64,000 nt of DNA from Circinella umbellata (taxonomy: Eukaryota; Mucoromycota; Mucoromycetes; Mucorales; Lichtheimiaceae): contig JAIWNF010000001.1 of assembly GCA_025093555.1 (NCBI GenBank), positions 124,001 through 188,000 of the forward strand, written 5' to 3'. Numbering within the stretch: the first letter of the stretch is position 1; each line of letters opens with the position of its first letter. Shown piece by piece: positions 1-64,000 of the stretch. The notes under the pieces are model-generated. The model was given only the letters and a program-made list of their open reading frames with translations. It made no database searches and had not been told where the DNA came from. The translations under genes were made by a program, and so were the position numbers.

Positions 1-634
1 GCTTGTTCGGCCAACTTGGCCATATAGACATTGTTTTCACGTTCCTAAAATGAAATAACAAATATTTTCAAACGTTAATATCATTGTTTATATATATCAA
101 AAAAAAAAAATAAAGTTAAACAATAATGGATAATATATAAGAAAATTCTTTCTTTTTTTTTGTTTAGAAAGAAGAAGAAAAACGGTTAAGGTTAAAGGGG
201 AGTGAAGAGAACAAAAAAAGGTTAATTTCAATAATGAAAAGAAAATAAGATGAGGTTTTTTTTTCGGATGAACTTCTTTTCTTTTTTTTTTATCTTTTTA
301 CATATAATTCTATAGTGTTAAAAATCAACTTGTTCGTACATTTTTCTTTTAATAGTAAAAAGAAAAGAATAAAAAAAACGCGTTTCATTATAGCATTATA
401 AAATCTTTTTTTTTTATCTTTCATCGAATTGGATGAAAAATTATATATATTTCTCCATAATTGAGTTCGTGAAATGAAAAAAAAAATAAAATAAAATAAA
501 AAATGGATATGGGTGGTGTATGATGTAAACGTGATTGTTTTAAAGTGTATATAAAAAGGTATATTATATATAAATGAAAAAGAGAAGGAATTAGGCTTTT
601 TTTTTAAAAAAAAATATAAACTTACAGTAGACAT
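1..634 (-). CDS. 14-3-3 protein, 5' end (partial, runs off the window)
   Basis: Start of a 14-3-3 phosphoserine/phosphothreonine-binding adaptor. Exon 1 is only nine bases (634-626, Met-Ser-Thr) followed by the donor GTAAGT. A 581-nt intron (625-45) ends in TTTTAG, and exon 2 (44-1) reads ERENNVYMAKLAEQA, the characteristic N-terminal helix of 14-3-3 proteins. Phase is 0 at the junction, so the joined N-terminus is MST-ERENNVYMAKLAEQA, very like yeast Bmh1/Bmh2. 14-3-3 dimers bind phosphorylated clients in cytosol and nucleus. The rest of the gene lies before base 1. The short first exon plus long AT-rich first intron is unusual against the 60-120 nt introns elsewhere here. Family assignment is firm; exon 1 rests on splice phase and family similarity. 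Confidence 0.88.
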
Positions 635-1297
635 TATTATTATTTTTGTAAGTAGTTTTGTTTAAAGATGAAGTTGGAAGAACTTTTTTTTATTTTCTTT
701 CCTTTGGTTGTCAAATAGGGCCCCCAAATACACGCGGTATACGAAAAATTCAAAAAAATGCTATGTATTATATTTTTGGGACCTTCGTAGGTTTAATGGG
801 GTTTGATTGTTGACGTAACCGGAAACAAAACAGAGTGTTATATGTAATGTTGTATGTATGTTATGTCTGTATGTGTATAGCGGGCTTTTAAAAGATTGAA
901 TGTTGTACAAAGAAACTACCAATAAAAAAATAGTACTAAAAATGATTATTTTTTGATACAAGTTAAAAAAAGCTTGTTCTCTTTTATTAGGTAACAACAC
1001 TATGGGTCCTTTACTTGAAAGTGACCCGTTGAAAAATGAAAGAGTAAAGAGAGCTTCTTTTAATTCAATTGTCCTACTGTGAACGCGCTTTTTGCTTTAA
1101 AGTTAGTTGTTCCTAATCTTTTTTTTTTTTTTTGTGATGGGATCTCTTTTTTTTCGTATGTGATACAAACCATCATTTGACGTTCTCATCACTTCTTTTC
1201 CTTTTTTATATATACTGGTTATCATTAGTTGTTACTTGCTTCTCATATCTATTTGATTATTATAGTTATTATAGATTGTCAATCATTTCATATTGTT

Positions 1298-1334
<37 letters not shown>

Positions 1335-2030
1335 GTGTATTTCTAACTTTCTTTTTTATTTTTGTAAAGAAGTGTAACAACAAATGTATATTATTTTGCA
1401 CGGGGAACAAAATATTATATTATATTCGATAAGTATAACTTTATAATACCCACCAGATCAAGCTGGGTTTTTATACTTTTTAAGGAGGAAAGAGGTGGGT
1501 AGTACAATCCAAAAAAAAAAACGAGGTTCGGATGGAAATATATGTAGCCGACACAAAAACCTCTTTCATTTCATCTCCCCTTACCAACGTGTTTGTTTTT
1601 TATAGAGTCAGTCAGTCAGACCACGTTAGGGATAACAATAAGTCGTTGTGAAACTGACAGCTAATAATCATATTGTGGACTATTGATAATGACCCTTAAT
1701 AACTATTTATAACGTTTTTATCCATATTAACTCCCCCCCTATTTATGCTAGTAGAACAAAGTTATGATTTACTAACCGAATCAAATAAACCATATTATTT
1801 TACTACCAGAAACCAACAACAGACATATTTAAATACATAATATTTCATTTGTTCATGCCGTAAAAAAAAATACATAGAAAGCGTATCCAAACTTCTTTTT
1901 TTTCCCTCATTTATAAACATTGATTCCCAATATACAAAAGAAAAGATTTTACATCATTAAAAAAAAGTGGGATAATAAGAAAAAGAAAAAGTAAAAGAAA
2001 CACCCCAAAAAAAATGTATTTGTAATTTTT
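635..2030. other. Intergenic: 14-3-3 upstream region and RPS16 3' flank
   Basis: No coding exon is supported here. The part nearest 634 should hold the promoter and 5' leader of the 14-3-3 gene. The part nearest 2030 holds the 3' end of RPS16. The stretch is rich in A and T runs and contains a TA microsatellite. Predicted reading frames at about 761-1000 and 1177-1432 are low-complexity and look spurious. Confidence 0.6.
1300..1333. repeat. (TA)n microsatellite
   Basis: About 17 uninterrupted TA units in the spacer between the 14-3-3 gene and RPS16. It creates artificial Tyr-Ile reading frames. Likely length-polymorphic. Confidence 0.9.
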
Positions 2031-2953
2031 TTAACGGTAAGACTTTTGGAAACGTGCACGGGCACCTGGACCACCGAACTATAATAAAACAAAACAAGTT
2101 GAGGTTAAAAATCCCATTCCATTTCTTTAAAATAATAATAAATAAGAATCCTATTTACCTTCTTGGGTTCACAACGACGGGGATCGGCAACAAGAAGAGT
2201 ACGGTCATATTGAACAAGGATTTCCTTGATTTCCTTCTTGGAAGCTTCATCAACGTACTTTTGATAGAAAGCAACGATGGCCTTAGCAAGAGCTTGACGG
2301 ATAGCATAAACTTGCGAGACAACACCTATTTAATTATTTTCCCAATTTAAAATTAGTAACTATGCTACACCCCATCCCCCGCTCTTCTTATTAGTCCATA
2401 TATTTATATATATTGAAAGTAAATACATACCACCACCTTGGATACGGATACGGATGTCAACGTTAGCGAAACGTTCTTCACCGAGGAGAAGAATGACTTC
2501 GTAAACCTTGAACTTTAAAATGGCAGGTTCCAAGAGTTCAAGAGGAGAACCGTTGACGCGGATAAGACCACGTCCACGCTTGCAGTGTGCGACGGCAGTA
2601 GCAGTTTTCTAAAATTATAATATAATTTTGAAAGGATTTTTTTTTCGTCATTAATAAATTGTTGAATAATTTATTTATTTATTTTATTGAAAGGGTGTGT
2701 GATGTTGACCAAAAATAAATAAAAGAAAATTGAATCGTTTTTTGTCCATGTATAATAGTTGAATTTCGAAATGTTGGATGTAATAAATAATTAAATCGTA
2801 ATTATTTTTATATATTATCGTAATAGATTTTTTTTCCAATCGATCGATTAAATTTAATTATACATCCATCTATATACAGGATTGATTGATTCATTAAATG
2901 AATGGATTGATTAGTATACACACCTTGCGGCCGAAAGTTTGGACAGCTTCCAT
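2031..2953 (-). CDS. RPS16: 40S ribosomal protein uS9 (S16)
   Basis: Structural protein of the small ribosomal subunit near the decoding site. Four exons: 2953-2924, 2608-2431, 2325-2159, 2078-2031, giving 140 residues, the normal length for the family. Visible hallmarks are [15 protein letters not shown] near the start, [36 protein letters not shown], and the C-terminus [15 protein letters not shown] that reaches toward the P-site tRNA. Donors are GTGTGT, GTATGT and GTAAAT. The first intron is 315 nt, long for this window. The start was set at 2953 ([10 protein letters not shown]) by comparison with yeast S16. In-frame ATGs at 2998 and 2992 would add 15 or 13 residues and cannot be excluded. 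An inverted CCAAT box lies near 3035-3045. Confidence 0.95.
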
Positions 2954-3625
2954 GGTGTTCGAAAAGGAGGACTTGTATGGTTGCTTGGCCATCCATTGCA
3001 TGTATAAGTATATTGAAACGCCGATTAAAGAAGTCGATTTGATTGGCTATTCTATTGATGCATTGTTATAATTTTACCTTTTTTAAAAAAAAATACTTTT
3101 TATTGAAGACAAAGGTTCTATATCCAATATAAAAAAGATATCATTTGAAAACAAAAATCTAGTTAAGTATATATGGATAATGGGAATTCTTAAAGTCGAA
3201 CTGACGGTAGCAATTTCACCAGAATAAAGACAAGCTACACCACGTACGCATGTTTCTAGCCTATATTCTCTGAATATATATGAAGAAATTACATGCTTTT
3301 TTCCCCCTCATGATACCTGATTCTATCATTATTCTATACGCCAATAAGCATTATAAACTCAAAGAAAAGAAATAAGAAAAAAAAAACTAACAATACCCAC
3401 GGCCATGTCATATTTTTTACTATTACCCGTTCCCACTTTTTACCATGACAGTGTTATCTACGTAGTAACTTACTTGACGTTAGTATAGTAACGCGCACAT
3501 TCCATGATTTGTATACTAAAGTAAAAAACTTTTATTGAGGTGATATGTGGATACATTAAGTTTTATTCTAGTTTTTATTTTTATTTGATAGAACATACAG
3601 ACGATCCCCATTAATTTCATATCCG
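2954..3625. promoter_or_regulatory. RPS16 upstream region
   Basis: The sequence upstream of RPS16 (minus strand) contains GCCAATCA, a canonical CCAAT box, at about 3035-3045, some 85 bases before the chosen start codon. The rest (3100-3625) has no recognisable gene and no RNA gene I could identify. Confidence 0.45.
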
Positions 3626-3906
3626 TTAATTTTCACAGCTCAACAACTTCACAAAAAATGAACGAAAGGTAATAATAACATGCAAACGCTGCAGATTGTT
3701 AAAAGAAGCATTGAAGATCAGATCCCAATCTGACGAATTGCTCATGACATTATGCAGTTTGCTTTGATGTTCCATGGCACATGTTATTGATAATACTGGT
3801 ACGTTGTCACAGATTATACGAGTAAGATTACACGGTGTAAATATGAGGTGGGAAAGAAAAGGATCTGCGGTGCTTGCATGTAATTCTAAAGTTTTCAAAC
3901 TTGTAT

Positions 3907-3963
<57 letters not shown>

Positions 3964-5135
3964 CTGTTGTTGCTGCTGTTGCTGCTTTATTTTGTGAGTA
4001 TCTTCTTGGAATTTTGTCAGCAATAACAAGATGATCCAATTTAATTCGAGACGATTGTTCTATTGCCTTCACATGTGTCAAAGCACACGGGCTTACATAC
4101 ATGACCGAATGTTAGAGCAATTGTTGTATGAAATCTTGAATTCTCCGATTAGAATTTAATGATAAACGGATACTTGTAATGCTCCAGTGCTGGAGAGTAT
4201 TCGATAATCCATAAAAGTGATAATGAGGTTCGTGACCACCAATATATAGTGTTTGGAGATTGGGAAATACGTTTAATAACACTTCGAGAGGAACTGCATT
4301 AAAATAGCGGTACTGGATGCAACTTGTATCGGCAAATTGAGGGACAGCAATTAATAGAAGAAAATGGATAGGGCAAAAACCTTAGTACAGTATGAGAAAG
4401 TAATGGAGCCAACATGGTTATTGCAGAAAAATATATTAACTAAAATCACCCTTGCCTTCTTTTGAGATAAATGATGAAATATATTGTTCAATATTCTCAT
4501 CTCTAATTTCCAATTTCGGGCTTTACAGACAACTCGGTGGTATCGTTAATGTAATCCACGATCCCGATGCTTTTCATGATGATAAATGCTGCTTTGTCAT
4601 GATGATTGAGTTGAAAATGGAGCCATAACATATTATCATTTACTAATCGGTTATATAAGTCAGTGCAGACTAATGCTGCTGTCGCGAGTTGCTCGGATGA
4701 AAATGACGCAAAAACATCCAGGAAGATTTCTGCTGTTCATCAAGGAAGTCATTGAAGGACGTCATTTTTGTTTGACTATTGTCGATGTCGTTGCTGTTGC
4801 TGTTGCTTTTGACATGTTTCGGTCTCTGTTGTAGTGGTAGTGTTGTTTCAACTATATTGATACCAGAACTTTCTGACATGTTGTTGATGGAAACCAACAC
4901 CGCCTGTTGCTTCTTTTTCTTCTTTTCTTTCTTTTCCTTCTTTCTGAAAATCATCCTCTTTACATTTGCCTCTTCATACTTCGTCATTAATTCGTAAGCA
5001 ACTGATCCTCCCTCTTCGATGATTATTTTATTTATTTCACGATCAGGATGATGTTGGTGGTTGGGATGATCTGAAATCAGTTTGCGACTGCATTCTAGAC
5101 ACAGCATTTGGTCATTACTATCCACGTGAGCTGGT

Positions 5136-5173
<38 letters not shown>

Positions 5174-5562
5174 ATGGATTGATATCTCAACAGTAATTGA
5201 AGTCAGTACGAGAGGAATCCTTTCATTCAGATAATTGGTATATGCGGCTGGTTGAAACGACCACCGACTGGGAGTGAACGGTATTTCAAGGATTTTTTTG
5301 AGCATAATTTCTGACAGGCATGGCAGGGATCCTTGTTATTAATAAGTTGCAATTCGTCAGCAAGAGAAACTGCTGTCGACTTTGTAGTTGCTGCTGTTGT
5401 TGGTACAGTCGATGATTTTGAACCTGGTTCCGAAACAGTCAAAATGAGCTTTCTTTTATTTATGTTTGCATTCGCAATGGTAGAACCAGGATCTGACTCT
5501 TTTTTGATGGAATTATTGGTCATTTTTGGATTAAGCCCCTTTGCGTTTGATTTGTCATTCAT
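3626..5562 (-). pseudogene. Decayed F-box / leucine-rich-repeat-like gene
   Basis: Three collinear minus-strand pieces look like one broken gene. 5562-5227 gives a Ser/Thr-rich N-terminus with a CxxC-like patch (CHACQKLC). 5127-4670 continues in a second frame with CLECSRKL and a lysine-rich stretch. Between them an F-box core is readable in another frame (AEIFLDVFASFSSEQLATAA, then VCTDLYNRLVNDNMLWLHF), preceded by the expected Leu-Pro but with two TGA stops at 4742-4737. Farther on, LRR-like segments (LLNVFPNLQTLYIGG; LDHLVIADK; LKTLELHA; NLQRLHVI) run into a TAA at 4114-4112. A (TAG)n tract encodes polythreonine in the LRR part. F-box proteins are SCF ubiquitin-ligase adaptors; this copy appears non-functional. 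Unrecognised introns or assembly errors are the alternative explanation. Confidence 0.55.
3905..3962. repeat. (TAG)n trinucleotide repeat
   Basis: About 19 TAG units, flanked by degenerate TTG/CTG units. On the minus strand it encodes polythreonine inside the decayed F-box gene. The plus-strand poly-valine frame is an artefact of the repeat. Confidence 0.9.
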
Positions 5563-5639
5563 GGTTGGATAGTGAAAGTGTCGAAAAAAAAGAAAAAGAA
5601 AACACGCAGCTCTGGCTAAAAAATCACCTTTGCTGATGA

Positions 5640-6340
5640 AGACTAAACATTAGTTTGCAGTTGCCAAGGCTAGTACAGGCTTATTGATTTTAATTCGTAA
5701 AAAGTTGAATAGCACTTTTGAAGAGTTGTTGGGGGAATTGGAAGAAGAGGATGAATCACCCTCTGAAGAACAACTTAGGAAGTATTCAATAGACGTGAAG
5801 GACTGAGTTTATACCTAGATAAAGATAAAAAGAGGTAATATGTAATAAAAGCCAGTTCGTCCAATAAGTGTAATTTGATAATGTGCCTGTACCAGTTGGA
5901 AATATTGTTATTTAATGAAGGACGTACATTTGAAAGTATTCAAACTCGTTTGAGACCGGAAAAAATTCATCAATGGTACGAAAAAAGAAAATTGTGTGTC
6001 TGCGTGCACAGATAATAATGTACGTACGTATGATCTATTTTATATCCCATTTTGATCCTTATTATCTTGAGTTCGTATAAAGATTATATACTATATAGTG
6101 TGACTGATGTATAGGTACGGTAAAACAGCCATTGGATTCAATGATTGCTCGCGTTACCGATCTACTATCTAGACTTGCATTTACCCCACCATGTATTCTA
6201 TTGTTAAATATTGCCCGATCCCATATTGAAATTAAACAATATAGGTTTCTTGGCCTTAGTGCTCCAAAAAAAAAGGAATTGATTTATTTATTAACTGTAG
6301 AACTTACATTTTTTAGTATCATTACTTATTCAGTTTAAAC
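5640..6340 (+). other. Unrecognised coding-like fragments
   Basis: Short plus-strand stretches look protein-like but could not be joined. About 5690-5805 reads STFEELLGELEEEDESPSEE, an acidic segment. About 5880-6020 reads LLFNEGRTFESIQTRLRPEK followed by IHQWYEKRKL. About 6115-6290 reads VKQPLDSMIARVTDLLSRLA followed by a hydrophobic run. Stops interrupt the frames between them and splice sites are not convincing. They may be exons of a small gene or remains of a lost one. No family was recognised. Confidence 0.2.
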
Positions 6341-6577
6341 AGCAACATTAAATTATTTTGATTCACCCATTTCATTGTGAAACTAAAAAAAAAAAAAAAA
6401 GCCCTTGCGTTTTTTTTAAAACATGCGTTTTTCTTAATCCCTGGCTTCTTTTATAAATGAAAAATATTGTTTTTTTTTCTTATTACACTTCTAGAAAAAG
6501 TGAATAATATAATTCTTCTCCCCACACCTTTTACCCTCAAGTAAAAAAAAAACATCTCTTATTGACAATATGTTGAT

Positions 6578-8800
6578 ATGGATGGTTTCAATGATCGTTT
6601 CAATCAAACAGAGATAAATGAAGGAAAAGTTCCTATCGAACTTCAAGACCTTGGAACAGAAGTCTGCTCTATTCTTTATTATGTTTCATTCGGTTGTTGT
6701 TTTCTTGTTTTTCTCGGTTATGCATTCATTCGGCATTTTGATCCATTACATGATCGATTGACAGTACGATTGATTGTTTATTCTGCCATTGCTCATATCG
6801 TTTTGGGAACTGCTGGTAAATAAAACAATATGTTTTCATTATATATAAAAGTCATATTTTTTATAATGCGTGTGTATCAAAATGTTATTAACAAATTCGT
6901 ATTCCTCCATTGTTTTACTGACAGGTGTAATTCGAATCAATAGGATAGGAGTGGGAAAGCCCAATGCTTGTAAAACAATCATGTTCTTTTATATATTTGC
7001 CAATTTATTCAGTACAATGTTAATTACATGTATAGCTATAAATCTACAAGTGGTATTCGTCCATGGTGTCAAAAGGAAAAGATATTTGGAACGCGTATAT
7101 TTATTAGGCAGTTTCTTTGCTGCATTTATTCTTGCCGCTGTTCCTTTATTTCCAGGTGTGGATAGCTACAAGGATAATCCACGTATGCATAACTGCTGGT
7201 TTAAACGGTCTAAATCTGGTACTACAGGAATTTGGGGAGTCATGGGACTATATTTTTGGTTGATTTTGTCCACTGCTTATTGTCTTATTGCTTTGATATT
7301 GGTGTTGGGTAAAATGTGGAGGGATGAATTCATTATCAATAGACATTTGCGTGTCCAAACAACAAGTCGTTGTAGCAACAATGAAGTCAGCCGATGGCTT
7401 TACCGGTTCCCATGGTCACTATTCTTTCGTCCACCTCAAACAAATACAATACATGGTGCAGTTAGGCAACAGCAACAACGAGATGAAGAATTAGTTATTG
7501 AGAACAGTATTATGAGTAATACTGATGGTGGACAACAATCACGATATCGATTTTGGCCTTCAACCAACGTACGTCATTTCATTCCTTTTCGTAACATTTT
7601 GACAACTAAAAAACAACATGCTGTTCATACATTTCAAGCGATTCGTACAAGACAATTACAAGTATCTTATGTTGCAAAAGTAGCAAGTCGAGTGATTTGG
7701 TTCCCAATTAGTAAGGGTTTATAATTTCTATACTTATTAAAAAAATATAGATTTTTTAACATCAATGAATTATCGACTTCTAACCTTAATATTTTCATTC
7801 TATAGTTCTCATTTTATCTCGTATATGGGGTGTCCTTGATAGTTTGATCACTTTTAGAAGTGGTTCTATTAACCCTTTTACAATGTTTATGGGATATGTT
7901 AGCGTACCAATGCAAGGTAAATAAAAAACAAAACATCAAAATTGGCTTGTTATTACATCTCCTACAGTTTCCTTCTCTTTGATTTTTTTCTTTTTGAATT
8001 TGGATAAAAAAAAAAGTTGTCGTTTTGTTTGTTTGTTTGTTTTCATTGACTTTTTTTAAACATAAATGTTATTTTTAGGGATATTTCTTTTTTTTGTATT
8101 TCTTTTTGATCCGTCTTTTCATCATGCCGTTCATGCAGTTTTAGATCGTAAAGATGAACGACAGCAACTGCAACTGCAACAACGAAAACGCATAGAAGTC
8201 GATTCAATTTTAGGATCAGAGAAACTTTTTCATTCAACATCGACATTTGCTTCACCACTTACATCACTAGAATTATCACCAAATATATTACAAACTACTC
8301 CATTGGAGAGCATTTATACACGTTCATCTACTATATCATCTATTCTTGTGTCATCTGTTGATGAACGATGTGCTGATGGCTCAATATCCCCGAAGAGTAA
8401 TTCAATTACAGTGAGTGGGCCTTCTTCACCAGAACAGCAAAATCAAGAGAATTTTAATCATCATCATCAGGACCACACTTTTTATTCCAAGTCTAGCAAT
8501 ACGGGCAGCAATAATAATTTATCATTCCCAACCATAAATAATGGCACTAATACTAATACTACTTGTACTTGTACTGACAGTATTGGAGATAACCTATCAC
8601 CAACAACAGATACTGCCATTTTATTATCACCCGAACAAATATTGTATCCCAATAATAATACTCGACGAAATCGTAGAAATCGATACCGCTTATATCATAG
8701 CGATTCATGTATAAATGAATCATATTTTGGTATAATTCAACAAGAAGTTTTAAACGAAAATAATGAAGATAATGAGAGTGAGGTACTTCGTCAGATGTAA
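6578..8800 (+). CDS. Seven-transmembrane receptor (G-protein-coupled receptor-like)
   Basis: Four exons (6578-6815, 6925-7710, 7806-7916, 8079-8800) encode 618 residues with seven hydrophobic segments: VCSILYYVSFGCCFLVFLGY; TVRLIVYSAIAHIVLGTAG; TIMFFYIFANLFSTMLITC; YLLGSFFAAFILAAVPLF; WGVMGLYFWLILSTAYCLIA; VIWFPIILILSRIWGVLDSL; and FTMFMGYVSVPMQGIFLFFV. The third intracellular loop is long (about 120 residues, Gln- and basic-rich). The roughly 240-residue C-terminal tail is Ser/Thr/Asn-rich, as expected for a phosphorylated receptor tail. No cleavable signal peptide precedes TM1. The topology and the ECL2 cysteine (NCWF) fit a plasma-membrane receptor of the broad cAMP-receptor/Git3-like group found in early fungi; the ligand is unknown. 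Every intron is phase 1. It is followed by a protein kinase on the same strand after 1 kb. Confidence 0.75.
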
Positions 8801-9844
8801 ATAATTAGCTTATTACTTTATGTACATATACATATACATATACATATAATATAATATTACTTCTTCTCCTACTCCTCTTCTTCAATGTTGTATTATACTA
8901 AGTAAATCTACCCCCCCTCTATTTTTATGATTTTGTATTATCTCTTTCTCTGTATATATTGTTACCTCCTCCCTTTTTATTTTATTCAATTCTTACATTT
9001 TGTTTATTACGGAATATAAATTATAATATTGTTCTATACAAATATTTGTTGTTGTTGTTGTTTTTCATGTACATACGTACTGAAACTGATTTCTTTTTGT
9101 TATTGATTTACAAAGAAATACAGCGAGCTCGTGACAACCTCTTTATTTTTATTTTTCCTTTCACTATGGACCCCTCCTTTTTTTCCCCTTCTCTTTGAAT
9201 TAAAATGATTTATTGCTAAGCCTACGTTTTATTCTGCTCCTTTACAAAATTAGTAATGGTGGCAGAAGAAGTGGCAAGTATAAATAAATATATAGGAGTT
9301 GAAGAGGAAGGAAGGAGATAAAAAAAAGAACAGAAAGAAAGATACTATCAAGATTTGCTGAATTATAATTAGAAATTTAGTAGACCCCCCCCCCTTTTCC
9401 CTAAAATTGACTGGACTTGTTCATTGATTGATGGTCGTTTAAATTTAGTATTAATATCAAGGCTAAAATGATAAAGAGAACCTCGTTTTTTTTGCTTCTC
9501 AATCTCTCCTCCTCCTCCTCCCCCCCCCCCAAAAAAAAAAAAGCATAACACATCAATCCATCATCTTCTAATTTTTTTTGTGACCCCCCGTTAATTCGGT
9601 TCATAGACTGCCAAGGTTTTAAATTTTTTTTTATGTTTATGATCCCGCATTTTTTTTTCATGCCTTCTTTTTCTTTCTTTTTCTTTTCCTTTTCTTTTTT
9701 TTCCTTCAAAATATAATTATTCAACCCAAACAGCAAGGGTGTATAAAAGATATTTCATATATCTATACGGATACATATATGTTTATATAAACTATCTTTG
9801 TTCCATTCACTCAAAACAACAGTAAAATAGTTCGTTAATTGAAA
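8801..9844. other. Intergenic, low complexity
   Basis: Receptor 3' flank and kinase upstream region. It is mostly pyrimidine-rich, with a CTCCTCC run leading into about 11 C and 12 A residues at 9520-9542. No gene is supported; the glycine- and lysine-rich minus-strand frames at 9369-9736 are products of these homopolymers. Confidence 0.6.
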
Positions 9845-11904
9845 ATGATGGAATACGATAAACAAGCTCGACGATCATCCTGCTTAGAATCACCATCAGA
9901 AAAACATCAACAGATGAAACAATTAACGGATCGAATGCAATATATGAATTTTAATGAACCGGCAAAAATATTTAGAAACAGAAATGGTGTACATCAATTT
10001 GAAAATATTACACCCTATCCATCTGTCCCCGGTACACCTAATCCTGCCACTATTCGACAACAATCTCCTTCACCACCAACACAATCACACCATCAACAAC
10101 AAAATAATAGCAGAGGTTTATCACCACCAACAATAATAACCAGTGATGGATTAGTATCCACTACATTTGCTACACCTGATACACCTAGCTCTTCATTATC
10201 TATCAAGAGTAATACAAGTAGTAGTGAAGGAAGTAATAGGACCAACAACAAACAACAAGTCAAATTTTTACAACGACCCACATTTAGCGAACGTAGTAAA
10301 AGTCAAGCTTCATCGATTTCATCCATCGATTCAGCAGCTACCCCATCTCAATTTGTATTCAAAAAACCAAAATATAATAGTCGATACCATCAAACTCATT
10401 TCCATCATCTAAAAAAGAAAGATACCATCTTTCATGACCTTAAACGGTTCTTCAAAGGAGGGACTAGTGGAGCTGATAGTACAAGTGGAGATGAGAGGTC
10501 GTCTTCGAAGAAAAAGAAAATTCAACGATTGAGTGCTCATGAACCGATGCAAGCATACCCGAGTATGGATTCAAATGATACAGTAAGTGTATCAAGTCGA
10601 AAGTCGAACCTTTCTTTTGCGAATGAATTCAATAAAGATATTGAAGCGCGTTATGGTAAATGGGGTAAGCTTTTTTTTTTATTTCTTTACTATGACTCTT
10701 ATTTTTAATGATAGTACATTATGACTATGGTAATATATACATATATATTGTATTAATATAACTTGTGAAAATAATTTAAACAGGACGATTTGTTGGTAAG
10801 GGAGCCGGTGGTTCTGTACGACTTATTCGTCGTCATAACGACGGAAAAACATTTGCAGTCAAACAATTTCGAAAACGCACGGCGAATGAAAATGAAAAAG
10901 AATATGTCAAAAAAGTCACTGCCGAGTTTTGTATCGGTTCTACACTTCATCATATCAATGTGATTGAAACTTTGGATATGATTCGTGAAGGTGCCATATT
11001 TTATCAAATTATGGAATATGCACCCAATGACTTGTTTAATATTGTCATGAGTGGAAAAATGGATAATGAAGAAGTTGCATGTTGTTGGCGACAAATGCTG
11101 GATGGCGTTGAATATTTACATTCAATTGGTATTGCTCACCGTGATTTAAAGTTGGATAATATTGTACTGGATGAACGAGGAATTGTTAAATTGATTGATT
11201 TTGGTTGCGCGACTATATTCAAGTACCCATATGATAAAAATGTTCACGCTAGTAAAGGTTCGACTATTATTGCTATTTTTACGTACCAAAAAAAAAAGTA
11301 ATGTTTTATATAAAAAAGAATTAATCATTTAAATTGTTTTCCCTTTGGATATATTATAGGTGTCTCTGGTTCAGACCCTTATATTGCACCTGAACAATTC
11401 ACACAACGAGAATATGATGCAAGGAAAGCAGATGTATGGTCCTGTGCTGTAATTTACATATGCATGATCATTCGAAGATTCCCTTGGCGCATAGCTGTAC
11501 CAAATAAAGATGGTGCATTCAAAAATTTTATAAACCCTTCTGGCAAAGGTGCCGCAAAACTACTAGGACTATTACCTCGTGAATCACGTTCCTTAATAGG
11601 TCAAATGCTTGATCCTGAACCCCGTTTGCGTTCGTTGATATGTGATGTTGTTAAAGATGAATGGTTCACTTCCATTTCATTATGTGATCCTGAAAAACCC
11701 AGTCCGACCCATGTTCATCATTTGGTTGTTGAACCAACAAGTCGTGAGGTACATTCACGTAGAAACTTAGTTATATTAAAGAAATCAACAAGAACATCAT
11801 CGTCATCAGTGGGATCACAGGGATCCAAAAGAAGCAATCAACAAAAAGTTTCCACAGGTGCTGCAGCTGCTGATAGTAAAAGGACTGCACAACAACAACG
11901 ATAA
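9845..11904 (+). CDS. Ser/Thr protein kinase, HAL4/SAT4 (NPR1/HAL) type
   Basis: Three exons (9845-10664, 10784-11251, 11360-11904) encode about 610 residues. Residues 1 to about 270 are a low-complexity Ser/Pro/Gln-rich leader. The kinase domain follows: glycine loop [16 protein letters not shown] lysine, HRDLKLDN catalytic loop, DFG in LIDFGCAT, and [11 protein letters not shown]. This fits the fungal-specific HAL/NPR kinase group, which regulates potassium and nutrient transporters at the plasma membrane. The C-terminus is Ser/Arg-rich. The start is the first ATG of [12 protein letters not shown]. The exon 2 donor is ambiguous: GTAAAG after 11251 gives HASVSGSDP, while GTTCGA after 11257 would give HASKGVSGSDP. 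The first has the better donor. The receptor gene upstream is on the same strand; a functional link is only inferred. Confidence 0.85.
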
Positions 11905-12518
11905 TTATCAATAATGTAAATAAGTTTTCCTTCAAGTTTAGTACGTAGTTTTATACATATTATAATCCAACAACATCCACACCCTCATATCCACACCACA
12001 CTATTGCATCCATCTTTCATTTCATATCATTTCTCTTTTTTTTTGTTGTAGAATGTATAGTTCTCGGACTCTCTTTTTTCATGTACATAATCACTTTGTT
12101 TAATCTCATAAGCTTTATAATATATATTTATATATATTCATCTAATTATAAACGTCGCACACATATTTATCTGTCTATTACAATGGGTTTTTTTTTCACA
12201 ATACTAAAAAGGTTGATAGTAGTAAACGATGATGATGATATTATATATATATTGAAAAATAAAACAAAAATCTCACTGATTATATGAATAATGAGTGATA
12301 TACGAGGGATAATAAAAAATTGGTATGTTACATTTGATAAATATGAAATAGTAATAAATATAATAATGGGGTGAGAAAAAGAAGGGTGAAAACTGTTGTG
12401 TAATGTCGGGAATGTATATGAGAGGTGAGAGAGACAGAAGGAAGATACATATTATCCGTTTTGTTTGCGTATATGTGTTTCTTTAAGGATGCTATGAAGA
12501 ACAGCAGTTTGAATAGTA
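11905..12518. other. Intergenic between convergent genes
   Basis: 3' flanks of the kinase (+) and the BRO1-domain gene (-). AT-rich with TATA-type runs. No gene or RNA gene seen. Confidence 0.6.
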
Positions 12519-15500
12519 TTATCCTCGCTTCAAAGGATTTTCTCTATAAATATTACAGTTAGCACTTTAGTAAATGTATATAATTAATCTTTTGTATTTT
12601 GCAAATTTCACACATAATAATAATTTACCTGGCCAATTCTGAAGCTTCTAACCTCCTTGCCAATGCAAAATCTACACAAGCATCTCTAAATTGTGAAAGG
12701 GTATCTATATATTGTGAATAAAACTTAATTCCTTCCACCATATTCGTCCGAATTTCTTTGAATTTAACAAACGCTTGTTCCAAGTTTTGAATTGCCTTTT
12801 CTCTTTTAGCTGCCATTGTACTAGCTCGGACAATCAATTGAAATTGTTCATGTAATTCTTTTAATCGCGATATTTGTCGAATTTGGTTATTATGAACTTC
12901 TTGTACAATGGATTGTAACCCATCATATTTCTTGAGTTCTTGACTAAACACTTCATTGAATTGAGCAGGTTCAATCTTAACCGTAGGGGAATTGCCTGTC
13001 AATTCAGTGCTTTTAGCTAGTAATGCATCGGTAATATCATCTGCAGCTGATAACGAATGAGCCTCATCCATTGTTCGCTTTCTTCGGGTCGCTGCATCGT
13101 CACATTCTTGTAATAAGGCACGGAGACGACGCATCAGTTCGGTCAGTTGAGAAAATTCAAGACTATCGTCGTTGCGTAAGGATGGTAAGTGGGTGATGAT
13201 ATCGGATGTGGGATGAGATAACATGTCAATGGCTTTACCCCAGTTACTGACTTTGGCACGAACAATACGATCAGCTTTTTGTGCTGCTTGTAAGGTATCA
13301 TGATATTTAGCACCTTGTGATAAAAGTGGCGACGTTAATTGTTGAGAAGGAGGTCGTGACCATACTAATACGTAAATACGTTGAGTTAGATTCTATTATC
13401 CATAAGTTTCTTTTCTCCCTTTCCTCTTTTTCTCTCTAACAACAATGACACCTACAAGTGCCATATTGGCGCCGAAGAATTTCATCTTGCTCATTTTCTT
13501 CTTCAAGTACATTAAATCCTTCATCAACAAGTTCCATGTTTTTAACAGACATATCTTGAACCTTTTGTAACATATCTCGTAAAGCTTGTCCACCTCCTTC
13601 ATGTTGAACCTCTTCAGCACATGCAGTCAGTGTAGCCGGGATCGTATCTGGATCAACGATATCAATACACCGAGGAAGACGTAAATCATCATAAAGTCTA
13701 TTTTTTTTTTGTTTACAATGAGCATTAAATTAGATTTTGTCGCTTTTTTGAAAAATATTATTTTTTTAATAGTCGTACATATACATATACACAAAATACT
13801 AACATTTTCATTTCTTCTTCAAGTTCGTTACAACGACCAACAATATCATTCGTGACAACATAATCCTTTTGATCTGCATACACACTTGCTGCTTGATGCA
13901 CAGCAAACGGAACCAAATTTTCAAACAAGGGTCGTTGAATTTCTTCATTTGGTTTCCTCTTCCAGTGTGTCGGATCGACAATTTCTGGTGGCACAAGTGG
14001 TCGAACCATATCAGAACGTAATAGAGGTGCCAATTGATTTGGTTCAGGTACTGTTTCCATATATACCAAATCATTGTCCCTTTCTGCTCGAATCAAATCA
14101 CGCTCAATAGATTCTTCCAATTTCCGCACTTCTCCTGTGAATGATTCATGCATAGTCGATGTAGTGGCGCGCATATTAAAAAATCCACTTGCATTACTCG
14201 ATGCAATTGCATCCATTGCTTTTCGATTATGTTTTTCTGCTAATCGAAGTCTTCCAATCTCTTCACCATAACGTCCTTGTGAAATACATTCATTGGCCTT
14301 ATGATATTGTGCTACGGCATTAAAATAAGACGCTTTGATCTGAAAATGGCGTTTCCATTCCGTCGGGAAATACGATATATCGTGTGTAAGTATGGTTTCA
14401 TAAAAATCAGCTACTTTGATAGCCAAGCGAGCAATAGTACCATGCTTCATATGTTCCATAACAGCTTTCTGCCAAATACATTCTTGAGCTTGAGCTAATG
14501 ATAAAGCGATAAAAGTTTGCATGGCATCGACACAAAGATCAATAGGAGGTGTTGCTCGAAAGTCACTAAGAATCTCTTTTTCAATATATTTAAAGCATCC
14601 AGCAGCATTCTAAATCATGTATTGTTATCGATTATTATTATTATCCATGCGCTTTTTTTTAAAAAAAAGAAAAAAAAAGAAAATCATCGTCCATTGTTTT
14701 TTCTTTACCTGAAAAAAGTTGCATGATTTTCGAATACCTTCTGTAGAAATTCTACTTCCGTTACATCCCAATTGAGTGTAAAGTGCCCCAATATCAAATA
14801 GAATACAAGCCTTTTCATAATTGAGGTTAGATAATGATACTAGAAACGAAAAATAAAGAAAAATTATACCAAGTTAGAGGAGTTAATAAGCTTATCAGTT
14901 TATCTCTCTTTTTTATTTATTTATTATACATGTATGAATTTTACCTGGTTTACCGCGACTACCACCATTGCTATTGTTATTGTTGTTATTCTGAAACACC
15001 GGTTGCCATGCGAAATCCAATCCGATCTATAGTATTATAATTAAACAATTTTAATCTCACGAAAAAAAACGCAATCTTTATTTTGACCCCCTCACTTTCC
15101 CCAGTTTCGTGTGAAAAAAAAAGTATTATATTCCTGCATTAAATCATACATACATCAAATGGAAAACGTGAGCATACGAATACAACTTGTGAATAGTATC
15201 TAATATATGATAGATCACAATAGTGGATAAATCATATGTATATATTTGTTACTATCGTCTCAGTTACAATAATCTTTTTTTTTAAAACGAGAAAGCGAAA
15301 AAAAAAGAAAAGCTTACGCAAAGAATCTTTCAAGAGTAGCAAGTTCAGGCGTTTGATCTTCAAAACATGCTCGACGTAATTTATCCAGTGTTTGACTATC
15401 CAATTGATATTTAGAAGCATCTTCGGCATAAGATGTTTGAATGTAACGTAACAATGCAGGAGTCCATTCTATTTCCAATAATGTTTGTCTTAGAGGAATG

Positions 15501-15553
15501 GATAAAACAGAAGGCATTTCACCCGAGGCTTCGCTACCATTTACCATGGTCAT
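12519..15553 (-). CDS. BRO1-domain protein (Rim20/PalA/ALIX family)
   Basis: Eight exons: 15553-15318, 15199-15154, 15026-14945, 14839-14709, 14609-13804, 13697-13456, 13364-12629, 12543-12519; 767 residues. An N-terminal BRO1 domain (about residues 10-390) shows LSIPLRQT, NYEKACILFDIGALYTQLG, LAQAQECIWQKA and YFNAVAQYHKANE. A coiled-coil V-like domain follows, with LRRQYGTLWSRPPS and long helices to the end (LARENPLKRG). BRO1 domains bind ESCRT-III Snf7/CHMP4; V domains bind YPxL motifs. There is no proline-rich C-terminal tail, so it resembles Rim20/PalA, the scaffold of alkaline-pH signalling, more than full ALIX or yeast Bro1. The last exon adds only eight codons; its intron carries the branch point GCTAAC. 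Paralogue identity within the family is inferred. Confidence 0.88.
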
Positions 15554-16360
15554 GGCCGAGAATGGTAACTTTATATTATTATATAAAAATATGTTGAAGA
15601 AACCAAAAAAGAAAAGAGAAAAGAGAAAGAACAAAATTAACTTTTTTTTAAAGTTGGGAAAAAGAAAAGGTCTCCTTTTTTTTTCTCTTTTGGGTTCTTG
15701 TGTAATAAAAAAAAAAGCTGTATTTGAAAGAAAGGAAGTTGTAAAAGTTAACAAAAGTAAAAGGACCAAGTGAGAAAATAAAAGGGTGTTTTTTTTGGAG
15801 GTAGTGTGTTCCCGATCATAATATTAAATTCATATGAAACAAAAGTGCTTACTTTTGTGAGAGAAAAAAAAAATGCGTGCCTCATGTCTATATATTTCAA
15901 ATATATAATATGTATCATATGAAAAACAAGTTATAAAGGGTTGCTAATATTCATTACAATAAATGTTATTATGTTAGACCTACGCTTTACGAAAAAAAAA
16001 TTGAAAAGACTCTTTTTTTTGGGGGGAGAGGGACAAAGGAATCAATTAATATTAATAATGACAATACATACATAAATGAGGAAGAAAAAGAAGAACAAAA
16101 AGAATGATGTTATTTATTATATATTATATGTATATAATTATTTTGCTCACTGTACAAAAAAAAAGAGAAGGGAGAAATAAAAGCAGAAAATAAAGTGTTG
16201 TTGTGTGCGTATATATATAAATGATGAAAAAATGGTCGTGTAAATAATGAATATATATATATGATGTTACAGAGAAGAAGAATAAAAAACTATATACGTA
16301 ATAATATAGTATTTTATGACATGATACGATATGTTTGAATTTTGTGCCAAGCTTTTTTTT
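15554..16360. other. Intergenic
   Basis: Upstream region of the BRO1-domain gene and 3' flank of the HMG gene, both minus strand. Purine-rich and AT-rich, with repeated TATATA near 16200-16320. No gene supported. Confidence 0.6.
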
Positions 16361-19178
16361 TTATCTAAATTCATTTGGACCTGAAATTACAGCGTATCCT
16401 GTGGATACACTCCTCGAACCATTGCTCCTATATAACAAGTCTGCTGGTTGTGGATGAGGATAGTAGTGATAATCCGTTGAGCTGGTGGAAGTATTCTTAT
16501 TATTAAGAAAAAGATCAGTATTGTGTTTTGTCGGTGGTGCTGTTGCGGGTAAAGGTATAGATGAAGATAATTGTAGAGAATCATACATAGAGTGGTTATA
16601 GTGATTATTGTTATTATTATCACTATTAGTAATAATAGAGTGGGTGTTATTATTGATGCTGGTATGATCATGATGATCATTATTATTTACCATCTGAACA
16701 ATACCAGCAACAAAAGAATCATCAGAGGTTGTGGCTTCAGATGGAGATAAAGTTGTGTCTCCCACTTCTCTTTCGAGACTAGCCGTATAAACTCGCATTT
16801 CTCGAGCATAACGTGCCTTGTCTTCTTCAGCCATCTGTAACCATGGTATTCTGTCTTCATCCGTCATATCGCGCCACTGAGAAGCGATCACTTTACTGAT
16901 CGGTCCCACTGTAGACCCTGGGTATTGTCGTGCTACTTCGGGACGTACGGCAGCCAAAAAGAAAAGAAATCCAGACATCGGATGTTTGGGTGCTGTTGGG
17001 TGCCGATGCCGTTTCTTTTTACGTCCTCGCGGGTCACGCGGTACATCGTGTATACCCGACTTGCGACGCCGTTTATGTGGAACAAGGGTATGATTTACTG
17101 TTGTATAATTTGTCGGTGTTGTTACTCCTTCTGCTGCGGGCCAGCCCGCTGTTGTTGGTATAGATGTTGATGCGACCATGGTGTTTGATACAGATGTGGT
17201 TGCTGTAGCGGAAGAGAACATGTTATTATGAGTAATAGTGTTATTGGTAGGATTATTAGAGCCTTTCCTAGACCTTGAAAATTTCCTTGCTTCAGCTAAT
17301 TGAGCTTTTGATCGTCGAGTATAAATAAAATCAGGATGATTTTTGAGATGGTCTTGTTTTATAAGAGCTGCTTGTTGCATATATTTCTGCCGGGATTCCT
17401 AATTACAAAAACCAACGTGTCAGTTTTTATTCTCTTCAATAAAAAAAAATAGTGGAAAGAATAGTAATTACAGGATCAAGTCGTTTCCACCGTTCACCGA
17501 TTTCTTTACTAATTTCTGCAACTGTCATTTTAGGTGATTCTTCGAGTAGCCGACGTCGTATATCTCGATTAAATAATAAATAAGCATTTGGTGGCCGTTT
17601 TAATCTTTCTTTGATTGGAGCTGGTTGTTGATGATGTTGTTGCTGCATATCATTAGTATTATCCAAATAAGTATGATTATTGAACATATTTGTAACATTA
17701 GTGGTATTAGTATCATCTAGAGATGAAATAATAAGACTATCTTCTCGATTGCCCGTAGAAGATGAAATAGTAGCAGAAGAAGAAGGTGAAGGTGAATCTT
17801 CTAATAAATCATAATGGTAGGGTTGACCAGGACTAAAAGTGGGAGGTGGAGATATACTATTGCTAGCACTACTATTCCGCCGATCGTGTTTCTTCATGGA
17901 TAAAATAGAAGGATAAGCAGAAAATGGATGATGTTTAGCATTACTACCCAAAAGCTCTTCTTTTTCTTCTCGTTCAGCTTGACGGATAGCATCTGGTGAT
18001 ACTAGGTGTTCCATTGCTGTTCGTTTTCCTGCGGCTGTTATAATTTTGTCAGGTATAAAACGTTTGTCTTTGTTTTTATTGTAGTCGTCTTCCTCTTCTT
18101 CGTTTTCTTCTTCTTCCAAAAGTTTGGAATTTATGATGATAGCTCGTTGATGATATTTCTTTTTATGAGACTATATATATATAATAGAAGAGATTAAAAG
18201 GGAGGAAAAGCGGGGAAGGTAGCGATTAAAAGAAAAATGGTATATATAAAAGGAAACTACTAAATGAAGCAAGTAAAAAGGAAGATTTTTCTTTTTTCGG
18301 CCATCAAAAACATATTCGAGATAGTACTTACTTGTGAAAGTTCATTCCATTGTTGATCTAGCGACATATCGTTATTATTCTCACGATGATCTGCACAAAA
18401 GAGGAGGTAGGCATCAGTATGTCCCCTATTGATTATTGTTACTGATGTCGTCGCCGATGGTAGTGGTGTTGATGTAGCTGTGCTTAACGGCGTAGCAGTT
18501 ATAGTGCTGTTCACTGAAGTAATAATAGGAGTAGACGTTGTGGAAGACGGAATATTAGCACCATTAATAGATGTAGAAGAAGAGTTAGAAATCATTACTG
18601 CTTGTGAAGAATATGGTTTTAATGCGTTATTATCATCCCCATAACCCTTGTAAGTCATTGTATGTGATGATTGGATGGTCGATGGAACGTCTGTGCTCGA
18701 TACTTGAATAGGCGGTAGATGGCATGGGCCCACACGTGAAGTAGTCCTTATTTCGGAATCCTGATCGAGCTCCGTAGTTTTCCCGGAGACTGGAGTAATA
18801 ATAGTTGTGGCTTTATGATGTGCGAAATTACCATTATTATGTTGCTGTTGAGTTGTTGGCGTCGTTTGTTCTGTCGTACATAAAAATGGATCTCCTCGAG
18901 AAAGGAGCTATATATACCAATATAATTGGCATAATTATATGCAGGTATATTGCATAATAATAATACAATAGCGAAAAAAAAAAGATTTGTGTTTTCTTTA
19001 ATATTATTATTATTACTGATTAATTAAAAATTGTTAAAAAATTAAAGAAATAGCTAACCAATGCGTCATGATCCATTGCTGTTGTTGATGTTGTCATGGT
19101 CGTGATAGGATAATGTGATGTTGAAAAAGAACCGCGTAACTCTGACGATGAATGATATTGCTTATTGTTGTGCGTCAT
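16361..19178 (-). CDS. Multi-HMG-box protein (three HMG boxes, one of MATA type)
   Basis: Four exons (19178-19059, 18907-18332, 18170-17472, 17398-16361), all introns phase 0, 810 residues. A divergent HMG box spans the second intron: TDAYLLFCADHRENNND, then DQQWNELSQ joined to SHKKKYHQRAI. The second box (about 420-490) is a clear fungal MATA_HMG type: LKRPPNAYLLFNRDIRRRLL, ISKEIGERWKRLDP joined to ESRQKYMQQA. The third (about 601-671) reads PKHPMSGFLFFLAAVRPE, VIASQWRDM and DKARYAREMRVY, and is preceded by basic clusters (KRRRKSG, RGRKKKRHRH) that look like nuclear signals. Linkers are Ser/Thr/Asn-rich. It is probably a nuclear DNA-bending transcription factor. The first box lacks several usual aromatic/basic residues and may not bind DNA. 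Targets are unknown. Confidence 0.82.
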
Positions 19179-22100
19179 GAGAAAATAATAATTATAAGAT
19201 GATTATTGGGGTCGTGCGAGTTGGTAAAATAATTACTATTTGCTGAGAAAATAAAATTGTGTTATGTATATATATAAAAAAAGAAACGGCCTCGTCGTCG
19301 TTCGAACTTTTTTTTATCCCCTTTCTATATGTTTTATGCTTTAAAGATATATGTATAAGGGTAAATATTACAAAGTTTGCTGTTGCTATGGTAATCTCGG
19401 AATGGTTGTCATGTGTACCTGTTTTTTTACAATTGCTAGGGTTTAATGAGTAATGTCAACGATTATAAAAAAGGGGAACAGGAGGAGAGGAGGGAGGGTT
19501 GTTTTTTTTATAAAAATAAATAAATAAGTTAAAAAAAACAGTGAAAAATAATGTGAGAAAGAAAGAAGAAACGAGAGAAAAGAGAAAGAGAGAGAAAAAA
19601 GAAAATAATAAAATGCGGGGCAATAGCACTCTTCTAAAAGCAATGTGATGCAAGATCAAGGGCTCTTGGTTTTTTTTTTGTGGGAATCAAAGTAGCGGGC
19701 GCATGCAAGCATCTATATAGAGAAGAAAGGAAGAATTATTTTTTATTTTGTGTATATGGACACAAACATTACAATGTTTTTTTGTTCTGCATGTATAGTT
19801 GACGTTGGTAATATAAAGCTTATTATTTTATTATTGTTATTATTATTATTATTTTTTTTTGGGGGGGGGGCGGGGAGATCGAAGAGAAGGAGACGGAACG
19901 AAAAAAATAAATATATTTTGAGGGAGATGTACTATAGTCTATTCGAAAAGGCAGTAGGAGAAGAAAGAGAGGGAGGAGAAGTAAAAGTATTATTGCTATT
20001 TCGCTCGAAAGAGGAGGTTAAGTACAGTCATGTGGAAGAGAATAGGCAAGGAAGAAGTAAAAAGATGCTTGATGAAGCGGCATCCAGACCTTTTCTATAA
20101 AAAAAAACCACACCACACCACACCACCTTTTTTTTTAAAAAACAATAAAGTCCAAGTTTATTTTTTTATCCCAACATTTATCGGGGCCCGCCAATGGAAA
20201 TGTTGTATTATATCTTGCATAAAAAGAAACAAAGATGAAAATGATTTGTGTACAATAACAACGTGTTATTTTATTGGTGAATGATCATCATCAGATGAAA
20301 TAAGCAACTAAGAACCGGTGACTTTAAACAATAATGTGATTCTGTCCTTCTTGTTACATTGCTTTTTGTGTTACATAACACAACAACAACCCTTTTTTTT
20401 ATGTTGTAACCTTCAACGAGCGTAATGCAGCATCACCATCAATATACACTTTTCCTCATCTTTTTACTCCTTGGGTAAATATTGGTTTATTTGGGTGCAC
20501 AGGCCCTGGTACAAATTCATGTCTTTTTTTACATGGCGGCTAATTATTATTTGTTGTGAACAACACAATAACAACAAAGCTTGTTTATAACGGCTTTCTT
20601 GTTTTATAAAAAAAAATAGTCGTCCCATCATCCAGTCACATCATCTATCGCTATGTTTCATTATAAATAAACTTTGCGCAGGTACATACCCTGTAACTGC
20701 ATATTGGAATGTATGTTTCGTTGGGGTGCTGCCATTTTTTAGGAACGATGCAAAAGCTGTATGTAGGCCGAGCACCTTCTTTTTTTTTTACTAGATTTCT
20801 CGTGGTGAAACGTCGTGGTGTACCATACATTTATGGTAATTTCTAAAGAAGATCGCTCTCATCATGATTATAATTGCTTTTTTTTTGTTACCAGCTGTGG
20901 CGAACGACTCGTATAAGGAGAAGAAGAAAAAGGTAGATTGATTGGGGGAGTAGTAATATAAAGTGTTTCTATTTTCTTTTTCTTTCTTACATTTCATTGA
21001 CATACACAAGTAGCCAAAAATGACAATGTGGGGATCGCCATATTTTTTAACCAAAAGAATACATATTCCAGTACATTTTATTCTCCATTTATTCTATAAC
21101 TTTAAATTTTTTCCTTTTGATAAAATGAAAAACTAGGCCAACCAAAAAAAATTTATTAAAGTATATAAAAACTAATTAAGTTTAATTACAGGATGTTAAG
21201 AGCTATTAAATTCCATCTTCTTTATTACTAGAATACCCGTATACTTGGTGCTTTCTCTAATGCTCCCAAAATGAAAAATTAATAGGGAAAATTCGATCCA
21301 TCTCTCATTGTTGCGATATTTAACATTATCTCCGCACAGACATTGAACGCGTTACTTATTACTATAATACAAATAAAAACCGAACTCTTTTCTATTTTTT
21401 ACCACTAGTAACGACACAAATATAAATACTTAACCCAGGGCCATCATGGTGAGCTATTAAAATTTTTGAGATGAGTATAGGCGAGAAAAAGGAAAATCCT
21501 AAACAGAAACGGCGAGTTATATGTTTTTTTTGTTTTTTTTACATACACGAAAATAAAATCTCAGGCGAAAAACATTAGTCGTCTTTTTTTTTTATTCATG
21601 GTCGTTCAAAAAATATTAGTTAGAGTGGTACCACTATCTATATTGGATACACTATTATTAACATAAAAATATTGCTTTATTTAAATCCATTGGGCAACTG
21701 TTTTTTGTATGAAGAATTTAAGGAGCAACACTTTTATATTTTTTGACGCTAATGCATTGCATGTATTTGATAACAATAATAAAATGACTGGATGGGTTAG
21801 TGTAGTAACTAGAAAAATATTTCATTCGTTTACAGCTTTGTTTTCATTATTACTTACTGTTCCAAAAACAGTTGAAGTGTTCAAACATAGTCAAAACAAA
21901 CGACAAACTAAGCTCCTTCTGGCCCCATGATCTACTTTGTTATACAATTGACGAGGAATCGCTGTTGGTCTCTCTTTTTTAACTCACTTGCTCTTTCTGG
22001 TACAAAAGTCATAAGAACAAAAAAATTACTAAATGATCATCCTACCGTGCAGGTAACATCATGATATATTTACGTGAATATCATTGGGTATCATCACACG

Positions 22101-24393
22101 ACCTTATTCAGTCTGGAACAAGTTCAAATTATGCCGATTTGTTTTAGGTACTTTACATAATTGGAAATATAGAGTAGTACATATTGGACTTTATGGCAAA
22201 ACAATAGCGATTATAATAGTGATGCTGTAAAAGTACGTATCATTTTTATTCAAACCATTTTTTTTGCTGTTGTATAATTAATATTGCTATTTTTGAGCAC
22301 GATAAACAAATACATCATATTGACGACGAAAGCTGATATTACGTAAAAAGATAAATAATATCATTTAATAAAGATTCTTTATTTATCTAATGAATTCATT
22401 TGTCAGTGTTACTATTTTACTATTCCAAAATGTTCACCCCATTTTCCAACTGGAAAAATAATAATGAATAATAATATATATTTCTCGGCAACGGTGGCCC
22501 GTGACCTAGTATGTAGTTGTAGCTCACCATCAAATGCTACTTGTACTTTTCTGATCATTCTTTTTTTAGTAGGCTGGGAAATATTGGCGTAATGGATGAG
22601 TAATCGCTTATCGCAATCTGCGATATTAAATAATACATAATGTTCCATGTTATCTGTTAATTATAGAGCAGACAATTCCTTTCCTGTGATAATAATAATG
22701 TTTATGTTATCAGCATCAAATATCAGCAATATGTTTACGTAGTATCTAGTACGTACGTAACAGTAAATAATATTTGCATCGTACTATGTTACATTCGATA
22801 TGTCTAAAAAATGGGTCGTCTTCTATATGGTCATTGTGTTTTGTTTCAATGTTGCTACTTTCCTTATCTCTATCTACGTACTATTATTTATAATATTTCG
22901 ATATAATGTGCAAATTATTATCTGCACAAGATTATGATATTTCTTGAAGATACACATAATAATAACCTATATTACAAAAAGAAGACCCCAGTTTGTCTTC
23001 ATAATGAGTATATTGACTGCATATTTAATTGCAGATAAGCCTTTCTTAAACGGTGTCTATCATGATACATCAAGCTACATCCAGATAATTAATAATTTTC
23101 ACAATACGCAATAGCTTAATCACGTTTCAAACATTACTATAAGTGAATAGAAACCTTATATTTTATTATGCTACCCATGACAGATAAGCATATAAATGAT
23201 TTAAGGGATTATGCCAAAAAAAAAGGGGGGAGAGGGATTTTTTTAACTGGATCCGATAATAAATAAAAAGTTTATTTGAAGAAAGCAAAAAATCAACAAT
23301 AAAGGAGAAGAATAACAATATTAAAATTTCATATTTTTGTTGTTTAATTGATTTTAGATAAGAGATTTAGTCTAGGATAACGTGATCTAACAACCAAATT
23401 TTGTTGTACTTATTCCTTATTCTCCTTGTAATTTGGTTCTTAATGATATCTATACCTATAGATATGGTTTTCTGTCCTATTATTCAATATAATGAATGTT
23501 TCATCATGTAAAAATAAAGTTAAAAGGACAATATGGTTTCCCCTATATTTTTTTCTTAAAAAAAGTGAATTATTAGAACACGTTGTGTGAATACGTATAG
23601 AAAAATACATGTTGCATGTTTTTTTTTCAAAGAATATATGTGGGTACAAAACGCCAAATAGTTTTTTCTTTACTCAATTATAATCAAATAATGTTGTTGA
23701 AGGAGAGAGATCGTGCATAACTCCCATACACAATTACCTGTTTTTTAAGATGTTTTTATTAAATATATATATATACGTACGCATATATATGGAACACATA
23801 AAGATTCCATTGGCATATAAGGGAATCATTTATTAGTTTCGTTAAAAATAACAAATCTGACGATCATACGTATAAGATTGATTTTACGTTTTCTTGGCCG
23901 GAAAAAAAAGCGATATGATGCTTATCATATAACAGACAAAAAAGTCTCTTGTCTTAATGATCAACACAGAGTCGTTTGATAATGTTAGAGGGATCAAATT
24001 GAGAAAAAAAATTGCATCTCTTTAGCCCCTTATCTTTGATAATATTAACCAAAAACGCCAAAAAGTTTGTAGATATATTTGGAGTTGAATAGACCTTTCT
24101 ATTATAGTTAATATAACACACACACACACACAGATTGATAAAATGTAAATTATAATCTCTTTTTTTTTATGATTGTCCTTGCGATTTTTCTCAAACTGGA
24201 TTATTATTAATTCTATTGTTAACCTCATATTTTCTCTATTGTTGCTGTTGGCGGGATTGTTGATTTGTACAACCTAATAATGCGCAATTATGCATGTAAA
24301 TCTCCCCCAACAACAATAGATTGTACGATATCTTTGGTTCGAATCTAATATTTTTTTTATTGTTGTTGTTTTGTTATAAATCTAAATAAATAT
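19179..24393. other. Gene-poor region, 5.2 kb
   Basis: No gene could be supported. It holds homopolymers, a (TTA)n-T-G tract near 19827-19875, a short CA repeat near 24118-24132, and scattered short frames. The least random frame is 22648-22412 (minus, 78 codons, starting MEHYVLFNIADC), which I could not assign. The end near 24390 is the 3' flank of RQC2 and the end near 19180 is the HMG gene promoter. It may hold non-coding transcripts or old transposon debris; neither was recognisable. Confidence 0.5.
19827..19875. repeat. (TTA)n / T9 / G10 low-complexity tract
   Basis: TTA repeats run into nine T, then ten G, then CGGGG. It is in the region upstream of the HMG gene. The G run is long enough to be G-quadruplex-prone together with nearby G blocks, but this is only a compositional observation. 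Confidence 0.7.
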
Positions 24394-27300
24394 CTATTTT
24401 CTGCCCTTTTTCCGTTTGCTTGCTTCCAAATTAGGTGCAGACACCTTGACCTTACTCATCATGGCATTGATGGCTTCTGTATCAGGAACAGATTTAATTA
24501 ATTCCTTTTCTCGAGAAGTAGCATCATTTAAATTTACAAATACTGAATGGGCTTGCTTGATAGCTGTCAAAAAAAAAATTACGTAGTAACGGGATTATTA
24601 TTATTATTATTATTATCACTATTGTTATTAGTAGAGTGAATAATGAAAATCAAAAATTTACCTTTGCCGCGCTTCAAAGTGCCTGGAGTAAGTTTGACCT
24701 TATACTTGTATTTTTGAAGAGCAGTATAGGGTGCACACACAGGAATGGCGAAATGTATGATATCTTCAGCTAAAGGATTAGGTGTCACTGAATCCAAAAT
24801 TGAAAGATTGGCAGCTTCATCTTCTTCCAACATTGTAATATTTTCTTCCTTTAATAATTTTCGAATTTCTTCTTTATCTTCACCTTCTTCTGTTACAATC
24901 TATTATTATGAAGATATATTAAATCATGTGTAACCCAACTTTTCTGACTACTTAATTAAAGTATCTAATTACCTGATTAGCATCAATTTCTGCAGCTGCT
25001 TCAGCCTCAGCTTCGCGTGCGGCTTCCATTGCAGCTCTTTGTTTTTCTCTTTCTTTTTCCCTTGCGAGCTTTTCAGCTTTAAGTTGAGCTTCTTTCTTGG
25101 CTTTTTTTCCCTTGGGCTGAGGTCCTTTATTTGACTACACATACACATGCAAAGAAAGGGAGAGTCAATAACGTGCATACATAAACTTGATATAAACAGA
25201 CAAAGAAATAAAACTTACTCCTAACAATTCCATTCGAAGTTGTCGTTCTTCTTCATCTTGATCACCATACTTTTGTTTAATTTTCTTTGCTTTGCTACGT
25301 TTTCCACGTGTCTGACTTTGTTGTTGTGTAGGAGCCTATTTACATATAATTTATTCAGTATATAATGTCATTTTTATTATAAAATCAACAACAATAGAAT
25401 AAATGGGGTAGCTTTTTACCTCCTTGGGGACAGATGCCTTATTAGCTTTTGTTTGTTTAGTTGTTGATGATTCACCAGCTGATTTTCCTTTTTTCATTTG
25501 ACGGCGTTCTTTGGCGCTAATTATTTGTTTGTTCTTTGAAACACATTTAAAACAAGATTTTAGTTTTTTTTATCATGTTTCCAATGTGACACCACATGAT
25601 GTAATAATAATAATAACTAGTCTTACTGTTTTGTTGTCAGTTTGTTGTTTAACTGATGCTCGTGCAAATTCTGGTAAAGCGTCTGCGTCTTCACCATATT
25701 CTTCTAAATCATATTTTTGCCATTCATCTTCTTGTTGTACTATTGGAGATGAAGAAGAAGATGCACCGGTAGTACTTTTATCATTATTTATAGTAGGTGC
25801 AAGTTGGGTATCTGGGAAAGCTTCATCTTCATCTTCACTACTGCTACTATTGTCGTTATCGTCATCGTCGCTATCATTATTATTATCCTTTTGTTCAACA
25901 GCTGCTTCTTCTAAAATAATCAATATAAACAGAGAAGTAAATAAAAAAATGATTTTCAACAACCTCTCTCTTCCTCTTCCCATAAAGTTTTCATCACGCT
26001 TCACATGATATATTCCATCACACAAGATTAAAAATAAAAGTTGATGAGAAAGATGATGTACCTTTTTTCTCATCCCCGGTTTTCTCGGATGGAATTCCGT
26101 TCGTAGTAGATTCGTCTTGTTTTTGCTCAGCATTTTTTTCTGCCATACTAACATCATTTTGTCGTTGAACATTTGATATTTGTTGTTCATCATCAACTCC
26201 TTGTTCCTCGTCTTGTTCAAGTCGTTTATTATCATTAATATGATTTCCAATTGATGATTCATCCAATTTGAAAAGATAGCCAAATCCATAAACAAGCTGG
26301 ACAGGAGGTAAGAAGTTCTTTTTGCCTCTAATCATAAAACTACCCGTTGTTAAGTATTCACCAGTAGGTGCAGATTTCGAAACCTTATAAGATTAAGTGA
26401 GTGTGTTGGGGGGGGAGATGCGGGGTAGCAAAAAAAAAAGAGATGGCGCGCATTGCATTAGTTACATCCGAGCACCATATAATACAAACTGCTTTTTCAT
26501 TCCCACACTAAAAAAAATAAATAAATTTATAGGTTACCTGATCAGCATTCACCCAGTATGCACTTGTGACGATCTTTGCATCCCATGCTTTACTTTGACA
26601 TACAGACATAATACCAGCTTGGAAAAGTGTACTTGGTGGAATAGGTTTACCAGCATTACCTGGCTTATTCTTGACGATAACAGATGCTGCACCATGAAGA
26701 TCAGCATGAACATAAACGTCATCTATTTGTTGTCATGTGAAAAAAGACACCCATAAATATGTTATATACAAATTCCTTTGAATTTCGTAGGACTATACTA
26801 TAACTAATAGGCATCGATCTCAATCTCAAAAATAATATATAATACTAACCTTTCTGAAGGTACCGCTTAACAAGGATCTCATTTTGTTGCATATCTTTAC
26901 CAGCAATGACTAAATGACCTTCTGTTGAAATAAACCATAGAAACTTTTCAAACCAAAATGGCTTACGAATTTTGTTGATAGATGTTGTGATTTTGGTGTC
27001 CTTGAGATCTTTACGAATTTTACGTTCCGCCGACTTCATAGCCTTAGAAGATGCTTTAAGTGTCTTTTCATGTTTGGTTGCGGTAGTCTTTTTCTGATCA
27101 TAATATTTACGTGCGTTGGCAAATGCAGTTAATCCAATTTCCACATCCACTTTGACAGGTGCCTTTGATTTCTCTTCCTGTTCTTCGTCGCTTTCGCTAT
27201 CAGAACTATCTTCATCAGAATCTTCATCAGAATCATCGTCATCATCTTCAGGTTCTCTAAATATATGCATAAACGTAGTGCGAATGAGTATATAAATAGT

Positions 27301-29333
27301 TCAAGTTCCCATTATTTCATATCATTACAACCTATATACTGATACGTACGATAATATTAACGTGATTTGATTCGTTTCCAGCTTTAATCCATGGATAATA
27401 TCAGCAATAGGATTGCCTCGCTTCTTTTCTTCAGCGACAAGTTCATGTAAATCTCTCCAATCCATCTGACTTGCCACAGCATTACGAATAATAGTAATTG
27501 CTGCTTCTACCATCTCCAAGTTAAGCTCAATCAGTTGCGCCTTTCGAACATTGCTTGTTTGTTGATCAATCAAACTTTGAACTCTGTTTTCTTGTTCTTT
27601 ACGGACGGCTTGTAATTTTTTCATAAATGATTCTTCCTGATTTCTGACTTTCAATTCAAGTTTTTGAGCTTCGATGGCCGAAAAAAATTCATCAACGGCC
27701 GAGTCAAAGGTAGCAAATTCTTTGTATGGTTGGGACTCATGCTGTTTGTAAAGATAAGGGTGAAATTCGTCATAGCTGAATATAATAAATAATGATTGAT
27801 TATAGTAAAAAAAAAAGATAAGTATAAAAATCGTTCTTACTTTTAGTTTCGTATCTCCAAGAAAAATATATATTTTTTTACTTACAATTCCAATCGGTTA
27901 TCCTCTTCTCCTTCCTTTTGTTTCACATCTGGTAATAATGTAATATAACCCTGATACATTTGACGTATTTAGTATTACATTCCTTAATCCCATCTTTGAC
28001 ATATTTATCAATCCATATGTATATAGCTGTTTTCTTATTTTGTTTTTACCTTGGGTACATTATTCTTTGTTGATTCCACCATTTCTTCAGCTTCCTGGAA
28101 TGATTTGATCAAAGCTTGCATCATTGGAGAGTCTAATAATCATCCAAAGAATTTCATATATGTGAATACTCATGTTATTTTCTTTCTTTCTTTTTCTTAG
28201 TCCAAACCCCCAATCATATTTGAAATCCTACAAAACTATTTTTTTTTGTTTACCTATTGAACTATCGAACTCGGTTGCTGCTTTCAGGGTTGGATCCAAA
28301 TCTGCCTTTAAAATGATATGTTCAATCATTGCAGGACCATAATCTATAGTCATAATATGTTAATTGGATTCATGTCACGTTTGTCCATTGATATTTATCT
28401 CAATATATTTCTAATTTTCTATTACCATAATTAATCGTTAACACTTTTTTCAATGTTTGTTTTGGACCTGTGCTACGAAGGACTTGTTGTAGCTTTTCTG
28501 GATCAAACTTTTCAAAATCACGTACAGCTGTTTGGATATTATAGGTATCACCAACAGCCATTTTGGTATCTTCTGTATTGACCACACGTAACAATGCCAT
28601 GATATGGTATTTATCATCCGTGAAAATGACATTACCCTAATTACATATATTTGATTAATAAATATCTATTTATATAGAAAAATAATTATTATTTCTTACC
28701 GCAGCATAAAATTCGACAATGATATGAAAACCAAGACTTTTTTCACCACCTGCAAATTCAAAATCCACAATACGATCCACACCCAGTTGACGAACATTGG
28801 TCACTCGACGTGTGCGAAGATATTTACGTATCTTTAATAAAGATAAAAGCAATATAATTGTATATTAGATATCTTATCTTGTATATTCGATTTAAAAACT
28901 TTCTTTTTTATATGTTACCTTTGCAACGAAAGGTGTTGGATGTTGGTTCTTTTCACGACTGAACTGTGTACTATGAATACGTGTACCAGACTCGATCAAG
29001 ACAAGTTCCTTGTCATCAGGCTATAAGAAAAAATAATAGACATGTTCAAGTCAGCCTTATTCTCATATTATTATTACTAGTATCAACTTCCTTTCGTATA
29101 CTACTAATAGTAAATGTCATATTAAGTACTTTGGCAAATTTCAACAAGAATGTCTTATGATTCACGTCATAAATATTCTGAAGTCGAAGTCCCGTCAAAC
29201 TAAAAATAATAATAATAAGGATACAATAAGCTTCATTGATTGCTTTGTACATTTAAAAGTGCATAACTACTCACCGTTCTTTCAAGTTACTGACAGTCGC
29301 ACGGATGTCCAATGAATTGAAACGATGCTTCAT
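24394..29333 (-). CDS. RQC2: Ribosome quality control subunit RQC2 / NEMF (NFACT family)
   Basis: Eighteen exons reconstruct 1078 residues, the usual length for the family: 29333-29275, 29199-29130, 29020-28919, 28831-28700, 28636-28426, 28343-28254, 28132-28050, 27950-27886, 27775-27350, 27256-26850, 26722-26538, 26383-26062, 25910-25627, 25533-25420, 25335-25219, 25134-24973, 24899-24662, 24563-24394. NFACT-N begins [17 protein letters not shown] and continues [19 protein letters not shown]. Coiled-coil helices follow (27654-27400). NFACT-R shows [19 protein letters not shown] and [20 protein letters not shown] plus KKNFLPP. An acidic and lysine-rich linker and the C-terminal NFACT-C domain ([20 protein letters not shown]) end in a basic tail. 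Rqc2 binds the 60S subunit with a stalled peptidyl-tRNA, recruits the ligase Ltn1 and adds C-terminal Ala/Thr tails. It is divergent from SLH1, which acts just upstream in the same pathway. Confidence 0.95.
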
Positions 29334-29573
29334 ATTTCTTTATATTCTCGATTCAAAGCAAACGAATTAAAAAAAAAGACGATCGCGGAACGGAGGAAAA
29401 CTGCAAAAGCTTATTATATTCGCTGGTCTTAAAAAAAACTCAAACAGTTCGCAGTTATATTGTATAGAATTGCTGCGGTAATTTGCCTATAAAAACCCAC
29501 TTGATTTTCTAAGACACCGCAGTACAAAATCGACAATAACTTTTTTTTTGTAAAAAAAAAAAATCAACTCACC
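29334..29573. promoter_or_regulatory. Shared 240-bp bidirectional promoter of RQC2 and SLH1
   Basis: Only 240 bases separate the two start codons. The stretch contains no other gene. It has GC-richer islands in an AT-rich setting (GATCGCGGAACGGAGG at about 29380; TTGCTGCGGTAA and ACACCGCAG, which share the core CCGCAG/CTGCGG, at about 29470-29522) and a TATAAAA-like motif near 29490. The inverted CTGCGG/CCGCAG pair could be a regulator site serving both directions. Confidence 0.6.
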
Positions 29574-32500
29574 ATGGCGACATCAACTGGAACAGAGTTT
29601 AGTAGCATGCTACATCAACTCGTCAAGAGTGTTCATGCTAAGAGTAATAAAAAAGGCAAAAAGAAAGCTGGATCGCCCTCTGATCTACTTACCATGCCTT
29701 ATGATGGTCATAAAGTTGTTCAACAGTCCGTTGATGCTTTTCGTCAACTAGTTGAAAAATATAAAAGTCAACATGTGAATGAAGAAGAATCAGCTTCATG
29801 TAAAGTTATATATTTTACTATGATTGGAAAGAATATTGAAAAAAAAATTATATGGCCATGTTTGATTAAACACGCCGTTTTATTTCATTTATATATTTGT
29901 ATATATAGCTTTGACGTTTGGATCGGATATTGATTTTAATCCACCCGAATCACCAATTTCCTTGGATAAACAAGAAGAGGAAGAGGTTGAAGAATTAGTA
30001 TTAGAAGACATCAAAGCCAACAAGTCTATTGAAAAAGAACAAGAAGAAGTTAATCTCGGTGGAGCTATCTTTGACAGAAACTGGTTACTCCAGTACGTTT
30101 GCATAAAAAAACGCGGGGTGATAAAAAAAAAAGAAAGTCAAAGCTGATTTCACCCATTTATTTTCTTTTAAATATAGACAATGTTATAATTATATCAAAT
30201 CAAATAATACAGGTGGGAATATGCAACAACTATGTGTGGATATATTTACTATTTTGCGCTCGGATGACAACGGTAAGCTTATTGTAATTATTTTTTATAT
30301 AATGATTATTTATGACACATAAACTAACAAAAGAAAAAAAACTCATAGATGACGCTATCCAGACGACGCTAGTTGATTTCCTGGGGTTTGATGCTTTGGA
30401 TTTGATATCAATGCTAATAATGAATCGCTCAAAGATTGTGGATACTATTATGATGACAGTAAGTTTTACTTCATATATGCGCGCACGCACGCACACACAC
30501 GCACACACACATACACACACACACACATACACACACACACACACTCATATTATCTTATTAGTCGTCTTATATTGAAACGTCAGGGTCAACTGGAAACACA
30601 AAGTCGCATGGAAATAGACATGGAGCCCCTGTATCTCATGGAACTCAATTTATTGTTCAATCTGAAGCTGAACGTAAGGAAGCAAAGCGTTTGCAAAAAG
30701 AACATAAAAAGGCCATGAAAGCCCATAAATCTGGAGAAGAAGGTTTGTGTTAAACAGGGAATTAAGGGGTGGCGGATGGATAAATGATAAGATAGAGTGA
30801 AAAGGGTTCATTGACCAAGTTCGTTAAAAAAAATAGATGAGACACAGAAATCAATGGCTATTTTGGGCTTCGACACTTTGGATTTACGTCAAGCAAGAGA
30901 AGATGCTTTAATGTCTGCAAGTGAAAGACCATTAGCAAGTACTGGTTTAAAGGTGTGTTTTTATCGTTTTCATTGTTGAAATTAAGGAATTGAGAAATTT
31001 GAGGTTATTCCGATGAACTTATTTAGTTTCAATCTTTGTATGTATATATAACGTATTAGGCTAGAAAAGAAGAGCAATATCCACATGTTTATCAAGCTGC
31101 TAAATCGAGTGGTACATTATCCCTGTTTGGTACACGTTTTGCTTTACCAGCTGGTTCTATACGAGAAGAATATAATGATTACGAAGAGACAACTATTCCT
31201 GTCCCCAAAACGGCACCTATACGTGTCGGTGAACGACGTATTCTGATTAGTGAGATGGATAATCTTGCTAGAGGTGCATTTAAGGTAAAAAAAAATGAAA
31301 ATACTGATTATTTGTGTATGATATAATACTGATATTGTTTGCCGATCTAGGCATATGAAAGTCTCAATCGTATTCAATCGATCGTTTATCCCGTCGCCTA
31401 CGAAACAAATGAAAATATGCTTGTGTGTGCTCCAACGGGTGCTGTATGTATCTTTTTTCTTCGCTGACAACATTTTTTTTCGATAATTTCTTTTTCTATC
31501 TATCATGAATTAATCACTATTATACTTTAGGGTAAAACCGATGTTGCTATGCTTACGGTACTTCGTTGTTTATCTCAACATTGCTACCCACCGCCAATCA
31601 AAGGTACAACTGATATCAATTTCAGTATAGCTACTGATGATTTCAAGATTGTTTACGTTGCACCTATGAAAGCTCTTGCTGCTGAAGTGGTGGAAAAGAT
31701 GGGAAAGCGACTCAAGTTCGTTGGAGTTAGTGTTCGTGAACTTACCGGTAACTTGTTTTTTTTTTATTCAGATGGATGATAAATCATTCACTATTTCATA
31801 AGAGTTGACACCGGTTAATCAAAGATGATATTAATTATAACAATTATCAATTCTGATATAGGTGATATGCAACTTACAAAGGCTGAAATCCAAGCAACTC
31901 AATTTATTGTTACTACACCTGAAAAGTGGGATGTAATTACTAGAAAGGGAACTGGTGATACTGAACTTGCTCAGGTATACTACTAATAATAATAAAAACA
32001 AGCTAGCGATAGTAGATTCCTACAATAATAATAGCATATTTTATTAATTAATTTTATTACAAACCTTTATAGAAAGTAAAACTTTTAATTATTGATGAAG
32101 TTCATTTGTTACATGAAGATCGTGGTGCTGTTATTGAAAGCATTATTGCTAGAACATTACGTCAGGTAAATTGGCTATCTTCATTATTATTGTCCTTCGT
32201 ACTATGATTTGTTTAAATAAGCTGTATTAAAAATTCTGTTTGTTCTTCTCGTATTTTAGGTCGAATCGAGTCAATCATTGATTCGTATTGTTGGATTGTC
32301 GGCTACATTACCCAATTATTTGGACGTAGCCACATTCTTAAGGTAAATCTTTAAAAGAGATAAAATGACGATGAAAGGTATATATATATATATATAGGAT
32401 TTTGATCCTTTTTGAAATTTCTGTAGAGTAAACCCTTATCAAGGTCTTTTCTTCTTTGATGGTGGTTTCCGTCCAGTACCACTTGAACAACACTTTTTGG

Positions 32501-35500
32501 GCATCAAGGGTAAACCAAATTCAACACCTTCTAGAGAACGAATGAATCGTGCTTGCTTCGATAAAGTGTCCGAGTTAGTTCAAAATGGTCATCAGGTGAT
32601 GGTCTTTGTTCATGCACGCAAAGAAACTGTCAAGACTGCACAAGCATTGCGTGAAGAAGTGGCAGCTGAAGGAATATCAGGTAAAAAAAAATAATCATTT
32701 TGGTTTCTCTCTCCAAAAATTGTTGTATACCCATCGAAAAAATCTAATTAATATCATGATTAGAATATTTCGATTGTTCACTTGAGAGCAAGTTTTCGAA
32801 CTATAAGAGAGAAGTTGCTAAATCGCGGAACAGGGAATTGAAAGAATTATTCAATTTTGGTTTTGGTATGCATCATGCTGGTATGCTTCGTTCTGATCGT
32901 ACATTGACTGAACGCATGTTTGCTGATGGTGTACTTAAGGTAAAAAAAAAAAAAAAAAGAGTAGTGATTAATTGATTATTATTTATATTATCAATTATAT
33001 AAATGATTGGTAATATTTTCGTGTTAACAAGAAGATAAAAATTACAATATATAGGTTCTTTGTTGTACTGCTACCCTTGCCTGGGGTGTCAATTTGCCGG
33101 CTTATGCGGTTGTTATTAAAGGCACTCAAGTTTACGATTCGCAAAAGGGTAATTTTGTGGATTTATCAATTCTCGATGTTTTGCAGATCTTTGGTCGTGC
33201 TGGTCGTCCACAGTATGAATCCCAAGGTGTAGGTTATATCTTGACTACTCATGATCGACTTGGACATTATATTTCGGCTATTACTCAACAGCATCCCATC
33301 GAGTCAAAGTAAGCTTTTTTTCCCTCTTTCAAAATCCCGGCTTTTCCTACTGTTCCTGGTTATATAGGAATAACCGTATATTAACATTTATTATTTATTT
33401 TACAAAGGTTTATCGAACATATTGCAGATAATCTAAATGCTGAAATTTCACTTGGCACTGTAACGAATGTTGATGAAGCCGTCACTTGGTTGAGTTATAC
33501 CTATCTCTATGTGCGTATGAAGAAGAATCCCATGGTTTATGGTATGGATCATTCTGAACCTGTTGAAGATCCTTTACTTGGTCGCAAGCGTCATGATATT
33601 ATTGTTTTGGCAGCACGCAGACTTGCCAAATGCCAAATGATTATTTTTGATGAGAACACTGGCTACTTGACTTCCAAGGATCTCGGTCGTATTGCATCAA
33701 ATTTTTATATTCGACATACCAGTATTGAAATTTTTAATGACTTTATGAAACCACGTATGACTGAAGCTGATGCATTATCTATGATGAGTTTAAGTTCAGA
33801 ATTTGACAATATAAAGTCTCGAGATACTGAACACAAGGAATTAAAGGGACTTTTGGATAATGCATGCGCATGTGATATCAGGGTAAAAATAAAATGAGGC
33901 TACTTATTTTATTCAAAGATATATATAAGTCAGTGTACTAACTATTTGATCACTATAAATTGATATATATATATATTAGGGCGGAACCGATTCAACTCAT
34001 GGCAAAGTCAATATTCTTTTACAAACGTATATTTCTAATGCACGCATTGATGATTTTGCCCTGGTTTCTGATTGTGCTTATGTTGCACAAAATGCAGGTC
34101 GTATTGCTCGTGCATTATTTGAAATTGCATTAAATCGAAATTGGGGTCCCACGGCTCATGTTCTATTGTCTATCAATAAGGCCATCGAAAAACGTATGTG
34201 GACATTCCAACATCCACTTCATCAAATGGGATTACCACCAGATATTCTTGGCAAACTCGAAGCACGTACACATGAAGTTTCCATTGAAGAAATGCGTGAT
34301 ATGGAACCGGCAGAACTTGGTGAGCTTGTTCATCACAAACGTATGGGATCTACCTTAACGCGTTGTGTGGATCAATTCCCTATGTTACTATTAGATGCTC
34401 GTATTGCACCTATTACACGCAATGTTTTAAATGTCGAGTTGACTATTACCCCTGATTTCGTTTGGAATCCACGTGTTCATGGATCTGTTGAACCATGGTG
34501 GATTTGGGCCGAGGATTCAGAAAATGTTGAAATTTATTATTCAGAATACTTCCTGTTACATAGAAAAATGCTTGGTGAGCCTACCAAGATCATGTTTACT
34601 GTTCCTCTGGTTGAGCCTTTACCTTCCCAAATATATATTCGGGCCGTATCAGATCGTTGGTTAGGCGCCGAGACTATTCTACCAGTATCATTCCAACATT
34701 TGATTTTACCACAGCTGACACCGCCACATACGGATTTACTTGATCTCCAACCTCTTCCTATTTCTGCACTTCAAGATGAGATTCTTGAAGGAATTTGTGC
34801 CAAACGGTTCACGCATTTCAATCCAGTACAGACTCAAATCTTCCATACTTTGTATAACACTGATCACAATTCTCTTGTTGGTGCACCTACCGGTTCTGGT
34901 AAAACAGTTGCGGCTGAGTTAGCAATGTGGTACGTTTATAAATAGATAGGGTAGGATGAGTATATCAAAAGAGTCGTTGGTTACTAATACATTCAAATAA
35001 TCTTTTTTCATATCTATTTTAGGTGGGCCTTCCGTCAACATCCTGGATCCAAAGTTGTTTATATTGCACCTATGAAGGCACTTGTTAAGGAGCGTGTTGC
35101 TGATTGGAACAAACGCTTGACGGGTCCCATGAAGAAGAAACTGGTGGAATTGACTGGTGATGTTACACCAGACTTAAAGACCATTGAAGCTGCAGATATT
35201 ATTATTACTACCCCTGAAAAATGGGATGGCATTAGTCGTAGCTGGAAGACGCGTAGTTATGTACGACAAGTTTCGTGTGTGATAATTGACGAAATCCATT
35301 TGCTGGGTAGTGACCGTGGGCCTATTCTCGAAGTTATTGTATCTCGTATGAACTATATTGGATCACAACTGGAACGTAAAGTGCGTATTGTGGGTCTTTC
35401 GACTGCATTGGCCAATGCACACGATTTGGCAGATTGGCTTGGTATTGATAAAGTTGGCCTATTTAACTTCCGACATTCTGTTCGTCCTGTACCGCTCGAA

Positions 35501-37660
35501 ATTTATATTGATGGGTTCTCTGGCAAGCATTATTGTCCACGCATGATGACTATGAATAAACCTACTTATGCTGCTATCAAGACACATTCGCCGACACAGC
35601 CCGTTATTGTTTTTGTTTCGTCACGTCGACAAACCCATCTTACCGCCCAAGACTTGGTCGCTTATTGTGGTATGGAAGACAATCCTCGTCAATGGTTACG
35701 TATAGAAGAACATGAACTTGAGGATTTATTGGATCGAGTTCATGATGAATCACTCAAAAATGCACTTGCTTTTGGTATTGGTCTTCATCATGCCGGTCTA
35801 ACCGAAGATGATCGTCGTATTGTGGAAGAACTTTACTTGACATTTAAGATTCAAATTCTGATTGCAACAAGTACACTTGCATGGGGTGTCAATTTACCAG
35901 CTCATTTGGTCGTTATCAAGGGTACTGAATATTTCAACTACAAGATCGATCGCTATGCCGACTACCCAATTACTGATGTATTACAAATGATGGGTCGTGC
36001 GGGTCGTCCACAATTCGATAATACTGGTATTGCTCGTGTTTTTGTCAAGGATAGTAAAAAGAACTTTTTCAAGAAATTTTTACACGAGCCATTCCCTGTT
36101 GAATCCAGTTTACATAAGTTTATGGATGACCATATTAATGCTGAAATTGTTGCGGGTACTATCAAAACCAAACAAGATGCAATGGATTATTTGACATGGA
36201 CGTACTTTTATCGACGACTTCAACAGAACCCCACATATTATGGTTTGGATGATATGACTCAACGGGGCGTGGATACATTCTTGTCTGATACAATTAATGC
36301 TGTAACCAATCGTTTGGCCGAATCTAATTGCGTTGAAATTGAAGAAGATTTTGAATTGATTCCGTTGATCGCTGGTCGTATTGCATCATATTATTACCTT
36401 CGTCACGATTCTGTTCGACACTATAGACAAAAATTGACCAAGGATACTGAAATTGATGAGATACTGGATATCATGAGTAATACACCTGAATATGGAGAGC
36501 TACCTGTGAGATGTAACGAGAATTTGTTGAACACTGAGATCGAGAAATATATTCCATATATGGTCAAGGGTGCTCGTGAAATGCATACTCCACAGACCAA
36601 GGCATATGTGTTAACACAAGCACATATTTGTCGATTAGAATTACCTATTTCGGATTATATTACAGATCAAACGACTGTTTTGGACTCTACCATTCGTTTC
36701 TGTCAGGTAAATATAAAATCAATCATTATTGATATTATCAACATATTGTTATTATTATTTATTCATTATTGTTACTATCATTGTGTATATAGGCTATGAT
36801 TGATGTTGCTGCTGACGCCGGTTATTTGACTACTTCTTTGAAAATTATGAATTTGTTACAATGTATCAAACAAGCACGTTGGCCAGAAGAATCGACATTG
36901 TTAACATTACCAAAAATTAAACCCAGTATGCTCAAAGATATTCGATTCAAGGTAACGTCAGTTTTGTTTGTTGACTTATGATCCTTGAAAAATTAACGCT
37001 TTTTTTTTGTTATATAGAACAAAACATTGAACTGTTTAGCACAACTCACTCAGTTTTCAGAAAAACAAATTAGAGATATCTTTAGCAGGGTATCTGGACT
37101 TTCCTCAGAAAATGTCAATGAGGTAAATATCATTAAATTATAATAGCAAAACAGCTGAGAATTTTATAGAAGCCTTTTTACTAACATATGAATCTTTTTT
37201 TATAAAACAAAATATACAGATTCAGCGTGTTGTTTCACGCCTACCAATAATGGATGTGAAAACCACAATTCAATCTAAAAAACCATATTTGATTCCGGAA
37301 ACATCGTATAAGATCCAAATTCAACTTCAACGTGTTGGTTTACCTGGTAATAATGGTAAAAAGAAAACACCAACCCACGATGGTCGAGTCTACGGTAAAT
37401 TTCCCAAACCACAATATGAATCATGGTGGCTAGTAATGGGAGATGCCGATACGGATGATCTTTTGGCTCTCAAACGTATCAGTATGCGAAATGGACCAAA
37501 CGAAACATTAACCAACAAGGCCACAACTCATATTACATTCGATACCCCTGTACGACTTGGAAAGCATCGCTATACATTGTATCTTATTAGTGATGGGTAT
37601 TTGGGACTTGACCAACAAATTGACATTGACTTTGAAACAAGAGTGGATTTAGATTCATAG
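29574..37660 (+). CDS. SLH1: RQT-complex helicase SLH1 / ASCC3 (Ski2-like, tandem cassettes)
   Basis: Twenty-one exons give 2077 residues (yeast Slh1 about 1970, human ASCC3 about 2200). Exons: 29574-29799, 29909-30092, 30178-30272, 30349-30458, 30562-30742, 30837-30952, 31060-31284, 31351-31443, 31531-31747, 31862-31974, 32073-32165, 32260-32342, 32427-32680, 32764-32939, 33055-33308, 33408-33882, 33980-34929, 35023-36706, 36793-36951, 37018-37122, 37220-37660. Cassette 1 has [26 protein letters not shown] and [10 protein letters not shown], then a Sec63 domain. Cassette 2 has [27 protein letters not shown] and [10 protein letters not shown], then a second Sec63 domain with an FN3-like end. 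Both Walker A motifs are intact, which favours Slh1/ASCC3 over Brr2, whose second cassette is degenerate. In the RQT complex it splits ubiquitinated collided ribosomes. Confidence 0.95.
30484..30544. repeat. (CA)n microsatellite inside an SLH1 intron
   Basis: CA/CG-type dinucleotide repeat in the intron 30459-30561, just before the exon that starts SSYIETSG. Length change could alter this short intron. Confidence 0.85.
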
Positions 37661-38904
37661 ATGCTTTTACTATCCAAATCGTACTCTATATAAAAAGCAA
37701 TAAATGACAGTTAAGCTATCACTTTCATCAAACGGTGTATATTTGCCTATATATCCTGCATGTTTCATCCTTCTTCTTTTGAAATAAAATTGTACGTTCA
37801 AAGACGCTGAAATCTCCAGCTCTAGTTTCATTGCTGATACGTATAATCAACGGTATCTTGACATTACAATCCAAGATAAGAGTTTTATATAGTAGTTTCT
37901 GTGTCTCAATTATTGTTACGTAGGCAGTGAATATGATTTTATATAGATTCAAATAACAAGCAGTGCATTTTATCCATTATTGCAAACTTGAACAATTTTG
38001 GCTCAAACGAGACCTTGATGTCACTTGTTCCACCGTTATCAAAAAACGATGGGTTCAGAACAAATATAAATAAAGGTCTTAAGCATTACCATGGATGGAA
38101 ATAATACGTAACGGGCTTGAATGACAAAAATGTAACAATAGAGCTGCATCATTGTTAGTTGCTTATGAAAACAAAAATAGAAAAGAGAAGTCTTTAAAAT
38201 ATGAAGATTTAAATAGTCAAAATTAGCAGTTATAATATGTACAATGACCGTAAATATATTTATATAACGAGGATAAACTATCGAAACATATGTTATGGGA
38301 ATCTTTTAAATAACAATTATTGAAGGCCCAGGGATGCAAATAATAACATTGATTGTTAAGACAAAAAGAAATATTTGGATTCATGAAGTTAATAGCTTTT
38401 TTGGTTGTTTTTATGTTTATTATGTATATTATAGACATAGTATATAAAAAGTTACACGCTGGTTACGACTAGATAACTGGAAGAAAAAATGCATATACAA
38501 AAAATGTGTGTTGCTCATACGTAGAACAAAAATAATATGTAAAGAGAGGGTTTTTAAAAAAAGCGGGGGGAGGAGAAGGAAGAGAAAAAAAAATAGACAG
38601 GGCATGAGAAAATGCGTAATAATAATCTACAACATAGAAATAACAAATGTTTGTCCTTCCGAAAAATAAAAGGATGTGCAGATAATGGTCATATGTAAAG
38701 GTAAAACTGCTAAGCAATTTTGTTCAGGGTGAGAGAGAGTGGAGGTTGAGAGAAAAAAACTCAGGAGGTTTCAAGTGTGTTCGGGAGGGAGAAAGAATAT
38801 CGGAAAAGAGGATAAATTCGTTGAAAGGTAATTAATGAAAGAAGAGTAAAGAAATTAAATGTTAAAAAAGAAATTATTAAAAATTATAATAAAAGAAAAG
38901 CTTT
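37661..38904. other. Intergenic between convergent SLH1 and GAPDH
   Basis: 3' flanks of both genes. No further gene recognised; the 60-80 codon frames here are weak. A polypurine tract lies near 38560-38790. Confidence 0.55.
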
Positions 38905-40280
<1,376 letters not shown>

Positions 40281-40700
40281 GTTTGATATAGTTGTTATTT
40301 TGTTTCGTTAAAATTTAAAAAAAGTAAAAATAAAGAGTTTATAAAATTGAAGTAATTGTTTTTTTAAAAGGCGTATATCAATTTTTTTTGTTGTTTCGTA
40401 AAAAGGGTTTTTTTCTGGGGTCGTTACAGAAAGATATATAAAAAGGTTTGTTTTGTTTTTTAAAGTCGTAAAGATGGGGGAAAGGGTCGTTAAAATTTTC
40501 TTTATAAAAAGGTCGTTACAAATATAAGATTCTTTAATAAAAAAAGAATGATATATAAAAAAAAGCTTGTTTGCTTAAATAAGTTTGTTTGAAGTGCTTG
40601 GAAGGGTTTTTTTTTTCTTGAACTTGATAAAAACAAGATCCAAAAAAAAAAGAAAAGGAAAAAGTTGGTTTATGAGGAAAAGAGCAATTGCAAGATTATA
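40281..40700 (-). promoter_or_regulatory. GAPDH promoter region with repeated GGTCGTTA motifs
   Basis: Upstream of GAPDH the octamer GGTCGTTA occurs three times on the plus strand (about 40419, 40485 and 40511), with a variant AGTCGTAA at about 40464. Reading toward the gene the motif is TAACGACC. T-rich pyrimidine tracts, common in strong fungal promoters, surround it. Confidence 0.4.
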
Positions 40701-43290
40701 ATGCCTTTATATACCCTACAAAGAAGAACAAAAAAAATTTTCTTTGTGTAATCCAAACTATTACTGATGTCTCTCAAACATACTTTTTGTTTATCAGTAT
40801 TTCTCGGGGGACTCAGGAAGATAGGAGGTACGTAAAGAAAAAAAAAAGCAGGAGGTTTAAGTGAAGTAGTACATATCGAAAAGGGGGAATTAAGAGAGGC
40901 GTTTTCCTGTCACCCCAAAACTTTAACTGATTTGCTGTTTTGGCGCGCGATGATCATGCGGTTGCGTTTCGCCCTCTCAATTGTAATACCTTTTTCGTGT
41001 ATCCGCTGTCTATATTGTTTTTGTCATACCATTTAACCCCTACAAGTGTTCTTTTCTTCATTAAACCCTCCTTCGTTTTGAAGCATGTTTCATATGTACA
41101 ATACATTATGTCATTTTTTAACAATAACAAAAAGAAAAAAAAAGGGCGGTGGTAGTGGAAATGGCGGAGCTTTATGGTTGTTTTGGCAACAAAAAAAAAG
41201 CATTCGACCACGAAGTACGAGGTACGAGACTATGTAAAAAAAGGAACAACGGATATGGCTAAACCATTTAAGTTTTCGTTTACATGGGAATATTAGAAAC
41301 ATAACGGTGCTCCTGAGCTTCCCGTACAGAAAAAAATAAAAATAAAATGGTACATTTGATGCATCTCCTGTTTCTTTTGATTTAACGTTAAAATATATGC
41401 ACACCTCTCTTTCGTTTTTTTCTAGACGGCATATATGATACTGTATTGTAATTTTGGGCAGGTTTTTTTTTTTCTTCAAAGTTTAAAAAAATCGTAAGAC
41501 TAGAAAATATATATATAATGCGAGCGGAGATATTATAAACTCTTGTTACTATTCTAGGCTTTTTTTTTTGCATGATAATCTAATAAAACAACAATAAATA
41601 TATTAAGGTTGACTCGTTAGTATACATATATTCTGAATGTGTGTATTTTTCTTATTCTAAAGATAGCATACCAGTCTGTATAACACGCCACAAAAAAAAA
41701 ACTTGTTTTTTCTTTTTAACGGTAACAAAGCCCGTATTTTGGGGCAATTATATTCTTTATCTGATGTTTGTGTTTGAAAATTTTTATAAATATTGTAAGA
41801 AAAAAAAATGTTACAAAGTTGACCATTAATAGAAGAATAAAGTTCATGAATGTAAATAATCAATATATCATTTAAATAAAATGGACCATTATACACATTA
41901 AAAGGGAAGGACTTCTTGTGAAAGATGTGAAGCATAGTTTTCTAAGAAAGTGTTTGCACAGCAGCAGTATGGAAATACAACAATAGAGAAAATATTCTAT
42001 TATTCTTGAGATGACAATGGCCGACATTTTAATAATTATATATCAGCAAAATCAAAGACATTTCATAAACAGAAGAATATGCATTCTTTTCTTTATTTTG
42101 ATTAAAGTTCTGTGCTTCATGCACAAAGTTACGTTTGTGTTCTCTGCTGAAGGTAAAAGTTCAATGATGTGATAAATTCAGGTACAAAGACATAAACATT
42201 CGATTATACATAGTTTCAAAAAACTTTAAAATAATCAATAATAAAATAAATATTATCTCGATGTGGGCTAATACAAATATTAGATTAGCAACTTACATCT
42301 TTCGTATTTCAAAACAAGAAAAAGCATTTAACTTGTGTACACGTTTTTTGTATGACTGGCTAATATCAAACCAACTATAAATTATGTTCTTATTACTACA
42401 TCGAATGTTACGTTCAACAATTATGGGTGCAATAAGTGGGCTATGAAATACTTTTTTTGAACCACATGATGGATTAATAACAATGGTTATTATGAATGAT
42501 TGGATACGTAGGAATAAAACATTTAAATTTGCTATATCATTTATCATATTTTTAATATTCTTGTTCTGTGCGTATTCCTGATCACTAATGAACTTACGTA
42601 TATGTCGGGACGTATCGAGCAAGGATAACTGTCAACGATATGGAATATTATTATTATTGCATTATTGGTCTGAAATGTTGAACTATTACTGTGTTCCATA
42701 TGGTATCCAGTGCCGCTATATACTATGAGAAGAAAATTTAACAAATACCGAGAAACCATTATTCTGAATTAATACTCTTCTGCCAAGCATCTGGGTGTTG
42801 AAGAATTTGAGAGTATTGGTATATTGTAACACTGACTGTACGTATATAAATGAGAATGAGTTTTACACCCCCAAAAAAAAAAATCGCTAATAATGCCATA
42901 TGAATGCCGAAGATGGAAAACTGATTGTTGAAATCGAAAATTCACAGTTTAAACATTTATAATAAAAAATTTCTTCAAAATGCAAAAAAAGTATGTTTCA
43001 ATAGTCTTGCTTATTTGAACATTTTATTAATGAGAAGTATTTAACCCAGTCTAAATATGCTAGAACTACAAAACTATAAAGATAAATTGAGTCAAAAGTT
43101 CGACGTTTAGGTTGAACAAAGCTCTTGGACCGCCATTTAATTGAATAATAAGTAAAGTTGTTGTATATACGTATAAAGCTTTATCAGTATCAAAACAAAA
43201 TAACGTTTTTTTTAGCTAGCCGATGGGTAAAATAAATGTATGAGCTCATTTTCTAGCTACCTTATTGATATTTATAAGCTACCGCTCCAA
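40701..43290. other. Gene-poor region upstream of the MULE insertion
   Basis: AT-rich with A/T runs. Reading frames on both strands are short, biased and dissimilar to known proteins. No RNA gene identified. It ends at the target-site duplication of the transposon. Confidence 0.55.
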
Positions 43291-43299
43291 GTATAACAC
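43291..43299. repeat. Left 9-bp target-site duplication (GTATAACAC)
   Basis: GTATAACAC lies immediately outside the left inverted repeat and is repeated exactly at 47757-47765, outside the right one. A 9-bp duplication is typical of Mutator-like elements. Confidence 0.9.
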
Positions 43300-43335
43300 G
43301 GGTGCGATTTTTTTCAGGTGAAATTGAGGATTCAT
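43300..43335 (+). repeat. Left terminal inverted repeat
   Basis: Starts GGGTGCGATTTTTTTCAGGT and continues TGAAATTGAGGATT. Against the reverse complement of the right end it matches at about 30 of 35 positions, with small indels in the T run and near GAGG. Confidence 0.9.
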
Positions 43336-43481
43336 GCTTTTCAATCGCCGCTTAATTTGAAAAGAATAAACAGTCCGCACAGAGGAAAAACAGTCATTCT
43401 TTTGCAGTGACAATATATCTAAAAATAATAGGATATCTACTTTGTTCATCATAGCATTTGTTCTTTTTAATACACAACAGA

Positions 43482-46400
43482 ATGTCTTTTCCACAATTTC
43501 CAAACGGTGATCAAGTCTATACTATTCCCCTTCATTACAAAGAAGGCGAGAATAACGAACGTAATCAGCTCGTATATGATTTATTTGTTGGGTGGCAGCT
43601 TCATCAAGTCAGCGATGACAAAGGAAAGCATGGGGTTCATACCTTTTACAGAAGATGTTTGGGTGCTGTCATCTGTACCAATTGCAATACTTTGTTCAGA
43701 CCAAAATCATCGAACAAACGTATTAATGAACAAGTTACGAAGCATTGTACTAGCTGTATGATTACTTCTACGTTTTACATTGGAAAATTGAAAGGTAATG
43801 TCTATATAAAATTCTGGGTACTGAAATTAGAATGGAGTATCATTGGGATATACATACTTTGGAGTGATGTATATAGCTTAGATATGTTAATGCTTAGTTG
43901 AATGGAGCAAGAGAATAGTTTTGCCTGAAAGCAAGCACGTTTGCTAACCCTATTACTGATCATTACAGATGGTGTAATGGTAGGTGAGATGAAACACCGG
44001 GGTACACATACTCATGGTGAATTTATTCCGTTACATTTCACCATGGAAACGTTGGACAAAGTAGAGGAACGTGTGTTGGAATTTCCAGGCGAGAAGTCGT
44101 ATGCATTAAAGATTGGTACTAGTGCTATCCGTGTGCAGAAGCCTTCCAGACCAATTAGCAACATCGACAAGAATCTTCGTAATATTGGTACTATCAAGAG
44201 ACTTCGACGCAATTACCTTATGAAAAACGATCAATTGACATCGACACAGGCATCATTTGAGACAATTCATTCAGAATTTAAGGAGTTGCAAAAAGAGTTT
44301 CCTGGCTATATAAAGGCATCGAATATCGTCCCTAGCCCAATGTGCATTACATTTGGTGCTCCTGGTATTATGTATCATGCTGATTTCAAAACAAATCCTA
44401 TGTTGACTGATGTCACATACAGCTGCTTCACGAAAGATTATTATTTATGTACTACTAACATTTATTTTGAAGCGTTAGACAAGTTTGCTGTTGTATTTCA
44501 AGGAGTGCTTGATGGACTTTCTAAGGATGACTTCAAGGCGTACTTCTTGTCTTTTTTCACGTCGTTTGATTTTCTGTTTGGATCTTCCGATGTTGATATT
44601 GACATGAATTTCTCTGGACTGGTATGTTTTATTTTTCACGGTTGGTACATTTAGATGTTGTGTTGGTGCATGAATGATAGAGAGGCAGTGTTTATATTAT
44701 GGAAAACTTGTCATATATGCATATATTATATAAGAATTAGAATAGTAGCATATCATGTAAAGCAGTCGCTATTTTACAGATGTAGATAGATAGAAAAGAC
44801 TAGATATGTCGAAGATATATAGTTATAGTTTGACAAATTTATCTTTACAATAAATAAAATGACAACTTGTTTATAAATTGGATACTGTTTAATTGGATGT
44901 GATATTTTTTTAACTATATACTGTTGTGAGAGACTAAATTGTGAACAATTTATCTTAGGTTATGGATTATTCTCAAGCACAACGCCAAGGTTTTATCATG
45001 GCATTTGAAGACAAATTCCCTAATAGTAACATTGCTCCGCAAACTTTGTTAAAAGGATGTTATTATCATTGGAAACAAAGCATCCAGCGAATTATCAGCA
45101 ACCATGCCATTGTACCACCAGGTTGTGATGTTGATTTCATCGACTATACCGATCAAATGTACAATGCTGCAGGAGAAAAATCATACAACTGGGCTGTTCA
45201 ACAGATCCACAAAGATTATCCTAACGCAAAAAAATGGCTTGATTGGTGGACCCGCGATGAAATTGCCGGTATGATATTTAAATCGAAGGGATGGCTCAAG
45301 GATGAGCTACAAAACCATCCTTGCCGGACATCGAATGGAGTAGAAGCACTCCATAGAGACCTCTACCGTATCGTTGAAAAAAAGAAACCGCTCATAGAAA
45401 CATTACACCAGATTTTTTCTTATTTGCGTTCCTCAGAATTGGATTTGGAGTTTGTTGACGCTGGTGGTAGAGTTGATTACAACCGAAAGAAAACAGGGTA
45501 TATAGTTATTTAGCAGTGTTCAAGTGCCAATATATATTATATACATGTCAGCCATTTATTTTTATATTATTATAATAGAAAGCAACGTCAGGTGAAGAGG
45601 TTCTTCAATGATGGCCGTGCTCCCGACACGACAAAAACTTTACTGGATCACGGTAATGTATATTATCTATTATAGTATATGAATACTCACACAGTTATAT
45701 GTGCATAATTGTATAAGATCAAATGGTTTGTGCGCTAATAATTAAATTGATCTAATTAATACAGGCTTTAAGAGTAATGGTGGAAGAAAAAAGAAGATGG
45801 ACAATGAAGGAGAAGAAAATAATAAAAGTAAAAGTAAAGATACACAGAAGATGAAGATAGAAGACGAGAACGAAAAGAAGAAAGAAGATGCGAAATCAAA
45901 GAAAGTAGAAGAGAGGAAAGCAAAGAAGGTAGAAGAGAGGAAAGCAAAGAAGGTAGAAGAGGAGAAAGCAAAGACGAACGCAGCAGAAGAACGGAAAAGA
46001 CGTGCAGAAAAACATGCGGAACGTATTAAAGAAAACAAGAAGAGGACCAAACAAGAGTCGAAGAAGAGAAAGTTGAATGATAGCAGTAATTTTGCTAGGT
46101 GAGAAAAGGATGGTGAATGATAGGATACATGTAGTTTACAATGATGCTAACTATTCTAAATTATAACCATTAGGGAAATGGATAACGCTCAGATGTTTAG
46201 ACGTTTAGGCCTTGATGTTATTTCTTCAGATATCCTTATTGGTTGTCAATTGAATGCCGAAGATGTGTTAGGACTCTCCAATCCTAAAGGAGATGGCCAT
46301 TGTGGTTGGAGAGCTAGTGCTGTTCTTCTTTACGGCAGCGAAGACCAGTATGAAATTGTGAAGATGATAATGAAACATACTCTTTTGAACCACAAGGAAC

Positions 46401-46843
46401 ATTATGAACGTATGTTTAGAAAAGATGGATATGAAAATAGACTGGCGATTCTTTCGCATACAGGTCGAAGTGCAAGTCCAAGGCTTTGGTTTGATGCGTT
46501 GGACTGTCCTAGGATACTTGCAGAAGCATATAACCGACCTGTCGTTCTATATATGGTTTCATATGATCCCAATATAAAAGATAAATCGTTTAATGGGGTA
46601 ACATTCTTGCCTCTCTTTTCTGAGTGTCCACACAGTGATAGCAATGATAAAGACATGGGCACTTCTGCTCCAATAGTTTTATTTTTGAATGGCAATCATT
46701 TCCAATCGATTGTGATCAAAGACGAAGCTATAAATCGAGTTATTTGGCCCGATATTTTTCCTGGACATGAGAATTTCGTTACAAAGCATGGCCTTACTAC
46801 ATCATGGTTAGATTTCTATCGGCCTAGATGTTTGAAATTTTAA
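43482..46843 (+). CDS. MULE transposase fused to a C-terminal OTU cysteine protease domain
   Basis: Six exons (43482-43794, 43969-44621, 44959-45497, 45579-45652, 45765-46098, 46174-46843) encode 860 residues. Residues 55-122 form a WRKY/GCM1-like zinc DNA-binding domain (C65-x2-C68, C89-x2-C92, H118-x-H120). The MULE catalytic core follows: MLTDVTY (first Asp), VMDYSQAQ (Asp325), the C-x2-H signature GCYYHWKQ, and SNGVEALHRD (Glu about 451). A 100-residue lysine/glutamate-rich helix links to an OTU domain: GDGHCGWRAS with nucleophile Cys about 681 and NGNHFQSI with His about 813. OTU enzymes are mostly deubiquitinases. Here the domain may protect the transposase or act on host ubiquitin; the substrate is inferred. 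Introns have normal splice sites, and one carries a GCTAAC branch point. Confidence 0.9.
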
Positions 46844-47189
46844 ATTCCTGCGAAACTTTTTATATATTTTTCTAGACATTATCCCTCTTATTTTATTATC
46901 TACTTAGACTTATATTTATCCTTTTTTATATAGACATACATTTATTCTTTTCTTATAAACACACAATCTCTCTTTTTTATAACATAGATTAACGAAGGCC
47001 AAGAAAGTGCCAATGAAACAGATAAGTATATTGGTTTATATATTTATGTTTATTCCAAATGTGGAGAGATACGTCCCTGTGTGTTATTATGTGTCTATCA
47101 CATCATATAACTAGAAATACCAATAAAAAGGCTATGTTATCGTTGAGTATTTATTAATCGCGATATTATTATGCTTAGTGAGCAGTAAA

Positions 47190-47505
47190 AAAAACGACTA
47201 AATGCTTTTTTATGCAAAAAATCCCAAAATAAAAAAAAAATATATAAAAAAACGACTAAGTGCTTTTTATGCAAAAAACACACAATAAAAAAAAATATAA
47301 AAAAACGACTAAGTGCTTTTTATGCAAAAAACACACAATAAAAAAAAAATATAAAAAAACGACTAAGTGCTTTTTATGCAAAAAACACACAATAAAAAAA
47401 AAATATAAAAAAACGACTAAGTGCTTTTTTATGCAAAAAACACACAATAAAAAAATATATAAAAAAACGACTAAGTGCTTTTTTATGCAAAAAATCCCAA
47501 AATAA
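47190..47505 (+). repeat. Six-copy tandem repeat, about 54-bp unit, inside the MULE
   Basis: Units start CGACTAAGTGCTTTTTATGC at about 47194, 47253, 47306, 47360, 47414 and 47468, separated by A-rich spacers with CACACAAT or TCCCAAAAT. Copies differ mainly in A-run length. They lie between the gene and the right inverted repeat, where subterminal transposase-binding sites would be expected. The reading frames across them are artefacts. Confidence 0.9.
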
Positions 47506-47514
47506 CAGATCACA

Positions 47515-47640
47515 TAAAAAAACCACATAAAAAAAACCACATAAAAAAAACCACATAAAAAACCACATAAAAAAACCACATAAAAAAAATCACATAAAAA
47601 AAAAATCACATAAAAAAAATCACATAAAAAAATCATTTTT
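47515..47640 (+). repeat. Short A-rich tandem repeat (CACATAAAAAA units)
   Basis: About ten copies of a 12-14 bp unit (CCACATAAAAAA, then TCACATAAAAAA). The motif CACATAAAAAA recurs at about 47692 and 47715, next to the right inverted repeat. It is part of the element's right subterminal region. Confidence 0.85.
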
Positions 47641-47721
47641 ATAATACAAATATACAAGCGGAGATTGAGTTTAAAATGTTTTGTGGCAAATCACATAAAA
47701 AATATGTGGCTAGGCACATAA

Positions 47722-47756
47722 AAAATCCAAATTTCACCTGAAAAAACACGGCACCC
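47722..47756 (-). repeat. Right terminal inverted repeat
   Basis: Read inward on the minus strand it begins GGGTGCCGTGTTTTTTCAGG and continues TGAAATTTGGATT, matching the left end. Confidence 0.9.
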
Positions 47757-47765
47757 GTATAACAC
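47757..47765. repeat. Right 9-bp target-site duplication (GTATAACAC)
   Basis: Exact copy of the nine bases at 43291-43299. Confidence 0.9.
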
Positions 47766-48316
47766 ATATTATATCAATCCTACCTATACATTTGTTTTGC
47801 TAATATAAGTGAATGGGGATTATTATCTTGAAAAGAATACCAACAGTAAAAAAAATATTATACTTGGTCTACCTATACATATATTCGAGGATAGGGGTTA
47901 TTTATAGATAGGCGCTCTGATATATAAATGGGTCCTTGATAAAAGCAGGATTATGTATATATATATTATATTATTTCAAATAAAACATCAAGTGAATATA
48001 AATATAGTGGAGCAGCATATGCGCACTATGATCACTAGTACATAAATTGGGCTCGGGTACCATAGGTGGGGCCGACGGATTTAATTATTTTGAAAATTGG
48101 CCGAAGCGAAGCTGAGGCCAATTTTTAAAGACTTACTATATTAAAGCTCTCCTATTATGTAACTATACGGCGATTTTTATTGAAAAAGAAGTGATATATA
48201 ATATATGATAAAAATAAAAACAATAATGATAATAGTATGTAATATCAATGGTTGTATAGTATACGTTTATAGTATACGCTTATATGTATCGGTTTGTTCA
48301 TTTTGGAAAATTAGAT
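47766..48316. other. Spacer between the two transposon genes
   Basis: No gene. It includes a perfect-stem hairpin at 48093-48125 and a GC-richer patch (about 48048-48078) that stands out from its AT-rich surroundings. One end of the second element probably lies here, but no inverted repeat to the 53.2-53.4 kb side was found. Confidence 0.5.
48093..48125. other. Hairpin, 10-bp stem with an inner 3-bp stem
   Basis: AAAATTGGCC (48093-48102) pairs perfectly with GGCCAATTTT (48116-48125). The loop holds a second small stem, AGC-GAA-GCT (48105-48113). Such a stem-loop near a transposase gene's 3' end may be an element terminus, a transcription-end structure or a remnant. Confidence 0.75.
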
Positions 48317-51300
48317 TCATTGATTGTTATTATTTAAAAGAGGGCATTTTCCTCGTCCTGTTCTGCCGATACAAGTATTACTATGACATGTCTTACAATG
48401 TCTTACACGTGGTGGTGTATGTAAACTATCAAAAGTACTAGTACTTGAAGAAGGAGCAGCATATATAAAAGGAAATGGTAGATATGGATTATAAAATATT
48501 GTTGATTCGACTGTATCTGTTGTATTATTATGTATTGTTTCGTGTGAAGTTGATGCGAAGTTGGAATTAGCGTGCTCAGTGTTGCTTGTCTTTTCTTCTG
48601 TTGATAATGGTGATGATATTGGTAATGGTGATGATGATGATGATGATGATGAAGCAGTTGCTTCATCAATAATAGCTTGAAGTCGAGGTATCTTAAGAGC
48701 GGCTGGGTTTTGTGCTTCTGGAATATTGCGCTTTCTTGATGGAGAGCTTAAATCCTGTTGCAAAGTTTCAATTTGTTCATTATAGCTATTTTTCGTTAAA
48801 TGTATATTTTGATACTCACACCATTTGGTATGGTAACTACGTAAATGTTCAGGTGCTTTATAAAAAATAGACTTTCCATCAACAAAAGCTGACCATAATT
48901 TTGAAAACTTGTCAAATTCAGGTTGTTGGTTACGTTGTAGTTGTTGAGGAAAATGCTGTCGAATGAGCGAGTCGTATTTGTTGCGTTCAACCTGAGTTTG
49001 TACAGGGATAATAGCATGAGCAGCGCCTTGACGTTGAGCCATAAATATAAATTGTGATCCAGCTGTATGTGCTGTAGAACCATGTAAGATAATCAATGAA
49101 GCTAAATCAGATGAAGATGTTTTATTTCTTGTTGATAACAATGAACTGTCTGCTGCACGAATGTTATAAAGATCCATAAGTGACCGAGGTAGGGTAGAAA
49201 TTCCAAAGCTTTCATCAGAGTCAGCAAGATGAAGGGCGTATTTATGCACCCCCGGTTCATTGTAAATGGCTGGCAATCCAAGTTGTAGACGTAAATCATT
49301 TATATGTTGGGTGAGCCATGGCTCATAATGTCCTTTGTGAATTTTACCATGTCTATTCATTGTTCCCACCTAAAACATAATAATAAATTAGTTTACGTGC
49401 AATTACTTTTCTAGCCATTGAATATACATACATCAATGTTATGGCGCAGTCGATAATCAGCAAGCACAGCATCAGCTAATGCTGGACTAGCGCCAAAAGA
49501 CCCAAACTTCCGAATTACGTTCTGATGGATCCCTCCCTCTAAAGAATTGGTTCCTCGACAGCAACGGTATAGTGTGAGTCCATCTCGATCTTGTCCCATT
49601 TTAAAATAGAACGAATAACCGGGAGGATCTGATACGTGGCCTTCATGAATCGATGATAAAACATTTTTAGACTGCTTCCAAGCCTCATTATCAAACAATG
49701 GACGTCCAGTTCTTGCGCATTTCAAAGGACCGTATGTTTCAAACAAGTTTTTTACAACAGGATATAAGATTTCAGGTGGGGGAACAGTACCTAAGAGAAT
49801 TATTACGTAATATCATTGATATATTATTAATTATATACTAATAACAAATGAAGTTGCTACCACCGAAAATTACTTACGTTTTACACGACGGAATACCCAT
49901 CCTGGATTTCTTAATAGCTTTTCATCCCATGTTATTTGATTCCGTGTCAAAATATCCTCAACCTTGATTTTATCTTCTTCATCAACAACAAAAAGCGCAT
50001 CTCGTAGCTTTCTTGAAAAATCATTTGCAAGACCGTGTCTTCGAGGTACTTTGATTTGATCCATTAGATGAAAAACATCCTTAAGTACTCTTGAGCGAAT
50101 GGGTTCTTCAGATGGTAATTGTTCAGGAAGAGAAGAAAATTGTTGATTTCCAAGCTCCCTACTTTCTTCCTCTATTTGTGATGTACTTGGATTTTGATTA
50201 TGAGATGGCAGTTCGTTATCCCGGAGAATGGAAGTAATATTGTCATTACTGTTGTAATCATCATCTGGTGGCATAATATTATCGTTATTATTAACTTGCT
50301 CACTTTCGAAAATTTCTAGTTTCAAGTATATTTGAGCGAGTTAGCACGAGAATAAGCATAAAAATGGGTTAATTTATTATGAAACACATACCTGCTGTAG
50401 ATATATCAATATTTGATTGTTCACTGCTGTCAATTTCTTCAACAACGTTTTGAGTGTTGTTTTGGATTTCAACAGGACGTGATGTACGTAGATCACATAA
50501 TCTAGCAACTATTTCGAAAGGAACTTGACCATATTCAGAAAGAGGTTTGCCATCCCTATCTACTGCATTCGGTATCAAAACCTGTTTTACGGTGATTATA
50601 ACTTGAGCCTTTGTTAACTTTTTATTACTGAATTTATCACGCTGACAGCTGATTTCTCCATAAGCAGCGGCCTGAACCATAGACCAAGGATGATAAGATA
50701 TAGATGTACCTATTCAAGTGAGTGAAATATATATATTAGAATAGAACTAATATAAAGTATACCAACTTTGATATAAGCTTATATATTACAATGCTATATA
50801 TACCTTCATTTACTGGTCTCAATATACGCTTTCCTATTACTTCATTCCGGTTTAATTTGTGATAAATTTGTAGACCAGCCCAAGCATCCAATGCAGCATA
50901 TTCCTTTTGCGTGTCGGATAATTCCATACCACTCCAATCACTGAGTCGAACATTGTTATCTTTTGGTAAAAACCGTTCCAAAACCCGGGCGCAAATTTCA
51001 GATAAGCTTATTCTTTGAGTATCGATTGCTCCTCGTTCTTTGCAAAATCTAGCAATATCATATCCTCCAGCACACGTACCGGAAACAAGCGCAAAGTCAC
51101 GCTCGATCTTATTCAAATCACCTTGTATAGCACGTCCAATCTTTATAATATTTGAATTTGATAAAACATCTATCAATAGTTGAGGTAGCACATCTAAATG
51201 GTGGACACAATAGATATCAACAATATTGTTGTAGGTAATTTGTATTGTAGCGAGCTTTCCCGGTGCATGAGTTGTAGGGTCGGTAGGCCATTCGCAATCA

Positions 51301-53155
51301 AAACCAACTACTATCTGCTTGGACTGCGTGGGTTCTGAAGTTCTGGAGGTGGACACTTTGATGAGATTAAGCAATTCTTGAGCGGCAGAAACCATTTCAT
51401 CAGCTTTATTTATACAACGTATTTCTACACTGTCTCCAGGGATTGTCAATTTTGGGTAGTGGCTATGATCCACGACTTTACCCGGTTCAGGGTCTGTTAC
51501 AGGTTGGAGAGCTTTCTTTAATGAAGGAAAAACGTCTTCCAGAATGTTCTTGTCACCTCGTACATTATCTGTAAAAAAAATTTCTGGTTGACCATGACCA
51601 TAGAAATCGAGTGAGCGTCGTACAGCATTGAAAGCATATTTCAAATGAAAAAGTGATTTTGTTGGCACAAGAAATTGCAATCGTACTTCTTCATATTCGT
51701 TAAGAATGGTATATAATGCTGTAAACATCGGTGCACCATCAACTTTTCCAATCAGTTTAATGATTTTGAAGGAATGATCACCCTTAAGATACTTTGCGTC
51801 AAGAACCATCATTTGTTTGTCAAGTAAATGTCGAATTTCTTCGGTGTAGCTGGTGTAAAAAGAACGAAAATACTGAGGTGAAGGTATATATCCGCCATAT
51901 CCATTTTTATCGCCGAAATCAGAGAAAGGATGTAATATATTGTTGTTATTTGAGATAAAGTATTGATCAATTGTTGGATTCTCAATTCGAAACACTGCTG
52001 CATTAAGATACTGGAATTCTGATCTGGCATGTTTAAGCTTGTGAAGTTCACGTAGAATTTTTTGAAATCGTTTTGGGCCAACTGAATTTTGCATACAAGG
52101 TCGCAAAAGATCACCGACTGTTTTGGATACTCCACTTCTATGCGTCATATATCCAGGATACTGGCACTGGAGGAACTTGGGGAGTTGGCGGATAATATTT
52201 TCATTATTGGCAACCGACGTAAATGAACACTTTTCATTTTTACAGTCATAGCGTGACGCCATAATATAAAAACAACTTGAATTAAATAAAAACAGTTAAT
52301 AAAAGGCATAATATAACAAAACAAAATTCTTTGCATTGTTATGTGAAATTTTAAAGCGCTTACGTACTCAGTAATATCCACTACTCGACGTGGTTTATCT
52401 GTATATCCTTTTGACTTGAGATCAGAATTACACGTAGGGCATTTCAAAGTTTTTCCAAGCTTTTCAAGTAGTAAATGAGGAATCCAAAGAAAAATACGTG
52501 GATAATAAAGACCATTTGGATTCAGATCATCAAGTAAAGCAAAGTATGGATCTTTTGGTCGTACCCAAAACGTTCCCCTATTGTATTCTGCTGGATATTT
52601 CTCACTAACAATTCGTTTTTGGACATCAGAAAGATATTTTTGAATTACACCAGCTATTTCTGTCACGTTATCATTTGATGTGTTGTTTGATTCATTTTCA
52701 TTTACGTTTGTAGTGTCATTTGGATATTGATGGTGGGGTGTTTGCGATGTAGTGCCAATGATATCTTCAGTACCTTCTTGTCTATTAATATCCTCGTCTT
52801 CATCTTCATCATTACAATCAATTTCATCAAGAATATCATCATCAGATACATCATATTTATCTTCTTCGGATGAAGGAACCATGGTGTCAAAAAATTTTTC
52901 ACCAAGCGGTACATGATCATCATCCGCTAATAGTGATACTGGTTCTTCTTGTACAGGCGTTGCTGTACTATTCATAGATGAGTTTGATGATGAAGAATTA
53001 TTATTTATATTATTATTGACAGTCCTGTTAACAGAGGTAAATGATAATTTTTTTTGTTTGCTATCCACTTTTTTAGGACGTCCGGCGTTGTGGCCTTGAG
53101 CATTCTTTTGACCGGAAGGTCGGCCTCTTTTTTTGTAGTTGAAATTTCCCTCCAT
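48317..53155 (-). CDS. DDE-like transposase with inserted DEDDy 3'-5' exonuclease
   Basis: Six exons (53155-52368, 52275-50804, 50709-50392, 50315-49878, 49790-49432, 49369-48317) encode 1475 residues. Residues 9-29 hold two AT-hook-like cores (KRGRPSG, AGRPKK), then Asn/acidic linkers. A zinc ribbon (C239-x2-C242, C274-x4-C279) lies in a region resembling the uncharacterised fungal domain I know as DUF6729 (LYYPRIFLWIPHLLLEKLG; YMTHRSGVSKTVGDLLRPCM). A transposase-like core has VLDAKYLKGD (Asp about 422), FFTDNVRGD (Asp about 499) and CRGTNSLEGG (Glu about 1090). Between the last two sits an exonuclease (about 580-740): FDCEWP (D589, E591), GDLNK (D649), YAALDAW (Y722, D726), the WRN/EXD DEDDy pattern. 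The C-terminus is Ser-rich with CxxC-type cysteines. Frames are intact, so the element may be active. Catalytic assignment of the DDE residues is inferred. Confidence 0.8.
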
Positions 53156-53402
53156 TGTGAAAAAAAAACAAAATTATTCAATGCGCTTGAATATGGTTTA
53201 ATGTAGTTGAATGTGGGGGAATGGAGTTAAATGGCGTTGAATAAAATAGCGGTGGGAAAGATGAAACACTTAGAACAAAAGATATTTTATAATGCGTTAT
53301 GCAGGCACCCACAACCTTTTCGCTCTCCAAAAAAAATTAATTGCAGACATAGCAACAGATTTTATTAAATCGAGTTCCTATTGGCCTAGATTATTAATTT
53401 TA
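53156..53402. other. Short spacer upstream of the exonuclease-transposase gene
   Basis: Contains near-repeats of GTTGAAT/GGAATGGAGTT-type sequence at 53180-53250 and GCAGGCACCC at 53301-53310. The promoter of the transposase gene and probably one end of its element lie here. No target duplication was recognised. Confidence 0.4.
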
Positions 53403-53732
53403 TTAACTTCTTCTCTGATTGGCTTTAGTGGCCCCAACTACGGTATCCGCACCATAAATTGACTTACCGGACATATAATAACCCTTAAAGAGAAAGCCAA
53501 AAGCAGCTACGTACAGTACAGTATAGGCTGAAGCAGCAGAAAATAAAGAGCAATGGATATCATCATGCATTATTGTCCCCTTGCTAACTATAAGTAAAAG
53601 GTAATTTGCCATATCGAGACTTATATTTACATTAATTAAAAGTTTTTTAAACTTACCATTTACATAACTAGCCGAATTAGCAAGAGAGATGCTAGCAATT
53701 CGTATATACTGATATCTAAAAATACCTTCCAC
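53403..53732 (-). CDS. Small membrane protein, 86 residues, unknown function
   Basis: Two exons (53732-53657, 53587-53403) with donor GTAAGT and acceptor TATAG, phase 1, total 261 bases including stop. The product starts MEGIFRYQYIRIASISLANS and has one good membrane segment (AYTVLYVAAFGFLFKGYYM) followed by a short basic C-terminus (ATKANQRRS). I do not recognise the family. Size, single span and basic end would fit a small mitochondrial or ER membrane subunit, but nothing specific supports that. It starts only 248 bases from the transposase gene's start codon side and could be either host or element cargo. Confidence 0.6.
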   Translation of the reverse strand: MEGIFRYQYIRIASISLANSASYVNGKFKKLLINVNISLDMANYLLLIVSKGTIMHDDIHCSLFSAASAYTVLYVAAFGFLFKGYYMSGKSIYGADTVVGATKANQRRS

Positions 53733-55847
53733 TATTCGATATATTATTCATTGCCTACGTATATTACTTTTTGGTTGTCATTTATTTTCTGTGAGTTGTT
53801 CTAATGTAACTATGGCTGTCAAATTCTTCATTGTCGATTACTATTTTAGTTCGTTTTTAATCGTGGGCTTAATACAATAAAATAGGATCGCTAATTTCAA
53901 CAATATGTGTACCATCAGATATGACCGTTTGGGAAAAGACACGATTTTGAAGCTAAACTTAAAATCAATTGTTTTATTTTACGAATACAGCATTTGAAGA
54001 TGCGAAAAAAAAAATACACACATGTGAGTATCACAGAATATTTCATCATTAAAATATATGATTAATAATGACCTATTGGTTTCAAAGGGAAAGCATCAAG
54101 TACTGCCTGTTTACTGTCATTATTTGTAAAATACAGTAATTTCTCATCAAACTGGTATTTTGCTAAACCGAAACATTATTTTTTTAAATACTCGGTGAAT
54201 ACTGAAGATTTGGTAAGCCTGTATTTGGTGAACCTGCCCAAATATTTACTTGAGTTATAATAGTCATTTATTATTGTTATTTTGTAGACGTAATGTCAGC
54301 TTTATTAGTAATGCAAACTTTCTTAAACGTCATATCAGCGCTTTCCTTTGTTTTGAATTGCTTGTTGCTTTTGTGTAGTGAATAAAAGTATTTAAATTGT
54401 TCTTATCTCGGAGAAGTCTAGGAACATAAATTGTTGGCAATAATATTTTTTTTGCCATTTCACAGGCATGTCTTTTTTTAGTTCTTGATCTACAGTACCT
54501 GTTATTTATTATCTAACATGTGACCCTGCTGTTGATACAATTTATCTCTATACTGTACATTTAGACAACTGCTCATTATGCTCTATTATATTAATATTGT
54601 ACATATGTTGCTATTAATTAATCCAATTGTTCACCTATTTTCAATAATCTATTAATGTTATTATTTTATCGCTAGAAGTTAAAACCACAGTAGCAAGACT
54701 ATTTTAAACAATAAGCTGTATTATATAAACAGTCATTTTTTTATCTTGTAGAGCTTAATCTAATCATATAGATGTTCTATAACCTCAAGCTAAGTCTCAA
54801 AAGTTCGTTAAACCAGTGTTTTTTAACTGATACAGATTCCCACATATAAAGAGTGTTGGTTTAATGGAAAAACTCTGTACCATGAAAGATATCGATAATA
54901 ATAATAATATACTAGCAGAATATCATACTATAAAACTGTTTAGTATTATGATGATTACTTTCCGTCTTTCTTCTAAGTCAACTTATAATTAAAAATCTCA
55001 CCAAAAATTTCAGTGGGTCAATCTTATGTACAATGTGATTGATAGCGGTTATACTATGGATGGTAAAAGAAAGTGGATCAAAATCTACTGATGCCTAGCT
55101 GCTCTGAGCGACCATTAAAGATAGCGAAACTACTACTTCTTGTTATGATTACTGCAGGAATTATTAAACTAAAAATGTGTTTGAATAGACATATTTAGTA
55201 TTGTACAATTTTTCTGTTTATATATTGGCAGCAATTTAAATAAGATCATGAAGAAGTAAAGGAATCGAAAAATCACATCCTACTCACTTCTCGCAATACT
55301 CAATTCATAGCAATTTTGTGCAATTTTGGAAGATCGCTAGAACCATCAAAACAGAGAAGAACACTCATTATTCGTAAAAGATATAAAAATTATTTTTACC
55401 ACAGTAGTGGATGATGTAACCGGCGAATAATACTAAATGGCAACTCGTTTTTCTAATCTCAGCCCATACTACTATCCATTCCCAGGATTTTCTTCCAAAT
55501 TCAAATGCATAATAAATGTCGGCATAGAAGATAGGGAGAGAAAGACAATAATAACTGTATTATAGTAATTTGTGCCAAAGAAAATCGCAAATCTGAATAA
55601 TTCATTCTATTGAAATAGCAACTATGCTACTTGGAAAACAAACATAAATTGATGAATGCCTCAGAGTGTATTATGAAAATTACACACAAAGGAGAAATAA
55701 TAAGCCCGTTTTACAGAAGTGGATTAAAAAAACAAGGTTTACGTATTACGCATTATAGGTCGTAACTTTTTCCCTCCCGAACGAGTCTTTTTCTTTTTTA
55801 ATTCCCCATACTTTTTCTTTCTTATAAACATACAGAATATTATAAAT
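53733..55847. other. Gene-poor region, 2.1 kb
   Basis: AT-rich, no convincing frames. Short protein-like fragments near 55027-55090 (MYNVIDSGYTMDGKRKWIKI) and 55437-55560 on the plus strand are isolated and interrupted, perhaps remains of an old element. The last 150 bases are the promoter of the aminopeptidase gene, with TTTCTTTTTTA pyrimidine tracts. Confidence 0.45.
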
Positions 55848-57709
55848 ATGAGACCATTCACTGCACTATCCTTACTCTGTGCTGCTGCTTTATGTGTTCA
55901 AGCTGAAGTTCAAAATGACCAACAAATCATTAAACAAGACGACGATGTAGTAGCAACAGAACCGCATCTCATAAAGGTTGAGTATGTACTCTTTTTTTTT
56001 TCAGTTAGTTATCGTCATGGTAACTACATTTATTACGTTGCTTATAAAAATAAAAACTCATTCTAATTTATTTATAGTGAAGAAACGCAGCCCAAATGGT
56101 TGAATGAAGCACAAGTCCATGACCTTATAAAGAAAGGAACTAAATTTATGGACATTACTGACCACCAAGAAGACGAAGATAGAGTCATTGCAACTCGTGA
56201 AAGCAGTAAATATCAAGATAACTTTTTATATATTTTATCACCGCTATTGACTAAATAACTACTACTACTATTATTATTCTTTCTTGTCGTAGAGGTCCCA
56301 ACCACAGTTTCTTATCAAACTGAAGCTGACACGTTTATTCAAAAGTTGGAAACCACATTTATGCGGCAGTGGCTAGAAAAATTCACATCATTCTACACTC
56401 GGTATTACAAATCCTCCTGGGGAGCAGAATCATGTGCCTGGTTAATTGAAACCGTTCGTGAAATCGCAAAACCCGCTGGTGATCGTGTTACTGTTAACGA
56501 GTTTAAGCATTCGGTAAGAAAGGACGTTCATCTTTTCACAGACTTTTCAATGAATCCTTTCTTGTTCTTTTTTTTTATTTACTAAACCCTCAATTATACG
56601 CCATGAAACCGCCTGTATAACATTTTCGTGGGCTTATCTGTTGTTCGTTTATCCCCGATCTCCCCAATCACGGTGCTTTTTTTTTTACATAATAACATAT
56701 TTTGTAGTGGGCACAATTTTCAATCATTGCAAGGTTTGAAGGATCCGATCCAGATCTTGAAAACGAAGCTATTGTTATTAGCGCACATCAAGATTCTGTC
56801 AATCAATGGTTCCCAAGTCTTGGTAGATCACCTGGTGCTGATGTAAGTTTATTCCCCTTTTTTTGTTCCTTTATCCTCGCCACCACCTCCTGTATCGAGG
56901 ATAAAGGGGAAAATATAAGAGGCAGGGACAAAAGATTTAATTTTCTGTGCAATTCATCAGTTGCTGTATTCCTAATATTTCTTTTTATATGATATATAAT
57001 GTATGTCTAGGATGATGGTAGTGGTACGGTTACCATTTTGGAGGTTTTCCGTGTTCTTGTTGAAAATGAGTTCAAGCCTGAACGTCCTGTTGAGTTCCAT
57101 TGGTATAGCGGTGAAGAAGGAGGACTTTTAGGTTCACAAGAAGTGGCAAAACAATATTATAAGGAGGGTAGAGATGTTGTTGCCATGGTTCAAAATGATA
57201 TGACAGGTTATGTTCTTGATTCTGATACTGAAGTGATCGGTCTTGTTACTGATTATGTTAATGATAAGGTATATAAATAGAGACAGAGCTATTATTAGTG
57301 CTTGTATTCATGTTATTCCTACTCACTCTCGTATACCAACGTATGTATTTCGTAGTTGACTGATTTCCTCCGCCAGTTGATTGGAACTTATGCAACAATT
57401 CCATATGTTGAAACCAAGTGTGGCTATGCTTGCAGTGGTAATTAATTATTGGCTAAATATTTATAAGCGAAGAGGAACGGCACACAAGAAATCAAGCAGA
57501 CCCTAATATTATTTATTATCATAGATCACGCATCATGGCGCAAATACGGCTATCCATCCTCTTTCATGATTGAAAGTGAATTCGAAAAGTCGAATCAACA
57601 TATTCATACTTTGGATGATGTTATCAAATATTTATCTTTTGATCATATGTTGCAATTCTCAAGAGTTCTTGTTGGTTTTGCTGTTGAAGCATCTCATGCT
57701 GATCATTAA
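55848..57709 (+). CDS. Secreted M28-family aminopeptidase (leucine aminopeptidase type)
   Basis: Seven exons (55848-55981, 56078-56205, 56293-56513, 56708-56842, 57011-57268, 57356-57437, 57525-57709) encode 380 residues. A signal peptide ([19 protein letters not shown], cleavage after Ala) and a propeptide-like acidic region precede the catalytic domain. M28 metal ligands are all visible: ISAHQDS (His), GADDDGSG (bridging Asp), WYSGEEGG (catalytic Glu and ligand Glu), QNDMTGY (Asp), QHIHTLDDV (His). Cys residues in TKCGYACSD fit a loop disulfide. It removes N-terminal residues from peptides outside the cell or in the vacuole. Exon 1 uses donor GTATGT, giving HLIKVDEETQ at the junction. Length matches fungal Lap1-type enzymes. 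Confidence 0.93.
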
Positions 57710-57942
57710 CCATCCAAGAAAATTAAAATACATAGTGATTTTACATTATTTAAACACATTACGAAGGAAAATAAAAGATGGAATATGGTCGTGACGAAAA
57801 AAAATAAATAAATTAATGTCTTTTCTTATTATTTTTTTGGTTTTTTTTTTATTTCTAATTGTGGATATTTACTAGTGGCAGAAAAAAAATGCTAATATAA
57901 TCAAGTTGGAGTGGGGTCAATGGTATTCATACTATATATTAT

Positions 57943-58843
57943 CTATGCACTTTTATCCGAATCCAGGTAATTTGGATCATTTCCAAGCTTTCGACTAAGG
58001 TTTTCATACCACGTTTGAAATGCTTTAACGGGTAAATATCCTCGGTCGGTAACAGTTGCGAGCGGAATGGCGTTCATAGGTAAATCTTGCTGGACAAAAG
58101 AAGTGACATAGTTGTACAAATTATCCAGAATCTTCGATGCAAGTTGTCCCGCTTGGTTTAAATTAGTCGGTGGTTTGATGATAGCCATTACTGAATCACC
58201 ACTACCTGTTGTATCCATCATGGAATTTGCCCCTGCACTTTCCATTTGTTGTTGTATGACTTCAATAGGCTCAATAGAGATCCCGAGTGTAGCTGGTGTA
58301 GATGTTTGCATCGTATTGTTATTATTATTAGAACTGTTTTGTCGCAATCGAAAAATCGCGCTAGGTTTCTCGTTTAGTAAGCTATGAATTCATAATAAAT
58401 AAAACTATCAGTTTTCATGATCATAACAATATTATAGCTCGAATAAAAGAAAATAAAGTCATATTGTTTCCGAAAAATAATAACATACACGCCCAAAAAT
58501 TGCCATTCTTTGTTTGGCCATAATAAATGAACCGTAGCACCAAAACCGGGTTGGAAGGGTATAGTTCCAAGAAGAAATACAACAATATGGTTAATAGCTT
58601 GGGCATCGGTTAGCTCAAAAACATATTTGTTCACGTCGACTTGTTGAAGATTGGTTTGGACCTGCAGTTGTATATGTAATTCGCGTAGCACAGCACATAA
58701 ATAAACAATGTATCATGTATCGTATACAAAAAAAAAGAGTACAAGAAAAGTAAGTTATACTATTCATTTATACAAAAAATAATATATTATTATTATTATT
58801 ATTATTACCATACCAGTCTGCCCGCGACAATGCAGCCAAACAT
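57943..58843 (-). CDS. OPI10: Hikeshi / OPI10 family protein (Hsp70 nuclear import carrier)
   Basis: Three exons (58843-58814, 58661-58489, 58381-57943) encode 213 residues, near the usual 200. Family motifs: MFGCIVAGRLVQTNLQQVD at the start, INHIVVFLLGTIPFQPGFGA, then WPNKEWQFLG and LLNEKPSAIFRLR. Hikeshi binds FG-nucleoporins and ATP-Hsp70 and carries Hsp70 into the nucleus during heat stress; yeast OPI10 is linked to inositol secretion. Exon 2 must end at the GTATGT donor after GGCGT to keep frame (FLGVLLNEKPS). An inserted Asn/Met/Thr-rich stretch separates the N-terminal domain from the C-terminal helices (ASKILDNLYNYVTSFVQQ). Confidence 0.93.
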
Positions 58844-59051
58844 GGTGTATATATGTATGGGTGGATGTAAAAAAACACGATCTGTGTAAAAAGTAAACTA
58901 AAACCGAAAAGTGAGGAAAAGTAGAAAGAAAAGGTTATGGAAAAAAAAAAAGCAACGAGCTATTTTTTTTTGTATCGGGAGATGAATTAATTGATTATGC
59001 AAAAAAAAAATAATAATAATAAAAAAAAAATAAAGTGACTGTTCACTTTAT

Positions 59052-60152
59052 TTAATCTTCTTGATCTTCCTCCTCTTTATGACTATCATCTTGCTTCGAT
59101 ACCCCTGTTCGTCGAAGTATAGAAAAATATAAAGGTCCCCATCCTTCTGTTCTATCTGGTAAAACAATCCAGCCATATTTTGTTCGTTCACCAATAGGCC
59201 ATGTCTTTTTCACCACTTCAACGGGCACTTTCCCTTTACGGATCATTTTGGAAACGACTTTATCATTTTCTACCGAACTAATGGAGCATGTACCATAGAC
59301 CACCAAACCTCCAACACATACCGAGTGGACTGCTGCTTTTAATAATTTAAGTTGTCTTTCAGAATTATAAACAGTTCGTTTTGGGGACCATTGCTCGAAT
59401 TCCTTATCATCGTGTAATAAGTGACGCTCTGAACTGCAAGGTGCGTCAAGAAGAACTTTATCGTATTGTTCAGGTTCAGAATACCATTTGGTTCCATCTT
59501 TACCCATCACTGTAATTCGCTCATCCTTGGGTGGCAAATACCCATCGAAAACTTGACGTAATCGACGTCTTCGATCAGGAGATAATTCATTCACGGTCAG
59601 CGATCCATACTCTCCTAATCGTTGCATGATAGAAATAGATTTTCCACCAGGTGCAGCACATAAGTCCAATACACGGTCATCAGGTTGAATGTCCAATGCT
59701 TCTGTTGCTAAAACCGATCCAGCATCCAAAATATAATAGTCAGTTATACCAAAACGGTCTTTTTGTGGTGGAGGAAATCGTCGTTCTTGTACCTCGTCTT
59801 CTTTTTCAATATTGGCGAGAGCAAAACATGGAATACTAACAAACGAAGAAAGTGGGACCAGTTCGGGTAGCATGGGTAATCGTTCTTTGAAATCGTCTGT
59901 ATTGCTATACTTGTTGACCATAATACAATGGCGAACTGGTTTTTTTAATGCTTCAATTAATGTTTGCCATCGTTCATGGCCATATTCTTGTTCATAAAAG
60001 TTACTGAACGCATTAAAAATGGCATCGCGACGCTCTTGTTCTCGGACAGCTGCTTTTTCCTTGGCTTTAGATTTAGCAGGCTTTTTGCTTTTGGACGCTT
60101 CGATTTTACGCGCTAACCGTTCAGCTCGACGATCACTTCCTCCTTCTCCCAT
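59052..60152 (-). CDS. RNA m5C methyltransferase, NSUN3/NSUN4 type
   Basis: A single-exon frame of 366 residues, the only larger intronless gene in the window. A basic N-terminus (RRAERLARKIEASKSKKPAK) could serve mitochondrial or nucleolar targeting. The SAM-binding fold shows VLDLCAAPGGKSISIMQ (motif I). Motif IV is LLDAPCSSERHLLHDD and motif VI is VVYGTCSISSVENDKVV, giving the paired cysteines of the RNA m5C enzymes (motif VI Cys nucleophile, motif IV Cys for release). The DAPCSSxRH form resembles NSUN3/NSUN4, which act on mitochondrial tRNA-Met or rRNA, more than Nop2 or Trm4. No PUA or Nop2 extension is present. The C-terminus is acidic (HKEEEDQED). Confidence 0.9.
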   Translation of the reverse strand: MGEGGSDRRAERLARKIEASKSKKPAKSKAKEKAAVREQERRDAIFNAFSNFYEQEYGHERWQTLIEALKKPVRHCIMVNKYSNTDDFKERLPMLPELVPLSSFVSIPCFALANIEKEDEVQERRFPPPQKDRFGITDYYILDAGSVLATEALDIQPDDRVLDLCAAPGGKSISIMQRLGEYGSLTVNELSPDRRRRLRQVFDGYLPPKDERITVMGKDGTKWYSEPEQYDKVLLDAPCSSERHLLHDDKEFEQWSPKRTVYNSERQLKLLKAAVHSVCVGGLVVYGTCSISSVENDKVVSKMIRKGKVPVEVVKKTWPIGERTKYGWIVLPDRTEGWGPLYFSILRRTGVSKQDDSHKEEEDQED

Positions 60153-61352
60153 GTCAAAAAAAAAAAAAAAATTGAGGAAAAAAGTAGATTCGGAGGTTGT
60201 TAAAAAAATTAGTTAATTCCTCTTTTGATTCTGGGTTTCCATAGTAACGCAACAAAGCCTCTCTCTCTCTCAAAGCATATTTGTTGCGACAACAGATAAA
60301 TTAAAACTTTGATCATGAGAGATCCTAATATATAAATAAATATATATTCTGTTAGTCCGTTTGTAGTGAGGTCTTAAAGTTTCAATTATTGTGTATGTTA
60401 CTATTTTATATGCTATTGTTTTCTTTATTATAAATTTTAACTTACTGTCATTATCATATTGACGGAGACAGTAAAGTACTTGTCTTAATATAGAATATTA
60501 ATAGTCTACGACCTTTTACAATTATTCTCTGGACTTCCTTTTTCATTGTTGTCGTCATTTTTATATACTCAAGTCGATGGGCTTAATAAATACAACTATA
60601 ATAATTCTACAGAACATGATAGAACCCTGAATGATAAAAAGCAGAATTGATTATAATTTGGGTATAACCAAATCTGGTTCAGTTTTTCTTCAGAGATAAT
60701 AAATTTTCGGGGTAAGGGCGATAACCGGATCTACCCATATGCACCTGACCATCCTCTTTTCTCTTTTCTTTTTTCCCGCATCCACAACAAAATGACGAAT
60801 AAATAAATTAAAAAAAAAACGTCGGAAACCTTTTAATAAAGAAAGTAAATTGTATAGTCGATATAGCTTAAAGTAGTGCAGATAATAGTTGATCAGGTAA
60901 CATAAATGGAAGCGATGAATTGTTGGGTTGATCAAAGTGGAGTTTATAAAAATTGGTGACCCAAAGCTGGCTCGTGCACCCAACAAAAGAATGGAATGAT
61001 AAAAAAAAACGTCATACATTTGAACATTGTAGTAAGAAAAAAAAAATATAGATTGAACAATTCATATTTTACACTAACATTATAAGTCTGCGAGAAACGA
61101 AGAAAAGAGTGATCACTGGGGTGACACAATAACAAAATATTGCCAGTGAATAACAATAACAAAAAAGAAGTGAGATACTTATAACGATCTGGAACTTTTC
61201 TCCCAGATTTTCTTTTTATCCCATCCCAACATCCCTTTCTTTTTTCTTCTTCTTCTCTTTTCTTGTTTTATTTTATTTTATACTTTATCTTTGCATAACT
61301 GTAAATTTATCTTAAAAAAACAACAACCGGTTTTTGGTGATATTATTTTCAT
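60153..61352. other. Divergent intergenic region
   Basis: Spacer between the methyltransferase (-) and the phosphorylase-kinase subunit (+), so it should hold both promoters. AT-rich with TTCTTCTTCTC pyrimidine tracts at 61235-61265 close to the plus-strand gene. No gene or tRNA recognised. Confidence 0.55.
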
Positions 61353-64000
61353 ATGACAGTACATCATTCAATAGCCATACAACGTTCACTACAACGATTG
61401 GATTATTATTATCAAGCAATCAATGCAACTATTCTGAGTAAACAAAATGCCGTGAGTGGACTTATGCCGGCATCAGTGGCAATCACGGTATGTACTAAAT
61501 TATATAAGGGAAAGAGGTTAGATTATATTACAAAAAAAATGGTATGAATTATATTTACATAACGGTGTGTTGTATGATGATATAGACACATGGGGATTAT
61601 ACCGATGCTTGGGTTCGGTAAGTAAAAAGAAAACCAAGAAAAAATGATTACTCGAATGCGTTTTTATCATTTCAAAAACTAAATAAATATGAGCCTATAA
61701 AATATATAGAGACAATGTATATTCTATCTATGCAGTTTATGGATTGGCTTTAGCCTATCGAAGAGTTGACAATGATAATGGAAGAGCATGTAAATATATC
61801 TTTTTTATTTAGTTTCCTTTTTCATTCAAAACGATGGGGGAGAAAAAAAATACTAACCTTAAAAAAAAAAGTTGAACTTGAACATGCGGTGATCAAATTA
61901 ATGCGAGGATTGTTGTTTGCCATGATGCGTCAAGCTGATAAAGTTGAACAGTTTAAAAAGACTCAAGTATTAGAACATTCTTTACATGCAAAATATAATA
62001 CAGCCAATGGTGAAACGGTGGTTGGAGATTTTGATTGGGGTCATTTGCAAGTAAATATAAATATGTATTTTTACGATGTTGCTATGATGATAAGAAAGAA
62101 GGATAGCAAATGCTAAAAATAAAATAAAATGATGAAATGATGATCTATGATAGATTGATGCAACAAGTTTTTTTTTGGTGGCATTGGCGGACATGACATC
62201 AAGTGGATTCACAATTGTATATACGCAAGATGAAGTGGATTTTGTGCAGAACTTGGTATTTTATATTGAACGTGTGTCTTTTTTTTCTGATACTCTATTT
62301 TTACACTTCCCAGTCATTCTATGTCACAAGTACTAATACAAATCAATTTATTAATTGTTATAGGAGCTTATCGTACACCGGATTATGGTATATGGGAGCG
62401 TGGGAACAAGTCCAATCATGGTCAACCCGAGCTGAATTCTTCTTCAATTGGTATGGCATTGGCTGCATTACGCGCTATAAATGGTGTAAATTTATTTGGT
62501 GCACGGGGTGGACCAACTACTGTAAGTGTATCAACATAAACAAGTATGATTATCATGTGGCTTTTGTAATTATTATTTTTTATCACTTACGTACATGCAT
62601 TAAAAAAATTGTATAGGTTATTCATGTGTTGCCTGATGAATTAACGCGTAATGCGACCACTTTACACAGTTTCTTACCGCGTGAATCCAACTCCAAAGAA
62701 ATTGATGGCTCGGTCCTATCTGTTATCGGTTTTCCTGCATTTGCTGTCAATGATCCAGAATTAATCCGTCGCTCCAAACAAGAAGCCAAAGAAAAATTGG
62801 AAGGAAAGTATGGATGGAAACGATTTTTGCGTGATGGTCATCAAACAGTATTGGAAGACACATCCAGATTACATTACAATTTGAACGAACTCAAGATTTT
62901 CGAAAACATTGAATCGGAATGGCCACTCTTTTTCACTTATTTGGTATTGGAAGGTTTATTTACGGATAATATGGATCAAGCAGAAGAATACAGCAAAAAA
63001 TTGGAGCCATTGATTATTGACTCAACACACGTGCATCAATTACCCGTATCTCCTGGGGGTGGTACTGTTTCTCCTGCTTCTGGATCATCTTCTAAATATT
63101 CTTTTCTTTCCAGTAATGGAACAGACCCAGATTTAAGTATTCCATTAGTAGCCGAATTGTATTATGTTCCTCCAGAATATATTGATGCTGAAAAGGCTGA
63201 TCCACATACACAACCACGTAGTCCCAATGATAACTTACCATTGGTTTGGGCATTGTCGCTGTACTTTTTGGGACGACTTATTCAAGAAGATTTGTTGTCG
63301 CCATCAGAAGTGGATCCATTGGGCCGTCGATTTGCTGCTAAACGAGTACCAAGACAACATATTGTTCAAATTGTTTTGCTATCAGAAGATGAGACATTAA
63401 AAAACACTTTATCCATGTATGGTTTGGAAACCCAAACGATGAGTGAAATTGCATCAAACATTACGGTATTGCATCCTCGTGCATTGGCAGAAGTTTATGC
63501 AGGATTGGGGAGAAATTCGAAATTGGGTTTAAGTGGTCGTCCAAAGCGGTAAGATGCTATTTTTTTTTCTCTTAACAGTATGTCTAACGAGGAAATGAAT
63601 TATGGGATACATGAATGAGTATATTATTATTATTTGTTCTAGGCCAGTAGGTGTTTTAGGGACATCGCGTCTATATCGTATCCAAGGTCAAATTTATGCA
63701 TTTACGCCCCATTTTATGGATAATGAGGAATTTTATCTCAATTCGGATCCTGATTATTTAGTTTCTGCATTTGAAAGTGAATTAAGCTTTACAAGTCAAA
63801 ATTGGTTTTATCCAGGTCGACCCACCATGGTAGTTTCACTTACCAATGCATTATTAGGGGCTGCTATGGTCCAACAAGGAAAACGTCAACATCATCATAA
63901 TGGAGGCAATAGATCAACAAACTCTACTATTTCTGATCGGTCATCTCAAAAGAATCTACTTAGTTTTTTTATGAATTTACGTTGTGGTGAAAGCAACAAT
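61353..64000 (+). CDS. Phosphorylase b kinase alpha/beta regulatory subunit (partial, runs off the window)
   Basis: Eight exons visible: 61353-61487, 61586-61617, 61710-61789, 61872-62050, 62154-62271, 62364-62521, 62617-63548, 63643-64000; about 663 residues before the window ends. The glucoamylase-like (GH15) N-terminal domain of the family is clear: [86 protein letters not shown]-type [20 protein letters not shown] and [13 protein letters not shown]. In animals this large subunit, in a complex with a catalytic gamma subunit and calmodulin, controls glycogen phosphorylase. One intron has a perfect TACTAAC branch point. The family is missing from budding yeast and many Dikarya, so its presence is informative. 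Whether it is alpha- or beta-like needs the missing C-terminus. Confidence 0.92.

What the first reader, a model, noticed from the sequence alone, without database searches (positions are those of the whole stretch)
43291..47765. Complete MULE with a transposase-OTU protease fusion, defined to the base by 9-bp target duplications
Both ends are visible: GTATAACAC on each side, inverted repeats GGGTGC...GCACCC, and one 860-codon six-exon gene with intact DDE, zinc-finger and OTU catalytic residues. MULEs carrying a captured Ulp1-type SUMO protease are known in plants, and OTU domains are known from Helentrons. A fungal Mutator-like element with an OTU domain on the same polypeptide as the transposase is much less familiar to me and suggests convergent capture of ubiquitin-system proteases by transposons.
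Basis: partly seen in the sequence, partly recalled or inferred. Interest (0 to 1): 0.88.

Follow-up and report, generated by a model that had tools for sequence, protein, structure and literature searches.

The report
Jumping gene with fused deubiquitinase
This is a recently mobile fungal DNA transposon whose cutting enzyme carries a probable ubiquitin-removing protease on the same protein; relatives in the same genome carry an unrelated protease of the same kind instead, which suggests the element needs the activity rather than that particular protein fold.

Summary
The element is real: 43300-47756 (4457 bp), perfect 9-bp duplications (GTATAACAC), ~27-bp inverted repeats, an 860-codon six-exon frame. 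The host genome (Circinella umbellata, Mucorales) holds eight uninterrupted near-identical copies; six have different perfect 9-bp duplications, one an 8-bp one; all eight frames are open. The transposase belongs to MuDRF, a GCM-domain branch of the Mutator superfamily already in print for basidiomycetes and Naegleria (PMC3164196). One claim fails: the zinc finger of this copy is not intact. It and one other copy lack 11 residues, with a His/Cys pair of the finger, present in the other six. The C-terminal OTU domain is confirmed by profile (OTUD5, E 3.5e-8), keeps its D/C/H residues and shows dN/dS as low as the transposase in one sister pair. Beyond the finding: of 52 OTU matches in this genome, 17 follow ordinary PF10551 MULE transposases and 24 follow GCM-type ones; other recently mobile MuDRF elements carry a USP/UCH-like deubiquitinase instead; OTU-tailed transposases are not one clade (p-AU 3e-69). 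A ubiquitin-protease tail is thus a recurrent, exchangeable module of these transposons, comparable to the OTU/Ulp1 alternation in Ginger1. New variant of a known kind; function is inferred.

The parts
43291..43299 (.). left 9-bp target-site duplication GTATAACAC
47757..47765 (.). right 9-bp target-site duplication GTATAACAC
43300..47756 (+). complete MuDRF-OTU element, 4457 bp
   Evidence: terminal sequences found at both ends of the 8 uninterrupted copies
43300..43325 (+). left terminal inverted repeat
47730..47756 (-). right terminal inverted repeat
43482..43794 (+). exon 1 (start codon; N-terminal GCM zinc-binding region)
   Evidence: GCM assignment by relatives
43769..43770 (+). junction of the in-frame 33-bp deletion that removes a His/Cys pair of the GCM finger; shared with L002, absent from the other six copies
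43969..44621 (+). exon 2 (end of GCM region with H118-x-H120; D252 of DDE at 44409-44411)
44959..45497 (+). exon 3 (D325 at 44965-44967; C356xxH359; E451 at 45343-45345)
45579..45652 (+). exon 4 (conserved NDGRAPDTT motif)
45765..46098 (+). exon 5, charged linker with a 24-bp in-frame repeat (45853-45974); one copy (L007) has one unit more
46174..46843 (+). exon 6, OTU cysteine-protease domain (D678 46292-46294, C681 46301-46303, H813 46697-46699) and stop
47188..47494 (+). 54-bp minisatellite, 5.6 copies, in the 3' non-coding part
47511..47632 (+). 14-bp minisatellite (CACATAAAAAAAAC) near the right end

Best explanation
The region is a recently mobile cut-and-paste DNA transposon of the MuDRF branch of the Mutator superfamily in Circinella umbellata. 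SHOWN from sequence: one six-exon gene model encodes, in order, a GCM-type zinc-binding domain, an IS256/Mutator-like DDE transposase, a charged linker and an OTU domain; the element ends in ~27-bp inverted repeats and duplicates 9 bp on insertion; eight near-identical copies and short derivatives with the same ends exist. INFERRED from known families: the GCM domain binds the ends, the DDE core cuts and joins with a 9-bp stagger, and the OTU domain cleaves ubiquitin. INFERRED, most likely role (about 45%): the deubiquitinase acts in cis, removing ubiquitin from the transposase or the end-bound complex and so protecting it from degradation; next (about 35%): it acts on histones or repair factors at the excision or insertion site. 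The window copy lacks part of the GCM finger, so it was probably moved, or is now movable only, with transposase from other copies. The confidence given is for the identity of the element and its fusion, not for the role of the protease.
Against: The window protein itself matches no Pfam family at E<=1 and its OTU exon reaches PF02338 only at E 0.12. ISCth4 and Hermes (hAT) are tied within 1 Z unit. No RNA data; splice sites are predicted. No enzyme activity was tested. The dN/dS pair is small (dS 0.03-0.07) and one member carries stop codons. No empty site was found in this genome.
Confidence: 0.85

Rival explanations
1. The OTU domain is a captured passenger with no role in transposition, carried along because it lies between the ends.
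For: No activity data; OTU sequences diverge more than the transposase (proportion of nonsynonymous differences 0.31 vs 0.19, window vs C203).
Against: dN/dS of the OTU as low as that of the transposase between C203 and C137 copies; catalytic motif kept in old subfamilies (D in 14 of 15 OTU rows, though rows were cut around that motif; D, G and C invariant in the 7 rows of A3); another deubiquitinase-like domain in the same place in related elements is not expected of a passenger.
Confidence: 0.1
2. The protease acts on host chromatin or repair proteins (for example ubiquitinated histones) at the donor or target site rather than on the transposase.
For: A role through DNA repair was proposed for Ginger1 OTU/Ulp1 domains (PMC2836005 passages). 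Fusion to the transposase would place the enzyme at the break.
Against: No substrate known; none of the calls bears on the substrate.
Confidence: 0.35
3. The transposase is not Mutator-like but hAT- or KDZ-like.
For: Hermes (hAT) is tied with ISCth4 in both VIA tables; no PF10551 match.
Against: Only ISCth4 and GCM chains pass E 0.001 in Foldseek; the only transposase models weakly matched are Mutator/IS256; 9-bp duplications in 6 of 8 copies; homologous to the Puccinia GCM-DDE protein P0008, of a kind assigned to MuDR in print.
Confidence: 0.06
4. Transposase and OTU are separate neighbouring genes inside one element.
For: Introns separate the exons; no RNA data.
Against: In-frame splice phases in 8 of 8 copies; predicted proteins of another species span both; same-frame fusion in USP-tailed relatives.
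Confidence: 0.05

Closest known systems
MuDRF elements (Puccinia striiformis genome paper, PMC3164196; passages seen)
   Same: GCM DNA-binding domain and DDE transposase in one protein; 9-bp target duplications; Mutator superfamily.
   Different: The words OTU, USP, Ulp1 and protease do not occur in its main text; reported from basidiomycetes and Naegleria, here Mucorales.
Ginger1 transposons (PMC2836005; passages seen)
   Same: C-terminal OTU or Ulp1 protease on a DDE transposase, alternating between families.
   Different: Gypsy-integrase-like transposase, another superfamily; the alternative tail is Ulp1, not USP.
Ulp1-bearing Mutator elements (plants, hydra, lancelet; cited in PMC2836005)
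   Same: Mutator transposon with a ubiquitin-like-protein protease.
   Different: SUMO-protease family, not OTU or USP.
Transposase_11 plus peptidase C19 protein of Trichomonas vaginalis (cited in PMC2836005)
   Same: Transposase fused to a USP-type (C19) domain, as in the USP-tailed MuDRF relatives here.
   Different: IS5-like transposase (Transposase_11), another superfamily.
OTU-bearing Helentrons of animals and certain fungi (PMC6431247, one passage seen)
   Same: Transposon protein with an OTU-like cysteine protease, also in fungi.
   Different: Rep/helicase rolling-circle transposon, no DDE transposase.
MULE-Mucorales group (PMC6446971, Table 1 passage)
   Same: Mutator elements of Mucorales with a SWIM finger; L048, a PF10551 MULE followed by OTU here, has a SWIM-like motif by eye.
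   Different: Table lists 10-bp duplications and 'other motifs: -'; no OTU noted.

Membership tests
MuDRF branch of Mutator | GCM zinc-binding domain N-terminal to the transposase | tested here: met
MuDRF branch of Mutator | DDE transposase in the same protein, related to the Puccinia GCM-DDE proteins | tested here: met
   P0008 (Puccinia graminis) found directly at E 2.4e-28; D252, D325, E451 the same in 10 of 10 rows.
MuDRF branch of Mutator | 9-bp target-site duplication | tested here: met
   6 of 8 uninterrupted copies perfect 9 bp, all different; 1 of 8 8 bp; 1 of 8 unlike flanks.
MuDRF branch of Mutator | similarity to the Repbase MuDRF reference sequences | not testable with these tools
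   Repbase not held.
Mutator superfamily (MULE/IS256) | RNase H core with helical insertion closest to IS256 | tested here: inconclusive
   ISCth4 is the only transposase passing E 0.001 in Foldseek, but Hermes is tied in VIA Z.
PF10551 MULE transposase family | match to the Pfam profile | tested here: not met
   No Pfam family at E<=1 for the window protein; the window element is not among the 77 PF10551 matches in this genome.
OTU cysteine proteases | profile similarity to known OTU domains | tested here: met
   A3 to OTUD5 E 3.5e-8, VCPIP1 5.2e-6; single-sequence Pfam OTU only E 0.12.
OTU cysteine proteases | catalytic Asp/Cys and His | tested here: met
   D678, C681 and H813 in the window; D, G, C invariant in 7 of 7 rows of A3 and the N-H present in the 6 rows that reach it. 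That these residues are catalytic in OTUs is recalled.
OTU cysteine proteases | deubiquitinase activity | not testable with these tools
   bench assay needed
Ginger1 | Gypsy-integrase-type transposase with GPY/F motif and H2C2 finger | not tested
   not looked for; the best matches are ISCth4 and GCM
USP/UCH deubiquitinases (tails of related elements, not of the window element) | match to Pfam UCH | tested here: met
   L056 E 1.8e-5, 24.9 bits, over the 23.9 cut-off; three others below it; 4 of 8 rows match at E<=1. But profile A9 found no PDB chain, an earlier profile A4 reached Ubp6 only at 0.0035, and the fold of this part had low confidence.

The most novel reading that the evidence does not exclude
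In Mucorales, a ubiquitin-protease tail is a required but interchangeable part of Mutator-superfamily transposases: MuDRF elements have switched between OTU and USP folds at least twice, have exchanged OTU cassettes with ordinary PF10551 MULEs, and are kept mobile by selection for deubiquitination as such. The ubiquitin system would then be a general control point of transposition in these fungi.
Probability: 0.5. Interest if true: 0.75.

Novelty: new variant of a known kind. Interest (0 to 1): 0.6.

Why it matters
Proteases of the ubiquitin system have been noted on transposons of several superfamilies (PMC2836005 passages), with their role only proposed. Here one fungal genome offers young, near-identical, open-frame copies of related transposons that differ in the protease type (OTU or USP-like), and a natural copy with a damaged DNA-binding domain. 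That makes the question of why transposons carry deubiquitinases directly testable in one system.

Tried and rejected
Single-sequence Pfam scans gave nothing for the window protein and NCBIfam little for four relatives. A profile of eight USP-like tails found no PDB chain at E<=1, although single members match Pfam UCH. The fold of P0021 had pLDDT under 50 from residue 739 on, so the USP claim rests on sequence only; no USP chain is among the 50 rows shown for that model. The empty site of the window copy was sought in its own genome and not found. dN/dS among the eight young copies is uninformative (at most 1 synonymous and 3 nonsynonymous changes against the window copy). Comparisons of the window copy with other subfamilies are near or beyond synonymous saturation, and one of them (core2) was run in a wrong frame for the window row and is not used. 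OTU tree: holding the GCM-type OTUs together is not rejected (p-AU 0.065), so exchange of cassettes is suggested, not shown; the grouping of L041 with MULE OTUs survived three leave-out runs, but the tool warns of long branches. Host OTU genes (L061, L062) were too fragmentary for that tree, and the fetched MULE-side OTUs L047, L065 and L068, whose frames are broken, were left out of it. The 21-row transposase tree held 5 unlabelled rows and a long-branch Puccinia row labelled USP on motif alone; the 15-row tree leaves those 6 out, and its groups are tail types, named from the sequences. L002 was not counted as an independent insertion: it shares its right flank with L006 but not its left, which may be recombination or assembly. 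Literature: ten searches, six of which showed only the top 10-20 of longer lists; I saw no listed paper that describes an OTU domain in a Mutator transposase. Passages only were read of PMC2836005, PMC3164196, PMC6446971, PMC12730594, PMC6431247, PMC6875170 and PMC6207730 (the last two use the words in other senses); the search inside PMC13359780 returned no passage. Repbase and most subscription journals were not searched; a 2006 survey of WRKY-GCM1 fingers is recalled, not read.
Full report
OBSERVATION. The element lies at 43300-47756, between perfect copies of GTATAACAC. The ends form an imperfect ~27-bp inverted repeat, with 17 bp perfect. Six exons with GT..AG borders give 860 codons. A search of the host genome (50.8 Mb, 210 contigs) with the element gives at least 73 matches (40 of 67 candidates scored); eight copies are uninterrupted with both ends, and further ones are interrupted or partial (for example L038, both ends, 6963 bp with an insert, flanks alike at 7 of 9 bases). 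Against the window copy the seven others have 3 to 6 mismatches over about 4.4 kb outside gaps; all eight frames are open (860, 871 or 879 codons) and all splice dinucleotides are kept. Duplications: L001 GTATAACAC, L003 AAAAGTGGG, L004 GTGGGATTT, L006 GATCACCAG, L007 AAAATAAAT, L008 ATATTAAAG (perfect 9 bp); L005 TTTTATAC (8 bp); L002 unlike flanks. Of five short derivatives with a left and a right end, L026 (510 bp) and L033 (623 bp) have a perfect 9-bp duplication; L027, L030 and L031 have unlike flanks.

A CORRECTION. The window copy and L002 lack 33 bp present in the other six copies. The missing 11 residues (TLKHVPCDCRI) contain the H-x2-C of the zinc-binding domain. In the P0006-GCM1 alignment the corresponding Cys is matched by a Cys of mouse GCM1. 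That it is a zinc ligand in GCM1 is recalled, not read here. L002 also has C68R. The zinc finger of the window copy is therefore not intact, while its DDE and OTU residues are.

HOST. P0016, a Circinella umbellata protein, maps to G000:C193: the identities amount to 195 of 196 and 188 of 189 residues once introns are allowed for, and its contig length (143414) equals that of C193. Circinella is Mucorales, Lichtheimiaceae.

OTU DOMAIN. A profile of seven OTU rows hits OTUD5 at 3.5e-8, then a chain named RNA-dependent RNA polymerase (6dx5, 9.9e-7; a viral OTU by recall), VCPIP1 and OTUD7B. D, G and C of D-G-x-C are invariant in those seven rows. In a larger set of 15 rows, cut around that motif and so no independent test, one row has G for D; a nearby N-H, H-H or N-N-H motif was found by pattern in 12 of 15. 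Between the C203 and C137 copies dN/dS is 0.12 for OTU and 0.17 and 0.08 for two transposase parts; C137 has one stop in each of OTU and core2. Pairs with the decayed C28 copy give 0.44-0.46 for OTU and 0.43-0.56 for core1. The C203 copy is itself a complete element with the 9-bp duplication CCTAGACTT.

BEYOND THE FINDING. The OTU exon finds 52 places in the genome. Of these matches, which are matches and not elements, 24 lie within 4 kb downstream on the same strand of a GCM-type transposase match and 17 of a PF10551 MULE match; 11 have neither. The chance expectation for MULE is about 0.003 per match (87 of 97 transposase matches used). Other GCM-type transposases carry a different tail with N-x-C-[YF]-I-D and G-x-H-F boxes. 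The tails of L056, L059, L055 and L054 match Pfam UCH at 1.8e-5 (over the cut-off), 2.3e-4, 0.0022 and 0.0034 (the last three below it); those of L043, L044, L046, L057, P0007, P0008 and P0021 are assigned by alignment or motif only. Two copies of one such element (L049, 4714 bp; L050, 4703 bp; L050 contains L044) are 99.7% identical in the main aligned block and have different perfect 9-bp duplications, ATTAATTAC and AATAAGTAC. On the 15-row transposase tree the OTU-tailed rows are not one clade (log-likelihood 125 lower if held together, p-AU 3e-69; three changes, at least two forced by strongly supported branches). L041, OTU-tailed, sits among USP-tailed transposases, and its OTU is closest to those of MULE loci (34% and E about 5e-42 to L066, against 29% and 4e-18 to the window), with support 95/94, and 98/95, 99/98, 99/98 in leave-out runs; the formal test is short of rejection (p 0.065).

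HOW IT PROBABLY WORKS. GCM binds the ends; the DDE core excises and inserts with a 9-bp stagger; the tail removes ubiquitin near the complex. Two different protease families that share that chemistry make the activity, not the fold, the likely target of selection. Protection of the transposase is my first choice (45%), action on chromatin or repair second (35%); no substrate is known. The window copy has perfect ends and duplication but a damaged finger, so supply of transposase in trans by other copies is likely. All of this paragraph is inference.

NOVELTY. OTU or Ulp1 tails on Ginger1, Ulp1 on Mutator, OTU on Helitrons/Helentrons and C19 on a Trichomonas transposase are in print (PMC2836005 and PMC6431247 passages). 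OTU on MuDRF and on PF10551 MULEs, and USP as its alternative, were not found in the searches listed under Tried and rejected. I rate it a new variant of a known kind.

Noticed in passing
L048 (G000:C171), L063, L064, L066, L067 and 12 further places: PF10551 MULE transposases followed 1.4-1.8 kb downstream by an OTU domain on the same strand: a second transposon type with OTU tails in this genome.
   Followed up: partly
L049 1060-5773; L050 (reverse complement) 1636-6338: Recently mobile GCM-DDE elements with a USP/UCH-like tail and perfect 9-bp duplications; related tails in L043, L046, L054-L059 and P0021.
   Followed up: partly
L002 and L006: Two copies share the right flank but not the left; L002 lies near a contig end. 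Recombination between copies or an assembly join.
   Followed up: partly
L026 546-1055; L033 615-1237: Short non-autonomous derivatives with the same ends and perfect 9-bp duplications, CTTTGCTTG and ACATTCTTT.
   Followed up: partly
L036-L037 (G000:C164:29000-43500): A decayed MuDRF-OTU copy lies about 0.9 kb from an oppositely oriented MULE-OTU locus: a possible place for exchange of OTU cassettes.
   Followed up: no
P0008 (Puccinia graminis PGTG_08030): The GCM-DDE protein of Puccinia has a long C-terminal part with a USP-like Cys box; seen by motif only.
   Followed up: no
window 47188-47494 and 47511-47632: Two minisatellites in the 3' non-coding part of the element; whether they explain the length differences between copies was not measured.
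   Followed up: no
P0006, P0024 (proteins from metagenomic sources without organism name): P0006 scores above the Pfam GCM cut-off (30.4 vs 25 bits) and P0024 just below it (23.8); transposon GCM domains bear on the origin of animal GCM transcription factors.
   Followed up: no
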